The notes under the pieces were generated by a model. It worked only from the letters and a program-made list of their open reading frames with translations, ran no database searches and was not told the DNA's origin. This document shows positions 1 to 64,000 of a DNA stretch of 64,000 bases, in pieces (within the stretch, counting starts at the first letter, position 1; every line of letters begins with the position of its first letter). The position numbers and the translations under genes were made by a program. The DNA is from Candidatus Phyllobacterium onerii (GTDB lineage Bacteria; Pseudomonadota; Alphaproteobacteria; Rhizobiales; Rhizobiaceae), in contig NZ_JAQMHX010000001.1 in assembly GCF_028331445.1 (NCBI RefSeq), forward strand, positions 992,001-1,056,000, in the 5' to 3' direction.

Positions 1-44
1 TTGCCTGTCAATAGCACATATGCGCTAAGAAAGGCTTGAGGAAT

Positions 45-1166
45 CTAGAGTCCCAACGCTGCGAAATACTCGGCTTCCAACCGTGTAGCCATTGCCTCGA
101 TACCGAACTTTTGCTTGAGGGTTCCGATACTTGGAAGCATCTCCTTATAGGTTGTGATATCGCCGATGACATAGGTCATTTTGATTGCCAGATCATTGGC
201 GTCTGGCTGCACCAGGGCAGGGGAATCATCGCCGAGGATTTCCGGAATACCACCGACCCGGCTGGCAATAACCGGCATCCCGGCAGCGAGGGCCTCGATC
301 ACGATATAGGGCAGGGCCTCGGCGCGGGAAGGGATCACGACCACCTTGGCCAGCCTGAACGCTTCATGTGCCTTCATCGGCATGAGAAAGCGAATATCTG
401 CCCCGGCTTGTTTGACGAGGCGACTTCGATCCTTGCCGTCGCCAACCATGACAGCCGTCAGTTTCTGGCCGCTTTGACTGTTCGCTTTCGCAAGGGCGTC
501 GATAAAGATATCGGGTCCCTTCAATACGCGCATCTCGCCGATAAATAGAAAATCGGCGGCGTCATGCAATGCCACGATCGGTTCAAATTCACTGTCTGCC
601 AGGCCGTTATAGATCAGAGCGAAACCGCACCGCGGCTCACCGACTTTCTTCGTATAAACGTTCTGCTCGAATGCGGAGACGAAAATGATCCTGTCGGTCA
701 TCTTCTCCATTGCGCGTTCGACCCGGAAAATCACACGGCCCTGCAGGCTGCTAGGATCGTAGTGCAAACTACCGCCATGCGGAGAATAAAACCGGGCAAT
801 GCGCGAACCGGATACCCGCAGCCACGAGCCGAAGAGCCGTGCATAGGTACCGCCTTTTGCGCCGTGCCCATGCAGGACATCCGGCTGCAATTTCTTGATG
901 ATCCTGTATGTCCGCAGCGCCGCCATCGCATCACCCGGACCGATCTGACGCTGCATGGCAATGCGTTTGAGACCGAGCTCGAGCCGGTCGCGCAGCCCTG
1001 CGAGCAAGGCTTCCTCGAAGTCGCCGCCGGTCGATGCGTCACAGATCACGCCGACCTTGTGACCGGCCTTCACTTGCGCTTCGATGAGATCGCGCACGTG
1101 GCGGAATATTCCGCCAACAGGCGCGCGAAAACAGTGAACGATGCGAAGGGATGGCTTTTCGACCAT
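45..1166 (-). CDS. Glycosyltransferase, GT4-like family
   Basis: A 373-residue GT-B fold glycosyltransferase, probably adding a sugar from a nucleotide-sugar donor to a lipid-linked polysaccharide intermediate at the cytoplasmic face of the inner membrane. The N-terminal half carries the glycine-rich acceptor-side segment (FRAPVGGIFRHV, about residues 13-24). The C-terminal half has the family signature EALPYIVIEALAAGMPVIAS followed by RVGGIPEIL, whose spaced glutamates contact the donor. The ATG start follows a weak GGGA. It lies 8 bp downstream of the polysaccharide export lipoprotein gene on the same strand, so the two are probably co-transcribed. The exact sugar cannot be read from the sequence. 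Confidence 0.85.
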   Translation of the reverse strand: MVEKPSLRIVHCFRAPVGGIFRHVRDLIEAQVKAGHKVGVICDASTGGDFEEALLAGLRDRLELGLKRIAMQRQIGPGDAMAALRTYRIIKKLQPDVLHGHGAKGGTYARLFGSWLRVSGSRIARFYSPHGGSLHYDPSSLQGRVIFRVERAMEKMTDRIIFVSAFEQNVYTKKVGEPRCGFALIYNGLADSEFEPIVALHDAADFLFIGEMRVLKGPDIFIDALAKANSQSGQKLTAVMVGDGKDRSRLVKQAGADIRFLMPMKAHEAFRLAKVVVIPSRAEALPYIVIEALAAGMPVIASRVGGIPEILGDDSPALVQPDANDLAIKMTYVIGDITTYKEMLPSIGTLKQKFGIEAMATRLEAEYFAALGL

Positions 1167-1174
1167 TCCCGTGA

Positions 1175-1741
1175 TCAGAAAAACCGCTCGCGCACATAGA
1201 CTGTGTCGCCGGGCAGCACCTGATCGGAAATGGTGACGCGGCCTGTCAGGCTTTCACCGTTGAACTGGCGCGTGATATCGACGTCGTTCTGTTGGGCGCG
1301 CGGGGTAAAGCCGCCAGCCGCGGCAATGGCTTTCTGTGCCGTCATGCCGGGAACGTAGGAGTATTGCCCGGCCGCACCGACTTCACCCATGATGAAGACC
1401 GGTCGGTAACGATCGATCTCGACCGCGACGTCCGGATCGCGCAGGTAACCTTTGCGCAGCTTGGCGGCGACTTCCTTTGCGATCTGCTGGATGGTCTTGC
1501 CGCGCGCAGGGACACTGCCGATCAGCGGGACGGAGATATATCCGGCCTGGTCGACGCTATATGTGTTGGTAATGCCTTCCTGCTCGAACACAGTCAGCCG
1601 GATGCGGTCGCCCGCGTCCAGCATGTAAGGCTTGTTGATGGCTACGTTGAACGCTGCCGGGGCCGGGCGGTAACTGGCGCAACCGCCCAGCGTCATGGAA
1701 ACAACGCCGATGGCCACCAGAAAGATCTGCTTGCTGAACAC
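1175..1741 (-). CDS. Polysaccharide export lipoprotein (Wza/BexD-like, short form)
   Basis: A 188-residue outer-membrane export protein. It begins with a GTG codon preceded by AGGG. An N-terminal hydrophobic signal ends in a lipobox (LGGC, about residues 18-21). A polysaccharide export domain follows (LDAGDRIRLTVFEQEG near residue 41, then YSVDQAGYISVPLIG), and then one SLBB-type segment around VFIMGEVGAAGQYSYVPGMT. The size suits the short rhizobial Wza relatives that lack the long C-terminal barrel helix. It is divergent from the Wzz/GumC-like gene at 1939, with about 200 bp between them that must hold both promoters. Together they suggest a Wzy-dependent export route. Confidence 0.88.
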   Translation of the reverse strand: MFSKQIFLVAIGVVSMTLGGCASYRPAPAAFNVAINKPYMLDAGDRIRLTVFEQEGITNTYSVDQAGYISVPLIGSVPARGKTIQQIAKEVAAKLRKGYLRDPDVAVEIDRYRPVFIMGEVGAAGQYSYVPGMTAQKAIAAAGGFTPRAQQNDVDITRQFNGESLTGRVTISDQVLPGDTVYVRERFF

Positions 1742-1938
1742 GTCACGAACCCTAACAAACGTTGCGGAGAAGTTTTCTCGATTCTGTGCGGGATTATCAG
1801 TTCATTAGGGTTAATGGCTGGTAAAGTTTAGCAGCGGCAGACCGGTAACTGCACGCTGTGGTTGAATACTGCAACTTCTTAACCCGCTGGTTACCATGCG
1901 TCTTTACCATTATACCATTCGTATTGGAGTGTTCTGGA

Positions 1939-4173
1939 ATGCCCGCGAGCTCTGTCGGAAACGATGTGGACATTGATATAGGCGCGTTGTTTGCCAGTTT
2001 GTGGCGCAACAAGCTGCGAATACTCGTCGGCTCGCTGGTTTTGACGGCACTGGCATTCCTGCTCATGTCATTGGTCTCGCCAAAATATCGCGCCGAGACC
2101 CGCATCCTCATCGAAACGGGTGAATCGGTTTTCACCCGGCCCGCAAATCAACAGGCGGATGACCGTCCGGTGCTGGATCAGGAGGGTATCAAGAGCCAGG
2201 TCGAACTCATAGGTTCATCGGACCTCTTAAAACGCGTTATCGTCAAGCTCGACCTCGCGAAAAACCCCGAACTCTCCGCTGGCGCTGAACCCTCGGCGCT
2301 GTCGCGTCTGTTTGGCGCTGTTGGTATCGGCAACAACCCGGATGAAGAGACGCGCGACGACTATATTCTCCAGTCCGTACGCGATCGCCTACTCGTTTAT
2401 AACGTCGCGGCTTCGCGTGTCATTGTCATTCAGTTCTCCTCCAAGGATCCGACGCTCGCCGCATCGGTTGCCAACGCTATCGCGGACGAATATGTCGCCA
2501 CGCAACAATCGGCGAAATCCCGGGCAAACACCGATGCAGCCGGCTGGTTGCAGCCGGAGATCGCCGACCTCAGCCAGCGCGTCAAGGATGCCGAGGCGAA
2601 GGTAGCGGCATATCGCGGCTCCTCGGACCTCCTGATAGGCCAGAACAATGCTGTTCTCGCCACCCAGCAGCTTTCAGAACTCTCCACTGAACTTTCGCGC
2701 GTACGGGCAAACAGGGCCGCAAGCGAGGCAAGCGCCCAGAGCGTCCGCGCTGCGCTGGCCAAGGGTGCGCCTGTCGAAACACTCCCAGCGGTCATGGCCT
2801 CGCCGCTGATCCAGCGCCTGCGCGAGCGTCAGGTACAGCTCAACAACGATATCGCCGATCTTTCCGCATCTCTGCTCAGCGGCCATCCCCGCATCCGGGC
2901 ACTGCGTTCGCAGCTCGCCGATCTCAATAATCAGATCCGTCTCGAGGCTCGCAAGGTTCTTGGCAGCCTCGAAGCCGAAGCTGAAACTGCACGTTTACGC
3001 GAGAGCCAATTGACGAGCTCGCTCAATGAGTTGAAGACGCAATCTTCAAAAGCGGGCGAAGAAGAAGTGGAGTTGCGCGCGCTGGAGCGTGAAGCCACCG
3101 CCCAGCGGCAATTGCTCGAATCATACCTGACCCGCTATCGCGAAGCGTCGTCCCGCACGGATCGCGGCTATCTGCCAGCGGATGCGCGTATCTTCTCCCG
3201 CGCCGACAGGCCGATCGAGCCGTATTTCCCGAAGAAGATCCCGATGACAATTGCCGCATTTGTTGCATCGCTGCTGCTGCTCAGCATCATCACCTTGCTG
3301 CGGGCACTGTTCAGCGGACAGGCGCTTCGTCCGGCCAGTCCACAGGCAATCGTCGCGGAAGATATAACACCCCCGGTGGCCGTTCGCAGTATCCCTGAAC
3401 CAGTCCAGCCTGTTGTGGAACCCACTCAGCCAGTGGCAGGGCCCGTCGCGCCCCTTGCCGCCGATATCCATGAAATGCCTGAAGAGCCGGCGGTCTCCGA
3501 AGCGAAAGAGCAGCTGGCGGAAATGGATACACTGGTTGCGCAGGCTCCAGCGGAAGCGCCGGCAATCCCCACTGGTCATTCGGGCATTGCGAATGTCGCG
3601 ATGCGTTTGATGGCGAGCGGTGCAGCGCGCGCCGTGGTAGTCTCGCCGGAAGGCGATGAGGCGTCGGCCCTGACCATCCTGCTCGTGCGCGAGCTTGCCG
3701 ACCGGGGCGTGCGGGTCATCCTCGTCGACATGACCGGATCGGGTGAAATCGGCCGTTCCATGCTGGACGACAAGAACCTTCCTGGCATCACAAACCTTCT
3801 CGTTTCGGAAAAGCATTTCAGCGATGTCATCCATCCGGACCACTATTCGCAAGCCGAGATCATTCCGCTCGGCAACCACGATCCATCAAAGGCCATGCAA
3901 TCCGTTGGCCGTTTGCCAATGATTCTTAATGCCCTGCAGTCAGCCTATGATCTTGTCGTTGTCGATGCGGGTCCGGCGACTGTTGTCGAGCTGAAGCATC
4001 TGCTAGCCGACGGAACGGAACTCATCCTCGGCGTCGTCGACCCTGACGATCCCGACGTAGCCGCTACAGCCAAGGCTGTTTATGACGCGAAGCTGCTTGA
4101 GCCCGAATTGCTGACACCCTTCGAGAAAGAGCATCTGCGTCTCGATTCTGGCCGGATTGTACGTTCGGCCTAG
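1939..4173 (+). CDS. Wzz/GumC-type polysaccharide co-polymerase with degenerate kinase-like domain
   Basis: A 744-residue inner-membrane protein that should set chain length and couple polymerisation to export. The start at 1939 is preferred over an in-frame GTG at 1858 because GGAG precedes it and the Wzz domain begins right after. It has a first membrane helix near residues 26-45, a long periplasmic coiled-coil region (about 190-420), a second helix near 435-460, a proline/valine/glutamate-rich linker, and a C-terminal ParA/BY-kinase-like domain. That domain keeps a Walker A'-like strand (VILVDMTG, about 592) and Walker B (YDLVVVDAG, about 669). Where the P-loop should be, near 565-580, it reads SPEGDEASAL, with no GK[ST]. 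No C-terminal tyrosine cluster is present. It is therefore probably a pseudokinase. Confidence 0.88.
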   Translation: MPASSVGNDVDIDIGALFASLWRNKLRILVGSLVLTALAFLLMSLVSPKYRAETRILIETGESVFTRPANQQADDRPVLDQEGIKSQVELIGSSDLLKRVIVKLDLAKNPELSAGAEPSALSRLFGAVGIGNNPDEETRDDYILQSVRDRLLVYNVAASRVIVIQFSSKDPTLAASVANAIADEYVATQQSAKSRANTDAAGWLQPEIADLSQRVKDAEAKVAAYRGSSDLLIGQNNAVLATQQLSELSTELSRVRANRAASEASAQSVRAALAKGAPVETLPAVMASPLIQRLRERQVQLNNDIADLSASLLSGHPRIRALRSQLADLNNQIRLEARKVLGSLEAEAETARLRESQLTSSLNELKTQSSKAGEEEVELRALEREATAQRQLLESYLTRYREASSRTDRGYLPADARIFSRADRPIEPYFPKKIPMTIAAFVASLLLLSIITLLRALFSGQALRPASPQAIVAEDITPPVAVRSIPEPVQPVVEPTQPVAGPVAPLAADIHEMPEEPAVSEAKEQLAEMDTLVAQAPAEAPAIPTGHSGIANVAMRLMASGAARAVVVSPEGDEASALTILLVRELADRGVRVILVDMTGSGEIGRSMLDDKNLPGITNLLVSEKHFSDVIHPDHYSQAEIIPLGNHDPSKAMQSVGRLPMILNALQSAYDLVVVDAGPATVVELKHLLADGTELILGVVDPDDPDVAATAKAVYDAKLLEPELLTPFEKEHLRLDSGRIVRSA

Positions 4174-5297
4174 CGTTTTCCAAAAAGACGCGAACGGGCT
4201 TTTTTCACGGCGGCCCAGACGGTTTCGTTTTTCTTGATACGGCGCACGAGCCCGCCGCGCGCACCGAGATATCCTGCGAACAGGCGGCCCTTCGTCGTGA
4301 GGCTGACGTCGGTGTCGTAGCTCTGCACCTCGAGATCGGACCAGCTTCGTTTATACGGTTCGTCGCCAATGCCAAAACTGTAAATCGCAAGGTCCGTCTC
4401 GCAACTGTCCAGAATGTCTTCGAAAAACAGGAACTCGCCGGGGCTGGCGCTGACCAGTTCATCCTCCGTGATGCCGATGAAATCGATGAACGTTTGTTTT
4501 CTCGCATAAGACTTGCCAAGAACCGCGCGATACTGCCCCGCCACTTCAAGTGCTTTGAGTTGGAAGCCTGGCATTGCCGACTGAACTTCGTGGGCGAACA
4601 GCTGCAGGAAGAATTCCATGGTTCCCGCCGGTTCATAGGTGTTCTTGATCCCAGCCTTTGCGAGCCGCGCTGCCTTGCACTCGAAATAGTTGTTCAGCAT
4701 CGCGTTGGTCTCGACGGGAGTCGTGGCCGTCAGGATGCGATATCCCCCTGCCTCCTCGAACCGCCGCGTGTTCTGACGATGCTTCTTCTTCTTGCGTTTG
4801 GCATTGTGCCGGCCCAGCACGATTTCAAAATCCCGGTCCAGCGTGATACCCAGGCTGATATTGGCATTCTCGCGACTTTGCAGCTGCATCAGCGGATTTG
4901 CCCTGCCGTCAAGCTCATCCAATTGCCTCACAAGCGAGACAACGTCGATGTCCGGCCGCACCTTGTGCAGCGCTTTAAATAGAACAATGAGATCGGCCGC
5001 CGTAATTTGAGCATCAGCCGCCAGCGCCGGGAAGTTGCAATTGGCATGCGGCCCTCCGGGAAACGCGGCAATCCGGACGGGACCTCTTTTCACAACCTCC
5101 AGCGGCAAAAGGAAAATCGGCTTGTCCGCTTCATGTATTGCCGCGACAAGGCAGTCTGCGTTGACGCATGACTGCCAGAATGAAAACCAGTTGGCGGTTT
5201 GTGCTGGACCGGCAAGAAAATCTTCGCCCAGTTCATTCCACAATGCTTTGGCTTCAAGCGGTGCAATTATTTTTGCTTGTCGTGAAGTGATGGACAT
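4170..5297 (-). CDS. GNAT-superfamily acyltransferase (CelD/BioF2-like)
   Basis: A 375-residue soluble protein of the GNAT/FemAB-like group often called cellulose-biosynthesis CelD, found in polysaccharide loci where it may acylate sugar residues; the substrate is unknown. The central region (about residues 160-300) has the expected pattern: a lysine-rich helix (NAKRKKKKHRQNTRRFEEAGG), a strand-helix unit with NYFECKAARLAKAG, then the YRAVLGKSYARKQTFIDF and FLFFEDILDSC segments that form the acyl-CoA fold. It is convergent with the Wzz-like gene: the two stop codons overlap within a CTAG (4170-4173). It is divergent from the deacetylase at 5430, and both probably belong to the same surface-polysaccharide locus. 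Confidence 0.75.
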   Translation of the reverse strand: MSITSRQAKIIAPLEAKALWNELGEDFLAGPAQTANWFSFWQSCVNADCLVAAIHEADKPIFLLPLEVVKRGPVRIAAFPGGPHANCNFPALAADAQITAADLIVLFKALHKVRPDIDVVSLVRQLDELDGRANPLMQLQSRENANISLGITLDRDFEIVLGRHNAKRKKKKHRQNTRRFEEAGGYRILTATTPVETNAMLNNYFECKAARLAKAGIKNTYEPAGTMEFFLQLFAHEVQSAMPGFQLKALEVAGQYRAVLGKSYARKQTFIDFIGITEDELVSASPGEFLFFEDILDSCETDLAIYSFGIGDEPYKRSWSDLEVQSYDTDVSLTTKGRLFAGYLGARGGLVRRIKKNETVWAAVKKARSRLFGKR

Positions 5298-5429
5298 TCT
5301 TGCGTTCCATTGGAAGAGATGCGAAAGGCGGCGAGGTTTTGTTGATCAACCATATATAAACGTTTAAGTCGCAAGAGTTGATGAACAGAATCCCTTCGAT
5401 ATCTTCAAATAACGCGAATTGGTGAAGGA

Positions 5430-6482
5430 ATGGTCCACGCGGCCGACTTGATACGAAAAGCCGTGATGAGACTGGCTTGGCATAGCGGCTTTGCCTCAAG
5501 CACACGCGACCGCTTTGGCGGGCTCGGTTCCATCATCATGCTGCACCGGGTACGTCCGGATTGTATCAGTCCGCTCGGCGTCACCCGTTCACTGGCGATC
5601 ACGCCCATCTTTCTCGATCAAATCATTGTGTCGCTGAAATCCGAAGGCACGGAAATCGTCTCCATGGACGAGATGGCCGAGCGCGTCAAAGCTGGACTAC
5701 CCGGCAAACGGCGCTTTGTTGCCATCACACTCGACGATGGCTATAACGACAACCTCAATCACGCCTATCCGGTTTTCCAGAAGCACAATGCGCCGTTCAC
5801 AATATATGCGGCGCCAGGCCTGATCGAGGGTGCCGCGGTACTGTGGTGGGAGATCGCCGAAAAACTCATTGCCAAGGCAGATTCCATAAGGATCCCCGGC
5901 GGACCGGAATGGCGTTGCGGAACCCTATTTCAAAAGCGTGCAACTTTTCATGCCTTGATGCGCTATTTTTCGTACACGTTGACCGAGTTGGAGCAATTGC
6001 CGGTCCTTCGTGAAATGTGCGCCCAAGAGGGAATGATCTGCGGCGTGGCCGCCGATCAGGATGTCATGAGCTGGAAGGAAATGCGCCAGATCGCCAGCGA
6101 TCCGCTATGCACGATCGGCGCGCATACGGTCCATCACTACAACCTTAAGAAATTGACTCCGGATATGGTCGCGCAGGAAATGCGCCTGTCCGCCGACATG
6201 CTGGAACAAGAACTCGGCAAGCGGCCGGCCCATTTCGCCTATCCCTACGGCTCTTCAAAAGCTGCAGGTCGCCGCGAAGCCGAGATAGCCGCGGCGGAAG
6301 GTTTTGTCTCCGCAGTCACGACAAGGCATGGCACCATCCACGCCGAACATCGGGCCAATATGTGGGCGCTGCCACGCATCTCCATCAACGGCCGCTTCCA
6401 GAAACTGGTCTACGCCAGGACGATGATGAGCGGCGTGACGACGCCAATCGCCAATGCGGGAAGGCGAGTGGTCCAGGCCTAG
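5430..6482 (+). CDS. Polysaccharide deacetylase (NodB-homology domain)
   Basis: A 350-residue metal-dependent deacetylase of carbohydrate esterase family 4, likely removing acetyl groups from amino sugars of an exopolysaccharide. It shows motif 1 TLDDGY (residues 100-105, with the catalytic and metal Asp), motif 2 GAHTVHH (metal histidines) near residue 227, and a YPYGSS segment near 271. There is no clear signal peptide, so a cytoplasmic or membrane-associated site is more likely than a secreted one. The start is supported by GGTGAAGGA just upstream. It faces away from the acyltransferase gene across a 132-bp divergent promoter region. Its acceptor cannot be told from sequence, and it should not be named nodB. 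Confidence 0.85.
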   Translation: MVHAADLIRKAVMRLAWHSGFASSTRDRFGGLGSIIMLHRVRPDCISPLGVTRSLAITPIFLDQIIVSLKSEGTEIVSMDEMAERVKAGLPGKRRFVAITLDDGYNDNLNHAYPVFQKHNAPFTIYAAPGLIEGAAVLWWEIAEKLIAKADSIRIPGGPEWRCGTLFQKRATFHALMRYFSYTLTELEQLPVLREMCAQEGMICGVAADQDVMSWKEMRQIASDPLCTIGAHTVHHYNLKKLTPDMVAQEMRLSADMLEQELGKRPAHFAYPYGSSKAAGRREAEIAAAEGFVSAVTTRHGTIHAEHRANMWALPRISINGRFQKLVYARTMMSGVTTPIANAGRRVVQA

Positions 6483-6552
6483 AGCAAGTTTAGGCACATT
6501 GTCGGCGCCTCCCCACAGGCGTATCCTCAATCAGCGTAGCTGGGAGATTGAG

Positions 6553-6936
6553 ATGGATGATCGAACCGTGCGGATGGCGCTGGAGCGCCATTGGGATGCT
6601 TCGGACGCAAGCGATTTCAAGGTCGAACATGAAATCTACCGCGAGGACGCCGTGCTCTATTATCCTCAATCGGGAGAACGCATCCGAGGGCGGAAGAACA
6701 TTCAAGAGAGCCGGTTCGTCCAGCCAAACAAGAAGCGTTTTACGATCCTGCGAATTATCGGTAGCGGCGATCTCTGGGTCACTGAATACGTACTCACCTA
6801 TGACGGCGTACCGTCTTATGTGGTGAGCATCATGGAATTCCACGAAGGACTGGTGGAAAACGAAACGCAATATTTCGCCGATCGGTTCGACCCTGCGCCC
6901 TCACGCGCGCATCTTGTCGAGCGAGTATCAGGGTGA
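6553..6936 (+). CDS. SnoaL/NTF2-like small protein
   Basis: A 127-residue protein with the cone-shaped NTF2/SnoaL-like pattern: an N-terminal helix (VRMALERHWDASDASDF), then EIYREDAVLYYPQSGERIRG and alternating strands ending in VENETQYFADRFDP. Relatives bind small hydrophobic ligands or act as isomerases or cyclases, but most are of unknown role, and no catalytic pair is certain here. The ATG at 6553 is preferred over the upstream in-frame ATG at 6454, which lies inside the deacetylase gene, because GGGAG stands at a suitable distance. Its 3' end overlaps the convergent DUF2842 gene by 9 bp. Confidence 0.72.
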   Translation: MDDRTVRMALERHWDASDASDFKVEHEIYREDAVLYYPQSGERIRGRKNIQESRFVQPNKKRFTILRIIGSGDLWVTEYVLTYDGVPSYVVSIMEFHEGLVENETQYFADRFDPAPSRAHLVERVSG

Positions 6937-7146
6937 ATTCTTCTTCGGCGCCTTTTCCATCCAGCTGATGATGAACATCGCCGGTACGACCCAAAGGAAT
7001 CCTGTCCCGAAGAAATAGAGCAGGTGAACCCACGGACCGGAATTGCCAAGCAGCGCAACGGCAAAGATTGTTGCGACGATTGCGTAGACGCAGACGAGCG
7101 CCACGAGCAGAAATGTTCCGATGAGTTTCTTCAGCCTTACAGGCAT
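6928..7146 (-). CDS. DUF2842 small membrane protein
   Basis: A 72-residue integral membrane protein with two hydrophobic helices (LIGTFLLVALVCVYAIVATI and, after a short loop, WVHLLYFFGTGFLWVVPAMF). It ends in a short charged tail (WMEKAPKKNSP). The sequence fits the alphaproteobacterial DUF2842 family, whose function is unknown. The ATG at 7146 gives the family's usual N-terminus (MPVRLKKLIGT); a longer in-frame start at 7242 would add an unlikely hydrophobic leader. It is convergent with the NTF2-like gene. Confidence 0.75.
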   Translation of the reverse strand: MPVRLKKLIGTFLLVALVCVYAIVATIFAVALLGNSGPWVHLLYFFGTGFLWVVPAMFIISWMEKAPKKNSP

Positions 7147-7276
7147 TGCGCTATCCAGTCTTACAATTTCCGGCCATCCTCTAACGGTAAACAAAACTGC
7201 CGGAAAGCAAAAAAGCCATTGCGGTGATAAAAAGCTGGCCATTCCAAGCGGAGCGGCCAGCCTTTTCGCGGTAGTC

Positions 7277-8158
7277 CTAAAGCAGTTTTACGCTTGAGCA
7301 AAATCCTGGCTGATATTGGTAGACCCAGTGTGTCTTCGTGGTACTGCTGCTGGACACCCATTGGGTCATGCCCTGCAACGTGTCGAAGAGGAGTTTCGAA
7401 CGTTCCGTCACCTTGTTGTTGAAAGCGCCACCATCGGATTTGACCTTGAAGGAAAGTTCGGCAATGGCAGGCTTTGCGGCAGTGCCGACATACCATAGCG
7501 TCAGCGAGAAATCCGCGTCCTTTGCGCCAAGGTCGCTATCGACACCGGTATAGGTACGCTCGGTAATATCGAGCTTGCCGACAAGACTCAAAATATCCTT
7601 CGTCGGCAGATTGAGTGATGCAATGCCCGGGAAGAGGCTGGTTACATCATCCAGACTGTTCAGTTTTTTCGTCGCAGCCAGCGGTTCTGTCGTCGAGTGC
7701 GAGAAAGTTTCCTTGAAAGGCGGCACGATGTCATCTTCGAGCTTGGTCTTGGCTCTGGAAACACTACCGCTGACATCAGCGGCCGCGGCCGTCGACTGAC
7801 TGGACGAGCGGAATTTGAGCGTGATTTCACTGGCCGCATCGTCGCCGCGTGTACGTAGCATGTAGCCCGACGCATTCAGGTCGCAGGTGCCGGGCGAGTC
7901 ATAAAAGCGCACGGTGCGCGTTTCATCTTCGGTGAACTTGCCATCAACGCTGCGATCGAAATTTGCTGTCTTCAGTTGGGCTTTCAGATCAGTCAGGAAC
8001 TGATTGGCAACTGTTGCGGGTTGCTTGTCGAAGAGGGATGGAGTGAGCAGGATCTTGTATTCCTTGCTCGCCAACACGTCTGCAGCCTGAGCAGCACAGG
8101 TGACATAAATGACGGCGGCAGCAGTGCCGGCTGCGATTTTCAACCAATTAAACATCAT
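7277..8158 (-). CDS. Secreted protein with CYTH-like fold
   Basis: A 293-residue protein with a Sec signal peptide (residues 1-25, cleavage after AAQA). The mature part follows the order of charged strands seen in CYTH/triphosphate-tunnel proteins: EYKILLT near the start, then RTVRFYDSPGTCDLNASGYM, LRTRG, EITLKF, and later DFSLTLWYV and IAELSFKVK. CYTH enzymes bind a triphosphate and divalent metal inside a barrel, but most are cytoplasmic, so an exported relative is unusual and its substrate is unknown. Two cysteines (near residues 93 and 288) could form a disulfide after export. The gene stands alone, divergent from ctaA. The fold call is by eye. Confidence 0.5.
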   Translation of the reverse strand: MMFNWLKIAAGTAAAVIYVTCAAQAADVLASKEYKILLTPSLFDKQPATVANQFLTDLKAQLKTANFDRSVDGKFTEDETRTVRFYDSPGTCDLNASGYMLRTRGDDAASEITLKFRSSSQSTAAAADVSGSVSRAKTKLEDDIVPPFKETFSHSTTEPLAATKKLNSLDDVTSLFPGIASLNLPTKDILSLVGKLDITERTYTGVDSDLGAKDADFSLTLWYVGTAAKPAIAELSFKVKSDGGAFNNKVTERSKLLFDTLQGMTQWVSSSSTTKTHWVYQYQPGFCSSVKLL

Positions 8159-8344
8159 AACCTCTCAGATTAAAGGGATATTGCCGGGCACGATGCCAGG
8201 CGCAATATTGCTCTGGCAGTGTGGCGAATAAGCGATGACGCCTTCGTGACGGCGCAGACCTGGACGCGACGGCGTGTCGCGTGAACTGCGCTTGTCATGC
8301 AACCGCTTATGCTGCACCTATCGGCGCAATAAGGAGCGTCTTGC

Positions 8345-9442
8345 ATGGCTGCCAATACACTATCCCAAGGCACGATTGTCTCGGTTCAGGACCGCGAAGC
8401 GCGCAACCGCCAATATATCCGCATCTGGCTTTATCTGGTGCTGATCGTCCTGGCGACCATCGTGCTTGTCGGGGGTGCAACGCGGATGACGGGCTCCGGC
8501 CTTTCCATCACCGAATGGAAGCCTATCCATGGCATCATACCGCCGTTCGGCCATGATCAATGGATGGAGGAGTTCGATAAATACCGGCAGATCCCGCAAT
8601 ATCAACAGCTGAACAAGGGCATGAGCCTTGCGGAGTTCCAGCAAATCTTCTGGTGGGAATGGGCGCATCGCTTTCTCGCGCGGGGCGTCGGCTTTCTCGT
8701 GGCCGTACCGCTCGCGTTCTTCTGGCTCACCGGCAGGCTGGAGCGCCGGTTGAAGCCGCGCATGATCTTCATTCTGGCGCTCGGCGCTCTGCAGGGTGCT
8801 GTCGGCTGGTGGATGGTCGCATCGGGGCTGGTCGACCGAGTCGACGTCAGCCAGTACCGGCTCGCCACGCATCTCACGCTCGCCTGCATTATTTTCGCGG
8901 CGGTCATGTATGTCGCCCGGGGCCTTGCCGTCTATTCCGAAGCGCCGGCCAATCGCCAGATTCAGCGTTTTGCTGGCTGGTTCGTGCTCTTTGTCTTCAT
9001 CCAGATTTATCTCGGAGCGTTGGTCGCTGGCCTTGACGCAGGCCTTTCCTATAATACCTGGCCGCTGATGGACGGGTCAGTCATTCCCGGCGATCTCTTT
9101 CCGATCCAGCCGATCTGGCACAATCTCTTCGAAAGCCCGAAGACAGTGCAATTCGTGCATCGCTGCTTTGCCTATTTCGTGTTGATCGTGGCCATCTGGC
9201 AGGCTGTATCGACTGTCCGGCAAGCCCCCGGTACCACCCACGCACGCCGCGCCGTGCTTCTTGTTGTTCTGGTAACCTTGCAGGCGGCGATCGGCATCAC
9301 GACGCTGTTGCTGCAGGTGCCGATCGGTCTCGGGCTGCTGCATCAGTTCTTCGCCATCGTCATACTCGGGTTTTCCGTTGCCCATTGGCGCGCGACCAAG
9401 GGCGCTTATCCGCGTGAGACGGAAGTCGTCGCTGAGCGCTAG
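8345..9442 (+). CDS. ctaA: Heme A synthase CtaA (COX15 type)
   Basis: A 365-residue inner-membrane enzyme that oxidises the C8 methyl of heme O to the formyl of heme A for aa3-type cytochrome oxidase. Eight membrane helices can be traced. The conserved heme-ligand histidines stand in [29 protein letters not shown] and LLHQFFAIV. The N-terminal [19 protein letters not shown] is diagnostic of the type found in alphaproteobacteria and mitochondria, and the length matches that family. The stop codon overlaps the stop of the convergent toxin gene inside a CTAG at 9439-9442. Confidence 0.95.
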
Positions 9443-9828
9443 GTATCGCGTGCCCAAAGCTGGGGCACTTCCTTGTAGGTGTGAATTACACTGTCGGCGT
9501 GGACCAATATCAAACCGTCAGATTGCGCCTGCGTTATCAGCATCCGGTCGAAGGGATCTGGATGCGACCATGCGAGTTGTCCCGCAAGTTCTGCATGATG
9601 CGGCGATATGGAGTGCGGTAAAAAGCCATTTCGCTCGATGGCTGCATGGGGCGAGCCGGAAAATCGCAACTTGCCCTTGGCGCTTTTGATGGCAATTTCC
9701 CAGATCGACGCTGCGCTGATGTAGATCTGGTTGTCAGGATTGGCAATTGCGTCGCGGGTTACAGAGCCGAGTCTATCGGCGCCCTCATCCCACCAGAGAA
9801 GAACATGTGTGTCGAGCAGCAGCTGCAT
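9439..9828 (-). CDS. PIN-domain toxin (VapC family)
   Basis: A 129-residue PIN-domain ribonuclease, the toxin half of a type II toxin-antitoxin pair; relatives cleave tRNA or other RNA. The acidic residues expected for metal binding are visible: [11 protein letters not shown] at the start, ASIWEIAIK near residue 40, and [11 protein letters not shown] near residue 91, followed by the late Asp in [10 protein letters not shown]. The gene follows its antitoxin gene with a one-base TAATG overlap, which indicates translational coupling. The pair lies between ctaA and an APH-like gene, a likely accessory insertion. Confidence 0.88.
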
Positions 9829-10067
9829 TACAATGTATCATCATTGAACAGTGCTGCGATCTCCGGATCTAACGCGTCGAAGTCTTCGGCAATATAGGAA
9901 ATCCCGAGCGCATGAGCAGGCTTGCGCGGCTCCTGCTGTTTCGGCAAAGGGCCGAGTTTTGCGAGCGGGATACCATTCTTCGCAATGATCACCTCTTCGC
10001 CGGATGCCGCACGATCCACCAAACTCGAAAGGTTGGTCTTCGCGTCATAGAGATTGATCTGGTTCAC
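9828..10067 (-). CDS. Antitoxin, Phd/YefM (VapB-like) family
   Basis: A 79-residue antitoxin with an N-terminal DNA-binding Phd-type fold (NLYDAKTNLSSLVDRAASGE, then EVIIAKNGIPLAKLGPL) and a C-terminal tail rich in acidic residues (DFDALDPEIAALFNDD) that should wrap the PIN toxin. I start at the GTG at 10067, because AAGGAGAG lies at good distance and the Phd domain begins there. The longer in-frame ATGs at 10109 and 10103 would run back through the promoter and operator. The pair probably represses itself through the inverted repeats just upstream. Confidence 0.82.
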   Translation of the reverse strand: MNQINLYDAKTNLSSLVDRAASGEEVIIAKNGIPLAKLGPLPKQQEPRKPAHALGISYIAEDFDALDPEIAALFNDDTL

Positions 10068-10077
10068 AATTCTCTCC

Positions 10078-10131
10078 TTGACCAAGTAGACCAAAGGTAC
10101 CATGGACACACCACTTGGTCAACTTGGTCAA
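10078..10131 (-). promoter_or_regulatory. Promoter and operator of the toxin-antitoxin operon
   Basis: Reading the minus strand, TTGACC and TACCTT stand 17 bp apart upstream of the antitoxin start and make a reasonable sigma-70 promoter. Overlying it are a perfect 10-bp inverted repeat, TTGACCAAGT at 10078-10087 and ACTTGGTCAA at 10113-10122, and a third half-site CTTGGTCAA at 10123-10131. Such repeats over the promoter are the usual binding sites for the Phd-type antitoxin or its complex with toxin. Binding itself is inferred. Confidence 0.6.
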
Positions 10132-10138
10132 GGAGGCT

Positions 10139-10990
10139 TTAAATAGTCTGGAGCACACGCCGGATTGCCTCTGCCACGCCGAGGCTGCGCTTCGACTCGT
10201 CAAAATTCTCGTCCTCGTCATGCCACGAGGCAGAGAGGCCCGCATGGGTCATGCCGAAGCCCAGAATGGTTTTTATATCGCGCCCGAACGCGAGTGAGAA
10301 CGTCTGCGCCATCTTCGCGATGCGGCTTTCGCTTTGGCGCAGATCGTCGCGATCCAGCGGGTTGTAGAACATGTTGGCGGTATCATACATCGGATCGCCG
10401 ATCAGCCCCTTGGGATCGATTACCAGCCAGCCGCGTTTGCTGTGCAGAATGTTCTCGTGATGAATATCGCCATGCAGCAGCTGAGTATGGCTGTGATCGC
10501 TCAGCAGCCTGTCCGCGATGGGCGCGACCTCGACGAACAGGCTGTCGATGCCCTTCTTCCTGTCCGCTTCCGCCTTCTTGAAGAGACTGGAATATTGCTC
10601 GCGCAATTGCACGAAATCATGCGGGTTTTCTGCGGCCTCGTATGGCTTGGCGATCAGCCGGGTCATGACATCTACGTAGATCGACGTCGCCGCTTCATCG
10701 CCATTCTCATTGAGATGATCGAGCAGTGTGCGCTTGCCGCCATATTCGAGCAGCAGATTGTTGTCCTGTAGCGCTAACAGCCGCACGCACCCGTTGCCGC
10801 CGTGCCAATCGAGATAATGCGCGCCGCGCAATTCTTCCTGTATACCGACTGGAGTCAGCTGCTTGATTACAGCCTGTTCGCCGTTTTCGAGCCGCACCAT
10901 GATGATCCGGCTCGTCGGCGTTTCGGTGAACAGTTTGGGCGAGGAGACTTCCCATTCGGGCGGGAAAGTCTCCGGAAACACGTCAGCCAT
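10139..10990 (-). CDS. Aminoglycoside phosphotransferase-like kinase (APH(6)/hydroxyurea kinase type)
   Basis: A 283-residue protein with the protein-kinase-like APH fold. It has an ATP-binding lysine in QAVIKQL (about K43), the catalytic loop LLHGDIHHENIL (Asp175), and the metal-binding IDPKGLIGDPMYD (Asp192), wording typical of the streptomycin 6-kinase/hydroxyurea kinase family. Members phosphorylate streptomycin or related small molecules, but many chromosomal copies confer no known resistance, so the substrate is open. It sits just upstream (in its own direction) of the toxin-antitoxin promoter, in a small accessory patch between ctaA and argC. Confidence 0.8.
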   Translation of the reverse strand: MADVFPETFPPEWEVSSPKLFTETPTSRIIMVRLENGEQAVIKQLTPVGIQEELRGAHYLDWHGGNGCVRLLALQDNNLLLEYGGKRTLLDHLNENGDEAATSIYVDVMTRLIAKPYEAAENPHDFVQLREQYSSLFKKAEADRKKGIDSLFVEVAPIADRLLSDHSHTQLLHGDIHHENILHSKRGWLVIDPKGLIGDPMYDTANMFYNPLDRDDLRQSESRIAKMAQTFSLAFGRDIKTILGFGMTHAGLSASWHDEDENFDESKRSLGVAEAIRRVLQTI

Positions 10991-11043
10991 GGGAAACCTT
11001 GGAGACCTCAGCCTGATAATTGCAGATGTCCATCGGGGTGAAG

Positions 11044-11982
11044 TTATCGATGGTCTCCCAGCATCAAGTCCAGATTCTGCACAGCTGCCCCCGACGCACC
11101 CTTGCCGAGATTGTCGAGGAGGGCGACCAGATTGACCTGTGCTGAGCCTTCGGTTCCGAAAACGTAGAGTTTCATGATGTCCGTATCGCGTAGCTCTTCC
11201 GGATCGAGGCGGGGCAACATGGCGCTTTCGGCCAGCGGCACCACCTGCACGATGTTCTGCCCCTCATAATGGGCGCTGAGCGCTGCATGGATATCCACCA
11301 TTGATGGATTGCCATCCAGGTCCGCGGTAAACAGCGGCACCTGCACGATCATACCCTGCGCAAAACGGCCGACGCTAGGCGAAAAGATCGGCTTGCGATC
11401 CAGATGCCCATGCACCTGCAACTCCGGCACGTGCTTGTGCTTGAGCGGCATTGCATAAAGGAAATGGTTTGCGTCGATATGATCAGGCGCATCCGGATTT
11501 TCCATCTGCGCGATCATCTGCTTGCCGCCGCCGGTATAGCCGGAGACCGCATTGACCGTGACCGGATAATCCCCGGGCAGGATGCCCGCATCGCGCAAGG
11601 GTCGAACCAGCGAAATAGCGCCGGTCGGATAACAACCGGGATTGGCGACAAGCCTTGCGCCCTCGATCTTCTGGCGCTGTGCGCGATCGAGTTCGGCAAA
11701 GCCGTACGTCCAATCCGGATGCACGCGGTGCGCGGTCGAGGTGTCGATGATCTTCGTCGAGTTGTGCCCTTCGAGAATCGATACGGCTTCCTTCGACGCA
11801 TCGTCGGGCAGGCAAAGGATGGCGACATCCGCTTCCTTGAGAAAGTCCGCGCGCATATCCTTGTTGCGCCGCTCGGCTTCCGGAATCGAAAGAACCTCGA
11901 GATCATCACGGCCTGCAAGCCGAGTACGGATCTGCAGTCCTGTCGTGCCGTGTTCGCCGTCGATGAAGATTTTCGGTTTCAT
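11044..11982 (-). CDS. argC: N-acetyl-gamma-glutamyl-phosphate reductase (type 2)
   Basis: A 312-residue enzyme that reduces N-acetylglutamyl phosphate to the semialdehyde with NADPH in arginine biosynthesis. The short length, the start [15 protein letters not shown] and the catalytic cysteine in ANPGCYPTG (Cys117) mark the type 2 ArgC family common in alphaproteobacteria. The later [10 protein letters not shown] and [11 protein letters not shown] segments complete the active-site set. It lies 60 bp downstream of speB on the same strand, in the order rplM-rpsI-speB-argC that I recall from other Rhizobiales. Confidence 0.95.
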
Positions 11983-12042
11983 GAGGATGTCCTTGGGAAG
12001 CTTGAAATTCAGATAGTTGGCGCGGGAACCCGATTCAATGTC

Positions 12043-12996
12043 TTAGCTTCGTCGATCCTTCTTTTCTGCAAGAATACCAAGGTAATACATCGCGATTGTG
12101 GCACCCGCGATCGCCGTCACGTCCGCGTGGTCATAGGCAGGCGCAACTTCAACCACATCGGCACCGACAATGTTGAGTTCCGTCAAGTGCCGCAGCACCG
12201 AGAGGATCTTCGCCGAAGACGGTCCTCCTGCGACCGGTGTGCCCGTACCCGGCGCGAAGGCCGGATCCAGACAGTCGATGTCGAAGGTCAGATACACCTT
12301 TCTGCCTGCTGTCCGGGCAATGATCTGCTTCGCGATGTCCGCTGCGGACATTTCCTCAACCTCGTAACCGTAGAGGATCTTCAATCCGCAATCGTCGGGA
12401 GCATGGGTGCGAATGCCGACCTGTATCGAATGAGCAGGATCGATGATGCCATCGCGCGCGGCGCGGCCAACGAACGATCCATGATCGATACGCTTGCCGT
12501 CATCGTACCAGGTGTCCTGATGCGCATCGAACTGTACCAGCGCTACGGGGCCATGCTTGGCCGCATGCGCCTTGAGGATCGGCCACGTCACGAAATGGTC
12601 GCCACCGAGCGACAGGAGGAACGCGCCGGACTTGATGATCTTTGAGGCTTCCCGCTCGATTGTCGCCGGGGTCTTCTGGTGATTGCCGTAGTCGAGCAGG
12701 CAATCGCCGTAATCTACGACCGCCAGATCGGCAAACAGATCGCGCTGGAACGGATATTGCGGATCGTTGTCGAAAATCGCCGAAGCCCGCCGTATCGCCT
12801 GCGGGCCGAACCGCGCGCCGGGCCGGTTGGAAACGGCAGCGTCGAACGGGATGCCCCAGACGACCGCCTCGGCACCATTCAGGTTCTTCGTATAGCGCCG
12901 GCGCATGAAGGAGAGGGCGCCCGCATGGGTTGGATCAGTCGCCGCGCTGGTCAGATTGCGCGCTGTAAAGGCATGGTCGATGGACTTCGATGGCAT
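12043..12996 (-). CDS. speB: Agmatinase
   Basis: A 317-residue member of the arginase/ureohydrolase family. Agmatinase hydrolyses agmatine to putrescine and urea. The binuclear manganese ligands are visible in SLGGDHFVTWP, QFDAHQDT and TFDIDCLDPAFAPGTGTP. I use the ATG at 12996 (CGGAG upstream) rather than an in-frame GTG at 13026. Guanidinobutyrase and other ureohydrolases share these motifs, so the exact amine is not certain. It probably shares a transcript with argC. Confidence 0.85.
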   Translation of the reverse strand: MPSKSIDHAFTARNLTSAATDPTHAGALSFMRRRYTKNLNGAEAVVWGIPFDAAVSNRPGARFGPQAIRRASAIFDNDPQYPFQRDLFADLAVVDYGDCLLDYGNHQKTPATIEREASKIIKSGAFLLSLGGDHFVTWPILKAHAAKHGPVALVQFDAHQDTWYDDGKRIDHGSFVGRAARDGIIDPAHSIQVGIRTHAPDDCGLKILYGYEVEEMSAADIAKQIIARTAGRKVYLTFDIDCLDPAFAPGTGTPVAGGPSSAKILSVLRHLTELNIVGADVVEVAPAYDHADVTAIAGATIAMYYLGILAEKKDRRS

Positions 12997-13031
12997 GGAT
13001 CTGGCTCCGGGGGAAATTTCATGCACGATGT

Positions 13032-13212
13032 TTATCTCCCCCTTGGTGGGGGAGAAAGGATTTTCTTCGATTTAGCCTCTCTGCTAAATCCTTAGAAAAT
13101 CCAAGAGAGGGGGTAGTGTGAAGATTGCAAATCCCCTCTCTGGCGATTTCTAGCACTTAGCCAAGAAGCTAAGATGCTGAAATCGCTTTCTCTCCCGCAA
13201 GGGGAGAGATAA
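13032..13212. repeat. Palindromic mosaic repeat with 27-bp inverted ends (RIME-like)
   Basis: A 181-bp non-coding element between speB and rpsI. Its two ends (13032-13058 and 13186-13212) are near-perfect inverted copies built around TTATCTC...GGGGAGA...AAAG, and each end is itself a hairpin. Inside are three more palindromes: GATTTTCT/AGAAAATC with nested GATTTAG/CTAAATC (about 13059-13101), GAGAGGGGGT/ATCCCCTCTC, and GCGATTTC/GAAATCGC with nested CTTAGC/GCTAAG. This architecture resembles rhizobial intergenic mosaic elements. It may fold in RNA or be mobilised in trans; no coding capacity is seen. Confidence 0.7.
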
Positions 13213-13249
13213 CCGGACATCAAATGCTGAGAGACTCTCTTCGGCGCAA

Positions 13250-13280
13250 CAAAAAAGCGGACCCGAAGGCCCGCTTTCTG
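13250..13280 (-). terminator. Rho-independent terminator of rplM-rpsI
   Basis: On the minus strand just after rpsI, AAGCGGGCC pairs with GGTCCGCTT around a TTCG loop, followed directly by TTTTTTG. This is a classical terminator that closes the ribosomal protein operon before the palindromic repeat. Confidence 0.85.
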
Positions 13281-13302
13281 TTCGTGTCCGTATGAAGCGA
13301 TA

Positions 13303-13782
13303 TTAGCGCTTCGAGAACTGGAACGAGCGACGGGCTTTCGCCTTGCCGTACTTCTTGCGTTCGACGACGCGGCTGTCGCGTGTCAGGAAGCCGCCCTTTT
13401 TCAGAACGCCGCGCAGTGCGGGTTCGAAATAGGTGAGGGCCTTGGAGATACCGTGACGAACGGCACCAGCCTGACCGGACAGACCACCACCGGCAACGGT
13501 AGCGATAACGTCGTACTGGCCGGCGCGGTTGGCAGCAACGATAGGCTGCTGCAGGATCATCTGCAGAACCGGACGGGCGAAATACTTGCCGTATTCCTTT
13601 TCGTTGATGACGATCTTGCCGGAACCTGGCTTGATCCAGACGCGGGCTACCGCATCCTTGCGCTTGCCGGTTGCGTAGGCACGGCCCTTGGCATCGAGCT
13701 TCTGGACATGAACCGGTGCAGCTGCCTGCGTCGGGGCGACGGCAGAGGTACCGAGTTCTGCGAGCGAGTTGAGCTCAGCCAT
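13303..13782 (-). CDS. rpsI: 30S ribosomal protein S9
   Basis: A 159-residue S9 protein of the small subunit, whose C-terminal tail reaches the P-site tRNA. It shows the conserved [18 protein letters not shown] block, the [19 protein letters not shown] block and the terminal SKR. An N-terminal extension of about 30 residues rich in alanine and proline is normal for rhizobial S9. It follows rplM by 2 bp and ends at the terminator at 13250. Confidence 0.98.
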
Positions 13783-13784
13783 TC

Positions 13785-14249
13785 TTATGCGCTCCTTTTG
13801 TTCTTGGAATTCAGCGCGCCAACGTCGAGGACTTCAGGTGCCTGAGCTTCATGGGGGTGGTTGGAACCGGCGTAAACGCGCAGGTTCTTCATCTGGCGAC
13901 GGCCGAGCGGGCCACGGGGAACCATGCGCTCGACAGCCTTCTCAACGACGCGTTCCGGAAACCGGCCTTCGAGCAGCTGACGGGCAGTGCGTTCCTTGAT
14001 GCCGCCGGGATGGCCGGTGTGCCAGTAATAAACCTTATCGGTAAATTTCTTACCGGTGAGCGCAACCTTGTCGGCGTTGATGATGATGACATTGTCGCCA
14101 TCGTCTACGTGCGGGGTGAAGGTTGCTTTGTGCTTGCCGCGCAGGATGTTGGCGACGATGGAAGCAAGACGGCCGACGACGAGACCTTCGGCGTCGATCA
14201 GGATCCACTTTTTCGTCACATCTGCCGGCTTCTGTGTGAAGGTAGCCAT
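13785..14249 (-). CDS. rplM: 50S ribosomal protein L13
   Basis: A 154-residue L13, an early-assembly large-subunit protein. [20 protein letters not shown] opens the conserved fold, and [17 protein letters not shown] and [13 protein letters not shown] follow. The start at 14249 gives the usual rhizobial length and has AAGGA upstream; an in-frame ATG at 14270 would add seven atypical residues. It is the first gene of the rplM-rpsI operon, with a promoter near 14373-14401 and a hairpin in the leader. Confidence 0.98.
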
Positions 14250-14303
14250 TGTGTTCGTCCTTGAGATCATCCTTCATAAAAGAAGGCTTTTCTTGTTGCT
14301 TGG

Positions 14304-14333
14304 GTTATGCGGAATCTTGAATTTCCGCATAAC
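14304..14333 (-). promoter_or_regulatory. Perfect hairpin in the rplM leader
   Basis: GTTATGCGGAA (14304-14314) and TTCCGCATAAC (14323-14333) form a perfect 11-bp stem with an 8-base loop. It falls inside the transcribed leader if the promoter at 14373-14401 is used. It has no T-run, so it is not a simple terminator. It may be an autoregulatory site for L13 or S9, which is a guess from position. Confidence 0.5.
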
Positions 14334-14372
14334 AATGAAAAACGGCGGGAGAACCCACCGCAGTCGAGGGTT

Positions 14373-14401
14373 TCAATAAAGGCGCCGGGCGCTCGCGTCA
14401 A
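14373..14401 (-). promoter_or_regulatory. Candidate sigma-70 promoter of rplM-rpsI
   Basis: On the minus strand TTGACG (14396-14401) and TATTGA (14373-14378) are separated by exactly 17 bp, a good housekeeping promoter. Transcription would begin near 14366 and give a leader of about 115 nt containing the hairpin at 14304-14333. Confidence 0.6.
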
Positions 14402-14588
14402 GTGACGATTTCCGTGTCATATCATAAATAACATAGCAAATACAGGTACTTATTAAAAAGGTATTATATTACCACATAATTTTGGCACTATTTGACCGCT
14501 GGAAGAATGGGGGCTGTAGCGACCAGCAGAAGTCTGACTCGTTTGCAGGTGAGTTTGACTCGATCCGGCGAGAAGGCTGACTCAAGCC
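14402..14588. other. AT-rich intergenic stretch, no gene seen
   Basis: Between the rplM promoter and the LysR stop codon there is an AT-rich tract (about 14415-14480) and no convincing reading frame, RNA gene or repeat. The change in base composition fits a join between core and accessory DNA. Confidence 0.4.
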
Positions 14589-15485
14589 TCATTTTTCATG
14601 CAGAGCAGGTTCGCAATACTCGATCAGCAATTCGGTGAGGACCCGTATCTTCCGTGCGGGATGCTGACCTGGCGGGCGGATGACATATGCACCTGCCGGG
14701 GGTGGTGGATAACGCGTCATGACCGGCACGAGCGCGCCGGAGGCTATATAGTCATGGGTAAGGCAATCGGGCAGGTAAGCGATCCCGAGTCCTGCTGTTG
14801 CGGCGGCGACGAGAGCTGTGCCGTTGTCGGCCTTGAAGCGCCCCTGCGGACGAACCGTGATGATCTTGTCGCCATCCATGAGTTGCCAGGCTTCGGTACC
14901 CTGCATGAGGGCCTCATGAGCGACGAGCTCCTCCGGCGTTTCGGGCGACCCATGCGCCTTGATGTAGTCCGGGCTCGCGACGAGCTTCCCGTAGATCGGT
15001 CCGACGCGTCTTGCGATCAAGTTGGAGTCCTGAAGATAGCCAACTCGTATCGCACAATCGTAACCCTCTGTGATGAGATCGACGAACCGATCACTGTAGC
15101 AGGTTTGAATTTGGAGCTGGGGGTGGCGTCGCGCCATTTCCGCGAGGATGGGAGCGAAGTGGGTCTGCCCGAAAGAGAGCGGCACAGCAACGCGCAAGCG
15201 GCCACGAAGATCACCGGCGGGTAGGATCGTCTCCCTGGCCACGTCGATCTCGGCGGAGACTCTTGCTGCATAGTCTCGAAACGTGGCCCCGGCTTCTGTG
15301 AGAGCAGCCCCCCGGGTCGTTCGTGCAAGCAGCTGGACGCCAAGTTCCTCTTCAAGCCGGAAGAGCCGACGACTGACGATCGACTTGGAGACGCCGAGCC
15401 GGAGCGCAGCGGCCGAAACTCCTCCAGCATCAGCAACTTCTACGAATGTCCGTAGCTCTTCGATATCCAATTCAGCGTTCCCCAT
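14589..15485 (-). CDS. LysR-family transcriptional regulator
   Basis: A 298-residue LysR regulator. The N-terminal winged helix is clear (DIEELRTFVEVADAGGVSAA, then LRLGVSKSIVSRRLFRLEEE and LGVQLLARTTRG), and the rest is a periplasmic-binding-protein-like effector domain. The ATG at 15485 gives typical family length; an in-frame ATG at 15557 would add 24 residues and shorten the divergent promoter region to 66 bp. It is divergent from the isochorismatase-family gene, the usual layout for a LysR protein and its target. The effector is unknown. Confidence 0.85.
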   Translation of the reverse strand: MGNAELDIEELRTFVEVADAGGVSAAALRLGVSKSIVSRRLFRLEEELGVQLLARTTRGAALTEAGATFRDYAARVSAEIDVARETILPAGDLRGRLRVAVPLSFGQTHFAPILAEMARRHPQLQIQTCYSDRFVDLITEGYDCAIRVGYLQDSNLIARRVGPIYGKLVASPDYIKAHGSPETPEELVAHEALMQGTEAWQLMDGDKIITVRPQGRFKADNGTALVAAATAGLGIAYLPDCLTHDYIASGALVPVMTRYPPPPAGAYVIRPPGQHPARKIRVLTELLIEYCEPALHEK

Positions 15486-15623
15486 TTCGCGACACAGCTT
15501 ACCACAAATGGACACTACCGCATCGTGTCTGGGAACGGCAATGTCCCTTTTAGGCAACGTCGCCGCTGGCGCATGTCTTTCCGCAAACCAATCTCACTAA
15601 CAACGACAGCATAGGAAGTAGTA

Positions 15624-16277
15624 ATGACCTTTCGTAACGGCCTTGATTCTCTTCTACGTCCCGAAGACTCCGTACTTGTTCTGATCGACCACCAGCCCTA
15701 CCAGCTCGCGAACCTCAACAGCCACGATCCGCATGCGGTGGTCAATAATTCGACGGCCTTGGCAAAGGCCGCCAAAGCCTTCAACGTCCCCACCATCCTG
15801 ACGAGCGTGATCGCCGATAGGGGCGGTTTCCTCTTTCCGCAAATAACCGATGTGTTCCCCGGCCAGGAGGTCATCGACCGGACGTTCATCAACACCTGGG
15901 AAGACAAGAAGGTGGTGGACGCGGTCAAGGCGACGGGCCGCAAGCAGCTGATCATCGCCGGCCTGTGGACTGAGATCTGCGTCGCCATGCCGGTGATCCA
16001 GGCGCTCGGCGAAGGCTGGGATGTGACGGTCATCACCGACGCCTCGGGAGGGACTTCGGTCGAAGCGCACGAAGTCGCCATCCAGCGCATGATCGCGGCG
16101 GGCGCGAACATGATGACCTGGCTGGCGCTGGCGTCGGAATGGCAGCGGGATTGGGCCCGGACCGAGCACGCCGCAGAGTTGACGGACGTGCTCAAGCAGC
16201 ATGCCGCTGGAAGCGGCATCGCGTATCTTTGGGAGCAGCAGCTGCTCAACACGCCGGTGCCTGGCACCGCGGGCTGA
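15624..16277 (+). CDS. Isochorismatase-family cysteine hydrolase (YcaC-like)
   Basis: A 217-residue alpha/beta hydrolase of the isochorismatase superfamily. The catalytic Asp stands in VLVLIDHQPYQL (Asp22), the nucleophile in GLWTEICVAMP (Cys119), and the cis-peptide region lies around ITDASGGTS. The long C-terminal part (AANMMTWLALASEWQRDW type) matches YcaC-like octameric hydrolases, whose substrates are mostly unknown. It is divergent from the LysR gene at 14589, its likely regulator. Confidence 0.85.
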   Translation: MTFRNGLDSLLRPEDSVLVLIDHQPYQLANLNSHDPHAVVNNSTALAKAAKAFNVPTILTSVIADRGGFLFPQITDVFPGQEVIDRTFINTWEDKKVVDAVKATGRKQLIIAGLWTEICVAMPVIQALGEGWDVTVITDASGGTSVEAHEVAIQRMIAAGANMMTWLALASEWQRDWARTEHAAELTDVLKQHAAGSGIAYLWEQQLLNTPVPGTAG

Positions 16278-16388
16278 TCTGGGCGGGGGGTGCAGAGGTT
16301 TTCGAGCGACGTTGCGAAAAGCGGATGGCTTCTCGAACCTCGTCACCCCCTCTCGGTAATGGAGCGGCCCCCTTATCGGCCGGAGGCG

Positions 16389-17390
16389 TCACTTCACAGC
16401 GACGACAACCTTCCCCTTCGCACGACCTGTCTCGACGTACTCCAACGCTTCATTGGTCTTCCCGAACGGGAAGATCCGGTCCACCACCGGTCGTATGATA
16501 CCTGCCTCGATCAGCGAGGTGATCTGACCAAGCTGCGCGCCGTTGGCCGTCATGAAGTGGAAGGAATAACTGATGCCTTGGCGTTTCGATTTTCTCCTGA
16601 TGCCCAAACTCAAAAGGCGCATGACCAGTCGCAGCGGCCAGCCGAAACCATTTTCTTTTGCGAAATCCGGGTCTGGCGGACCGGAAATCGAAATCAGCTT
16701 CCCGCCCGGCTTCAGCACGCCAACGGATTTCTTAAGAGTGTCTGTGCCAAGGCTGTTCAGTACGACGTCGTAGTCCCGCAGGATCTCCTCGAAATTGTCC
16801 TTCTTGTAGTCGATCACGACATCTGCACCGAGGCTTTTGACGAGATCAATATTTACCGTGCTTGTGGTTGTCGCCACATGCGCTCCGAGATGCTTGGCAA
16901 GCTGGATCGCGATTGTACCCACGCCGCCCGAGCCCGCATGGATCAGGACCTTCTGCCCCTTCTGCAAGTTGGCCCGCTCGACAAGCACCTGCCATGCCGT
17001 CAGGGCGACAAGTGGAATCGATGCGGCCTCTTCCATGGTCATGTTCTTCGGCTTCATCGCCACATCGGCCTCGTCCATGGCGATATACTCGGCAAATGTC
17101 CCGATGCGATCCTGCGTCGGACGTGCATAGACATTGTCACCGGGCTTGAACCGCCGGACCTTGGCCCCGACCCGGACCACGACGCCCGCCACATCGTTGC
17201 CGAGGATCAACGGAAGGCGATATGGCAGGATAAGCTTGAACTCTCCATCTCTGATCTTGGTGTCCAGAACATTCACACTGGCGGCGTGAATCGCCACCAT
17301 CACATCATTCTCCCGCAGCTCTGGCTCCAGACTTTCCGTGAAACGCAGTGACCCGCCTTTCACATAGCGATCGATCAGGAATGATTTCAT
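16389..17390 (-). CDS. NADP-dependent quinone oxidoreductase-like MDR protein
   Basis: A 333-residue medium-chain dehydrogenase/reductase without zinc ligands. It has an N-terminal GroES-like domain (LILGNDVAGVVVRVG) and a Rossmann domain with the cofactor loop IHAGSGGVGTIAIQLAKHLG. Relatives reduce quinones or activated enones with NADPH. The insert PLRLVMRLLSLGIRRKSKRQ near residue 255 is basic and hydrophobic, as in the RTN4IP1-like subgroup. It lies 55 bp downstream of the SDR gene on the same strand, suggesting one transcript controlled by the HxlR regulator. Confidence 0.83.
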   Translation of the reverse strand: MKSFLIDRYVKGGSLRFTESLEPELRENDVMVAIHAASVNVLDTKIRDGEFKLILPYRLPLILGNDVAGVVVRVGAKVRRFKPGDNVYARPTQDRIGTFAEYIAMDEADVAMKPKNMTMEEAASIPLVALTAWQVLVERANLQKGQKVLIHAGSGGVGTIAIQLAKHLGAHVATTTSTVNIDLVKSLGADVVIDYKKDNFEEILRDYDVVLNSLGTDTLKKSVGVLKPGGKLISISGPPDPDFAKENGFGWPLRLVMRLLSLGIRRKSKRQGISYSFHFMTANGAQLGQITSLIEAGIIRPVVDRIFPFGKTNEALEYVETGRAKGKVVVAVK

Positions 17391-17445
17391 AAGAACTAAC
17401 TTTCGTCTCTATAGTAGGCCGGCGAAGCCGGACAGCGACGCTGTC

Positions 17446-18261
17446 TCACGCGGGAAGCCGGCTGAATTTCCGCAAGTTCTTGTCTACGAAAGACTCCGGC
17501 AGGAAGCGGCGTATAAACCGGACTTGCGCCGCTGCTTTACCTGCAGTGTAGCGTCTTTTGGGCAATATCGCATTGGCGGCCCTTACCACCGCTGCGGCGA
17601 CCACCTCGGGTGCGTCACCCTTTTCGATGACGTCGCGCATCTGTTGCTCTGCGTAGGCGCGAATAGTCTCATAGACGGGAAGCGGCTGGTCCGGCCGGGT
17701 GATGTTCTCCTCGAAGGATGTGCGGGTCGCACCTGGCTCGACAAGCACAACGCGGATGCCCTGGGTTCGAACTTCGTGGTCGAGAGATTCCGAATAGCCC
17801 TCGATGGCGTGTTTGGTCGATGCATAGAGGGCATTATAGGGAGCGGGAATGAGGCCGAGTATCGAACTCAGGTTGATAATTCGCCCCTTCTGCTGGCGTC
17901 GCATCGCGGGCAGGACTGCATTTGTCATTCGCAGGACGCCGAACACGTTTACGTCGAACACGGCCTTCGCTTGAGCCGCCGAAGACTCTTCAGCGCCGCC
18001 GAGCAGCCCGATCCCGGCATTGTTGACCAGAAGATCGATCTGTCCGGTGCGGCTTAAAACGTCATCGACCACCGCCTGTACCGATGCGTCATCGGTTACA
18101 TCGCAGATGAGCATCGTGATGCCGTCCGGGGTATCGGACATCGGTTTTCGGCTTGTGCCGAATACGCGATAGCCATCGCGCCGCAGCGCCTTTGCCGTTA
18201 CCAGCCCGATGCCGGAGGAAGCGCCCGTTACGAGGGCGATGCGGGTGTGTGTCTTGCTCAT
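17446..18261 (-). CDS. Short-chain dehydrogenase/reductase
   Basis: A 271-residue classical SDR with the cofactor motif VTGASSGIG (residues 12-20), LVNNAGIG, the catalytic serine in IINLSSILG and the YASTKHA catalytic Tyr/Lys pair. The basic residues after the second strand (GTSRKP) suggest NADP(H). The substrate cannot be told. It is divergent from an HxlR-type regulator across an 89-bp region that holds a palindromic operator, and it is followed by an MDR reductase. Together these resemble a small inducible redox-detoxification unit. Confidence 0.87.
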   Translation of the reverse strand: MSKTHTRIALVTGASSGIGLVTAKALRRDGYRVFGTSRKPMSDTPDGITMLICDVTDDASVQAVVDDVLSRTGQIDLLVNNAGIGLLGGAEESSAAQAKAVFDVNVFGVLRMTNAVLPAMRRQQKGRIINLSSILGLIPAPYNALYASTKHAIEGYSESLDHEVRTQGIRVVLVEPGATRTSFEENITRPDQPLPVYETIRAYAEQQMRDVIEKGDAPEVVAAAVVRAANAILPKRRYTAGKAAAQVRFIRRFLPESFVDKNLRKFSRLPA

Positions 18262-18305
18262 TGCCTTTTTCTTTCATTTTGTCGTGGAACATCTATGCAT
18301 AATCA

Positions 18306-18335
18306 GTTACTATGAATTTAGTAGTAAGTCACTAT
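18306..18335. promoter_or_regulatory. Candidate HxlR operator
   Basis: TTACTA (18307-18312) and TAGTAA (18322-18327) form an inverted repeat in the SDR/HxlR divergent region. The related half-sites GTTACTAT (18306-18313) and GTCACTAT (18328-18335) lie as direct copies. This placement suits autoregulation by the HxlR protein and argues against starting that gene at the ATG at 18312, which would put the operator inside the coding sequence. Confidence 0.5.
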
Positions 18336-18350
18336 CAAAAAGATATCGAC

Positions 18351-18782
18351 ATGAAAAATCTTTCGAACCAGCCATGCCTGATCGCCCGAAGCCTCGCGCT
18401 TGTGGGGGATGCATGGAGTATGCTGATCATGCGGGACGCCCATACGGGCCTCACTCGCTTTGATGAATTCCGCAAGAGCCTCCAGATCGCGCCGACGATG
18501 CTGACGGCGCGGCTTTCGGCTCTGACTGAAGACGGACTACTGGAGAAACGCCGCTATTCCGACCGTCCACCACGGGACGAATATGTGCTGACGGAAGCCG
18601 GCCGAGACTTTCTGCCTGTCCTGTTTGCGATCGGCGCGTGGGGACGCAAGCACCGCGGCGGGGGCGACGTGACCCGGTTCTTCGACGCCGAGACAGGAAC
18701 GGAGATCGATCCGGTCACCATCGACCGCGAGACCGGCGCTCCGGTCGGAACGCGTGCCATTCGCACTGTCCTGCCAGGCTAG
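18351..18782 (+). CDS. HxlR-family transcriptional regulator
   Basis: A 143-residue winged-helix regulator of the HxlR (DUF24) type. It has an N-terminal cysteine in QPCLIARSLALVGDAWSMLI, which in redox-sensing members (YodB, HypR) reacts with quinones or aldehydes, then LTRFDEFRKSLQIAPTMLTA and the wing DRPPRDEYVLTEAG. It is divergent from the SDR-MDR pair and probably controls it. The start at 18351 is preferred because the in-frame ATG at 18312 lies in the operator. Confidence 0.85.
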   Translation: MKNLSNQPCLIARSLALVGDAWSMLIMRDAHTGLTRFDEFRKSLQIAPTMLTARLSALTEDGLLEKRRYSDRPPRDEYVLTEAGRDFLPVLFAIGAWGRKHRGGGDVTRFFDAETGTEIDPVTIDRETGAPVGTRAIRTVLPG

Positions 18783-18897
18783 CCAGTTTATGTTAAAAAA
18801 TGTGCAATTTTGCGCTGTGATTAAACTTTAGACGAATTGTCAATCTGCAGCGGGCCGCAGAGATTGGGGAGCATTATCCCAAAGGAATTTGCGCCCG

Positions 18898-21597
18898 ATG
18901 AATTTCAAACATTTATTGCTTGTCCCGATCATTGCTCTTGCCGCCTGCGATGGTTCCGACTCGTCCGCGCCGCCCGCACCGGTCGTGCAGACATCCGACA
19001 GCACCTTTGCCGATGCTGCCAATGCGCAGCTTGCTGCGCTGAATGACAAAGTTACCAGCCTCAGTACAAAGCTCGCTGACTCCCAGACGAAACTCGACCA
19101 ACTCAACGGTCGGATTGGTTCCACAGATGCCGAGATTGGCCCGGTTACGGCCAAAATCGATGCGCTTGCCGCGCAAGTCAAAGGCCTTGGCGAAACCGCA
19201 AACACCGCGAGCGAGATCATCTCACGCCTCTCCGGCGATGGGACGAAGGAAAAACCGGGCGAGATTGCCAAGGCGGCCGACGATGTTGCCAGGCTCATCG
19301 GAGACAAGGCGGAACCGGCGACGATTGCCGCTGCACAAAAGCGGCTCCAGGACCTTAAGGACAGGCTTTCAACTGCGACGACAGACCTGGGCAACGCGCA
19401 AAACCAGTTAGCGCTGCTGGCCGGGGAGGGTACCTCCGAAAAACCGGGGATCGCCAAACTCGTATCGCTCCTGTCGGCACTCGATTCGAAAGACGATTCC
19501 GGCGCGATCCAGAAGGCCAGAACCAAACTCACCAAGCTCACGGACGATGCCAACGAGATCGCCGGTATCCTGGACGATGCAGAGCAGCGACTGGCAAAGC
19601 TGAACGGTGACGGTACCGAAAAGGACCTCGGAGACATCGGCAAAGCCTTGGCGAAACTCAAAATAGTGGAGGACGCGGTCAGGGCGGCCGAGGACAGGTT
19701 GGCCGCGTTGTTGGGCAATGGAACCGAACAGAACCCGGGAACGATCGCCAAGGCGCGAGAGGAACTCGTCGCGCTCACGACCAAGAGCGACACCTTGCGG
19801 GAAACCATCAAGCTGCAGACGGCGCGGGCGGAGGCGGTCACTCTGAACGCGCAAGGGAAGGTCAAGGAGGCGGCGGCGGTTCTCAAGGAAGTAGGACTAA
19901 TATCTGAAGCTGCTGCAATATTCACCCGCGTCGGCATGGATGAGGAAGCCTACAAGCTCTACGCGCCGGAGGATTATGTGGTTGAGGATCCGAACACTTA
20001 TATGGCGTCCGGGATCGATGGTTTAGCGAAATTGTCGCTCGAATCCTCAATGGTCAACGAGATCTCCTCCGTGAAGCGGCATTCGATGTCCATCCGCGGA
20101 GAAACAGTCTGGTTCACGGCCAGGGCCGGGCACCTCATTGCCTATACGCCCAAAAGCGAGGCCAAAGGAATGCGGGTCGCGAAGGCCTCGATTTTCTATA
20201 CCTCCTATACCCGCGATGATCTGCCGAAGGAAAAACGCCCAGTCACCTTCTTCTTCAATGGCGGGCCGGGCTCGGCCTCGATCTGGCTGCACTTGGGGTC
20301 CTGGGCGCCGCAGCGTCTGATATCCAATGCTCCGGAAATACCCGAAAAGTACAAGAGCACAAAACCACAGCAATTTGACAAAGTTGACAATGCCGAGACA
20401 CTGCTCGACCAGACAGACCTGGTCTTCTATGACCCTGTGGGGACAGGTCTTTCACAGGCTATCAGTCCGAACAAGAACAAGGATTTCTGGCAAGTCGACA
20501 AAGATGCCGGCGTGCTGAGGGATTTCGTCACGCGCTATACTAACGTCTATAACCGCCAGGCCTCACCGAAATACCTCTACGGCGAATCCTATGGTGGCAT
20601 CCGCACGCCCATCGCCGCCTATCTTCTCTTGCAGGCGGGGACGGCGGATTATGAACACGATCCTTCCGGCATTAAGCCATCCGTTCTTGCAGGCTTCGTT
20701 CTAAATTCGCCTATTCTCGACTATTCCACAGATTGTGGCCAATCACAGACACGCTCTTGCGCCGGATATCTGCCATCCTATGCGGCCGTGGCAGACTTTC
20801 ACAAAAAAGCGAAGGTGCGCGGGGATAAGGAGACGATAGGGGAGTATTTCGAGGCATCGATAAAATTCACGGCCGAAACATTCGCGCCTTTTGCCGATAG
20901 ATTTTCACGCCCTGCAGCGCCTCCCGGTGGGAAATCGAAAAAAATTCCATGGCTGCCCACTCTTGAAGCCATGGATGGCGGCAAAGCCCTTTTGACGGAC
21001 ATCGAGACAAGACTTGGAATTCTCCGCAAGGTCTGGGAACCGGATTCGCTGCTCAATGTCGAGATATTCCGGAAGAATTTGCTGCAAGGCCAGTATTTAT
21101 CAGGTTTCGATGGGCGCATGTACACGCCATCAACCAGTTACGACGCGGATGATTACCTTGACGATGCTTTTCCAAACCAATTCCGTACGATGCGGGCCGA
21201 TTATTTGAACTACAAAAATGACTCAACCTATACTTCCGGTCTAGAAGGCTTCCTCGGCAAATGGGATTACAAACGGCCATTTACAACATCCAATGCTGCG
21301 ACGAGCCTGCCGGAGCTGACGAATATATCAACGCTTGCACCGGGCACCAAAATGCTGATCGTCGGCGGCTATCACGATATCAGAACAGCGCTCTACCAGA
21401 CTGACCTCGATTTGAAGAGCGTCAATCTTCAGGACCGGATAGAGGTCAAGAAGTTCATAGGCGGCCATATGACATACAATACGGAGGGATCGCGTGCGCC
21501 GATGAAAGCAGCGCTCGACGCCTTCTATGCAGCACCGCCCTATGCGCCGCCGGCAGCGCCCGTCACGGCCACCATTGTTTCAGGAGCTCTCCAATGA
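18898..21597 (+). CDS. Lipoprotein serine carboxypeptidase (S10-like) with coiled-coil repeat region
   Basis: An 899-residue exported protein. A lipoprotein signal ends in LAAC (Cys17), so it should be membrane-anchored. Residues about 38-310 are alpha-helical and coiled-coil, rich in Ala, Lys and Asp. They contain four copies of a short module, L-x-G-[DEN]-GT-x(3-4)-PG-[ET]-IAKA, at residues 113, 176, 237 and 273, the third copy being degenerate. Residues about 390-885 form an alpha/beta-hydrolase domain of peptidase family S10: FFFNGGPGSASIWLHLGSWA (oxyanion region), YGESYGG (Ser564), GGYHD (Asp827) and GGHMTY (His857). The ATG at 18898 follows AAAGGA; an in-frame TTG lies nine bases upstream. 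It overlaps the EF-hand gene by ATGA. Substrate unknown. Confidence 0.85.
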   Translation: MNFKHLLLVPIIALAACDGSDSSAPPAPVVQTSDSTFADAANAQLAALNDKVTSLSTKLADSQTKLDQLNGRIGSTDAEIGPVTAKIDALAAQVKGLGETANTASEIISRLSGDGTKEKPGEIAKAADDVARLIGDKAEPATIAAAQKRLQDLKDRLSTATTDLGNAQNQLALLAGEGTSEKPGIAKLVSLLSALDSKDDSGAIQKARTKLTKLTDDANEIAGILDDAEQRLAKLNGDGTEKDLGDIGKALAKLKIVEDAVRAAEDRLAALLGNGTEQNPGTIAKAREELVALTTKSDTLRETIKLQTARAEAVTLNAQGKVKEAAAVLKEVGLISEAAAIFTRVGMDEEAYKLYAPEDYVVEDPNTYMASGIDGLAKLSLESSMVNEISSVKRHSMSIRGETVWFTARAGHLIAYTPKSEAKGMRVAKASIFYTSYTRDDLPKEKRPVTFFFNGGPGSASIWLHLGSWAPQRLISNAPEIPEKYKSTKPQQFDKVDNAETLLDQTDLVFYDPVGTGLSQAISPNKNKDFWQVDKDAGVLRDFVTRYTNVYNRQASPKYLYGESYGGIRTPIAAYLLLQAGTADYEHDPSGIKPSVLAGFVLNSPILDYSTDCGQSQTRSCAGYLPSYAAVADFHKKAKVRGDKETIGEYFEASIKFTAETFAPFADRFSRPAAPPGGKSKKIPWLPTLEAMDGGKALLTDIETRLGILRKVWEPDSLLNVEIFRKNLLQGQYLSGFDGRMYTPSTSYDADDYLDDAFPNQFRTMRADYLNYKNDSTYTSGLEGFLGKWDYKRPFTTSNAATSLPELTNISTLAPGTKMLIVGGYHDIRTALYQTDLDLKSVNLQDRIEVKKFIGGHMTYNTEGSRAPMKAALDAFYAAPPYAPPAAPVTATIVSGALQ

Positions 21598-22031
21598 AAT
21601 CCGTTTGTCTGGCGCTTGCCGCTCTGCCGCTCCTCGGCCTGTCCAGCATTGCCTCGGCAGGGGTGATGCATCCAGGCACCGCAGCAATATCCGCCCCGCC
21701 AATTTTGCTTCGTGTCTCCGAGGAGTTGGGAACGCCTCCACCTGATGCGCCCGGTGTCATTCCTCCCGAAATCACACCTGAAAACATGCAGCGATTATTT
21801 GATGCTGATTTGCGTGACCGGTTTGATTCTGCAACTGGCGCGAACGGAATTCTGACCGCACAAGCAGCAAATGATGCCGGTTGGGGCTTCGCGGCCGATC
21901 ACTTCACCGAGATCGATCGCGACCATGACGGCTACGCCACTTTCAGCGAGGTCCAGACCTTCTTCGATGCTCGCTCGCCCCTGCCTGCCGCCAGAGTAAG
22001 AGCTGCGGCAAAGGTGCAGGTTGTGGAGTAG
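21594..22031 (+). CDS. Exported EF-hand protein
   Basis: A 145-residue protein with a Sec signal peptide (cleavage after IASA, about residue 22). A proline-rich linker follows, then one well-formed calcium-binding EF-hand loop, DRDHDGYATFSE, near residue 107, preceded by a helix. A possible degenerate partner hand is FDADLRDRFDSATGANG at about residue 69. Its start overlaps the stop of the carboxypeptidase gene (ATGA), so the two are translationally coupled. A periplasmic calcium-dependent helper of the peptidase is a reasonable guess but not shown. Confidence 0.8.
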   Translation: MKSVCLALAALPLLGLSSIASAGVMHPGTAAISAPPILLRVSEELGTPPPDAPGVIPPEITPENMQRLFDADLRDRFDSATGANGILTAQAANDAGWGFAADHFTEIDRDHDGYATFSEVQTFFDARSPLPAARVRAAAKVQVVE

Positions 22032-22088
22032 ACAGCCAGGCAGGCGGGAACCGGGTGAAGACTGCAAGGTTGTTTGGTGAAGAGTAGC

Positions 22089-22529
22089 TTATTGCGAAGG
22101 TACGGGGCGGGGCGGGATCGAATAGGTCGACGTTGCGTGTGCCACGAGTTCGCTTGTCGAACCGCTTGTCATGGAAATCTCGACAATCGCCAGACGCTTG
22201 CCGAGTTTGAGGATTGTGGCTTTGGCATCGACAGGTCCCGATTCCGGTTTGCGCAGGAAATTGATATTGAGGTTCGTTGTCACGGCGAGGGCCACCGGAC
22301 CGATCTGCGCGAGGATCGCCACATAGGCGGTGATATCGGCAAGCGCGAATAATGTGGGCCCGGAGACCGTCCCACCCGGTCGCAAATGCCGGTCTGACGG
22401 ATTGAGCCGCATGGACGCAAAACCTTCGCCGGCGTCAGTTACCGTGAAGGCCATTCCTTCCGCATTCACCTGTGGAAATTCGCGTTCCAGAAAGGAAGTC
22501 AACGCCTCTACGTCCATCGCTACAGCCAT
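22089..22529 (-). CDS. PaaI-like hotdog-fold thioesterase
   Basis: A 146-residue hotdog-fold protein of the PaaI/YdiI type, which hydrolyses acyl-CoA or aryl-CoA thioesters. The hotdog helix with catalytic acid lies in RPGGTVSGPTLFALADITA, and the later strand VTTNLNINFLRKP is typical. The ATG at 22529 has GAGG at a workable distance; an in-frame ATG at 22538 abuts that site and is less likely. It is convergent with the EF-hand gene. The natural thioester is not evident. Confidence 0.82.
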   Translation of the reverse strand: MAVAMDVEALTSFLEREFPQVNAEGMAFTVTDAGEGFASMRLNPSDRHLRPGGTVSGPTLFALADITAYVAILAQIGPVALAVTTNLNINFLRKPESGPVDAKATILKLGKRLAIVEISMTSGSTSELVAHATSTYSIPPRPVPSQ

Positions 22530-22576
22530 AAAATCCATCCCTCGCTGTTTTTTCTTTACACTTAACTGTTATTCTA

Positions 22577-22754
22577 GGGTCAGGATTCATTAATATGATC
22601 GAAATGGCGCCTGAAACGGCAAAAAGATGCGAGGAGAGCTGGGAAGGGCGGGGTCTTTCCCCCGGCCGAGCAGCTCGACACTGCAGCTTGCAGCCGTTTC
22701 GGCGTCCGCAGGATGGCCTTCTACCATTTCGACCAGATCAATGAATCCTGACCC
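22577..22754. mobile_element. MITE-like element with 31-bp inverted ends and TA target duplication
   Basis: A 178-bp non-coding segment bounded by inverted repeats. Both ends begin GGGTCAGGATTCATT and continue to TCGAAATGG, so about 28 of 31 bases match. Each end is flanked by TA (22575-22576 and 22755-22756), the duplication made by IS630/Tc1-mariner and some IS5-group transposases. No transposase is encoded. It separates the thioesterase gene from a small exported-protein gene and was probably moved in trans by a full-length relative. Confidence 0.75.
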
Positions 22755-22799
22755 TAATCGCTCCTATTTCTGCATCGTCTTTTCAAGACGGAGGACGTT

Positions 22800-23348
22800 A
22801 TGAAACCGCCTGGATTGGTCGCAGCATGCTGCGTTTTCGCGCTTGCCTATGCGGGAACTATCGCGACACAGAGGACAACAACCCCGATACAAGCTGTTGA
22901 GACATTCAGTCTGCCGGAGCGGCCGGTGCCTCTGACGGAGGATACGATCAAACGTTTCCTTTTCGGATTTGCACCCGTGGCCGCGACAGTACGTGAAGTG
23001 GACGGCAGGGGGGAGGCCGCGGAGCGAACCGCTATCCTCGATGTCAAAGCAGCAGAATATGGTTTTGCCAGCTTCTCGGACTGGGTGGATACAACCAATA
23101 CGATCATGGTGACCTATCACTGGGCGACCAACCCCGATCCGCGTGCCGAAGTGGACAAAGCGATCGCCGCAATTCCCGCCATGCCAAATCTTTCCGATCA
23201 GGAAAAGTCCGATATGATCGCTGGATTGAAAACCGGGCTTGCCAAGGTCGAAAATGCAAAACCGACGCCGGAGAACATGGCGATTGTTCAGAAGCATTTG
23301 CGCACGCTAAAGCCATTCTATGAACTTTGGGCGGCGCCGCCTGGATAA
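22800..23348 (+). CDS. Exported protein of unknown function
   Basis: A 182-residue protein with an N-terminal hydrophobic signal (residues 1-19, likely cleavage after AYAG). The mature part is helical, with RPVPLTEDTIKRFLFGFAPV, then GFASFSDWVDTTNTIM and a repeated-helix tail ending in PFYELWAAPPG. I do not recognise the family; similar small exported proteins with a conserved F-W-x-D pattern occur in Rhizobiales. The start has GGAGG eight bases upstream. The MITE-like element ends 45 bp before the start, so the promoter may have been affected by that insertion. Confidence 0.7.
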   Translation: MKPPGLVAACCVFALAYAGTIATQRTTTPIQAVETFSLPERPVPLTEDTIKRFLFGFAPVAATVREVDGRGEAAERTAILDVKAAEYGFASFSDWVDTTNTIMVTYHWATNPDPRAEVDKAIAAIPAMPNLSDQEKSDMIAGLKTGLAKVENAKPTPENMAIVQKHLRTLKPFYELWAAPPG

Positions 23349-23366
23349 ACGGAAAACAGGGTATGC

Positions 23367-23810
23367 GTGCCGATGCAGGAACATGACTATTATTCCGACG
23401 ACTATATTCGCGAGATATTATCTTCGGTAAAAACCATCGCCTTGACCGGCGCTTCGCCAAACGAAATGCGGCCGAGTTTTTCGGTGATGAGATTTCTTCT
23501 CGGCCAAGGATATCACGTCATACCCGTCAATCCAGGACAGGCGGGAAAGACCATTCTTGGCCAACAGGTCTATGCACGGCTCGCCGACATTCCTGAGCCG
23601 ATCGACATGGTGGATGTCTTCCGCAACTCGTCTGCCGTTCCGGGTGTGGTCGATGAGGCCTTGGCGCTCGAACCGCTGCCGCGTGTGATCTGGACTCAGC
23701 TCGGTGTTTGGGATGAGGCTGCGGCGCGCAACGCGGAAGCAGCCGGGATCCAGGTGGTCATGAACAGGTGCCCGGCCATCGAAATTCCCCGGCTCGGCAT
23801 GCGCGTCTAG
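23367..23810 (+). CDS. CoA-binding Rossmann-fold protein (YccU-like)
   Basis: A 147-residue protein with the CoA-binding domain found in succinyl-CoA synthetase alpha: TIALTGASPNEMRPSFSVM, GYHVIPVNPG, the strand-helix VYARLADIP and a late conserved cysteine in VMNRCPAIE. Free-standing members bind CoA or related nucleotides, and their function is unclear. It may start at the GTG at 23367 (AGGG five bases upstream) or the ATG at 23373. It lies upstream of metY in the same direction, with a structured 260-bp gap between them. Confidence 0.85.
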   Translation: MPMQEHDYYSDDYIREILSSVKTIALTGASPNEMRPSFSVMRFLLGQGYHVIPVNPGQAGKTILGQQVYARLADIPEPIDMVDVFRNSSAVPGVVDEALALEPLPRVIWTQLGVWDEAAARNAEAAGIQVVMNRCPAIEIPRLGMRV

Positions 23811-23834
23811 GATGGGCATTTTCCGTTCGCTCAG

Positions 23835-23964
23835 TTCATTTTCGTCGAGCACTGAAAATGAAATGCCTGGGTGCCGTTCCGGTGCACGAGTTGAACGCTT
23901 TTAGGCGATTCTTATGCAAGAAGTGCCGATTCCCATGCACGAAACCCCGAAAACGGCATAAGAA
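23835..23964 (+). other. Inverted repeats in the metY upstream region
   Basis: Two inverted repeats lie between the CoA-binding gene and metY: TTCATTTTC/GAAAATGAA (23835-23843 and 23854-23862), and TTCTTATGC/GCATAAGAA (23909-23917 and 23956-23964), the latter enclosing a smaller GTGC/GCAC. The position suggests a terminator plus a leader structure. The sequence does not match the SAM-II consensus as I know it. Confidence 0.35.
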
Positions 23965-24073
23965 ACTCAATCGCCGGCTGTAATTAGATTGTCCTTGGTT
24001 GCGAAAATGCGCACTTGGCCCCAGCGTCGCAATCCCATAGCCTTGCAGGAAGGTTGGCAACAGGAGGACAAAC

Positions 24074-25360
24074 ATGGCGCATCGGGCCCCCGGAATCGAA
24101 ACATTGGCGGTCCACGCCGGCGCCAGGCCCGACCCGGAAACGGGCGCGCGGGTGACGCCGATCTATCAAACAACGGCGTTCGTCTTCGATGACGCCGATC
24201 ATGCTGCGTCCCTTTTTGGACTGAAGGCATTCGGCAATATCTACAGCCGAATCACCAATCCAACCAATGCGGTACTCGAAGAACGTGTCGCGGCACTTGA
24301 AGGTGGAACTGCTGCGCTAGCAGTTGCATCCGGTCACGCGGCACAATTTCTGATATTCCATACATTGATGCAGCCTGGGGATAACTTTGTCTCGTCGGAC
24401 AAGCTCTACGGCGGGTCCATCAACCAATTCGGCCAGTCATTCAAGTCCTTCGACTGGCAGGTGCGTTGGGCAGACGCGACTGATCCCGCGGCATTCGAGG
24501 CGCAGATCGATAACAGGACTCGCGCCATCTTCGTCGAGAGCATCGCCAACCCCGGCGGCATCATCACCGACATCGAAGCCATCGCCGAAATCGCCCATCG
24601 GCATGGCCTCCCGCTGATCGTTGACAACACGCTGGCGTCACCATATTTGATCCGACCGATCGACTATGGTGCTGATATCATTGCGCATTCTGCAACGAAA
24701 TTCCTCGGCGGCCATGGCAATTCCATGGGTGGGATCATCGTCGATTGCGGAACTTTCGATTGGTCGAAATCCGGAAACTACCCGCTGCTGTCGCAGCCGC
24801 GTCCCGAATATAATGGGGTGGTATTGCACGAAACATTCGGCAATTTCGCCTTTGCTATCGCCTGCCGCGTGCTCGGTCTGCGTGATCTCGGGCCAGCGCT
24901 CTCTCCGTTCAATGCCTTCCAGCTTCTGACCGGCATTGAAACCTTGCCGCTGCGCATGCAGCGCCATTGCGACAACGCGCTTGAAGTCGCTACGTGGCTG
25001 AAACAACAGGAGAAAGTGGATTGGGTCAGCTATGCGGGATTGGCGGACGATCCCTATTATGAGCTGCAGCAGAAGTATTCGCCGAGGGGTGCGGGTTCGG
25101 TTTTTACGTTCGGTTTGAAGGGTGGGTATGACGCCGGGGTCAAATTCGTCGAACATCTTGAGCTCTTCTCGCACCTTGCCAATATCGGCGATACGAGATC
25201 GCTTGTCATTCACCCTGCCTCGACGACGCACCGGCAACTCAGTGACGATCAGAAGATCGCGGCAGGCGTCGGTCCCGATGTGGTGCGGCTTTCGATCGGC
25301 ATCGAGAACGTTGCGGATATCATGGCCGATCTTGAACAAGCGCTGGCAAAGACAGGGTAA
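24074..25360 (+). CDS. metY: O-acetylhomoserine aminocarboxypropyltransferase (sulfhydrylase)
   Basis: A 428-residue PLP enzyme of the Cys/Met metabolism family that makes homocysteine from O-acetylhomoserine and sulfide in the cytoplasm. It shows TPIYQTTAFVFDDADHAA, the substrate-binding YSRITNPTN, and the PLP lysine in SATKFLGGHG (Lys209). The length of about 430 residues and the insert around LSQPRPEYNG mark the MetY group rather than MetZ, MetB or MetC. GGAGG precedes the start. The cupin gene follows after 4 bp, so they are one transcript. Confidence 0.92.
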   Translation: MAHRAPGIETLAVHAGARPDPETGARVTPIYQTTAFVFDDADHAASLFGLKAFGNIYSRITNPTNAVLEERVAALEGGTAALAVASGHAAQFLIFHTLMQPGDNFVSSDKLYGGSINQFGQSFKSFDWQVRWADATDPAAFEAQIDNRTRAIFVESIANPGGIITDIEAIAEIAHRHGLPLIVDNTLASPYLIRPIDYGADIIAHSATKFLGGHGNSMGGIIVDCGTFDWSKSGNYPLLSQPRPEYNGVVLHETFGNFAFAIACRVLGLRDLGPALSPFNAFQLLTGIETLPLRMQRHCDNALEVATWLKQQEKVDWVSYAGLADDPYYELQQKYSPRGAGSVFTFGLKGGYDAGVKFVEHLELFSHLANIGDTRSLVIHPASTTHRQLSDDQKIAAGVGPDVVRLSIGIENVADIMADLEQALAKTG

Positions 25361-25364
25361 CACC

Positions 25365-25709
25365 ATGAAAAGTTTTGTTAAAATAGATTTCGACGATATC
25401 GATCCTGAACATGGCGCGCCGAATCCAGAGCGCGTAATTTCTGGTGATCCACAGTTTCGCACTTGGAATTGCGAGGAAGCCGAAGGCGATATCTATGCGG
25501 GAATTTGGGAGGCTACCCCCGGCAAATGGCGCATCGCCTATGATGAATGGGAGTTCTGCCACATCCTTTCCGGGCGTTCGATCATCACCGAAGAGGGCGG
25601 CGAAAAACGTCCTGTCGAGGCGGGCGACAGTTTCGTACTGCGTCCCGGCTTCCGCGGAACTTGGGAAGTGCTTGAGACGACGCGCAAGGAATATGTGATC
25701 AGGCTTTGA
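25365..25709 (+). CDS. Cupin-domain protein (DUF861 type)
   Basis: A 114-residue single-domain cupin. The motif region WEFCHILSGRSIITEEGG followed by FVLRPGFRGTWEVLETTRK matches the DUF861 (ureidoglycine aminohydrolase-like) cupins; only one histidine of the usual metal set is obvious. Its start lies 4 bp after metY. Its last 17 codons recur at 26991-27041 behind the next gene (9 of 51 bases differ, most at silent positions), which suggests that a second, related cupin gene once stood there. Confidence 0.82.
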   Translation: MKSFVKIDFDDIDPEHGAPNPERVISGDPQFRTWNCEEAEGDIYAGIWEATPGKWRIAYDEWEFCHILSGRSIITEEGGEKRPVEAGDSFVLRPGFRGTWEVLETTRKEYVIRL

Positions 25710-25856
25710 TCTGGCACCCGTCATACAGGCTTCATATTGTCCATATATTGGGTGATTATTGTATGGAAAATTGAAGTATTTAAATTTTAGACGTTTGGTG
25801 TTGTGATATAAAAAGTTACCATTTATATTGTGTTATATTGGCTATTGTGGGATACT

Positions 25857-26990
25857 ATGCGCTATATTATTTGTAAATTACTGTTCTCTCTCGCCATCCT
25901 CTTTTCTGGCTCCTTTGCAAGAGCAGCAGATTGGCCTTCCGAGATTCCTCCCGGCAAACTCCCCGCCAATGCCGGCCACCTTCAGGGTCTGGCGGTCGAC
26001 GCCGCCAACAAGGTCATCTATCGTTCATTTACAAATGCGCTCGTTAAGACTGACCTCGAAGGTAAAATCCTAGGAAGCGTGATCGGCCTGACTGGCCATT
26101 TGGGCGATATAGCCTTCCATAACGGGAAAATTTATGGATCTTTGGAGTATAAGGCAAAAAATTCCTTCTATATTGCAATATTCGATACAAGTTTGATCGA
26201 TAAACTCAATATGAATGCTGAGTCTTCCGGCGCCATGAAAGCTGTTTATCTGAAAGAAGTCGTGAAGGACTTCATTGCAGATTTGACGCCGGACAACAAG
26301 GTGCCCGTAGATTTTTCTGATAAAGCCGACAGTCCCGACCACCGCTATGGATGCAGTGGGATTGATGGTGTCGCCTTTGGGCCGGAATTCAACCAGAAAG
26401 ACGCGCGAAAGATAGTACTTACAGTTGCCTATGGAATATACAGCAATATAAATCGGGATGATAACAATCATCAGGTGCTGTTGCAATATGACGTGACGAA
26501 ATGGGCTGACTACGCCCAGACTCTAAAGCAATCGGCGCCGCACAAGAGCGGACCGGAAAGCGTCGACGGGAAGTATTTCGTCTATACCGGAAATACGGAA
26601 TTCGGCGTGCAGAACCTCGAATATGACGAAACAGCGAACTATTGGTTCATGGCTGTTTATCAGGGTCAGAAGGCAAAGTTTCCCAACTATAAGCTCTTCC
26701 TCATCGACGGCGATACTGTTCCCACGGCGGGGGTCATTTCCGGTCAGCCCAAAGTCAATGGAAAAGAGGAAGAAGGTCAATTGCTGCCACTGGCAGTGTT
26801 AGGACGCTACCACAAGGAGACCGGAATCTTCGGCATGGACTCTGATGCAGCCTACGGTCTTGCTAAATTGGGTGATGGCAGGTTTTACCTCGCTCCGAGC
26901 GGTTCGAATTCAGCAGTGTTGCGAAGGTGGACAGGTAAATGTCCGATTCCGTTCGAGGGCACAGGGCAAGCGATACAGTTGCTGCGATAA
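25857..26990 (+). CDS. Exported protein of unknown function, possibly beta-propeller
   Basis: A 377-residue protein with a Sec signal peptide (cleavage after ARAA, about residue 25). The mature part has repeated strand-turn patterns like a beta-propeller: LQGLAVDAANKVIYRSF, LVKTDLEGKILGSV, LGDIAFHNGKIYGSLE and later GLAKLGDGRFYLAP. I do not recognise the family. The gene and its upstream region are distinctly richer in A and T than the neighbours, which suggests transfer. The ATG at 25857 has GGGA upstream; an in-frame ATG at 25830 lacks one. It sits exactly before the relic of a cupin 3' end. Confidence 0.7.
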   Translation: MRYIICKLLFSLAILFSGSFARAADWPSEIPPGKLPANAGHLQGLAVDAANKVIYRSFTNALVKTDLEGKILGSVIGLTGHLGDIAFHNGKIYGSLEYKAKNSFYIAIFDTSLIDKLNMNAESSGAMKAVYLKEVVKDFIADLTPDNKVPVDFSDKADSPDHRYGCSGIDGVAFGPEFNQKDARKIVLTVAYGIYSNINRDDNNHQVLLQYDVTKWADYAQTLKQSAPHKSGPESVDGKYFVYTGNTEFGVQNLEYDETANYWFMAVYQGQKAKFPNYKLFLIDGDTVPTAGVISGQPKVNGKEEEGQLLPLAVLGRYHKETGIFGMDSDAAYGLAKLGDGRFYLAPSGSNSAVLRRWTGKCPIPFEGTGQAIQLLR

Positions 26991-27041
26991 ATGTGGGAAG
27001 TGATTGAAACCACGCGCAAAGAATATGTGATCAGGTTGTAA
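26991..27041 (+). pseudogene. Relic of a cupin gene 3' end
   Basis: The 17 codons directly after the preceding stop read MWEVIETTRKEYVIRL and stop. The end of the cupin gene at 25659-25709 reads TWEVLETTRKEYVIRL and stop. Only 9 of 51 bases differ, most at third positions, so this is the tail of a homologous gene, not chance. The rest of that gene is missing; the exported-protein gene occupies its place. Confidence 0.85.
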
Positions 27042-27538
27042 GCTAAGCGTCAGCTTTCGCTGGCGGACGTGAATAAAAGGGCCAAAGGTCGTCCAGCAAT
27101 CGCCCCTCCCATACTATCGGTTAGTGGCAGAGGAACGACTTTGTCCATGCCTTGATGACTGACGCAACAAAAACTCTTTTCTTGAAATCATTGCCAGACA
27201 ATTTCGAATAGGTCGTCACAGTTTTCCAATCAAAGTTCCATCGCGACGCAAAGAAAATAGCAACGTTATGGACATCCCGTTGCTGCCTGCCGGTGGTTGC
27301 CAACAGGCGTACAGTGAGGACCACATTTCATCCAGGAATTGATTGCTTGCCGGTCGCCGCACGCGGAGGTTCTGGGCGCTAGCATTCGTTAATGTGCTAC
27401 TTAGCGTTATATAGACTAAAGCTGACCGACCAAACGTTCTGCAATTGAAAATGAACAAAATACACCTCCGAAACACATGGCTAAAAACGCCGTGCTACGT
27501 TCGGAAGTTTGATCAGACAAGGTTCATGTGTTGAACAT
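27042..27538. other. Intergenic region, no gene recognised
   Basis: About 500 bp of mixed composition. A small hairpin, CGTCAGC/GCTGGCG (about 27048-27066), follows the cupin relic. Short minus-strand reading frames (for example 27121-27324 and 27216-27476) have no ribosome-binding site or recognisable protein features. I see no RNA gene. Confidence 0.4.
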
Positions 27539-27568
27539 CTTGCGAAACCGGGTGGCGACGCCCTATGT
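27539..27568 (+). promoter_or_regulatory. Candidate heat-shock (RpoH) promoter of clpP
   Basis: CTTGCG (27539-27544) and CCTATGT (27562-27568) are 17 bp apart and lie 68 bp upstream of clpP. They resemble the alphaproteobacterial RpoH pattern, a CTTG-type -35 and a C-Y-TAT-N-T -10. Heat-shock control of clpP is expected from family knowledge; this specific site is unproven. Confidence 0.45.
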
Positions 27569-27635
27569 ATCGGTTAGTCTTCCACGAATCTGGGGTGGTT
27601 AAGCCCCTTATTCTCCAAAACGCTGAGGCCCACCG

Positions 27636-28265
27636 ATGAGAGACCCAATCGAAACAGCTATGAATCTCGTGCCAATGGTCGTCGAGCAGACCAATCGGGG
27701 CGAGCGGGCCTATGATATATTTTCGCGCCTGCTGAAAGAACGCATCATCTTTATAACCGGGCCGATCGAGGACGGCATGGCGACGCTTGTTTGCGCGCAG
27801 CTGCTTTTCCTTGAATCGGAGAACCCGAAAAAAGAAATCAACATGTATATCAACTCGCCGGGCGGTGTCGTCACCTCCGGCATGGCAATCTACGACACCA
27901 TGCAGTTCATCCGTCCAGCCGTGTCGACGCTGTGTTTCGGCCAGGCCGCATCCATGGGATCGCTGCTGCTGACCGCGGGCGAGAAGGACATGCGTTTCGT
28001 TCTTCCCAACGCCCGCATTATGCTGCATCAGCCGTCAGGTGGCTTCCAGGGACAGGCGTCAGATATCGAGCGTCATGCCCAGGATATCATCAAGATGAAG
28101 CGCCGCCTGAACGAGATTTATGTCAAACATACCGGCCGCGATTACGAGTCGATTGAACGTACCCTCGATCGCGATCATTTCATGACTGCGCAGGAATCAC
28201 TCGAGTTCGGCCTGATCGACAAGGTGCTTGAATCGCGTGCTGTGCTCGAAGGTGACAGTAAGTAA
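27636..28265 (+). CDS. clpP: ATP-dependent Clp protease proteolytic subunit
   Basis: A 209-residue ClpP, the serine protease that forms the double heptameric chamber and degrades proteins delivered by ClpX or ClpA. The triad is Ser106 (FGQAASMGS), His131 (ARIMLHQP) and Asp180 (LDRDHF), with the handle helix [15 protein letters not shown] between. It is encoded upstream of clpX and lon, the usual rhizobial order. The start has only a weak ribosome-binding site (CTGAGGCCCACCG). It ends before a strong palindrome at 28280 and so may be transcribed separately from clpX. Confidence 0.97.
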
Positions 28266-28279
28266 CCGGCTAAATCGCC

Positions 28280-28316
28280 CATCGGGGTCAAAAATGAAGT
28301 TTTTTTGACCCCGATG
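28280..28316 (+). terminator. Hairpin terminator after clpP
   Basis: CATCGGGGTCAAAAA and TTTTTGACCCCGATG form a perfect 15-bp stem with a 7-base loop, 14 bp after the clpP stop. The T-run lies in the 3' arm, so the hairpin could terminate transcription in either direction. Confidence 0.6.
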
Positions 28317-28386
28317 CGGACTTTCTGCCACACATGCAGCTTGCATAGAGCGGAGCAGACGTTACGTTAAGCTATTGGTCAGTTAG

Positions 28387-28679
28387 AGAAGCCTATTCTA
28401 CGAATAACTGTTCACCTCCAGCTTGAGCAAGTGGTGGATCTGATAGAGTGGGGCTGATGAAAGGAAGCCGTAGTGAGCGAAATTCCAATGATCCGAGGCG
28501 ACCGAGGCAGTTTATCAGACACGCTTTATTGCCGGGTCTGCGGGAAAAGTCAGCATGACGTTCGCAAGGTGATCGCTGGTCCGACTTTCGTTGTTTGCAA
28601 TGAGTGCATCGAAGTATTCGCAGGAATGCTTCGTGAGGAGGATGCTTCCTCAAAGTGAAAATCTGATGAAGGCTTGCCA
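28387..28679 (+). repeat. Tandem partial duplication of the clpX 5' region (upstream copy)
   Basis: This segment is homologous to 28709-28995. Both copies contain a leader beginning GAAGCCTA, a ribosome-binding site GAAAGGAA, and the ClpX zinc-binding domain. Alignment continues codon by codon past the stop of the small gene (TGA at 28656 aligned with GTG at 28972; then AAA, GAA and GGC match). The copies have diverged, so this is an old duplication with separate selection on the coding part. Confidence 0.85.
28473..28658 (+). CDS. Free-standing ClpX-type zinc-binding domain protein
   Basis: A 61-residue protein, GTG start, with GAAAGGAAGCC upstream. It is almost entirely the C4 zinc-binding domain of Clp[21 protein letters not shown] with Cys20, Cys23, Cys42 and Cys45, then a helix ending DASSK. 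In ClpX this domain dimerises and docks adaptors and some substrates. No AAA+ part is present, because an in-frame stop replaces a sense codon at the point where ClpX continues. Preservation of all four cysteines and the core despite DNA divergence argues that it is a working gene. It may compete for adaptors or mix with ClpX; that is inference. Confidence 0.85.
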
Positions 28680-28797
28680 GGAATTGAGGTGGCGCCATTA
28701 TTGAGCTAGGAAGCCTAATTTACGAACGACTAATCACTTCCACCTGGAGGAAGTGGCGGACCCGGGAAAGCAGGGCCGATACTGAAAGGAAACTGCA

Positions 28798-30072
28798 ATG
28801 AGCAAAGTCAGCAACGGCGGCGGCGATTCCAAGAATACGCTATATTGCTCGTTTTGCGGGAAGAGTCAGCATGAAGTTCGCAAGTTGATTGCGGGCCCGA
28901 CTGTTTTCATCTGCGATGAATGCGTCGAATTGTGCATGGACATCATCCGCGAGGAAAATAAATCCTCGATGGTGAAATCCCGTGAAGGCGTCCCGACGCC
29001 GCAGGAAATCATGGCTGTTCTCGATGATTATGTCATCGGTCAGAACCATGCCAAGCGTGTTCTCTCCGTCGCGGTGCACAACCACTATAAACGGTTGGCC
29101 CACGCATCGAAAAACAATGAAGTCGAACTCGCGAAGTCCAACATCCTTCTCGTTGGGCCAACCGGTTGCGGCAAGACCTATCTGGCACAATCGCTTGCCC
29201 GTATCATCGACGTGCCGTTTACGATGGCTGACGCGACGACGCTGACGGAAGCCGGTTATGTCGGCGAGGATGTCGAGAACATCATTCTGAAGCTGTTGCA
29301 ATCGGCGGACTATAATGTCGAGCGGGCGCAGCGTGGCATCGTCTACATCGATGAAGTCGACAAGATCAGCCGTAAATCGGACAACCCTTCCATTACACGC
29401 GACGTGTCGGGTGAGGGCGTGCAGCAAGCGCTGTTGAAGATCATGGAAGGCACCGTTGCTTCCGTACCGCCACAAGGTGGCCGCAAGCATCCGCAGCAGG
29501 AATTCTTGCAGGTCGACACGACGAACATCCTGTTCATCTGTGGTGGCGCGTTTGCCGGTCTCGACAAGATCATCTCGGCCCGTGGTGAAAAGACCTCCAT
29601 TGGCTTCAGCGCTGCGGTAAAGGCACCGGACGATCGTCGCGTTGGCGCGATCTTCCGCGAACTTGAGCCTGAAGATCTGCTGAAGTTCGGTCTTATCCCC
29701 GAATTCGTTGGTCGTCTGCCCGTTATCGCGACACTTGAGGATCTCGATGAGGTCGCGTTGGTGCAGATTCTGTCCGAACCCAAGAACGCTCTGGTTAAGC
29801 AGTATCAGCGCTTGTTCGACATGGAAAACGTCGAGTTGACGTTCCATGAGGATGCGCTGAAGGCCATTGCCAAGCGGGCAATTGCTCGAAAGACCGGTGC
29901 GCGGGGATTGCGATCGATCATGGAGAAGATCCTTCTCGACACGATGTATGAGTTGCCAACGCTTGATGGTGTCCAGGAAGTGGTGATCTCCGGTGACGTC
30001 GTGGAAGGCAACTCAAGGCCTCTGTATATCTATGCCGAGCGCAAGGAAGAAAAAGGCAATGTTTCCGCGTAA
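28798..30072 (+). CDS. clpX: ATP-dependent Clp protease ATP-binding subunit ClpX
   Basis: A 424-residue AAA+ unfoldase that recognises tagged or adaptor-bound substrates and feeds them to ClpP. It has an N-terminal zinc-binding domain (Cys17, Cys20, Cys39, Cys42), Walker A (GPTGCGKTY), the pore loop GYVGEDVEN, Walker B (VYIDEVDKI), the ClpP-binding IGF loop ([10 protein letters not shown]), and the sensor region [12 protein letters not shown]. Length matches rhizobial ClpX. GAAAGGAAACTGCA precedes the start. A hairpin CACTTCC/GGAAGTG (28735-28755) lies in its leader. Its 5' region was the source of the small zinc-finger gene upstream. Confidence 0.98.
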
Positions 30073-30103
30073 GCTATCGGAAATAGAGCAGTCTAACGGC
30101 AAG

Positions 30104-30135
30104 GCTCCGCGTCTCGCGGAGCTTTTCTGTTTTGT
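30104..30135 (+). terminator. Rho-independent terminator of clpX
   Basis: GCTCCGCG (30104-30111) and CGCGGAGC (30115-30122) form a perfect 8-bp stem with a TCT loop, followed by TTTTCTGTTTTG. Confidence 0.85.
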
Positions 30136-30406
30136 ATTTGGGTCGAATTCTGTGCATGGCCTTGCGAGCGATTGCGCTCGGACTGTCGTGAGCGCAGGAT
30201 AGATTACGATTCTGTGAATGAGCTTGGGGTGTGGGTGCTTGAAACAAGCGGGCCTCCACTCCAAGTAAGTGTTAAGCTGCATAAACGGTAGTACGCCGCT
30301 CAATGCATGCGCCGCCAAAGTGGATCTCGATTTTGGATTTGGCCATGCAGCTTAAAGGGTACCCGGGCGTGGCGATCTGGCCGAATGGCCTGAGAAAGGA
30401 CATAAA
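30136..30406. other. Region between clpX and lon
   Basis: No gene is seen. It must contain the lon promoter. A CTTGAA at 30238-30243 could be an RpoH -35 element, but the matching -10 is poor. An imperfect inverted repeat, AAGCTGCATAA (30280-30290) and GGCCATGCAGCTTAA (about 30341-30355), lies in the probable leader. Confidence 0.4.
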
Positions 30407-32827
30407 ATGACGGTTGCAAGCAAGAAGACACCGGCGGGTGGCGAGAACGGGCTTTATGCCGTTCTGCCATTGCGCGATATTGTTGTCTTCCCCCACATGA
30501 TCGTTCCACTCTTCGTTGGCCGCGAAAAATCCATTCGCGCGCTTGAGGAAGTTATGGGCGTCGACAAGCAAATCCTGCTTGCCACACAGAAGAACGCTGC
30601 GGACGACGATCCACAGGCTGACGCGATCTATACGGTCGGCACTATTGCCAACGTCCTGCAATTGTTGAAATTGCCAGACGGTACGGTCAAGGTATTGGTT
30701 GAAGGTATCGCCCGCGCTGAGATCACCAGTTTCAGTGAACGCGAAGATTATCACGAAGCCTCTGCCGTAACGCTTACAGAACCGGAAGAAGATCCGGTCG
30801 AGATCGAGGCTCTTGCTCGGTCGGTCGTGTCGGATTTTGAAAACTATGTAAAACTGAACAAGAAGATTTCGCCTGAAGTTGTCGGCGCCGCCGGACAGAT
30901 CGAGGACTATTCGAAGCTGGCCGATACAGTCGCGTCGCATCTTGCGATCAAGATTCCTGAAAAGCAGGATATGTTGTCGATCCTTTCCGTGCGTGCACGG
31001 TTGGAGAAGGCCATGTCCTTCATGGAGTCGGAGATCTCCGTTCTTCAGGTCGAAAAGCGTATCCGCTCGCGCGTCAAGCGCCAGATGGAGAAGACGCAGC
31101 GCGAATATTATCTGAACGAGCAGATGAAGGCGATCCAGAAGGAACTTGGCGATGGCGAAGATGGCCGCGACGAGTCCGCCGAATTGGAAGACCGCATCAA
31201 GAAGACGAAACTGTCGAAGGAAGCGCGCGAAAAAGCCAATGCGGAGCTGAAGAAGCTGCGTCAGATGAGCCCGATGTCCGCCGAGGCGACGGTCGTTCGC
31301 AACTATCTCGACTGGCTGTTGTCCATTCCGTGGGGCAAAAAGTCGAAGATCAAGAACGATCTGAACCTCGCTGACGAAGTTCTGGATACCGAGCACTATG
31401 GCCTGGACAAGGTCAAGGATCGCATTGTCGAATATCTGGCGGTGCAGGCTCGTTCGACCAAGATCAAAGGTCCAATCCTCTGCCTCGTTGGTCCTCCCGG
31501 CGTTGGCAAGACGTCGCTCGCCCGTTCGATCGCCAAGGCTACCGGCCGCGAATACATTCGCATGTCGCTTGGAGGCGTGCGTGACGAGGCCGAGATCCGC
31601 GGTCATCGCCGTACCTATATCGGTTCGATGCCCGGCAAGGTCATCCAGTCGATGAAGAAGGCGAAGAAGTCAAATCCGCTCTTCCTGCTCGACGAGATCG
31701 ACAAGATGGGCCAGGACTTCCGCGGCGATCCGTCATCAGCTTTGCTGGAGGTGCTCGATCCGGAACAGAACTCCACGTTCATGGATCACTATCTCGAGGT
31801 CGAGTATGACCTCTCGAATGTGATGTTCGTGACGACAGCCAATACGCTGAATATCCCAAGTCCCTTGATGGACCGCATGGAGATCATCCGTATTGCCGGT
31901 TACACAGAAGATGAGAAGCTGGAAATCGCCAAGCGGCACTTGTTGCCCAAGGCCATCCGCGATCATGCATTGCAGCCGAAGGAGTTCTCTGTCTCCGAAG
32001 ACGCGATCCGCGCCATCATTCGCAATTATACGCGAGAGGCCGGTGTTCGTAACCTTGAGCGCGAATTGATGAAGCTGGCCCGCAAAGCAGTCACCGAAAT
32101 CATGAAGACACAGAAGAAGTCGGTGAAGGTCACGGATGCAAACATCGATGAATATCTCGGGGTTGAGAAGTTCCGATTTGGACAGATCGATGGCGAAGAC
32201 CAGGTTGGCGTTGTCACAGGCCTAGCCTGGACCGAAGTGGGCGGCGAATTGCTGACCATTGAAGGCGTCATGATGCCCGGTAAGGGTCGCATGACGGTAA
32301 CAGGCAATCTGCGCGACGTGATGAAGGAATCGATCTCGGCAGCGGCATCCTATGTCCGCTCGCGTGCCATCGATTTCGGCGTTGAGCCGCCGTTGTTCGA
32401 TCGTCGCGACATCCACGTGCACGTGCCGGAAGGTGCGACGCCCAAGGATGGCCCATCGGCCGGCGTTGCGATGGTTACAGCCATCGTCTCGATACTGACA
32501 GGCATTCCGGTCCGCAAGGATATCGCCATGACCGGCGAGATCACGTTGCGGGGCAGGGTCCTGCCCATTGGTGGCCTCAAGGAGAAGCTGCTCGCCGCGC
32601 TGCGTGGTGGCATCAAGACGGTTCTGATCCCGGAAGAAAACGCCAAGGATCTGGTGGAGATTCCGGACAATGTGAAGAACGGCCTTGAGATCATTCCAGT
32701 CAGTCACGCCAATGAAGTGCTCAAGCACGCACTGGTACGCCAGCCGGAGCCTATCGAATGGACTGAACCGGCCCACGTGCCATCTGCGGTCGTCGAGGAT
32801 GAAGCCGGCGCTCAGATCGCTCATTAA
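30407..32827 (+). CDS. lon: ATP-dependent protease Lon
   Basis: An 806-residue homohexameric AAA+ serine protease that removes misfolded and some regulatory proteins. It has an N-terminal LON substrate-binding domain (LYAVLPLRDIVVFPHMIVPL), a long coiled-coil, Walker A (VGPPGVGKTS), Walker B (LFLLDEIDKM) and a C-terminal protease domain with Ser684 (PKDGPSAGVAM) and Lys727 (GGLKEKLLAA). The C-terminal extension after residue 785 is typical for alphaproteobacteria. AGAAAGGA stands before the start. In many relatives a hupB gene follows; here a terminator and tRNA-Val follow instead. Confidence 0.98.
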   Translation: MTVASKKTPAGGENGLYAVLPLRDIVVFPHMIVPLFVGREKSIRALEEVMGVDKQILLATQKNAADDDPQADAIYTVGTIANVLQLLKLPDGTVKVLVEGIARAEITSFSEREDYHEASAVTLTEPEEDPVEIEALARSVVSDFENYVKLNKKISPEVVGAAGQIEDYSKLADTVASHLAIKIPEKQDMLSILSVRARLEKAMSFMESEISVLQVEKRIRSRVKRQMEKTQREYYLNEQMKAIQKELGDGEDGRDESAELEDRIKKTKLSKEAREKANAELKKLRQMSPMSAEATVVRNYLDWLLSIPWGKKSKIKNDLNLADEVLDTEHYGLDKVKDRIVEYLAVQARSTKIKGPILCLVGPPGVGKTSLARSIAKATGREYIRMSLGGVRDEAEIRGHRRTYIGSMPGKVIQSMKKAKKSNPLFLLDEIDKMGQDFRGDPSSALLEVLDPEQNSTFMDHYLEVEYDLSNVMFVTTANTLNIPSPLMDRMEIIRIAGYTEDEKLEIAKRHLLPKAIRDHALQPKEFSVSEDAIRAIIRNYTREAGVRNLERELMKLARKAVTEIMKTQKKSVKVTDANIDEYLGVEKFRFGQIDGEDQVGVVTGLAWTEVGGELLTIEGVMMPGKGRMTVTGNLRDVMKESISAAASYVRSRAIDFGVEPPLFDRRDIHVHVPEGATPKDGPSAGVAMVTAIVSILTGIPVRKDIAMTGEITLRGRVLPIGGLKEKLLAALRGGIKTVLIPEENAKDLVEIPDNVKNGLEIIPVSHANEVLKHALVRQPEPIEWTEPAHVPSAVVEDEAGAQIAH

Positions 32828-32841
32828 ACAGCATTGAAAGA

Positions 32842-32873
32842 TAAGGCCGGACAAGAAATTGCCCGGCCTTTTT
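32842..32873 (+). terminator. Rho-independent terminator of lon
   Basis: AAGGCCGG (32842-32849) pairs with CCGGCCTT (32862-32869), followed by TTTTGATT, 15 bp after the lon stop. Confidence 0.85.
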
Positions 32874-32973
32874 GATTCGTAACCAACGACGCGGTCCGCG
32901 ACGCGCGCACGCGGCACAATGCTATGGCGGCGAGCCTGCGCGTTGGATATCAAAATGTACATTGATGAGGGAA

Positions 32974-33049
<76 letters not shown>

Positions 33050-33072
33050 TTCGCAAAGGGTGCGTTCCGGAG

Positions 33073-33101
33073 CGTTTATGCGTTTCCGCTGATATTGGCA
33101 A
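33073..33101 (-). promoter_or_regulatory. Promoter of tRNA-Val
   Basis: On the minus strand TTGCCA (33096-33101) and TAAACG (33073-33078) are 17 bp apart. The same -10 hexamer and spacing serve the divergent tRNA-Asp gene. Initiation near 33066 would leave a leader of about 17 nt. Confidence 0.6.
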
Positions 33102-33172
33102 GAGGGGATGCGACACTTTTATGATTTGTCGGATGAGTTTTTCACAATCGCATCTTTCCTCTCCAGTTGTGC

Positions 33173-33201
33173 TTGACACACCCCCGCGAACCCCTTAAAC
33201 G
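33173..33201 (+). promoter_or_regulatory. Promoter of tRNA-Asp
   Basis: TTGACA (33173-33178), a 17-bp spacer and TAAACG (33196-33201) lie 38 bp upstream of tRNA-Asp. The -10 is identical to that of tRNA-Val. Confidence 0.65.
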
Positions 33202-33239
33202 ACCGCTCACGCCGTACAAATAGTACGGTACGAAAGTGC

Positions 33240-33316
33240 GCGGGTGTAGCTCAGTTGGTTAGAGTGCCGGCCTGTCACGCCGGAGGTCGCGGGTTCGAGC
33301 CCCGTCACTCGCGCCA
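33240..33316 (+). tRNA. tRNA-Asp (anticodon GTC)
   Basis: A 77-nt gene including CCA. It has acceptor stem GCGGGTG/CACTCGC with a G-T pair, D arm AGCTCAGTTGGTTAGAGT, anticodon loop CTGTCAC with anticodon GTC, and T arm GGGTTCGAGCCCC. It is intact, although its 3' 49 bases are part of the 89-bp repeat that bounds the genomic island. Confidence 0.97.
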
Positions 33317-33356
33317 CTTTTCCCTCAGTGATTTCAAGTAGATAATTCCCTTTGGG
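33268..33356. repeat. attL: direct repeat at tRNA-Asp
   Basis: An 89-bp sequence identical to 37027-37115. It starts at base 29 of tRNA-Asp (5' side of the anticodon stem), runs through the tRNA 3' end and covers 40 bp of downstream flank, ending ATAATTCCCTTTGGG. Identity stops abruptly on both sides, as expected for attachment-site copies made by integration. Confidence 0.92.
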
Positions 33357-33385
33357 GAAAACGTTGTCGTTGAAAGTTTCAACTG

Positions 33386-33733
33386 TCATTTCGCCACCAG
33401 TTTCAACTTTTTGATCTCGTTCTGTTCCGATGCGATAGCCCGACGCCCGATTTTACGGGATGCATCAGCTGCGCGCGCAGCCGGCAGATTGACTGGCATG
33501 TAGGTTTTCTGCAGCGTTTCGTTCTGATCGATGCTGTTACCCATTTTTGCAGCAATCGATTCGACGCTGCCGCCACCGGAGATCGCTTCAACCGCACCTG
33601 TTCGGCGCATATCCATTAACCGGCATTTTTCTTCTCTACCAAACACCAATCGACGAATGTCAGCAAAGTCGTCGATCAGGCTGCTGTTCTGATAGGGAAG
33701 CGGGTTATGCCGCGCGGACCCAGCGCCATGCAC
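33386..33733 (-). pseudogene. Truncated tyrosine-recombinase integrase (C-terminal part)
   Basis: About 115 codons that look like the C-terminal end of a phage-type integrase. They include RRLVFGREEKCRLMDMRRTG, with the conserved R-x-T-G helix region, then VESIAAKMGNSID and KTYMPVN, where the nucleophilic tyrosine is expected. The N-terminal arm-binding and core domains and the first catalytic arginine are missing, and an in-frame TGA lies 13 codons before the apparent GTG. It points toward the tRNA, as integrases of tRNA islands do. Confidence 0.75.
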
Positions 33734-33808
33734 AAGGACCTCGCGCCCAGATTGAAGTGCTCGGCTTGCGGATCAAAGCAGCTTGGCCTCAGTGCGACGC
33801 CTTATTGA

Positions 33809-34132
33809 CAATTAGAGGCGTGTTGGCGGGAAAACAAAGAATCACGTTTCCCGCGCTCACCCAAGGCAATTATAGGCGGCCGTCCGCCGCTTTCGGGTCC
33901 TATGAGGATGGAGTTGTAGCAAAGAGAAGACGGCCGAACCGAGTGTAGCTCCGGCCCGCCGTCCAAGGTCAAAGGCGGGGTTATAAGTCCATGAGGCGCC
34001 GCTCCCCGCTCCAATGGCGCGTCTTGTTTATTGTGGCTTGGCCGCCCCTCTCCAGAGATCATGCGGCCAAGCCACGGCTGATGCATAGGGGGATCAGCCA
34101 TTCCGCCATCAGAACACTCTCTGACGGCCAAC
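33809..34132. other. Non-coding part of the island
   Basis: About 320 bp between the integrase relic and the DUF1236 gene. Inverted repeats are present, for example GGCGGCCGTCCGCC (33871-33884) and GGCTTGGCCGC/GCGGCCAAGCC (34035-34045 and 34067-34077), the latter a strong hairpin. No credible gene is seen. Confidence 0.45.
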
Positions 34133-34420
34133 TCAGTTCGACATGTAGACGATCTTGCGATCCTTCATCGACACGATAACCGGTTGCTTATCCACATAGA
34201 CGTAGCCGTAGTCCGGACTATCGGGGATCGGCACCAGTTTGACGTCCTCCGGCACCGCGGTTCCAATTGCGGCGTCGCCCTCTATGATAACAGGATCGGT
34301 CGGATGCGCGATCACATATTCGCGGGCCGGCTGTGGAACCTCAACCACAACTGCATCCTGCGCGTAGACGCCACCAGACACTGCAAACATCACGGCTGTG
34401 GCAAGCAAGATTCGTTTCAT
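34133..34420 (-). CDS. DUF1236 exported protein
   Basis: A 95-residue protein with a Sec signal peptide (cleavage after VYA, about residue 20). One DUF1236-like unit follows: VPEDVKLVPIPDSPDYGYVY and VSMKDRKIVYMSN, ending at the C-terminus. The family is common in rhizobia and its function is unknown. The start at 34420 has GGAAGAG upstream; an in-frame start at 34504 is unlikely. It is divergent from the ABC exporter gene within the island. Confidence 0.78.
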   Translation of the reverse strand: MKRILLATAVMFAVSGGVYAQDAVVVEVPQPAREYVIAHPTDPVIIEGDAAIGTAVPEDVKLVPIPDSPDYGYVYVDKQPVIVSMKDRKIVYMSN

Positions 34421-34762
34421 GATTACTCTTCCTTGTGGAACCGTTCCCTTCGGCTGCCACAACTTGTGGTCCCCAGCTTTGTTCCACCGGTGGCAATTTG
34501 CCAACGGATTTCAGACCTTTGCCGTTGCTGCATCAGACTTTCGTCCGATCCTGAACCGACCCAAATCAGACTGAAGCCTGATACCGGAACGGCGCACCTG
34601 CGATCGCGTTTGCCTGTCAGCTTTGCCGTCCACGTGGGAGACCTAGAGCGACACACAGCAAAGCCGGACAACGACAATGTTTCCCGTGGCCTTGGCGGCT
34701 GTTGCAACACTGGAACGGAAGAAAAACCTTGGCAGTTGGCAGCTGGATATGGAGCGGACATC
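34421..34762. other. Divergent promoter region inside the island
   Basis: A 342-bp gap between the divergent DUF1236 and ABC exporter genes. Open frames run through it from both sides but lack suitable starts. It presumably holds both promoters; I cannot pick hexamers with confidence. Confidence 0.4.
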
Positions 34763-36802
34763 ATGAAACTTTTTGTTCTTCAAGCCGTTATTGCCTTTAT
34801 GTCCGGGGCCAAAATCAAGCCGAAATCGATCGATAGGGCAAAACCACGTGACGCCAAAAAGTCGCGCCAGGAAAAGGTATCGACTGTCGAAGTCGAGTCT
34901 GAGGTCGATGACCAGGGCGCGCCGCCGGATTTCATCGATCCGGATCCAGAACTGACACCTGAGGAGGCCGAGCAGGCGCGCAAGAGATACTTGCTGAGGC
35001 GTTTTTGGATCAGCGCGCGCGGTTACTGGGGCCGCGGTGGCGACAGGCTGGCCTGGCTGTGCTCCATCGGGCTTTTGATCCTGATATGTATCAATGTCGG
35101 GTTCCAGTATGGGATCAATGTGTGGAACCGCGCAATTTTTGACGCAATTGAGCAACGCAATGCCAGCACAGTCTATTTCCTGAGTGCCGTTTTCGTGCCG
35201 CTCGTGCTCGGAAGCGGCAGCCTTGTCGTTGCACAAGTTTTCCTTCGCATGACGATTCAGCGCCGCTGGCGTTCTTGGCTGACGACCGCAGTTATCGCGC
35301 GATGGCTCGCAAACGGCCGTTACTATCAGTTGAACCTCGTCGGCGGCGACCACACAAACCCTGAAGCCCGCATCGCGGAGGATTTGCGGATTGCCACCGA
35401 ATCGCCCGTCGATTTCATCGCTGGTGTCATCTCCGCATTTCTGGCGGCCTCGACGTTCATCATGGTGCTGTGGACTATCGGCGGGGCACTCACCCTGACG
35501 ATCGCAGGTTCGACGGTCACTGTTCCCGGTTTCCTCGTTATCACTGCGGTACTCTATGCCGCGATCACGTCCGCCTCGATGGCGGTTATTGGCCGCCATT
35601 TCGTCCACCTCTCCGAGGAAAAAAATCAGGCGGAAGCCGAATTTCGCTACACGCTGACGCGCGTGCGGGAAAACGGCGAGAGTATTGCATTGCTCGGCGG
35701 CGAGGAGGAGGAGCGTAGCGGCATCGACAAAACGTTCGCCAACGTACTCGGGCGATGGGCGCTTCTTACAGGCCAGCACATGCGCACAGCGCTGGTGTCG
35801 CAGGGGTCGAGCCTATTTGCGCCGGTCGTGCCGGTTTTGCTTTGCGCTCCGAAATTTCTTGAAGGCAGCATGACACTTGGGCAGGTAATGCAGGCTGCCT
35901 CCGCCTTTGCCATCGTGCAGGGCGCGTTCGGATGGCTGGTCGACAACTACCCCCGTCTCGCCGATTGGAACGCCTGTGCACGGCGCATCGCCTCGCTGAT
36001 GATGTCGCTCGACGGGCTCGAGCGCGCGGAACAGAGCGATGCCTTTGGACGCATCAGGCGCGGCGAAACCAAAGGCGACGCGGTGCTCAGCTTAAACAAT
36101 CTCTCCGTGTCGCTTGACGACGGCACCGCCGTCGTCAAGGAAACCGAGGTCGTAGTCGAACCTGGCGAGCGGGTGCTCGTGGCTGGCGAATCCGGTTCAG
36201 GCAAGAGCACGCTGGTGCGGGCCGTCGCAGGTCTATGGCCGTGGGGTGACGGCAGTGTCAATTTCCACGCCGACAAACGGCTGTTCATGTTACCGCAGCG
36301 GCCTTATATACCCTCCGGGACGCTTCGCCGTGCGGTCGCCTATCCCGCCGCCGCCGATAACTGGACGTTGGAAAAAATCAACGCGGCCCTCGGCAAGGTG
36401 GGACTCGATTACCTGAACGACAAGATCGAGGAAGATGCACCATGGGACCAGACCTTGTCGGGTGGCGAAAAGCAGCGGCTCGCGTTCGCGCGCCTCCTGT
36501 TGCACGCTCCCGATATCATCGTGCTGGATGAAGCGACCTCCGCACTTGATGAGAAAAGTCAGGAAAGGATGATGGAGATGCTCATCCACGAATTGCCCGA
36601 GGTCACCCTCATAAGCGTAGCGCATCGAGCCGAGCTGGAGGCCTTCCATACCCGCAAGATCACATTGGAGCGGCGCAAGGGCGGCGCAAAGCTTGTGAGC
36701 GATATCGATCTTGGCAAGCGCAAAAGCAGACGGAGCTTGCTTGTGCGCCTTTTGAGACAGCGAAAGAGACCGGCGCAACCAATGTCCACAGCCGGATCAT
36801 AG
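34763..36802 (+). CDS. ABC exporter, SbmA/BacA-YddA family, fused permease-ATPase
   Basis: A 679-residue half-transporter that should act as a homodimer in the inner membrane. Residues 1-75 are a charged cytoplasmic extension (many K, E and D; FIDPDPELTPEEAEQARKRY). A six-helix ABC_membrane_2 domain (about 85-390) follows. It contains VWNRAIFDAIEQRN and NPEARIAEDLRIATE, the latter typical of SbmA/BacA and YddA relatives, where a similar N-P-[DE]-Q-R-I-x-E-D box occurs. The C-terminal nucleotide-binding domain has Walker A GESGSGKST, signature LSGGEKQR and Walker B IIVLDEATSALDE. Relatives move peptides, cobalamin or very-long-chain fatty acids; the cargo here is unknown. The start has GGAG upstream. 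Confidence 0.87.
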   Translation: MKLFVLQAVIAFMSGAKIKPKSIDRAKPRDAKKSRQEKVSTVEVESEVDDQGAPPDFIDPDPELTPEEAEQARKRYLLRRFWISARGYWGRGGDRLAWLCSIGLLILICINVGFQYGINVWNRAIFDAIEQRNASTVYFLSAVFVPLVLGSGSLVVAQVFLRMTIQRRWRSWLTTAVIARWLANGRYYQLNLVGGDHTNPEARIAEDLRIATESPVDFIAGVISAFLAASTFIMVLWTIGGALTLTIAGSTVTVPGFLVITAVLYAAITSASMAVIGRHFVHLSEEKNQAEAEFRYTLTRVRENGESIALLGGEEEERSGIDKTFANVLGRWALLTGQHMRTALVSQGSSLFAPVVPVLLCAPKFLEGSMTLGQVMQAASAFAIVQGAFGWLVDNYPRLADWNACARRIASLMMSLDGLERAEQSDAFGRIRRGETKGDAVLSLNNLSVSLDDGTAVVKETEVVVEPGERVLVAGESGSGKSTLVRAVAGLWPWGDGSVNFHADKRLFMLPQRPYIPSGTLRRAVAYPAAADNWTLEKINAALGKVGLDYLNDKIEEDAPWDQTLSGGEKQRLAFARLLLHAPDIIVLDEATSALDEKSQERMMEMLIHELPEVTLISVAHRAELEAFHTRKITLERRKGGAKLVSDIDLGKRKSRRSLLVRLLRQRKRPAQPMSTAGS

Positions 36803-37026
36803 ACGGCTGCGAGAATTGCCTCCTGCCAAGACAAGGCCGCGAATGTGCGCATCAGGTCACTCCTGCCAGCATCGACAATTTCATGCGCTCCTCGATCAGT
36901 ACAACAGCGGCTGCTCCAGTACCCGCCGTTAAGGCAGACAAAAACGTGTTTCAACTTATGACGCTTTTGCGCACGTTATTGCTCGCGGAAATTTGAAACG
37001 TTTGTTGATTTAAAAGGGCAGTCTAT
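36803..37026. other. Right end of the island, no gene seen
   Basis: About 220 bp between the ABC exporter and attR. AT content rises near 36960-37015. No reading frame, excisionase gene or RNA gene is recognised. Confidence 0.4.
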
Positions 37027-37115
37027 CGGCCTGTCACGCCGGAGGTCGCGGGTTCGAGCCCCGTCACTCGCGCCACTTTTCCCTCAGTGATTTCAAGTAG
37101 ATAATTCCCTTTGGG
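37027..37115. repeat. attR: second copy of the 89-bp repeat with a partial tRNA-Asp
   Basis: Identical to 33268-33356. It contains tRNA-Asp bases 29-77 and the same 40-bp flank but lacks the 5' half of the tRNA, so it is not a working gene. The bases before it (GGCAGTCTAT) do not resemble the tRNA 5' part. Confidence 0.92.
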
Positions 37116-37124
37116 AACCGCTGA

Positions 37125-38195
37125 TTATTGCAACGTAAACACAGCGCACGGGGCAGCGATGCCGCGCAGCCTGTGCTCGCCGAGCGGGATCAGTGACTGC
37201 GTCGTTTCCGCCGCAAAGGTGCCGGAGAGCAATACCGTGCGGCCAAGCGGCCGGCACAGGCCCTCCAGTCGGCTCACGAGATTCACTGCGGGGCCGATTG
37301 CTGTGAAATCCAGCCGATCGGCAGTGCCAATATTGCCCCAAAGCATCTCGCCGAGATGCAGCGCCATACCAAACGACAGAGGCTGCGCGCCTTGTGCAGC
37401 GCGGGTGCGATGGAGGTGGTCCATCCCGACGCGGGCAGCGGCGACTGCGCGCAATGCCGCGTCGCATGCAGCGGGAGCGTCGCGCTCCCCGATCGGAAAT
37501 ATCGCCAGCACGCCGTCGCCAATGAATTTTAGTACTTCGCCGCCGAAGGCGTGGACGGCACCGGCGATGCGGTCGAACCAGGCGTCGAGAGCGGCGATTA
37601 CCTCCTGCGGCTCTGTCGACTCCGACAACTCGGTGAAGCCGCGAAGGTCGGCAAAAAGCAGGGCTGCCCGTATGGTCTCACCGGGCTCGCGCCGCAAACG
37701 GCCGGCCAGTACCTGCGCCGCGCTGCGCCGACCCAGGTAGGTCGTTAGCAGTGCGGCCAGTGTCGAACGCGCTGCCAGCAAGGCAAGCGGTGCAGCGGCA
37801 AAGCGCGCAACCTGCCGCAACAATTCCGATTCGGAAGCGCTGAATGGCCGAGTGCCGATCCAGGCAAGCACGGCGCCGTCTGACGGACCGCCGGCGAAAT
37901 CCTCGTGCACAGCACCGGTGCCAATGCCGGCCAGCCAGTTGCGGGCGACATGGGTATGCTCAAGATCGGCAGGCCTCGCCAAAGCCAGCGCTTCAATCAC
38001 TCTTCCTGTATCGGCGCGCCACAGCCAGGTGCGCCGCTCAATGACCGGATGCGGCGCGGCTTGGGTGAGCGCACCACCGGACAACGGCACACCGTCGGCT
38101 ATGAGCCGTGCGGTGAGCGCAGTCAGGAAGGCGTCGCCGTTGGGCACGTCAATCGCTTCGTCAATTAGAAAGGAAAGAGCGGACGGCAGTTGCAT
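37125..38195 (-). CDS. Class III adenylate/guanylate cyclase
   Basis: A 356-residue nucleotide cyclase. The N-terminal 165 residues are a variable sensory region with no membrane helix. The catalytic domain (about 172-350) has the first metal Asp in ALLFADLRGFTELSE (Asp183), the second in VLKFIGDGVLAIFP (Asp227), the base-specifying Lys223, the Asp in DRLDFTAIGPAVN, and the transition-state Asn/Arg in NLVSRLE. These Lys/Asp choices favour ATP and so cAMP. The gene is richer in G and C than the island. Its stop lies 10 bp from attR, outside the island. Confidence 0.88.
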   Translation of the reverse strand: MQLPSALSFLIDEAIDVPNGDAFLTALTARLIADGVPLSGGALTQAAPHPVIERRTWLWRADTGRVIEALALARPADLEHTHVARNWLAGIGTGAVHEDFAGGPSDGAVLAWIGTRPFSASESELLRQVARFAAAPLALLAARSTLAALLTTYLGRRSAAQVLAGRLRREPGETIRAALLFADLRGFTELSESTEPQEVIAALDAWFDRIAGAVHAFGGEVLKFIGDGVLAIFPIGERDAPAACDAALRAVAAARVGMDHLHRTRAAQGAQPLSFGMALHLGEMLWGNIGTADRLDFTAIGPAVNLVSRLEGLCRPLGRTVLLSGTFAAETTQSLIPLGEHRLRGIAAPCAVFTLQ

Positions 38196-38317
38196 AGTGC
38201 CATCATGCAGCCACGTCAGGCACCTGTCACGGGCTTTTGTTTCTTGCGCGAAATCTCGATTGCCTTACATTGCGCCAAAGTTGAAATGACATCGAGCCGC
38301 ACCGGGAGGACTCGCCG

Positions 38318-38755
38318 ATGACCGAGACGTTTCACAGTGAGATTGAGATTGCAGCCCCACAAGCAACGGTCTTCGCCTTCCTGACCGATCCCGATAAAAT
38401 ATTGCGCTGGATGGGCACCAAGGCGACGGTCGAGCCACATCCCGGCGGCATTTATCTCCTTAGCATGAACGATACTCACACTGCCCGCGGTCATTTCACG
38501 GAGGTGATTCCGGTCCACCGTCTGGCCTATAGCTTCGGTTGGGAAGACCACGAGAATGTGCCTCCGGGATCAGGCCTGATTGAGATCGACCTCATCGAGA
38601 AGGATGGGGGCACACTGGTGCGGTTCACCCATGGCGGACTGCCAGACGAGAAGGAACGGGCCAGCCACGAAAAGGGCTGGAATCATTATTTGCGCAGACT
38701 GGCCGTAGCAGCGGCTGGCGGCGACCCAGGACCCGATACATCTCCCGAGGCATGA
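38318..38755 (+). CDS. SRPBCC/AHSA1-domain protein
   Basis: A 145-residue START-like (Bet v1-fold) protein of the AHSA1 group: EIEIAAPQATVFAFLTDPDK at the start, then ILRWMGTKATVEPHPGGIYL and a C-terminal helix with EKGWNHYLRRL. Members bind hydrophobic ligands or act in stress responses. Many are encoded beside ArsR regulators, but none is seen here. GGGAGG precedes the start. Function unknown beyond the fold. Confidence 0.85.
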   Translation: MTETFHSEIEIAAPQATVFAFLTDPDKILRWMGTKATVEPHPGGIYLLSMNDTHTARGHFTEVIPVHRLAYSFGWEDHENVPPGSGLIEIDLIEKDGGTLVRFTHGGLPDEKERASHEKGWNHYLRRLAVAAAGGDPGPDTSPEA

Positions 38756-38913
38756 GGGCTACAAATCCGGTCAAATAGAAGCTGGCCAAAGAAGCTCCAA
38801 GCTTGCTGGCGGTCTCTCCGTCGATGACGGTTTTTTCCATGTAATTGCCATGCAGTGATATTATATGTGGCAGACGCACTTGCGAGCTCGGCCTGACTGG
38901 AAGGGAGCGATCA

Positions 38914-39300
38914 ATGGCAACAATTATTAAACTACGACATGCGGTGTTTGGAATTGGCGCGCTGGTCGCCCTTTCCGGCGTTGCTCATGCTGGAAGCTAC
39001 GCTGAAATCCTGTTTAAGGAAAAGTTCGAAGTTCACATCCGGGAGATGGTTGCAGACGGCATCACGCGTAGGAATGCCGACTACATCGCTTACGCTGCCC
39101 TGGCTCGTGGTTCGTACGAAATGTGCGGCGATCACCTGTTTCCGAAGAGTTTGGTATATCGCAGCTATCAGCAATCGCTCGAAGAGACATCGCTACCGCA
39201 GAGGGTAGTTGATCGGCACATCCGCGCTTTTGAAGGCATCATGAATGCAGAGTTGCAGAATAAGCGCGCGCTTATGGAATATTGCGGATCAAAACCATAA
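38914..39300 (+). CDS. Small exported protein of unknown function
   Basis: A 128-residue protein with a Sec signal peptide (cleavage after AHA, about residue 27). The mature region is helical and contains two cysteines (YEMCGDHLFP and MEYCGSKP) that could pair in the periplasm. The ATG at 38914 has AAGGGAG upstream; an earlier in-frame ATG at 38845 has none. I do not recognise the family. Confidence 0.7.
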   Translation: MATIIKLRHAVFGIGALVALSGVAHAGSYAEILFKEKFEVHIREMVADGITRRNADYIAYAALARGSYEMCGDHLFPKSLVYRSYQQSLEETSLPQRVVDRHIRAFEGIMNAELQNKRALMEYCGSKP

Positions 39301-39636
39301 GATCGCAGCACTTTTGCGCCCATAATGGTTCACCTTTTGCCGTTTTTGCCGGACAGCGAATTACCGTATGTGCTCACGAGATAAAGCAACACATACGTCA
39401 GGCAGAACGACACTAGGCATGGTAGCAAGTAAGGGGTCATGGAGCACCTGGCTGTTAGATTAGCATGAGTGTCCATCTGAAGAATGAGGATTTTGCTAAG
39501 ATCAAAACTAAAACGCATTTCATATCCGATCAGCTAGAACCCGCGTAAATGCATTGCTGCGTTGCACAAAAATCATTTGTGAAACATTTCAACTGTATGC
39601 AGCATCGTCCTTCCTCCAGACGCGCGCGGTTGCCTC
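39301..39636. other. Intergenic region before the MFS gene
   Basis: About 335 bp with no supported gene. A 62-codon minus-strand frame (39330-39518) has a hydrophobic stretch but no ribosome-binding site. The MFS promoter presumably lies in the AT-rich part near 39520-39600. Confidence 0.35.
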
Positions 39637-40848
39637 ATGCCCCTACCGATTCTTGCCCTTGCCATAGCTTCATTCTGTATCGGTACAACCGAGTTCGTGA
39701 TCATGGGCTTGCTACCGGAAGTAGCGGCCGATCTCGGTGTGTCCATTCCAAGTGCAGGCCTGTTGGTTACCGGATACGCGCTCGGCGTTGTTATCGGGGC
39801 CCCGATCATAGCGATCGCCACGGCAGCGCTGCCGCGTAAATCCGTGTTGATCGGATTGGCAGTGCTGTTTGTCGTCGGCAATCTCTTCTGTGCGATTGCG
39901 CCCAATTACTGGATGCTCATGATTGCACGAGTGGTAACCGCGTTCGGCCATGGTGCCTTCTTTGGAATCGGTTCGGTGGTGGCTGCAAATCTTGTCCCCC
40001 GCCATAAGCGGGCAAGCGCTATTGCATTGATGTTTGCAGGCTTGACGCTTGCCAATATCCTCGGCGTGCCGGCAGGAACTGCGCTGGGGGAGATTTATGG
40101 TTGGCGCGCAACCTTCTACGCGGTGGTGGCGATCGGTATTGCTGCTGTAATAGCCATCGTTCTACTTGTCCCCGCGACCAAGGAAGACCAGAAGGGTGGG
40201 GGCTTTATAAGTGAAATCAAGGTGCTCGGGAAATTGCAGGTCTGGCTGGCCATGCTTATTTCGGCATTGGCATCCGCAGGCCTCTTTGCCGTGTTCACCT
40301 ATATAAAGCCGATCCTGACTGATGTTTCAGGAATTTCGACATCTGCGGTCACGTGGGTGCTCCTGCTCTTTGGCGCAGGTATGACGGTTGGCAACATCGT
40401 CGGCGGAAAACTTGCCGATTGGAAGCTTATGCCGACTGTAATTGGCACGCTCGTCGCGCTCATGTTCATCCACGCAATTTTTGCCGAAGTCAGCGGCAAC
40501 CCCATAGCTGCAATCGTTGTTATCTTCATTTGGGGTGTCCTGACCTTCATCATCGTTCCGCCACTGCAAATGCGGGTGGTCGAGACGGCTGAAGAAGCGC
40601 CAAATCTGGCGGCAACGCTCAATCAGGGAGCGTTCAACGTTGGCAATGCGTCGGGCGCGTGGATTGGCGGGGCTGCGCTGACTTGGGGCGTGTCCTATCA
40701 GAACCTGCCTTTTGTTGGATCAGCGCTCGCCGTGATTGCCGTCCTGGTTGCTGTTGGATCATGGGCTCTGGACCGCAAGGCGAACCAAGCCAGGCTCGAC
40801 TCCGATGAACGGCAAAGGCTCAGCCTCGAGCCGCTCGCTGGTCTCTGA
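39637..40848 (+). CDS. MFS transporter, DHA1 family (AraJ/YdhP-like)
   Basis: A 403-residue drug:proton antiporter-like permease with twelve hydrophobic helices. It shows the DHA1 motifs: FCIGTTEFVIMGLLPEVAAD in helix 1, GYALGVVIGAPIIA with motif C-like glycine/proline spacing, RVVTAFGHGAFFGIGS and NILGVPAGTALGE. Relatives export arabinose, sugars or small toxic compounds, so the substrate is open. No clear ribosome-binding site precedes the ATG. It stands alone between two long gaps. Confidence 0.87.
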   Translation: MPLPILALAIASFCIGTTEFVIMGLLPEVAADLGVSIPSAGLLVTGYALGVVIGAPIIAIATAALPRKSVLIGLAVLFVVGNLFCAIAPNYWMLMIARVVTAFGHGAFFGIGSVVAANLVPRHKRASAIALMFAGLTLANILGVPAGTALGEIYGWRATFYAVVAIGIAAVIAIVLLVPATKEDQKGGGFISEIKVLGKLQVWLAMLISALASAGLFAVFTYIKPILTDVSGISTSAVTWVLLLFGAGMTVGNIVGGKLADWKLMPTVIGTLVALMFIHAIFAEVSGNPIAAIVVIFIWGVLTFIIVPPLQMRVVETAEEAPNLAATLNQGAFNVGNASGAWIGGAALTWGVSYQNLPFVGSALAVIAVLVAVGSWALDRKANQARLDSDERQRLSLEPLAGL

Positions 40849-41255
40849 TGAGGGGCTTTGCTCAACCAAAACGAATGACGCTGAAAGGCGCACAATTCTC
40901 TACCTAAATCGTTTGTAGGACCGAATGTCGCAGTCAGAGGCTCGTGTCGCAGGTCTCTGCACGGCCGCTGCAGATTAATATCGTTCTAAAGAGCAAATCG
41001 ACGCGCTTTTGAGGCGTAATATGGGAGAAAACGCCGTATTTTGGTAGTTTGCAGACAAATCAGGTAACCGATGAAGTCAATATACAGGCGTTGTCACGAT
41101 TTTTGTTGCACTTGCGCGCATGGCACTAACGCGCTAACCCTCGCCCTATCGCACCCTCTTCAAGAATGGTGTGATCTGTCGCGTATTTGTGGCAGTCATG
41201 TGCATAACATGGCATTCTTGTCAGCCTGAGTTCACAAGGCGGAAAAAGACGGATC
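40849..41255. other. Region upstream of the nuo operon
   Basis: A 407-bp gap that should hold the promoter of the complex I operon. The part at 41040-41160 has several TTG-type elements, but no -35/-10 pair with correct spacing stands out. No gene, repeat or RNA is recognised. Confidence 0.4.
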
Positions 41256-41621
41256 ATGAACGAGTTGTTAAGTTCCTACCTGCCCATCGTTATCTTTATC
41301 GGGGTAGCGCTGGTAATCGGTCTGGCACTGTTGGTTGCGCCTTTTCTGGTCGCATACAGTGCGCCGGATCCCGAGAAATTGTCAGCCTATGAGTGCGGCT
41401 TTAACGCCTTCGACGACGCTCGTATGAAGTTCGACGTACGCTTTTATCTCGTTTCGATCTTGTTCATTATCTTCGACCTGGAAGTGGCCTTCCTGTTCCC
41501 GTGGGCGATCTCCTTCGGCAAGATTGGCTGGTTCGGTTTCTGGTCGATGATGGCCTTTTTGGGTGTCCTGACGATCGGCTTTATTTATGAGTGGAAAAAG
41601 GGAGCGCTGGAATGGGATTGA
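41256..41621 (+). CDS. nuoA: NADH-quinone oxidoreductase subunit A
   Basis: A 121-residue membrane subunit of the proton-pumping arm of complex I, with three helices. The conserved loop [20 protein letters not shown] and the helix [20 protein letters not shown] are diagnostic. It is the first gene of the operon; nuoB begins within its last codons. Confidence 0.97.
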
Positions 41622-42193
41622 CCGACAGCAACACTACCCTCGTAGCACCACAACCAAAGGGTATTCTTGATCCGAACACCGGCAAGCCGGTTGGTTCCGA
41701 CGATGCATTCTTCGGCGAGATCAACAATGAGCTCGCCGACAAAGGGTTTCTCGTCACCTCGGCGGATGCACTGGTTACCTGGGCGCGTACTGGATCGCTG
41801 ATGTGGATGACTTTTGGCCTCGCATGCTGCGCCGTTGAAATGATGCACACCTCCATGCCACGCTATGATGCTGAGCGTTTTGGTTTTGCACCGCGCGCTT
41901 CACCGCGCCAATCGGACGTGATGATCGTTGCCGGCACGCTGACCAACAAGATGGCACCGGCTTTGCGCAAGGTCTATGACCAGATGCCCGAGCCGCGTTA
42001 TGTGATTTCGATGGGTTCTTGCGCCAATGGCGGTGGCTACTACCACTATTCGTATTCTGTGGTGCGGGGCTGCGATCGTGTCGTTCCCGTCGACATCTAC
42101 GTGCCCGGTTGCCCGCCTACTGCAGAAGCGCTTCTGTATGGCGTGTTGATGTTGCAAAAGAAAATTCGCCGCACCGGCACGATAGAGCGATAG
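41612..42193 (+). CDS. nuoB: NADH-quinone oxidoreductase subunit B
   Basis: A 193-residue subunit of the connecting module that carries the terminal iron-sulfur cluster N2, which passes electrons to quinone. The cluster ligands are the tandem cysteines in [10 protein letters not shown], then GSCANGGG and [12 protein letters not shown]. The start at 41612 overlaps nuoA by 10 bp and has GGGAGCG upstream; an in-frame ATG at 41591 is within nuoA and less likely. The N-terminal 35 residues are variable, as in other rhizobia. Confidence 0.97.
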
Positions 42194-42202
42194 GACACGG
42201 CG

Positions 42203-42811
42203 ATGGCTGAAGAAGCATTGAGTGAACTTGGCAACTATCTCAAAGACAGGGCAGGCCTCTCCCTCAAATCGGTCGAGCTTGCCTATGGTGAACTGACTGT
42301 TGAGGTCGAGGTCAGCGAACTCATCGCGACACTGACTTTCCTGCGTGATGATGCCCAGTGCCAGTTCATCTCGCTGATCGACATCAGTGGCGTCGACTAT
42401 CCGTCGCGCGCCGCGCGGTTCGATGTCGTCTATCACCTGCTTTCGCCGCGTCAGAACTTGCGCATACGCGTCAAGGTAGCGACCGACGAGGATACGCCAG
42501 TACCATCGGCGACGCCGGTTTATCTGGGTGCGGACTGGTACGAGCGTGAGACCTACGATCTTTACGGCGTGTTGTTCTCGGGTCACCCGGACCTTCGCCG
42601 TATCCTCACGGATTATGGTTTCGAAGGTCATCCGTTGCGTAAAGACTTTCCGCTTACCGGCTTCGTTGAGGTTCGTTATGACGATGAGGTCAAACGCGTC
42701 GTCTATGAACCGGTCGAACTGAGGCAGGAGTTTCGCAATTTTGACTTCCAGTCCCCTTGGGAAGGCACCGACTATGTGCTCCCGGGCGATGAGAAGGCGA
42801 AGACAAATTGA
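42203..42811 (+). CDS. nuoC: NADH-quinone oxidoreductase subunit C
   Basis: A 202-residue 30-kDa-type subunit of the peripheral arm. The signature [20 protein letters not shown] followed by [20 protein letters not shown] is intact. It is separate from nuoD, unlike the fused NuoCD of E. coli. It begins 9 bp after nuoB. Confidence 0.97.
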
Positions 42812-42853
42812 ACGTGCCGATTACATTAGACGCATCACACCGGGAATTTACCC

Positions 42854-44044
42854 ATGACTGAACACAGCGTCCGCAACTTCAACATCAACTTCGGCCCACA
42901 ACATCCGGCCGCACATGGCGTTTTGCGGCTTGTGCTTGAACTGGATGGTGAGGTGGTCGAGCGCGTTGATCCACATATCGGCTTGCTCCATCGCGGCACC
43001 GAAAAGTTGATGGAAGCCAAGACTTATCTGCAAGCCGTGCCCTATCTTGACCGCCTCGACTATGTCGCGCCGATGAACCAGGAGCACGCTTATGCGCTAG
43101 CGGTCGAGCGCCTGCTCGTGATTGAAGTGCCAAAGCGCGGCCAGCTCATACGGGTTCTGTTTTCGGAAATCGGGCGCATCCTGTCGCATCTTTTGAACGT
43201 GACGACGCAGGCCCTAGACGTTGGCGCGCTGACGCCACCGCTGTGGGGCTTCGAGGAACGCGAGAAGCTGATGGTATTTTATGAGCGTGCTTGTGGCGCT
43301 CGTATGCACGCAGCTTATTTCCGTCCGGGCGGCGTTCATCAGGACCTGCCGGATCAGCTGATCGAGGACATCGGCAAATGGTGTGATCCATTCCTGCAGA
43401 CGGTCAAGAATCTCGATGATCTGATTACTCCGAACCGCATTTTCAAACAGCGTAACGTCGATATTGGCGTCGTGAAGCTGGACGATGCTTGGGCTTGGGG
43501 CTTCTCCGGCGTTATGGTTCGTGGTTCCGGTGCTGCATGGGATTTGCGCAAGTCGCAGCCCTATGAGTGCTACTCGGAAATGGAATTCGACATTCCGATC
43601 GGCAAGAATGGCGATTGCTATGATCGCTATCTGATCCGCATGGAAGAGATGCGCCAGTCCGTTCGCATCATGCGCCAATGCGTAGAGCAGTTGCTTGGCA
43701 AGGAGCGGGTAGGACCCGTTTCCAATACCTCCGCCAAGATCGTGCCGCCAAAACGCAGCGAAATGAAGCGCTCGATGGAATCCCTGATCCATCACTTCAA
43801 GCTCTACACAGAAGGCTATCACGTGCCTGCAGGTGAAGTGTATGCCGCTGTCGAAGCGCCTAAGGGCGAGTTCGGCGTATTCCTCGTTTCGGATGGTTCC
43901 AACAAGCCTTATCGCGTCAAACTACGCGCGCCGGGTTTTGCCCATCTTCAGGCAATGGATTTCATGTGCCGTGGCCACATGCTAGCCGACGTTTCCGCCG
44001 TCCTCGGCTCGCTCGATATCGTATTTGGTGAGGTTGATCGTTAA
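42854..44044 (+). CDS. nuoD: NADH-quinone oxidoreductase subunit D
   Basis: A 396-residue 49-kDa-type subunit, related to the large subunit of nickel-iron hydrogenases, which forms the quinone pocket with Nuo[21 protein letters not shown] with the quinone-binding histidine, HRGTEKLME and [17 protein letters not shown] are all present. Its stop overlaps the nuoE start by one base (TAATG). Confidence 0.98.
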
Positions 44045-45213
44045 TGTCCGTCCGCCGTCTCGCAGAAGATAACGTCCAACCAGCAGCGTTCGCGTTTAAT
44101 CGCGAAAACAGCGCTTGGGCAAAGCTTGCAATCAAGAAATATCCAAAAGGCCGTGAACAGTCGGCAGTCATTCCGCTGTTGATGCGCGCGCAGGAACAGG
44201 ACGGCTGGGTTACCAAGGCGGCGATTGAACATGTCGCGACCATGCTCGATATGCCCCTGATCCGTGTCCTCGAAGTTGCGACGTTCTATACGCAGTTCCA
44301 GTTGAAGCCAGTGGGCACCCGCGCGCATATCCAGGTATGTGGCACGACGCCCTGCATGTTGCGTGGCTCGGAAGATCTTAAAAAGGTCTGCCAGCACAAG
44401 ATCCATCATGACCAGTTTCAGCTGAACGAATCCGGCACCCTGTCCTGGGAAGAGGTCGAATGCCTCGGCGCCTGCGTCAACGCCCCGATGATTATGGTAT
44501 TCAAGGATACTTACGAGGATCTGACGCCCGAACGGCTCGAGGAAATCATCGATGCGTTCGATGCCGGGAAGGGCGATTCCATACCAGTCGGGCCGCAAAT
44601 CAAGCGTATTTTCTCTGCACCGCAGACTGGCCTGACTTCGCTTAATGGCGATGAAAAACCCAAGCGTGCGAAAGCTGCCAATTCGGACAAGGCAAGTGTG
44701 CCGCCGTCAAATGCTGGTAAACCTGTTACGCATGATGAAGTAACCAATGCCGCGATCAAATCACCTTCCAAGGTAAAGACGACCAAGGCAGCGGAAGAGG
44801 CGACTTCAAAGCCAGCTGCTGCTGCAGCACCTGTCGCGCGGACAATCAAGAATCCCCCATTGGCTGAAGGCTCACTGGGTGAAAAGCCTGCAGTGCAGAC
44901 GATCAAGGCTCCGGTGAAGCTGGTTTCGCTGGAAGACAAGGATCGTCCTGCCGGTATCGAAAAACCTGCGCTAGTCGATGATCTCAAGATGATCTCCGGC
45001 GTCGGTCCGAAGTTCGAAATCCTCTTGCACGAGCTTGGCATCTATACGTTCGCGCAGGTTGCGGCGTGGAAGAAAGCCGAGCGCGACTGGGTCGACAGCT
45101 ATATGAAGTTCGGCGGCCGCATCGAGCGAGACGATTGGGTCAAGCAAGCCAAGGCCTTGGCCAAGGGCGGCGAAGCCGAGTACATCAAGGTTTTCGGCAA
45201 GAAGCCGAGATAA
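44044..45213 (+). CDS. nuoE: NADH-quinone oxidoreductase subunit E with long C-terminal extension
   Basis: A 389-residue protein. The first 200 residues are the thioredoxin-like 24-kDa subunit carrying the [2Fe-2S] cluster N1a, with cysteines in QVCGTTPCMLRG and ECLGACVNAP. The usual family length is 160-220. The extension has a low-complexity Ala/Lys/Pro linker (about 205-310) and then a compact C-terminal module (312-389) beginning DDLKMISGVGPKFEILLHEL, which resembles the helix-hairpin-helix of DUF4332-like proteins. The same module ends the protein encoded at 46590. A role in assembly or anchoring of the NADH module is possible but unproven. Confidence 0.96.
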   Translation: MSVRRLAEDNVQPAAFAFNRENSAWAKLAIKKYPKGREQSAVIPLLMRAQEQDGWVTKAAIEHVATMLDMPLIRVLEVATFYTQFQLKPVGTRAHIQVCGTTPCMLRGSEDLKKVCQHKIHHDQFQLNESGTLSWEEVECLGACVNAPMIMVFKDTYEDLTPERLEEIIDAFDAGKGDSIPVGPQIKRIFSAPQTGLTSLNGDEKPKRAKAANSDKASVPPSNAGKPVTHDEVTNAAIKSPSKVKTTKAAEEATSKPAAAAAPVARTIKNPPLAEGSLGEKPAVQTIKAPVKLVSLEDKDRPAGIEKPALVDDLKMISGVGPKFEILLHELGIYTFAQVAAWKKAERDWVDSYMKFGGRIERDDWVKQAKALAKGGEAEYIKVFGKKPR

Positions 45214-45277
45214 ATGGATTGGTGGATGCAGATTTCGCATCCGCAAGAATGGACGAAGAGAGTAGGACCGGTGCGAA

Positions 45278-46579
45278 ATGCTTGCTGATAAGGACCGCAT
45301 CTTCAATAATATTTACGGTATTCACGACAAGTCGTTGAAGGGCGTGATGTCGCGCGGCCACTGGGATGGCACTGCGGGCATTATTGCCAAAGGCCGTGAC
45401 TGGATCATCAACGAGATGAAGGCCTCGGGCCTGCGCGGGCGCGGTGGCGCCGGCTTTCCGACCGGTCTGAAATGGTCGTTCATGCCGAAGGAAAGCGACG
45501 GCCGTCCGCACTATCTCGTCATCAATGCCGACGAATCCGAGCCAGGCACCTGTAAAGACCGCGATATTATGCGGCACGATCCTCATACGCTGATCGAAGG
45601 CTGCCTTATTGCCGGTTTCGCCATGGGCGCAAACACTTGTTATATTTACGTCCGCGGCGAATATATCCGCGAGCGTGAAGCGCTGCAGATCGCTATCGAC
45701 GAATGCTACGATGCGGGTCTTATTGGTAAGAACAACAAGAATGGCTGGGACTACGATATTTTCGTCCATCATGGCGCTGGCGCTTATATTTGCGGCGAGG
45801 AAACAGCGCTGCTCGAAAGCCTGGAAGGCAAGAAGGGTCAGCCTCGCCTGAAGCCTCCTTTCCCGGCCAATATGGGTCTTTATGGCTGCCCGACCACAGT
45901 AAACAATGTCGAGTCCATTGCTGTGGCGCCGACGATCCTGCGTCGCGGTGCAGCATGGTTCTCCAGCATTGGTCGTCCGAACAATGTCGGTACCAAGCTG
46001 TTCATGGTGTCCGGACACGTCAACAATCCCTGCACAGTGGAAGAAGCCATGGGCATTCCCTTCCGTGAGCTGATCGAGAAGCATGCGGGCGGCATTCGAG
46101 GCGGCTGGGACAATCTGCTGGCCGTTATTCCAGGCGGTGCATCCTGCCCCGTGGTAACGGCGGCAGATATCATGGACTGCCCGATGGATTTCGACGGACT
46201 GCGCAACGTCAAATCGTCGTTCGGTACAGCCGCTGTCATCGTCATGGATAAATCGACCGATATTGTCCGCGCGATTGCGCGCCTGTCCTACTTCTTCAAG
46301 CATGAAAGCTGTGGCCAGTGCACGCCATGCCGTGAAGGGACTGGCTGGATGTGGCGCGTGATGGAACGCATGGTTACGGGCAATGCTCAGAAACGTGAAA
46401 TCGACATGCTGCTTGATGTTACAAAGCAGATCGAAGGTCACACGATCTGCGCTCTTGGTGATGCTGCTGCATGGCCCATCCAAGGTCTCATCCGTAATTT
46501 CCGTCCGGAGATCGAACGCCGAATCGATGAATTTTCACGCAACGCTGCCGCGAGCCCAGTGCTTGTCGCTGCGGAATAG
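45278..46579 (+). CDS. nuoF: NADH-quinone oxidoreductase subunit F
   Basis: A 433-residue flavoprotein that binds NADH and FMN and carries cluster N3. It shows [13 protein letters not shown] (NADH loop), the [18 protein letters not shown] region, [17 protein letters not shown] for FMN, and the 4Fe-4S ligands [12 protein letters not shown] plus the later cysteine in [13 protein letters not shown]. It begins 64 bp after nuoE and is followed after 10 bp by an additional gene not found in the E. coli operon. Confidence 0.98.
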
Positions 46580-46589
46580 GTGAAGGACG

Positions 46590-47210
46590 ATGTCAGATAC
46601 CGGAACAACCAAGAACTCCAGCGCCGATTGGGCGGCTCTGATGCCAAAGCATGTGCTGCCCGCCGCGAATTTGCTGACACCACAGCTTGGAGCAGCGGCA
46701 GCGGCTTCTGCGCTTGGCTTTGGTGTCGCCAGCCAGATATGGGGATTCTGGGCCGGTGCAATGGCAAGTGCATTCGATATGAATACAAGGTTGAACTCTG
46801 CGACCAACCACTCGCGTGTAGCCGAGCCGCAACCTTCGCCTGATATCGATGTGCTGAAGACGATCATCCGCAAGAAAGCTGCGACAATTAAGGAAAAGGC
46901 GCCCGTTTCAATTGGAAAAATGCCTGCAAATAAAATGAACCCCTTGATCGCAACCAATCCATTGGCTCATGCCGTTGCGACTGCATCAGAGATCGCAGCA
47001 GATGACCTAAAGCGCATTTCCGGCATAGGTCCCAAGCTTGAACAGGTTCTGAATGGCATGGGTATTCGGACTTATGCTCAAATAGCCGCATGGACGGTCG
47101 ATGACTTAGCCAAGGTTGATGATCAGCTCAAACTTGGCGGGCGAATTTCTCGTGACGACTGGGTGGGACAGGCAAATGGTCTAGTGATGTCGAACGGAGC
47201 AGGTGAGTGA
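46590..47210 (+). CDS. Complex I operon-encoded protein with NuoE-tail-like module
   Basis: A 206-residue protein of unknown function inserted between nuoF and nuoG. The N-terminal third has a hydrophobic, alanine-rich stretch (LGAAAAASALGFGVASQIWG, about residues 33-52) that could be membrane-associated. A variable basic linker follows, and residues 138-206 form the module DDLKRISGIGPKLEQVLNGM. By eye about 35 of 61 positions are identical to the NuoE tail. I recall similar genes at this site in other Rhizobiales. The next gene starts on its stop codon (TGATG). It may be an accessory or assembly protein of complex I. Confidence 0.75.
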   Translation: MSDTGTTKNSSADWAALMPKHVLPAANLLTPQLGAAAAASALGFGVASQIWGFWAGAMASAFDMNTRLNSATNHSRVAEPQPSPDIDVLKTIIRKKAATIKEKAPVSIGKMPANKMNPLIATNPLAHAVATASEIAADDLKRISGIGPKLEQVLNGMGIRTYAQIAAWTVDDLAKVDDQLKLGGRISRDDWVGQANGLVMSNGAGE

Positions 47211-47521
47211 TGGAGATGCATGCGACACGTGACGTACTTGATGTGCGCGACGCAAGCGTTGCCAATTCCAAATTTGATGACGTGAATTTGTCGAATACCC
47301 GTTTTCACAACGTCAATCTGTCCGCTGCCGTGATTGAAAAGGTGAATTTGAGCAATTCAAAGATTGAGGATGTCAATCTTTCCAATGTGTTGTTCAGAAA
47401 TGTTAACATGAGCAATGTGAAGATTGAGAGCGCCTTGCTCGCAGGAATGATCATCGATGGCGTTTCTGTGAAAGACCTGTTTGAAGCTTACGAATCGGCC
47501 AACCGTGCCGGAGAAGAATAA
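47210..47521 (+). CDS. Pentapeptide-repeat protein within the nuo operon
   Basis: A 103-residue protein whose residues 20-84 form about 13 consecutive five-residue repeats. VNLSN, VNLSA or VNMSN units alternate with units centred on F or I (SKFDD, TRFHN, KIEDV). This would build a short right-handed quadrilateral beta-helix. A short acidic helix ([14 protein letters not shown]) ends it. The start could be the GTG at 47207, the ATG at 47210 (TGATG overlap with the previous stop; chosen) or the ATG at 47216. Its stop overlaps nuoG (TAATG). Translational coupling on both sides argues that it works with complex I; function unknown. Confidence 0.8.
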
Positions 47522-49602
47522 TGGCGAAGATCAAAGTCGACGGTAAAGAAATCGAGGTACCGGATCACTACACGCTTCTGCAGGCTGCAGAAACGGCGGG
47601 TTCAGAGGTGCCTCGGTTCTGTTTTCATGAGCGCTTGTCGATCGCTGGCAATTGCCGCATGTGCTTGATTGAAGTGAAGGGCGGGCCGCCCAAGCCGGCT
47701 GCATCCTGCGCGATGGGCGTGCGCGACCTGCGCCCTGGTCCCAATGGTGAGACACCGGAAATTTTCACCAATACACCCATGGTCAAGAAGGCCCGCGAGG
47801 GCGTGATGGAATTCCTGCTCATCAATCATCCGCTTGATTGCCCGATCTGCGATCAGGGCGGCGAATGTGATCTGCAGGATCAGGCAATGGCCTTCGGCGT
47901 CGATTCATCGCGCTACAAGGAAAACAAGCGCGCCGTTGAAGACAAGTACATCGGTCCGCTCGTCAAGACGATCATGACACGCTGCATTCATTGCACGCGC
48001 TGCGTTCGCTTTACGACGGAGGTCGCGGGTATTTCCGAGCTTGGTCTGATCGGGCGCGGCGAGGACGCCGAGATCACCACTTACCTCGAGCATGCAATGA
48101 CATCGGAGCTGCAGGGCAATGTGATCGACCTCTGCCCGGTTGGAGCACTGACCTCGAAGCCCTATGCCTTCCAGGCGCGTCCATGGGAATTGAACAAGAC
48201 CGAGTCCATCGATGTGATGGATGCGGTCGGCTCGGCTATCCGGGTCGATACGCGGGGCCGTGAAGTGATGCGCATCCTGCCGCGCGTCAATGAGCAGGTA
48301 AACGAGGAATGGATTTCCGACAAGACTCGTTTCATCTGGGATGGTCTGCGTACCCAGCGCCTTGACCGACCCTATGTCCGCAAGGACGGCCGTCTTGTTG
48401 CTGCAAGTTGGCCGGAAGCCTTTGAGGCTATCAAAGTCGCCGTCGCCAAGACGAAGGGCGGCAAGATCGGCGCTATTGCCGGCGATCTGGCAACCGTCGA
48501 GGAAATGTACGCTCTAAAGCTGCTGACGCAATCGCTTGGATCCGAGAATATTGATGCGCGGCAGGATGGTTCTATCCTCGATACTGCCAATGGGCGCGCG
48601 TCCTATATATTCAACCCGGCAATCGATGGTATCGAACTTGCTGACGCGATCCTGATTATCGGCTCCAATCCACGTTTCGAAGCTTCATTGCTCAATGCTC
48701 GCATCCGCAAACATTGGCGGGCCGCTGGAACGCCAATTGCCGTGATCGGAGAGCAAGCAGATCTCCGCTACAAATACGAGTATCTCGGAAGCGGTGCCGA
48801 GACCCTGGTAGATCTCGCCAACGGTTCTCTGAAGTTCCTGTCTGTGCTGAAGAAAGCCCAGAACCCAATGGTGATCATAGGGCAGGGCGCTCTATCCCGT
48901 GCAGACGGCGCGTCCGTGCTCGGTCTTGCGGCCAAGATTGCCGCCGACACCGGCGCGCTCAGCGCCGAATGGAACGGCTTTGGTGTCATTCATACGGCTG
49001 CTAGCCGGGTTGGTGCGCTCGACATCGGGTTTGTGCCGGGGACAAACGGCAAGACAGTCGCGGAGATGAAGGGTGCGCTTGACGTGCTGTTCCTTCTCGG
49101 CGCCGACGAACTGAACTGGGATAAGAAAAGCAAAGCCTTCACAGTTTATGTCGGAACTCATGGCGATCAGGGCGCACATAACGCCGACGTAATCCTGCCC
49201 GGTGCGGCATATACCGAGAAGTCTGGTACGTACGTCAACACGGAAGGTCGCGTGCAGATGACCAGTCGCGCTGGGTTTGCTCCGGGTAACGCCAAGGAAG
49301 ATTGGGCGATCCTGCGGGCGTTGTCGGATGTGCTCGGCAAGAAATTGCCGTTCGACTCGCTGGCAGCCTTGCGTTCCGTCCTCTACGCGGAGTATCCGCA
49401 TCTTGCCATGATCGATCACATCGAGGCCGGCAATCCTGCAGATGTCAAGAAGCTGGCAAATGCATCTGGTTCCGTTGAGAAAACTGCCTTTGTATCGCCG
49501 GTGAAGGATTTCTACTTGACCAATCCGATAGCACGAGCATCAGCCGTCATGGCCGAATGTTCCGCGCTTGCCAAGAGTGGCTTCAAGCAGGCGGCCGAGT
49601 AG
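47521..49602 (+). CDS. nuoG: NADH-quinone oxidoreductase subunit G
   Basis: A 693-residue 75-kDa-type subunit that carries three to four iron-sulfur clusters. The N-terminal ferredoxin domain has [10 protein letters not shown], the His/Cys cluster lies in [18 protein letters not shown], and [16 protein letters not shown] supplies 4Fe-4S ligands. The C-terminal half is a molybdopterin-oxidoreductase-like domain without cofactor ligands, as usual for this subunit. It begins on the stop of the pentapeptide gene, and nuoH follows after 18 bp. Confidence 0.98.
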
Positions 49603-49620
49603 GCGGAGAAGAAAACTGAC

Positions 49621-50667
49621 ATGGAAGAAATTTTCGCAACCTATATCCTGCCGCTGCTGATCATCCTCGGAAAATCACTTCTGTTGCTGGTTGTGATGCT
49701 GCTGATCATAGCCTACCTGCTCTATGCGGATCGCAAGATCTGGGCAGCAGTTCAGCTGCGTCGGGGACCAAACGTTGTTGGGCCATTCGGTCTGCTGCAG
49801 TCGTTCGCCGATCTTCTAAAGTTCGTCGTCAAGGAGCCGATCATTCCATCCGGGGCCAACAAGGGGATTTTCCTGCTGGCGCCGCTGGTTTCGTCGGTAC
49901 TTGCCATGGCAGCGTGGGCGGTCATCCCTGTGGACGAGGGCTGGGCGGTCGCCAATGTCAACGTTGGCATTCTTTATGTTCTCGCCATTTCTTCGCTCGA
50001 AGTTTACGGCGTGATCATGGCCGGTTGGGCTTCGAATTCGAAGTATCCTTTTCTCGGCGCCTTGCGCTCTGCAGCGCAGATGGTGTCTTACGAAGTTTCT
50101 ATCGGTTTCGTTATCGTCACTGTTCTGCTTTGCGTCGGTTCATTGAACCTGACAGATATCGTCAATTCACAGAGGGATGGTTTGGGCACGATTGTGGGGC
50201 TGCCAAGCTCATTTCTGGATTGGCACTGGCTCGGTCTGTTCCCGATGTTCATCATCTTCTTCATCTCGGCACTGGCAGAAACCAACCGTCCGCCCTTCGA
50301 TCTCGTTGAAGCGGAATCGGAACTGGTCGCCGGTCATATGATTGAATATTCGTCTACCGCCTTCCTGTTGTTCTTCCTTGGCGAATACGTTGCAATTACA
50401 TTGATGTGCGCGCTGATGACTATCATGTTCCTGGGCGGATGGTTGCCTCCAGTGGACGTGTGGTTCCTCAACTGGGTGCCGGGGGTAGTCTGGTTCCTCC
50501 TCAAGCTGTTCTTCTGCTTCTTCATGTTCGCCATGGTGAAGGCATTCGTTCCGCGCTATCGCTATGACCAGTTGATGCGCCTGGGTTGGAAGGTGTTCCT
50601 GCCTATCTCGCTCTTCATGGTCATCGCGACGGCGGCCTTCCTTAAAATCACGGGTCTTACGCCATGA
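49621..50667 (+). CDS. nuoH: NADH-quinone oxidoreductase subunit H
   Basis: A 348-residue membrane subunit with eight helices that links the peripheral arm to the proton pumps and forms part of the quinone channel. It contains [20 protein letters not shown], the acidic loop [20 protein letters not shown] and [20 protein letters not shown]. It overlaps nuoI by four bases (ATGA). Confidence 0.98.
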
Positions 50668-51167
50668 GTTCGAATACCGGTTCCTTGGCACAAGCTGCCA
50701 AATCCCTCCTGCTTCTGGAGTTTGTCGGGGCGTTCTTTCTGTCGATGCGGCAGTTCTTTGCTCCGAAGGCGACTTTGAATTATCCATACGAGAAGGGTCC
50801 GCTCAGCCCGCGCTTTCGCGGCGAGCATGCGTTGCGCCGTTATCCCAACGGGGAAGAACGTTGCATCGCCTGCAAGCTCTGCGAAGCGATCTGTCCGGCG
50901 CAGGCCATCACAATCGAAGCAGGCCCGCGCCGTAATGACGGTACCCGCCGTACCGTGCGCTATGACATCGACATGGTGAAATGCATTTATTGCGGTTTTT
51001 GCCAAGAGGCGTGCCCGGTTGATGCCATTGTCGAGGGACCGAACTTCGAGTTCGCCACGGAGAGCCGTGAGGAACTTTACTATGACAAGGACCGGCTGCT
51101 CGCTAACGGCGATCGCTGGGAGCGGGAACTGGCGCGCAACATCGCAATGGACGCGCCTTACCGGTAA
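50664..51167 (+). CDS. nuoI: NADH-quinone oxidoreductase subunit I
   Basis: A 167-residue 8Fe ferredoxin-like subunit with clusters N6a and N6b. Both motifs are complete: [12 protein letters not shown] and [12 protein letters not shown]. The N-terminal helix [20 protein letters not shown] is amphipathic and lies on the membrane. The gene ends a tightly packed stretch; 203 bp separate it from nuoJ. Confidence 0.98.
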
Positions 51168-51267
51168 AAATGCGTGCGCGCTTGTGTCCTTGGGACGATA
51201 GCTTCTATCGGACCGGAACATGGGCTAAGAGGCTGCGAACGCGCGCAAATCGCGTGAATCGCATCAG

Positions 51268-51312
51268 AGCAATCTCGGGGAAGTGGGAACCGGTTTCCCG
51301 TCCGGAATTGCT
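51268..51312. repeat. Rhizobial-type intergenic palindrome between nuoI and nuoJ
   Basis: AGCAAT (51268-51273) pairs with ATTGCT (51307-51312), and inside it GGGAA pairs with TTCCC around ACCGG. The wording (GAGCAAT...AACCGGTTT...GTCCGGAATTGC) resembles a short palindrome scattered between genes in many Rhizobiales genomes. Its place inside an operon means it is transcribed as a hairpin. Confidence 0.55.
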
Positions 51313-51370
51313 GTAAGACGAAGTTAGAAATGGCAGGAAAGCCCTGCCGGAATGGAAATCGGGGGAACCC

Positions 51371-52003
51371 ATGCTGACAGGTATCGCGGCGGCGTTTTTT
51401 TATCTCTTCGCCTTCATAACCGTCGCCAGTGCGTTCATGGTGATTGCGGCACGCAATCCTGTGCACTCCGTGTTGTTCTTGATCCTCGCATTTTTCAATG
51501 CGGCAGGTTTGTTCCTTTTGACCGGCGCCGAGTTCCTGGCGATGATCCTTTTGGTCGTTTATGTTGGAGCGGTCGCGGTTCTGTTCCTCTTCGTTGTCAT
51601 GATGCTTGATGTCGATTTCGCTGAACTGAAAAGCGGCGCGCTGCAATATGCACCTATCGGCGCACTCGTCGGTCTGATCCTTGCTGCTGAACTGATTATC
51701 GTTCTGGGCGGATCGGTCTTTGCACCGAAATTGGGCACAGTGGCATTCCAGCCAACGCCTGACGTAGCGACGCGCACCAATACGGCGGCGCTCGGCGACA
51801 TTCTCTATACAGACTACGTTTACTTCTTCCAGATTGCTGGTCTCGTCCTTCTGGTTGCGATGATTGGCGCGATCGTATTGACGCTTCGTCATAAACCGAA
51901 CATCAAGCGACAGAACGTTTCAGAGCAGGTCGCACGTACGCCGGCAACGGCCATCGAGGTCAAACAAGTTGAAACAGGCAAGGGCCTGACAGAGGTGTCA
52001 TGA
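51371..52003 (+). CDS. nuoJ: NADH-quinone oxidoreductase subunit J
   Basis: A 210-residue membrane subunit with five helices. It shows [20 protein letters not shown], then [20 protein letters not shown] and [20 protein letters not shown], which includes the flexible pi-bulge helix of TM3. The C-terminal tail is soluble and variable. It follows the 203-bp gap with the palindrome, so it may have a weaker or separate translation signal; the start codon is preceded by GGGGGAA. Confidence 0.97.
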
Positions 52004-52311
52004 TGGAAATCGGTATCGCACACTATCTGACTGTTTCTGCCCTGCTGTTTACGCTCGGGATCTTCGGCATCTTCCTTAACAGGAAGAACGTCATCATCAT
52101 TCTGATGTCGGTCGAATTGATCCTGCTCGCAGTCAACCTCAATTTCGTAGCGTTTTCCGCTGCTCTGGGCGATCTGGTCGGCCAGGTGTTTGCACTGTTT
52201 GTCTTGACCGTTGCCGCTGCAGAAGCAGCGATCGGTCTTGCTATTCTCGTCGTGTTCTATCGCAATCGCGGGTCGATTGCCGTGGAAGACGTCAACATGA
52301 TGAAAGGTTGA
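52003..52311 (+). CDS. nuoK: NADH-quinone oxidoreductase subunit K
   Basis: A 102-residue three-helix subunit related to MrpC, with the two conserved membrane glutamates in [20 protein letters not shown] and [15 protein letters not shown]. Two adjacent ATG codons (52000 and 52003) are possible; the second gives the family's usual start [12 protein letters not shown]. It overlaps nuoJ at the stop. Confidence 0.97.
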
Positions 52312-52318
52312 CGGGGGC

Positions 52319-54310
52319 ATGCTGTATCTGGCGATTGTCTTCCTTCCGCTTCTTGGCTTTTTGATTGCTGGCCTTTTCGGCTCATCGATCGGTGCGAAGG
52401 CGAGCGAATATGTTACGACCGGCTTGTTGATCGTATGCGCGGTCCTGTCCTGGATTGCGTTTGCGACCGTGGCACTTGGTCATGGCGAGGCGTTCAAGAT
52501 TCCAGTTGCACACTGGGTCGAGTCGGGTTCGTTAAGCTTCGACTGGGCGCTCCGTATCGATACACTGACCGTGGTAATGCTGGTTGTCGTCAACACTGTC
52601 TCGGCGCTGGTCCATACATATTCGATCGGCTACATGCACCATGATCCGGATCGGCCGCGCTTCTTCGCCTATCTTTCGCTATTCACTTTCGCCATGTTGA
52701 CGCTGGTGACCGGCGATAATCTGGTTCAGATGTTCTTCGGTTGGGAAGGTGTCGGCCTTGCTTCCTATCTTCTGATCGGCTTTTGGTTCAAGAAGCCTTC
52801 CGCAAATGCAGCGGCCATCAAAGCCTTCGTTGTCAACCGCGTCGGCGATTTCGGCTTCCTGCTCGGTATATTCTCGCTGTTTGTGCTTTTCGATACAGTT
52901 CAGTTCGACACTCTTTTTGCTTCCGCTGCGCAGTATCTTCCGGCAGAGGGTGCTGCTGAGAGTGGTCAGACTGTCCTGAACTTTCTTGGCTATGCGCTCG
53001 ACAAACAGGGCGCGATCACTATTGCCTGCCTGCTGCTCTTTATGGGTGCGATGGGTAAGTCTGCGCAGTTCCTCCTGCACACCTGGTTGCCGGACGCCAT
53101 GGAAGGCCCGACACCGGTTTCTGCGCTCATCCATGCTGCGACCATGGTCACGGCCGGCGTATTTATGGTTGCGCGCCTGTCGCCAATCTTCGAATTGTCG
53201 CATACTGCGTTGATTTTCGTGACATTCATCGGCGCAACCACAGCGTTCTTTGCTGCAACTGTTGGCCTCGTGCAGAACGATATCAAGCGCGTGATCGCTT
53301 ATTCGACCTGTTCGCAGCTCGGCTACATGTTCGTTGCCTTGGGCCTCGGTGCTTACGGTGCGGGCATTTTCCACCTGTTCACACATGCATTCTTTAAAGC
53401 GCTGCTGTTTCTTGGTGCGGGTTCCGTTATTCACGCCGTTTCGGATGAACAGGACATGCGCCATATGGGCGGACTGCGAACGTTGATCCCCAAAACCTAC
53501 TGGATGATGATCGTCGGGACTGTTGCCCTGACAGGATTGGGCATTCCAGGGACGCTTATCGGTACGGCAGGGTTCTTCTCGAAGGACATGATTATCGAAT
53601 CCGCATTCGCGTCGCACAGCCCAATGGCCAGTTACGCCTTTATCCTCCTTGTCGTAGCGGCGATCTTCACCAGCTTCTATTCATGGCGCCTGATTTTCAT
53701 GACTTTCCACGGCAAGCCACGCGCAAGCCACGACGTGATGCATCATGTGCATGAGTCGCCTTATGTCATGCTGGTTCCGCTGTTCATTCTGGCGGCTGGT
53801 GCGTTGTTCGCCGGTGTTATATTCCGCGAGTATTTCTTCGGCCATGAATATGCCGAATTCTGGAAGGGCGCGATCTTCACGGGGCCGGAAAACGAAATCC
53901 TCGAAGAGCATCATCACGTGCCGTTCCTGGTGGCGATGTCGCCCTTCCTTGCTATGGCGGTAGGGTTTATCGTTGCCTGGTACTTCTATATTCGCTCACC
54001 CGAGACACCGAGACGGCTCGCCGCACAGCATCCTGGCCTTTACCAGTTCTTGCTCAACAAGTGGTATTTTGATGAGCTCTACGACTTCCTGTTCGTACGT
54101 CCGACAAAGGCTCTCGGCCGCTTCCTGTGGAAGCAGGGCGATGGCTGGCTGATCGACGGGCATGGTCCGGACGGAATTTCCGCGCGTGTGGTTGACGTCA
54201 CCAACCGGGTCGTTCGCCTGCAGTCCGGTTACCTTTATCATTATGCGTTCGCGATGCTCATCGGGGTCGCCGCACTCGTCACGTGGATGATGCTCGGGAG
54301 CAATTTCTGA
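52319..54310 (+). CDS. nuoL: NADH-quinone oxidoreductase subunit L
   Basis: A 663-residue antiporter-like subunit and the most distal proton pump, with about 16 helices and the long lateral helix at the C-terminus. It shows [19 protein letters not shown] with the key glutamate, [20 protein letters not shown], and the Lys/His residues of [20 protein letters not shown]. The start is 7 bp after nuoK, and the stop overlaps the nuoM start (TGATG). Confidence 0.98.
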
Positions 54311-55815
54311 TGACCGACTGGCCAATTCTCTCGACTGTTACCTTCCTGCCATTGGTCGGTGCCTTACTTGTCCTGATGATCCGGGACGATAGCGATGCTG
54401 CGCGCCGCAACATCCGCAATGTGACCTTGTGGACGACGATCATTACGTTCCTGCTCTCATTGCCGATCTGGTACTATTTCGATAACGGCCAAGCTGGCTT
54501 TCAGTTTGTCGAGAAGGCTGACTGGCTCGACTCCGGAATTTCGTATCATATGGGCGTCGATGGCATTTCGATGCTGTTCGTCATCCTCACCACCTTCCTG
54601 ATGCCGCTGTGCATCTTGGCGAGTTGGGAAGCGATCCAGACCCGCGTCAAGGAATACATGATCGCGTTTCTGGTTCTCGAAACTCTGATGATCGGTGTGT
54701 TCTGCGCGCTCGATATCGTGCTGTTCTACGTGTTCTTCGAAGCCGTTCTCGTGCCGATGTTTATCATCATCGGTGTTTGGGGTGGCAAGAGGCGCGTCTA
54801 TGCCAGCTTCAAATTCTTCCTCTATACCTTGCTTGGCTCGGTATTGATGCTGCTTGCCATCATGGCGATGTACTGGCAGGCCGGTACGACGGATATTCCG
54901 ACCTTGCTTGCCTACAAGTTTCCGGCGTCGATGCAGACTTGGTTGTGGTTCGCCTTCTTCGCCTCATTTGCTGTGAAGATGCCAATGTGGCCGGTGCACA
55001 CTTGGTTGCCGGATGCCCACGTTGAAGCGCCGACGGCGGCGTCCGCCATTCTGGCCGGCATCCTGTTGAAGCTTGGTGGATACGGTTTCATACGTTTCTC
55101 CCTTCCGATGTTCCCGAATGCTTCGGCCGATTTTGCACCGCTGATCTATACGCTCTCCGTGGTCGCCATCGTTTACACATCGCTCGTTGCGCTGGCGCAG
55201 CAAGATATAAAGAAGCTGATTGCCTATTCATCCGTTGCCCACATGGGCTACGTTACGATGGGCATCTTCGCAGCTAACGAGCAGGGCATTCAAGGCGCGA
55301 TATTCCAGATGCTGTCGCACGGCCTGGTATCCAGCGCACTGTTTCTCTGTGTAGGTATCGTCTATGACAGAACCCATACGCGCGAAATCGCTGCCTATGG
55401 CGGTCTTGTCAACAACATGCCGAAATATGCAGTCGTGTTTATGATCTTCACGATGGCCAATGTTGGTCTGCCGGGCACATCAGGATTCATCGGTGAGTTT
55501 TTGACATTGCTTGGTGTTTTCCGCGTCAACACTTGGGTTGCTCTGTTTGCAACGAGTGGCGTCATCTTCTCGGCTGCTTATGCGCTCTGGCTCTATCGGC
55601 GCGTCATATTTGGAGCATTGGACAAGGAAAGCCTGAAGTCGCTCCTGGATATGTCACCACGTGAAAAGGCAGTGATCTACCCGCTCGTGATCCTGACAAT
55701 TTTCTACGGCGTATATCCGATGCCTATCTTCGATGCGACGGCCAGTTCCGTACACGCTCTGATCAATCAGTATAATAACGCGCTGTCCTCAGCTGCCACA
55801 CTGGCGTTGAAATAG
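54310..55815 (+). CDS. nuoM: NADH-quinone oxidoreductase subunit M
   Basis: A 501-residue antiporter-like pump subunit with 14 helices. It shows [20 protein letters not shown] with the conserved glutamate, [20 protein letters not shown] and [20 protein letters not shown]. The ATG at 54310, on the nuoL stop, gives the expected N-terminus MTDWPILS; an earlier in-frame ATG at 54283 lies in nuoL. Confidence 0.97.
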
Positions 55816-55834
55816 CAGGAAGAGGCCAAGGCCG

Positions 55835-57271
55835 ATGCAGACCGACATGATTGCCAACCTGACGCTTATGGCTCCTGAACTCCTGATAACGGTGGGCGCA
55901 CTGGCGCTACTGATGATCGGGGCGTTTTCTGGGGAGCGGGCCTATTCGCTTGTCAACAGTCTTACGGTAGCCATCTTGCTTGTGGCGCTAGCGCTTGTCG
56001 TTCTGTTCCCGCAGGACGGTCACGTCTTCGGGCGCGCTTTCGTCAGCGATCCTTTTTCTCGCTTCATGAAGGTCTTGACCCTGGTCGGATCTATAGTGAC
56101 GCTTGTCATGTCGGTCGGTTTTGCCAAAGCCGAGAAGTTTGACAAATTCGAGTTCCCGATCCTGGCCCTATTGGCGACGCTCGGCATGCTGCTGATGATT
56201 TCGGCCAATGACACACTATCGCTCTATCTTGGCCTGGAACTGCAGTCGCTTGCACTCTATGTCGTCGCTGCCATCAACCGCGATAGCGCGCGCTCGACGG
56301 AAGCTGGCCTCAAATATTTCGTTCTCGGGGCCCTCTCTTCGGGCATGCTCCTATACGGCATTTCTTTGGTCTATGGCTTTACCGGGCACACCGGTTTTGA
56401 AGCTATCGCACAGGCACTAAGCAGCTCAGAGCGGCAGCTTGGCGTTGTGTTTGGGCTCGTATTCATCTTTGCGGGTCTTGCCTTCAAGATTTCGGCGGTA
56501 CCGTTCCACATGTGGACGCCGGACGTCTATGAGGGCGCACCTACACCGGTCACCGCCTTCTTCGCGACTGCACCGAAAATGGCAGCCATGGCGTTGTTTA
56601 CACGTGTTGCCGTCGAGACCTTTCAGCCTATCACCCATGATTGGCAGCAGATCATCGTGTTTATCGCGATCGCATCTATGGTTCTTGGTGCATTCGCTGC
56701 TATTGGCCAGCGCAATATCAAGCGTCTTATGGCCTATTCCTCAATCAGCCACATGGGCTACGCACTTGTCGGGCTCTCAGCCGGTACACTCGTCGGTGTG
56801 CGGGGCGTCGCGATATATATGCTGATCTATCTGGTCACCACACTTGGCACGTTCGCTTTCATTCTTGCCATGCGTCGCAAGGAGGGCAATGTCGAGTTGA
56901 TCGGCGATCTTGCCGGCCTGTCACGGACGAATCCAATCATGGCCACCATTCTTACGATCCTGATGTTCTCGTTGGCCGGTATTCCCCCGCTCGCTGGGTT
57001 CTGGGGCAAATGGTATACTTTCCTCGCAGCCATGCAGGCCAACCTCTATGCGCTGGCTATAATTGGTATCGTGGCGTCGGTCGTCGGTGCGTTCTACTAT
57101 CTGCGCATCATCAAGATCATGTGGTTCGACGAACCAGTCGGGGCGTTCGTACCCATGGCAGGCGAGTTGCGCCTGGTCCTTGGAGTATCCGGCCTGCTGG
57201 TGCTATTCTACGTCCTGGTGGGCGGCCCAGTCAGCACGTTTGCGAACGCTGCCGCCAAGACGTTTTTCTAG
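55835..57271 (+). CDS. nuoN: NADH-quinone oxidoreductase subunit N
   Basis: A 478-residue third antiporter-like subunit. It shows [40 protein letters not shown] and [20 protein letters not shown]. It closes the 14-subunit set, so the operon encodes a complete complex I. birA follows after 7 bp and may ride on the same transcript. Confidence 0.98.
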
Positions 57272-57278
57272 GAGCCCG

Positions 57279-58118
57279 ATGGGATTCTCACTTTCGCCTC
57301 TGGCAGAGCAAGACGGCTTTCGGCTGGAGGCATTCGATACGATCGGCTCGACCAACGCCGTGGCATTGGAACGTGCGCAGGCGGGCGATCCCGGAAAACT
57401 GTGGATCGTCTCCAAACAGCAGGAGAGCGGCCGCGGAAGGCGAGGACGCGCCTGGGCGACCTCACATGGCAATCTTGCCGCTTCGCTGCTCCTGACCGGA
57501 AACTTCGAGCTGAAAACCGCCGCGACACTTGGCTTCGTCGCTGGGCTGTCCCTTGCCGATGCCTTGGATGCTGTTTGTCCCGCGGCGGCATTCAAAGTAG
57601 GAATCGATGGAGCGGGACGTACCGGGCGCGGTAAATCAGCTTTACGAGTTGAGCTGAAATGGCCAAATGATCTTTTGGCAGACGGTGCGAAGCTTGCGGG
57701 CATTCTTCTGGAATCGACGCAAATGCCAGACAATCGCTTGGCGATCGTTGTCGGTATTGGTGTCAATATAGTCGTCTACCCTGACGATGTCCCTTATCCA
57801 GCTACGTCGCTGAAGAAGCTCGGCGCAAATTGCGACGCAGAAACACTTTTTCTGGCGCTGTCCGATGCATGGGAAGAAAACAGCAGAATCTGGGGCGAAG
57901 GCCGGGGGCTGGCGGAGATTCGCAAGCGCTGGCTCGCACGGGCGGCAGGCGTGGGCAGCGAAGTCGCCGTCCGAGTCGACGGAGCGGTGCTGCGTGGTAT
58001 ATTCGAGACTATCGATGAAGATTGCCGCTTTGTCATTCGCGACAATGAAGGCGAACGGGTAAAGATTGCCGCTGGCGACGTTCATTTTGGTGCGGTGGCA
58101 TCGGCACGCGCTGAGTAG
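57279..58118 (+). CDS. birA: Biotin--[acetyl-CoA-carboxylase] ligase
   Basis: A 279-residue biotin protein ligase that makes biotinyl-AMP and attaches biotin to carboxylases. It has the GRGRRGR loop (residues 51-57), GSTN near residue 23, LKWPNDLLADGAKLAGIL and VGIGVNI. The N-terminal DNA-binding domain of E. coli BirA is absent, so it is a monofunctional ligase with no repressor role. TAGGAG overlaps the nuoN stop and supports the ATG at 57279. Its position after nuoN and before the RNase J gene is the usual rhizobial order. Confidence 0.95.
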   Translation: MGFSLSPLAEQDGFRLEAFDTIGSTNAVALERAQAGDPGKLWIVSKQQESGRGRRGRAWATSHGNLAASLLLTGNFELKTAATLGFVAGLSLADALDAVCPAAAFKVGIDGAGRTGRGKSALRVELKWPNDLLADGAKLAGILLESTQMPDNRLAIVVGIGVNIVVYPDDVPYPATSLKKLGANCDAETLFLALSDAWEENSRIWGEGRGLAEIRKRWLARAAGVGSEVAVRVDGAVLRGIFETIDEDCRFVIRDNEGERVKIAAGDVHFGAVASARAE

Positions 58119-58138
58119 ATTTTAGTTTAGGAGTATAA

Positions 58139-59812
58139 ATGGCTAGTTCCGATCAAGTAGAACTTGTTTTCCTGCCCCTAGGTGGTGTCGGCGAGATCGG
58201 GATGAACTTGGCTATGTATGGCTATGGTCCTGCGCACAAGCGCGAATGGGTCGTAGTCGATATGGGCGTGAGCTTTGCCGGCCCGGATCTGCCGGGTGCT
58301 GATCTGGTGTTGCCGGATATTCGCTTTTTGCAAGCGGAACGCCACAATCTAAGGGGCATTGTCATTACGCATGCCCACGAGGATCACTACGGTGCGTTGC
58401 TCGACCTTTGGCCCTTACTGAACGTTCCCGTTTATGCAACGCCCTTCGCGGCGGGTCTGCTTGCTGCCAAGCGCCAGTCGGAACCCGGTGCGCCGAATAT
58501 TCCTGTAACGATCTACCGTGCAGGTGAGACTTTTAACGTGGGTCCATTCGAGTTCGAGGCGATTGCCGTTACCCATTCGATTCCTGAGCCCGTTTCGCTG
58601 GCGATCAAGACACCGCTGGGTACGGTCATTCACACGGGCGACTGGAAGATGGATCCGGAGCCTTCGCTCGGACCGCTCATCAACGGAGCGCGGTTTCGCG
58701 CACTTGGCGACGAGGGCGTGCTCGCGATGATGTGCGATTCCACCAATGCTTTACGCGATGGTGAGTCTCCGTCCGAGCGCGAAGTAGGCGAAAGCTTGCG
58801 TGAGATCATAGAAAATGCCCGCGGCCGCGTTGCGATAACGACGTTCTCATCGAATGTTGGGCGCATTCGCTCGATAGCTTTGGCAGCGCGCGATGCCGGC
58901 AGGCAAACGCTGGTTCTTGGCCGATCGATGAAGCGTATGATCGATGTAGCGAGCGAGCTCGGCTATCTCGATGGCGTTCCCGAATTCCTGTCCGAGGACG
59001 ACTACGGCTATATACCGCGCGAAAACATGGTGATCATCTTGACTGGCAGCCAGGGCGAGCCGCGCGCGGCGCTTGCCAAGCTTGCGCGCGACGAAATGCG
59101 CAACGTTGCATTATCGGCGGGCGATACGGTGATCTACTCTTCGCGCCCGATTCCCGGCAACGAAAAGCCGATTATCGACACGAAAAACCTGTTGATCGAG
59201 CAGGGAATCCACATCATTTCCGACGGCGATCAACTGGTACACGTCTCCGGTCATCCGCGCCGCAACGAATTGAAGCGCATGTACGAGTGGGTACGTCCGC
59301 GCATCCTCGTACCCGTGCACGGCGAGGCCGCGCATCTGGTCGGACAGGGTTCGCTGGCGGCGATGGCGGGAATTCCGGAAGTGCCGCAGGTACGCAATGG
59401 CGACGTACTGCGACTCGCACCGGGCAGGGCCGAAATCATCGATCAGGCTCCTATTGGCCGGTGGTACAAGGACGGCAAGCTGATTGGTGACGAGGAAGAG
59501 GTCGGCATCGTTGATCGCCGCAAGCTCTCTTATGTCGGACATGTTGCGGTTTCGATGCTGCTGGACGAAAAATTCAACATCATGGAGGACCCTGAAATCG
59601 TTCCGATCGGGCTTCCGGAAAATGACGCCGAAGGTGAGCTGCTCGAGGATCTGCTGTATGATGCAGCGGTGAGCGCGGTGCAAAGTATTCCGCGCGAAAA
59701 ACGCAAGGATATTGCCATGGTGCGCGAAGCAGTGCGCAGGGCAGTTCGTGCCGCGGCCAATGAGGTCTGGGGTAAAAAGCCCGTGGTTACGGTTTTCGTG
59801 ACCCGCCCATAA
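58139..59812 (+). CDS. Ribonuclease J
   Basis: A 557-residue metallo-beta-lactamase/beta-CASP ribonuclease for mRNA decay and rRNA processing, with endonuclease and 5'-3' exonuclease activity in the family. It has the zinc motif HAHEDH (residues 78-83), GVSFAGPDLPGADLVLPD, IHTGDWKMDPEPS, and the beta-CASP segments CDSTNALRDGESPSE and HVSGHPRRNELKRMYEW. Length and order match single-copy RNase J of Rhizobiales. It lies 20 bp after birA and 7 bp before mce. Confidence 0.95.
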   Translation: MASSDQVELVFLPLGGVGEIGMNLAMYGYGPAHKREWVVVDMGVSFAGPDLPGADLVLPDIRFLQAERHNLRGIVITHAHEDHYGALLDLWPLLNVPVYATPFAAGLLAAKRQSEPGAPNIPVTIYRAGETFNVGPFEFEAIAVTHSIPEPVSLAIKTPLGTVIHTGDWKMDPEPSLGPLINGARFRALGDEGVLAMMCDSTNALRDGESPSEREVGESLREIIENARGRVAITTFSSNVGRIRSIALAARDAGRQTLVLGRSMKRMIDVASELGYLDGVPEFLSEDDYGYIPRENMVIILTGSQGEPRAALAKLARDEMRNVALSAGDTVIYSSRPIPGNEKPIIDTKNLLIEQGIHIISDGDQLVHVSGHPRRNELKRMYEWVRPRILVPVHGEAAHLVGQGSLAAMAGIPEVPQVRNGDVLRLAPGRAEIIDQAPIGRWYKDGKLIGDEEEVGIVDRRKLSYVGHVAVSMLLDEKFNIMEDPEIVPIGLPENDAEGELLEDLLYDAAVSAVQSIPREKRKDIAMVREAVRRAVRAAANEVWGKKPVVTVFVTRP

Positions 59813-59819
59813 GGAAACC

Positions 59820-60224
59820 ATGCTGGGACGTCTCAATCATGTCGCGATCGCCGTGCCTGACCTGGAGGCAGCGTCCGTGATCTATCGCGATACACTTGGT
59901 GCAAAACTGACACAGCCACAAGCTTTGCCGGAACATGGTGTCACCGTCGTCTTCATCGATGTTGGCAATACCAAGATCGAATTGCTGGAACCCTTGGGTG
60001 CGGACTCGCCCATTGCCGCGTTTCTGGCCAAGAATCCGTCGGGCGGTATGCACCATATCTGCTACGAAGTGCCCGATATCCACGCAGCGCGCGATCGGTT
60101 AAAAAAGCAGGGTGCGCGCATTCTTGGTGATGGCGAACCGAAGACCGGCGCGCACGGCAAGCCCGTTATTTTTCTTCATCCGAAGGATTTTAGCGGAACG
60201 CTGATTGAACTGGAGCAAGAATAA
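59820..60224 (+). CDS. mce: Methylmalonyl-CoA epimerase
   Basis: A 134-residue vicinal-oxygen-chelate protein that interconverts (R)- and (S)-methylmalonyl-CoA in propionate metabolism. Metal ligands are evident in LGRLNHVAIAVPDLEAAS (His), GMHHICYEVPDIHAA (His) and the C-terminal GTLIELEQE (Glu). EHGVTVVFIDVGNTKIELLE is typical. It starts 7 bp after the RNase J gene, and the DUF1467 gene follows after 2 bp. Confidence 0.93.
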   Translation: MLGRLNHVAIAVPDLEAASVIYRDTLGAKLTQPQALPEHGVTVVFIDVGNTKIELLEPLGADSPIAAFLAKNPSGGMHHICYEVPDIHAARDRLKKQGARILGDGEPKTGAHGKPVIFLHPKDFSGTLIELEQE

Positions 60225-60226
60225 GA

Positions 60227-60496
60227 ATGCCAATCGCAACCGCAATGGCGGTGTACTTCATATTCTGGTGGCTCACTCTTTTCACAATGCTGCCAATTGG
60301 CCTTCGCACGCAGGCCGACGAAGACGATGTGACGCTGGGAACAACACCGAGCGCACCGCACAAGCACCGCATGGGCCGAGTTTTCCTGCTGACGACGATT
60401 GTGGCTACAATTATATTTGCCATCTTCTATGTCGTGAATGAGGTGCTGGGTTACGGCGTAAACGATCTGCCGGTTTTTTTCCCGCAACTGGACTAA
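60227..60496 (+). CDS. DUF1467 small membrane protein
   Basis: An 89-residue protein with two membrane helices: ATAMAVYFIFWWLTLFTMLP, and VFLLTTIVATIIFAIFYVVN near residue 45. The loop GLRTQADEDDVTLGTTPSAP between them is the hallmark of the family. Function unknown. It is the last gene of the birA-RNase J-mce string. Confidence 0.88.
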   Translation: MPIATAMAVYFIFWWLTLFTMLPIGLRTQADEDDVTLGTTPSAPHKHRMGRVFLLTTIVATIIFAIFYVVNEVLGYGVNDLPVFFPQLD

Positions 60497-61015
60497 ATTT
60501 GGTCCGTTAGAATTACCCGCCACGAAAAAAATCAAATTAGCTTGCTAATGAAATTGGATGCGGCGCGCGCCAGTAATCTCTCACATCGTTCCTACCGCAA
60601 TTTTATTACAATAAAGTGTTGGAAGCTGAAGCGCCAGAAGGCAAGTGATAAGTTACTTCAAGAAAATACGGCAACGTATTGATTCGACAAATTCAGACAA
60701 AAAAAATGCAAGGCTTTCACCTTGCATTTTAAAGATCGCGTCTGACCAAATCCACTTGCGTGGCGGCTGCGGAAAACCGCGCCTAGGTCACATCCTCCCA
60801 AGACTTTGACCGCGTAGGAAAGCAGAAATATTCTTACTTTCTCCTTATGATTAAAAAAATAGCGGACTGCCTGCGAAATGTCACGAAAAATATTCGTTCT
60901 TGTCATTTTTTGCTTACAAATCCAGCAAGGCAGTGAATCTCTTATAAATACCCGCCCGTTTCATTTGGCGTTACGGGTTCCCAATCCTCCGGGAAGCCGG
61001 TAAAGAAACATCACT
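60497..61015. other. AT-rich intergenic region before proS
   Basis: About 520 bp without a supported protein gene. It contains the minus-strand terminator at 60703-60730. To the right of that terminator, 60731-60960 is a candidate untranslated minus-strand transcript; the one long frame there (60658-60906, minus) has no ribosome-binding site and runs through the terminator hairpin. Confidence 0.4.
60703..60730 (-). terminator. Rho-independent terminator, minus strand
   Basis: AAAATGCAAGG and CCTTGCATTTT form a perfect 11-bp stem with a 6-base loop. On the minus strand it is followed by a run of eight T in total; on the plus strand only four T occur. It should therefore stop transcription coming from 60731-60960, where no protein gene is seen. 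Confidence 0.7.
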
Positions 61016-61044
61016 TTGCACTTGGTTTTGCCTGATTCTTAAAG
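61016..61044 (+). promoter_or_regulatory. Candidate promoter of proS-lolC-lolD
   Basis: TTGCAC (61016-61021) and TTAAAG (61039-61044) are spaced by 17 bp and lie 32 bp upstream of the proS start. Transcription would begin near 61051 with a short leader. Confidence 0.45.
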
Positions 61045-61076
61045 CACTCAGGCGATGTTCAATTTGGTGATTCTCC

Positions 61077-62417
61077 ATGCGGCTTTCCCGTTACCTTTTA
61101 CCCATCCTGAAAGAAAACCCCAAGGAGGCGGAAATCGTCTCCCACCGCCTGATGTTGCGTGCAGGTCTGATACGCCAGGAATCGGCGGGCATCTATGCCT
61201 GGTTGCCGGCGGGTCTGCGGATTCTGAACAAGGTGAGCGCCATTATTCGCGAGGAGCAGAATCGTTCCGGTGCGATTGAGCTCCTCATGCCGACAATACA
61301 GTCCGCTGATCTTTGGCGCGAAAGTGGACGTTATGACGCCTATGGCGACGAGATGCTGCGCATCAAGGATCGCGGTGATCGCGACATGCTCTTCGGTCCG
61401 ACCAACGAAGAAATGATCACCGAAATTTTCCGCGCCTATGTCAGATCTTACAAAGACTTGCCGCTGAATCTTTATCATATCCAGTGGAAGTTTCGCGATG
61501 AACGCCGTCCGCGCTTCGGGGTCATGCGGTCGCGCGAATTCCTGATGAAGGATGCCTATTCCTTCGATCTGGATTTTGAGGGTGCGAAAGCGGCATATAA
61601 TCGTATGTTCGTTGCCTATCTGCGCACGTTTTCGCGACTGGGTATCAAAGTCATTCCCATGCGGGCCGATACGGGTCCGATTGGTGGTGACCTCAGCCAC
61701 GAATTCATTATCCTCGCCGATACTGGAGAGAGCCAGGTATTCTGCGATCGCGCCTATCTCGATCTGCCTGTGCCCGGTCCCGATACCGACTTTAATGATG
61801 ACGCGCAGATTGCCGATATCGTTAAGCGTTGGACCACGCCCTATGCTGCCACCGACGAAATGCATGACGAGGCCGCCTGGGCGAAGGTCGGTGCTTCGCA
61901 GCAACTCGCTGCTCGCGGTATCGAAGTGGGCCACATTTTCCACTTTGGAACGAAATATTCCGAACCAATGGGCGCTAGGGTAACCGGACCAGATGGCAAG
62001 GACTACCCGGTTTCAATGGGCTCCTACGGTATTGGGCCAACACGTGTAGTCGCTGCAATCATTGAAGCGTCGCATGACGAGAATGGCATTATCTGGCCGA
62101 AAGCCGTCGCGCCCTTCGGTGTGGGCATTGTGAACATGAAACCTGGCGACGCAGCCTGCGACACCGTTTCGGCTAAATTGTACGATGCGTTGACAAATGC
62201 TGGCCTTGAGCCCCTGCTCGACGATACGGATGATCGCCCGGGTGCCAAGTTCGCCACAATGGATCTGATCGGTCTACCCACACAGGTCATAGTCGGCCCG
62301 CGCGGCGTTGCGGCAGGCGAGGTCGAGATCAAGGATCGAGCGACCGGCGAGCGTGAGTCCTTGAGTATCGAAGCTGCGCTTAACAAGCTCGCGGGCGTTC
62401 AGGCAGGGATTTTATGA
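61077..62417 (+). CDS. proS: Prolyl-tRNA synthetase (short type)
   Basis: A 446-residue class II aminoacyl-tRNA synthetase that charges tRNA-Pro. It shows [20 protein letters not shown] (motif 1 region), [20 protein letters not shown] (motif 2) and [16 protein letters not shown] (motif 3), with an anticodon-binding domain at the C-terminus. The editing insertion of the E. coli enzyme (between motifs 2 and 3) is absent, which is the rule in alphaproteobacteria. GGTGA six bases upstream supports the start. It overlaps lolC by ATGA. Confidence 0.97.
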
Positions 62418-63700
62418 GCGAAAAGGCAGTCACCGCGCCGAACGGTTCCAAGCCGTTCTCAGCCTATGAACGTATGATCGCCTGGCGCTATTTGCGCGCC
62501 CGGCGCAAGGAAACGTTCATTTCCGTGATTGCCGGGTTCTCTTTTACGGGGATCATGCTTGGTGTTGCGACGTTGATCATCGTGATGGCAGTGATGAATG
62601 GCTTTCGCGCTGAACTCTTGACGCGCATCCTCGGCATCAACGGTCATGTTATCATGCAGCCGATGGATCGGCCTTTCGACGACTACGATGCGGTCATCAA
62701 ACGCGTCGACGCTGTCCCCGGTGTCTCCTTTGCCATTCCGGTTGTCGAGGGACAGGTGTTGGCCAAAGGTAATGTCGGGGCAGGGGCTGGAGCCCTGGTA
62801 CGCGGCCTACGCGAGGAAGACATTGCGAAACTTCAGCTTGTTTCCAAAAACGTGCGCCAAGGTACGTTTCAGGGATTCAACACAGCTGGCGGCGTAGCTA
62901 TCGGAACGCGTATGGCTGAAAATATGGGTCTCGGTCTCGGTGATAAACTTACCTTGATATCTCCGGACGGGGATGTGACGCCACTTGGCATGGCTCCGCG
63001 TGTCAAATCCTATCCGGTTACGGCCATATTCGAGATTGGCATGTCGGAGTATGACGCATCGATTGTACTTATGCCGCTCGATGAATCGCAGCTCTATTTC
63101 AACCAGGAAAACAAGGTTCAATCGATCGAGATATTCGCCGATAACCCGGACAATATCGATGCATTGAAGAAACCGATCGAGGATGCGGCACAACGATCGA
63201 TCCTGCTGACCGACTGGCGTCAGCGCAATCAGACATTCTTTTCCGCCCTTCAGGTTGAGCGCAATGTCATGTTCATGATTCTGACGCTGATCGTCCTCGT
63301 CGCGGCTCTCAATATCATCTCCGGATTGATAATGCTGGTGAAAGACAAGGGGCATGACATTGCCATCCTTCGGACCATGGGGGCGACGCGAAACTCGATC
63401 CTGCGCATCTTTCTTATGACGGGTGCTGCGATAGGTGTGACCGGAACGATTGCAGGTGTGGTTCTTGGTGTCGTTGTATGTCTCAACGTTGAACGAATCA
63501 GAGAATTCTTTTCCTGGATTTCCGGAACGACGCTGTTCAATCCTGAACTCTATTTCTTGAGCACCTTGCCTGCCAAAATGGATTTCAACGAGACCTTCTC
63601 GGTCATCCTCATGGCATTGGTCTTGTCATTTCTGGCGACGCTGTTTCCAGCATGGCGCGCAGCCAAGCTCGATCCCGTTGAAGCCTTGAGGTACGAATAA
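62414..63700 (+). CDS. lolC: Lipoprotein-releasing ABC transporter permease (LolC/LolE family)
   Basis: A 428-residue FtsX/MacB-type permease that extracts lipoproteins from the inner membrane together with LolD. The first helix follows [20 protein letters not shown]; a periplasmic domain (about 50-270) carries [12 protein letters not shown]; and three C-terminal helices include [20 protein letters not shown] and [18 protein letters not shown]. In alphaproteobacteria a single permease of this type usually forms a homodimer, so the LolC/LolE distinction is not meaningful here. lolD begins 1 bp after its stop. Confidence 0.92.
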
Positions 63701-63701
63701 A

Positions 63702-64000
63702 ATGGTGGCAGGGCCAATTTTGCAGCTGACAAATGTCGGCCGCCGTTATGATGAGATTGGCCGTGAGCTGGTCATTCTCAACGATGCCAGCTTTTCACTT
63801 GGCAAGGGTGAGATGGTGGCGCTTGTCGCGCCTTCCGGGGCCGGCAAGTCGACGTTGCTCCACACGGCTGGATTGCTGGAGCGGCCAGACAGCGGCGATG
63901 TCATTCTCGATGGCAGGTCCTGTGGTTCGCTTTCCGATGAAGAGCGCACGGCCATACGGCGAAACGACATAGGCTTTGTCTATCAGTTCCATCACCTTCT
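63702..64000 (+). CDS. lolD: Lipoprotein-releasing ABC transporter ATPase LolD (cut by window end)
   Basis: The first 99 complete codons of an ABC ATPase; the rest lies beyond the window. Walker A is APSGAGKST, and the Q-loop is at [10 protein letters not shown], which suits the LolD/MacB/FtsE group. It begins [20 protein letters not shown]. Its position directly after the permease gene supports the name. It energises lipoprotein release in partnership with LolC. Confidence 0.92.

Follow-up and report, generated by a model that had tools for sequence, protein, structure and literature searches.

A free-standing gene that encodes a ClpX-type zinc-binding domain (ZBD) lies between clpP and clpX in Candidatus Phyllobacterium onerii, and by alignment it is shown to derive from a clpX 5′ end, carrying a copy of the clpX leader with it. 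The pattern of its mutations suggests that it has been maintained as a working protein and not as a dead fragment. The explanation we favour, tentatively and at somewhat less than an even chance, is that a functional free-ZBD gene arose from a tandem copy of the clpX leader and the first ~60 codons, that this duplication is older and was imported, and that the ZBD acts in trans on ClpXP.

All positions refer to the window, the whole 64,000-nucleotide stretch of DNA that was analysed, and the features of the locus are collected in Table 1. The genome spans 6.0 Mb in 65 contigs. One 2-kb stretch matches a Phyllobacterium plasmid at 90.6%, and records from other genera match elsewhere. The gene order is clpP, small gene, clpX and then lon (named by reading); clpP has a tblastn identity of 93.8–99.5% in 19 of 19 genus relatives, and the clpX product is 100% identical by tblastn to that of five of them (G004, G005, G006, G012 and G017). 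The gap between clpP and clpX measures 532 bp here versus 208–231 bp in all 19 relatives, so the extra unit comes to about 320 bp. The element upstream of it is present in a single copy, which places the start of the duplicated unit just downstream of the element; it is identical or nearly identical in the four closest relatives, is recognizable in most of the genus leaders aligned, and has no match to the sigma-70 consensus. An assembly artefact was rejected: the two copies are more than 20% different and the unit lies ~1.02 Mb into its contig (C1).

Table 1. Features of the clpP–clpX region, in window coordinates.
Feature	Position	Strand	Basis or remark
clpP	27636..28265	+	Upstream neighbour, named by reading; ORF list
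Element CTTGCATAGAGCGGAGCAGACGTTACGTTAAG	28340..28371	+	Upstream of the duplicated unit, no repeat before clpX; putative promoter region for both genes
Leader (5′ UTR) copy 1, ribosome site GAAAGGAAG	28372..28472	+	Alignment with copy 2
Small gene, 61-aa free-standing ClpX-type ZBD, GTG start, TGA stop	28473..28658	+	Pfam, predicted model, selection tests
clpX-like codon remnant after the small-gene stop, then junction	28659..28694	+	15 matches to clpX within the first 21 bases
Leader copy 2, immediately 5′ of clpX	28695..28797	+	Groups in trees with another genus branch
clpX, full length, 424 aa	28798..30072	+	NCBIfam NF003745, 684 bits

The sequence-only reading had described the gene at 28473 as the ClpX zinc domain alone, followed by a full clpX, and the family searches agree on both counts. 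In the small protein zf-C4_ClpX (PF06689) is the sole Pfam family (hmmscan; residues 19–55, 8e-12, 45.3 bits against a cut-off of 27), no AAA+ part is detected by Pfam, and the zinc cysteines, four in number, are C20, C23, C42 and C45 (CxxC…CxxC). The small protein is not a member of the ClpX family, scoring well under the cut-offs of the full-length families TIGR00382 (38.9 bits; cut-off 370.75) and NF003745 (36.5 bits; cut-off 359). An AlphaFold model built from a 3-row alignment has a mean pLDDT of 76.7 and a pTM of 0.54, with residues 21–50 at 87–93. Its best solved Foldseek matches are the ClpX ZBD entries 2ds5, 2ds6, 2ds8, 2ds7 and 1ovx (E 4e-4 to 1e-2), at target-based TM values of 0.85–0.90 for the four 2ds entries and 0.74 for 1ovx, and the full-length model 9a5x is matched as well. 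As modelled, the small protein has the ZBD fold, and it shares with the solved ClpX ZBDs (PDB 1ovx, 2ds5–2ds8) the four-cysteine motif, a ~40-residue core and the predicted fold. It differs from ClpX in possessing neither the linker nor the AAA+ module, and 19 of the 46 core residues are changed against its own clpX.

The origin of the gene can be read from the DNA alignment of the small-gene region with the clpX start, which covers the leader, the GAAAGGAA ribosome site and the core codons, as the sequence-only reading had claimed. Its further claim that similarity runs on past the small-gene stop also held, since the matches to clpX over the 21 bases at 28659–28679 (15, counted by eye) keep the same register. 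The two leaders differ at 22 of 82 aligned bases and the 46-codon core differs from that of its own clpX at 41 of 138 bases, and all four cysteines were kept despite this divergence. The statement that the gene arose from clpX itself stands in part: origin from a clpX 5′ end is well founded, while the clpX of this very genome is an uncertain source, given the synonymous differences and the tree position of leader copy 2 described below.

Whether relatives keep the gene had been proposed as a survey, and they do not: it was found in one of 20 genus genomes, this one, and in 0 of the 19 others, the four closest relatives included (G004, G017, G001 and G019; clpX dS 0.22–0.27). A tree of clpP and clpX joins this genome with these four, the branch to the rest being supported at 99%. 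The small gene nevertheless appears old by its synonymous sites. Where it and its own clpX encode the same residue by a degenerate codon, 9 of 27 codons differ. The clpX of this genome differs from those of the four closest relatives at 58–67 of 414–415 degenerate codons, rates at which 9 of 27 would be reached with P 0.009–0.022, whereas against the 15 other genus members 29–40% differ and the corresponding P is 0.39–0.80. The count fits the latter rates, which suggests that the small gene and clpX split at about the time of the deeper splits in the genus. The single leaders of the four closest relatives differ mutually by one base or one gap, while leader copy 1 differs from them at 16–17 of 81–82 aligned sites. 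Leader copy 2 groups with G002, G007, G018, G010 and G011 (UFBoot 92–93 in leader-only trees, 97 in the combined tree). Divergence on both flanks of the duplicated unit is ordinary. On these grounds an older duplication that arrived through recombination may fit better than a recent local one, an assessment that we regard as uncertain.

The main competitor, which we consider possible, is a recent local duplication whose product then diverged very rapidly as it was selected for a new role, its synonymous sites evolving fast too. Absence of the gene from every other genus genome is in keeping with it. So are the raw leader distances, by which copy 2 is no nearer to another branch (7 of 84–85 sites differ from the closest relatives, 8–9 of 85 from G007, G018 and G002). 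Leader-only trees, moreover, join G014 to G001 (77–80%), in conflict with the gene tree; such trees can thus put a leader in the wrong place, which together with the raw distances weakens the argument for import. The AGT state of one codon is confined to this genome's two copies, which counts against import and for local duplication. Local duplication is also favoured by the left-hand portion of leader copy 1, which is of the near-relative type. What speaks against a local event is that the small gene and its own clpX differ more at synonymous sites than this clpX does from those of its nearest relatives (P 0.0098 at the rate to G004, and 6.7e-5 at half that rate) and that leader and core have each diverged by more than 20%.

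If the upstream element holds the promoter, both genes would share a transcript. Alternatively, clpX alone could be served by a weak promoter-like match between it and the small gene (28674–28701; 1 found, 0.4 expected), contrary to a shared promoter. A further explanation is that the unit is mainly cis-acting, a translated leader ORF and a second 5′ UTR setting clpX expression with the peptide secondary. The small gene follows the conserved upstream element and precedes clpX, so that clpX messages started at the element would carry it. We nevertheless judge such a role improbable, as selection is visible at the protein level (see below), the folding of neither leader stands out from that of shuffles (z −0.68 and −0.50), and no terminator-like sites were found in 28230–28900.

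One detail of the leaders deserves separate mention. A hairpin (CACTTCC-loop-GGAAGTG, 28735–28755) recurs in many genus members despite fast change of the leader, and is altered in copy 1; it is possibly a regulatory structure of the clpX mRNA, though the whole leader does no better than shuffles.

Selection on the small gene was assessed from the 41 core differences, which fall 14/6/21 on the three codon positions (NG86 dN 0.25, dS 1.27); dN/dS between the small gene and clpX is ~0.2, with a dS that is near saturation and estimated on 46 codons. Neutral trials with 41 changes gave a mean of 24.8 residue changes, and 19 or fewer arose in 0.98% of them (P 0.0098); all four zinc cysteines were kept in 3.2% (P 0.032) and no stop appeared in 33%. 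Against a ClpX-ZBD profile the small protein scores 68.7 bits and its own clpX 109.1, whereas stop-free neutral decays with the same number of changes average 29.4 bits with a maximum of 63.4, and none of 3000 reached 68.7. When the decays were started from the relative G004, the score was reached per 3000 by 0 with 41 changes, 2 with 37, 8 with 33 and 67 with 29. The profile was built from 37 distinct ClpX-type ZBD segments out of 113 loci, 12 loci having been left out by hand beforehand (the two of this genome, free zinc fingers and weak or partial matches) and further loci dropped for not covering the segment; it still includes at least one row other than a normal ClpX ZBD. In an entropy test on nine distinct sequences the changes showed no clear preference for variable columns (P 0.087), and six columns invariant among those nine are altered (S18R, F19V, E26D, L30V, I38V and D48G, in clpX numbering).

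By these comparisons the small protein is shown to have kept far more of its ClpX-ZBD character than the neutral decay simulated here would leave. Its score, above all the neutral decays, indicates that most of its changes are of a kind tolerated in ClpX zinc domains and makes a dead fragment unlikely. The earlier description of a free-standing zinc-domain protein is thereby supported, and the neutral-decay and profile tests extend it to a gene probably under selection. A non-functional partial duplicate with a frame left open by chance, which would suit a truncated gene with a GTG start in one genome only, and a stop-free frame that is not rare by itself, is the least probable of the explanations weighed here, in view of the failure of all 3000 stop-free decays, and again of all 3000 from G004, to hold the ClpX-ZBD score and of the few changes at second codon positions.

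Beyond the genus, a sample of 297 family genomes (290 of which have a match; five belong to the genus, counting this one) gave no other match to the small gene above 57% identity among the matches listed. By per-genome match counts, six of the 297 have two matches, this genome among them. The other five were examined and rejected: G120 has a free zinc finger in a setting that reads as prophage-like, G158 a weak match of 203 aa, G255 and G260 second frames that are clpX-length or cut, and G297 a pair of partial matches, of which one lies at the end of a contig, interpreted as a split clpX. More than one match was likewise counted in eight of 160 phylum genomes, again with this one among them: the extra matches of G367 and G463 are other zinc-finger proteins, those of G413 and G417 lie at contig ends, that of G453 is below the cut-off, and in G312 two long frames of 417 and 438 aa were matched. 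In G414 a 97-aa clpX zinc-domain frame stops short of the AAA+ part, which lies in a different frame, and two contigs (L115 and L119) give the same hits; this broken clpX may reflect a split gene, a true frameshift or an error in sequencing.

GTDB r220 (84,980 species, contigs of at least 3,000 bases) was scanned with peptide patterns, which matched 97 times; a single locus was confirmed, and no ortholog in these species genomes. Because each pattern is an exact stretch of 8 residues, the scan may overlook an ortholog that has diverged. The confirmed locus (L051) shares CNECIEVF and was rejected, as it proved to be a clpX running off a contig end; the contig is labelled as a Thermococci archaeon and is possibly misbinned. 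No close relative of the small gene was confirmed in the viral contigs scanned. Matches were found in 40 phage records, all below 60% identity, and in 144 plasmid records, 142 of them below 60% and two at 60–80%; a plasmid DNA search with 28280–28800 returned one record, with 70 bases of a Providencia clpX. Import of the small gene from a phage or plasmid was rejected, with no confirmed viral relative and only low-identity phage and plasmid matches, and the resemblance of its leader to clpX leaders argues against a simple phage origin.

In the tentatively favoured explanation of an older, imported duplication, the copying event would predate the species and the unit would have entered by homologous recombination in the clpP–clpX gap. 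The small gene and clpX would be co-transcribed from one promoter upstream of both, and the small protein would fold as a zinc-bound, probably dimeric ZBD. It would then occupy adaptors such as SspB, in competition with ClpX, or by a second route may pair with ClpX's own ZBDs as mixed dimers; in the outcome adaptor-dependent degradation would be lowered and adaptor-independent degradation left alone. The response regulator CpdR of Caulobacter primes ClpX through the N-terminal domain of ClpX, making CpdR a natural candidate target of the small protein.

Adaptor titration of this kind is plausible by analogy with isolated ZBDs. ClpX zinc domains fold alone, can dimerize in isolation and are needed for adaptor interactions (PMC9035409). 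In a study of the Escherichia coli domain (PMC7226468), added ZBD at 5–20 µM inhibited RssB-mediated degradation of sigma-S by 0.6 µM ClpXP in vitro, an effect that required an 8- to 33-fold excess over ClpXP. The same source reports that ClpX is clipped within the N-terminal region, and ClpX without the ZBD is said to lose adaptor-mediated activity and reportedly to keep adaptor-independent degradation (PMC7226468). With these precedents, and with an SspB gene in this genome (157.8 bits), competition for adaptors would be the simplest mechanism. A bolder version, which we hold to be doubtful, is that of a natural “microProtein”: a selected copy of the adaptor-docking domain of ClpX, made together with its own leader and placed on the same transcript, so that every burst of clpX expression would bring a built-in competitor shifting ClpXP from adaptor-dependent to adaptor-independent substrates, as part of a module older than the species and mobile by recombination at the clpP–clpX gap.

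A close known parallel is the isolated E. coli ZBD supplied in trans, which like the small protein is a free ZBD, and which dimerizes and blocks adaptor-mediated degradation in vitro; that domain was laboratory-made and used in excess, whereas the gene described here is natural (PMC7226468). A literature search, which covered few subscription journals and reached some sources in part, found no account of a naturally occurring free zinc domain that acts on ClpXP.

Among phage families, phrog_6797 (annotated as of unknown function) and phrog_12435 (“protease”) match the small protein at 1.5e-14 and 2.2e-8. The former match, at 55.1 bits, covers only family positions 59–106 of 107, the first half being unmatched, and some phage matches fall under features not named ClpX, for example in P88 and D6. 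The small gene differs from these families as a tandem copy of the clpX start with its leader, beside clpX; a phage or prophage setting was not found for it, as it lies between clpP and clpX and the viral contigs scanned yielded nothing closely related to it. Three other cellular proteins (L120, L122 and L126, from G463 and G367) likewise have a ZBD without the ClpX motor, in differing architectures or settings: a 251-aa frame extended at its N-terminal side, a 134-aa frame whose tail reads as helix-turn-helix-like, and an 84-aa frame. The free zinc finger of G120 (L078/L121; L078:1495–1755, minus strand) has 86 residues, is of ClpX type, matches phrog_6797 and lies in the prophage-like setting already mentioned, in keeping with the notion that phages may carry ClpX zinc domains as decoys. 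Neither clpP nor a clpX motor was found in the ~3.1-kb loci of these four free zinc fingers (L120, L121, L122 and L126). Free ClpX-type zinc fingers are therefore already known, notably from phages, and what is new is one copied from clpX with its leader.

If the favoured explanation is true, the locus holds a natural protease regulator made from a piece of that same protease and set in single file with its target, and the block of adaptor delivery by a free ZBD seen in the laboratory would become a question for the living cell. We know of no tested function for the free ClpX-type zinc fingers of phages; by the same reasoning these may act on the ClpXP adaptors of their hosts.
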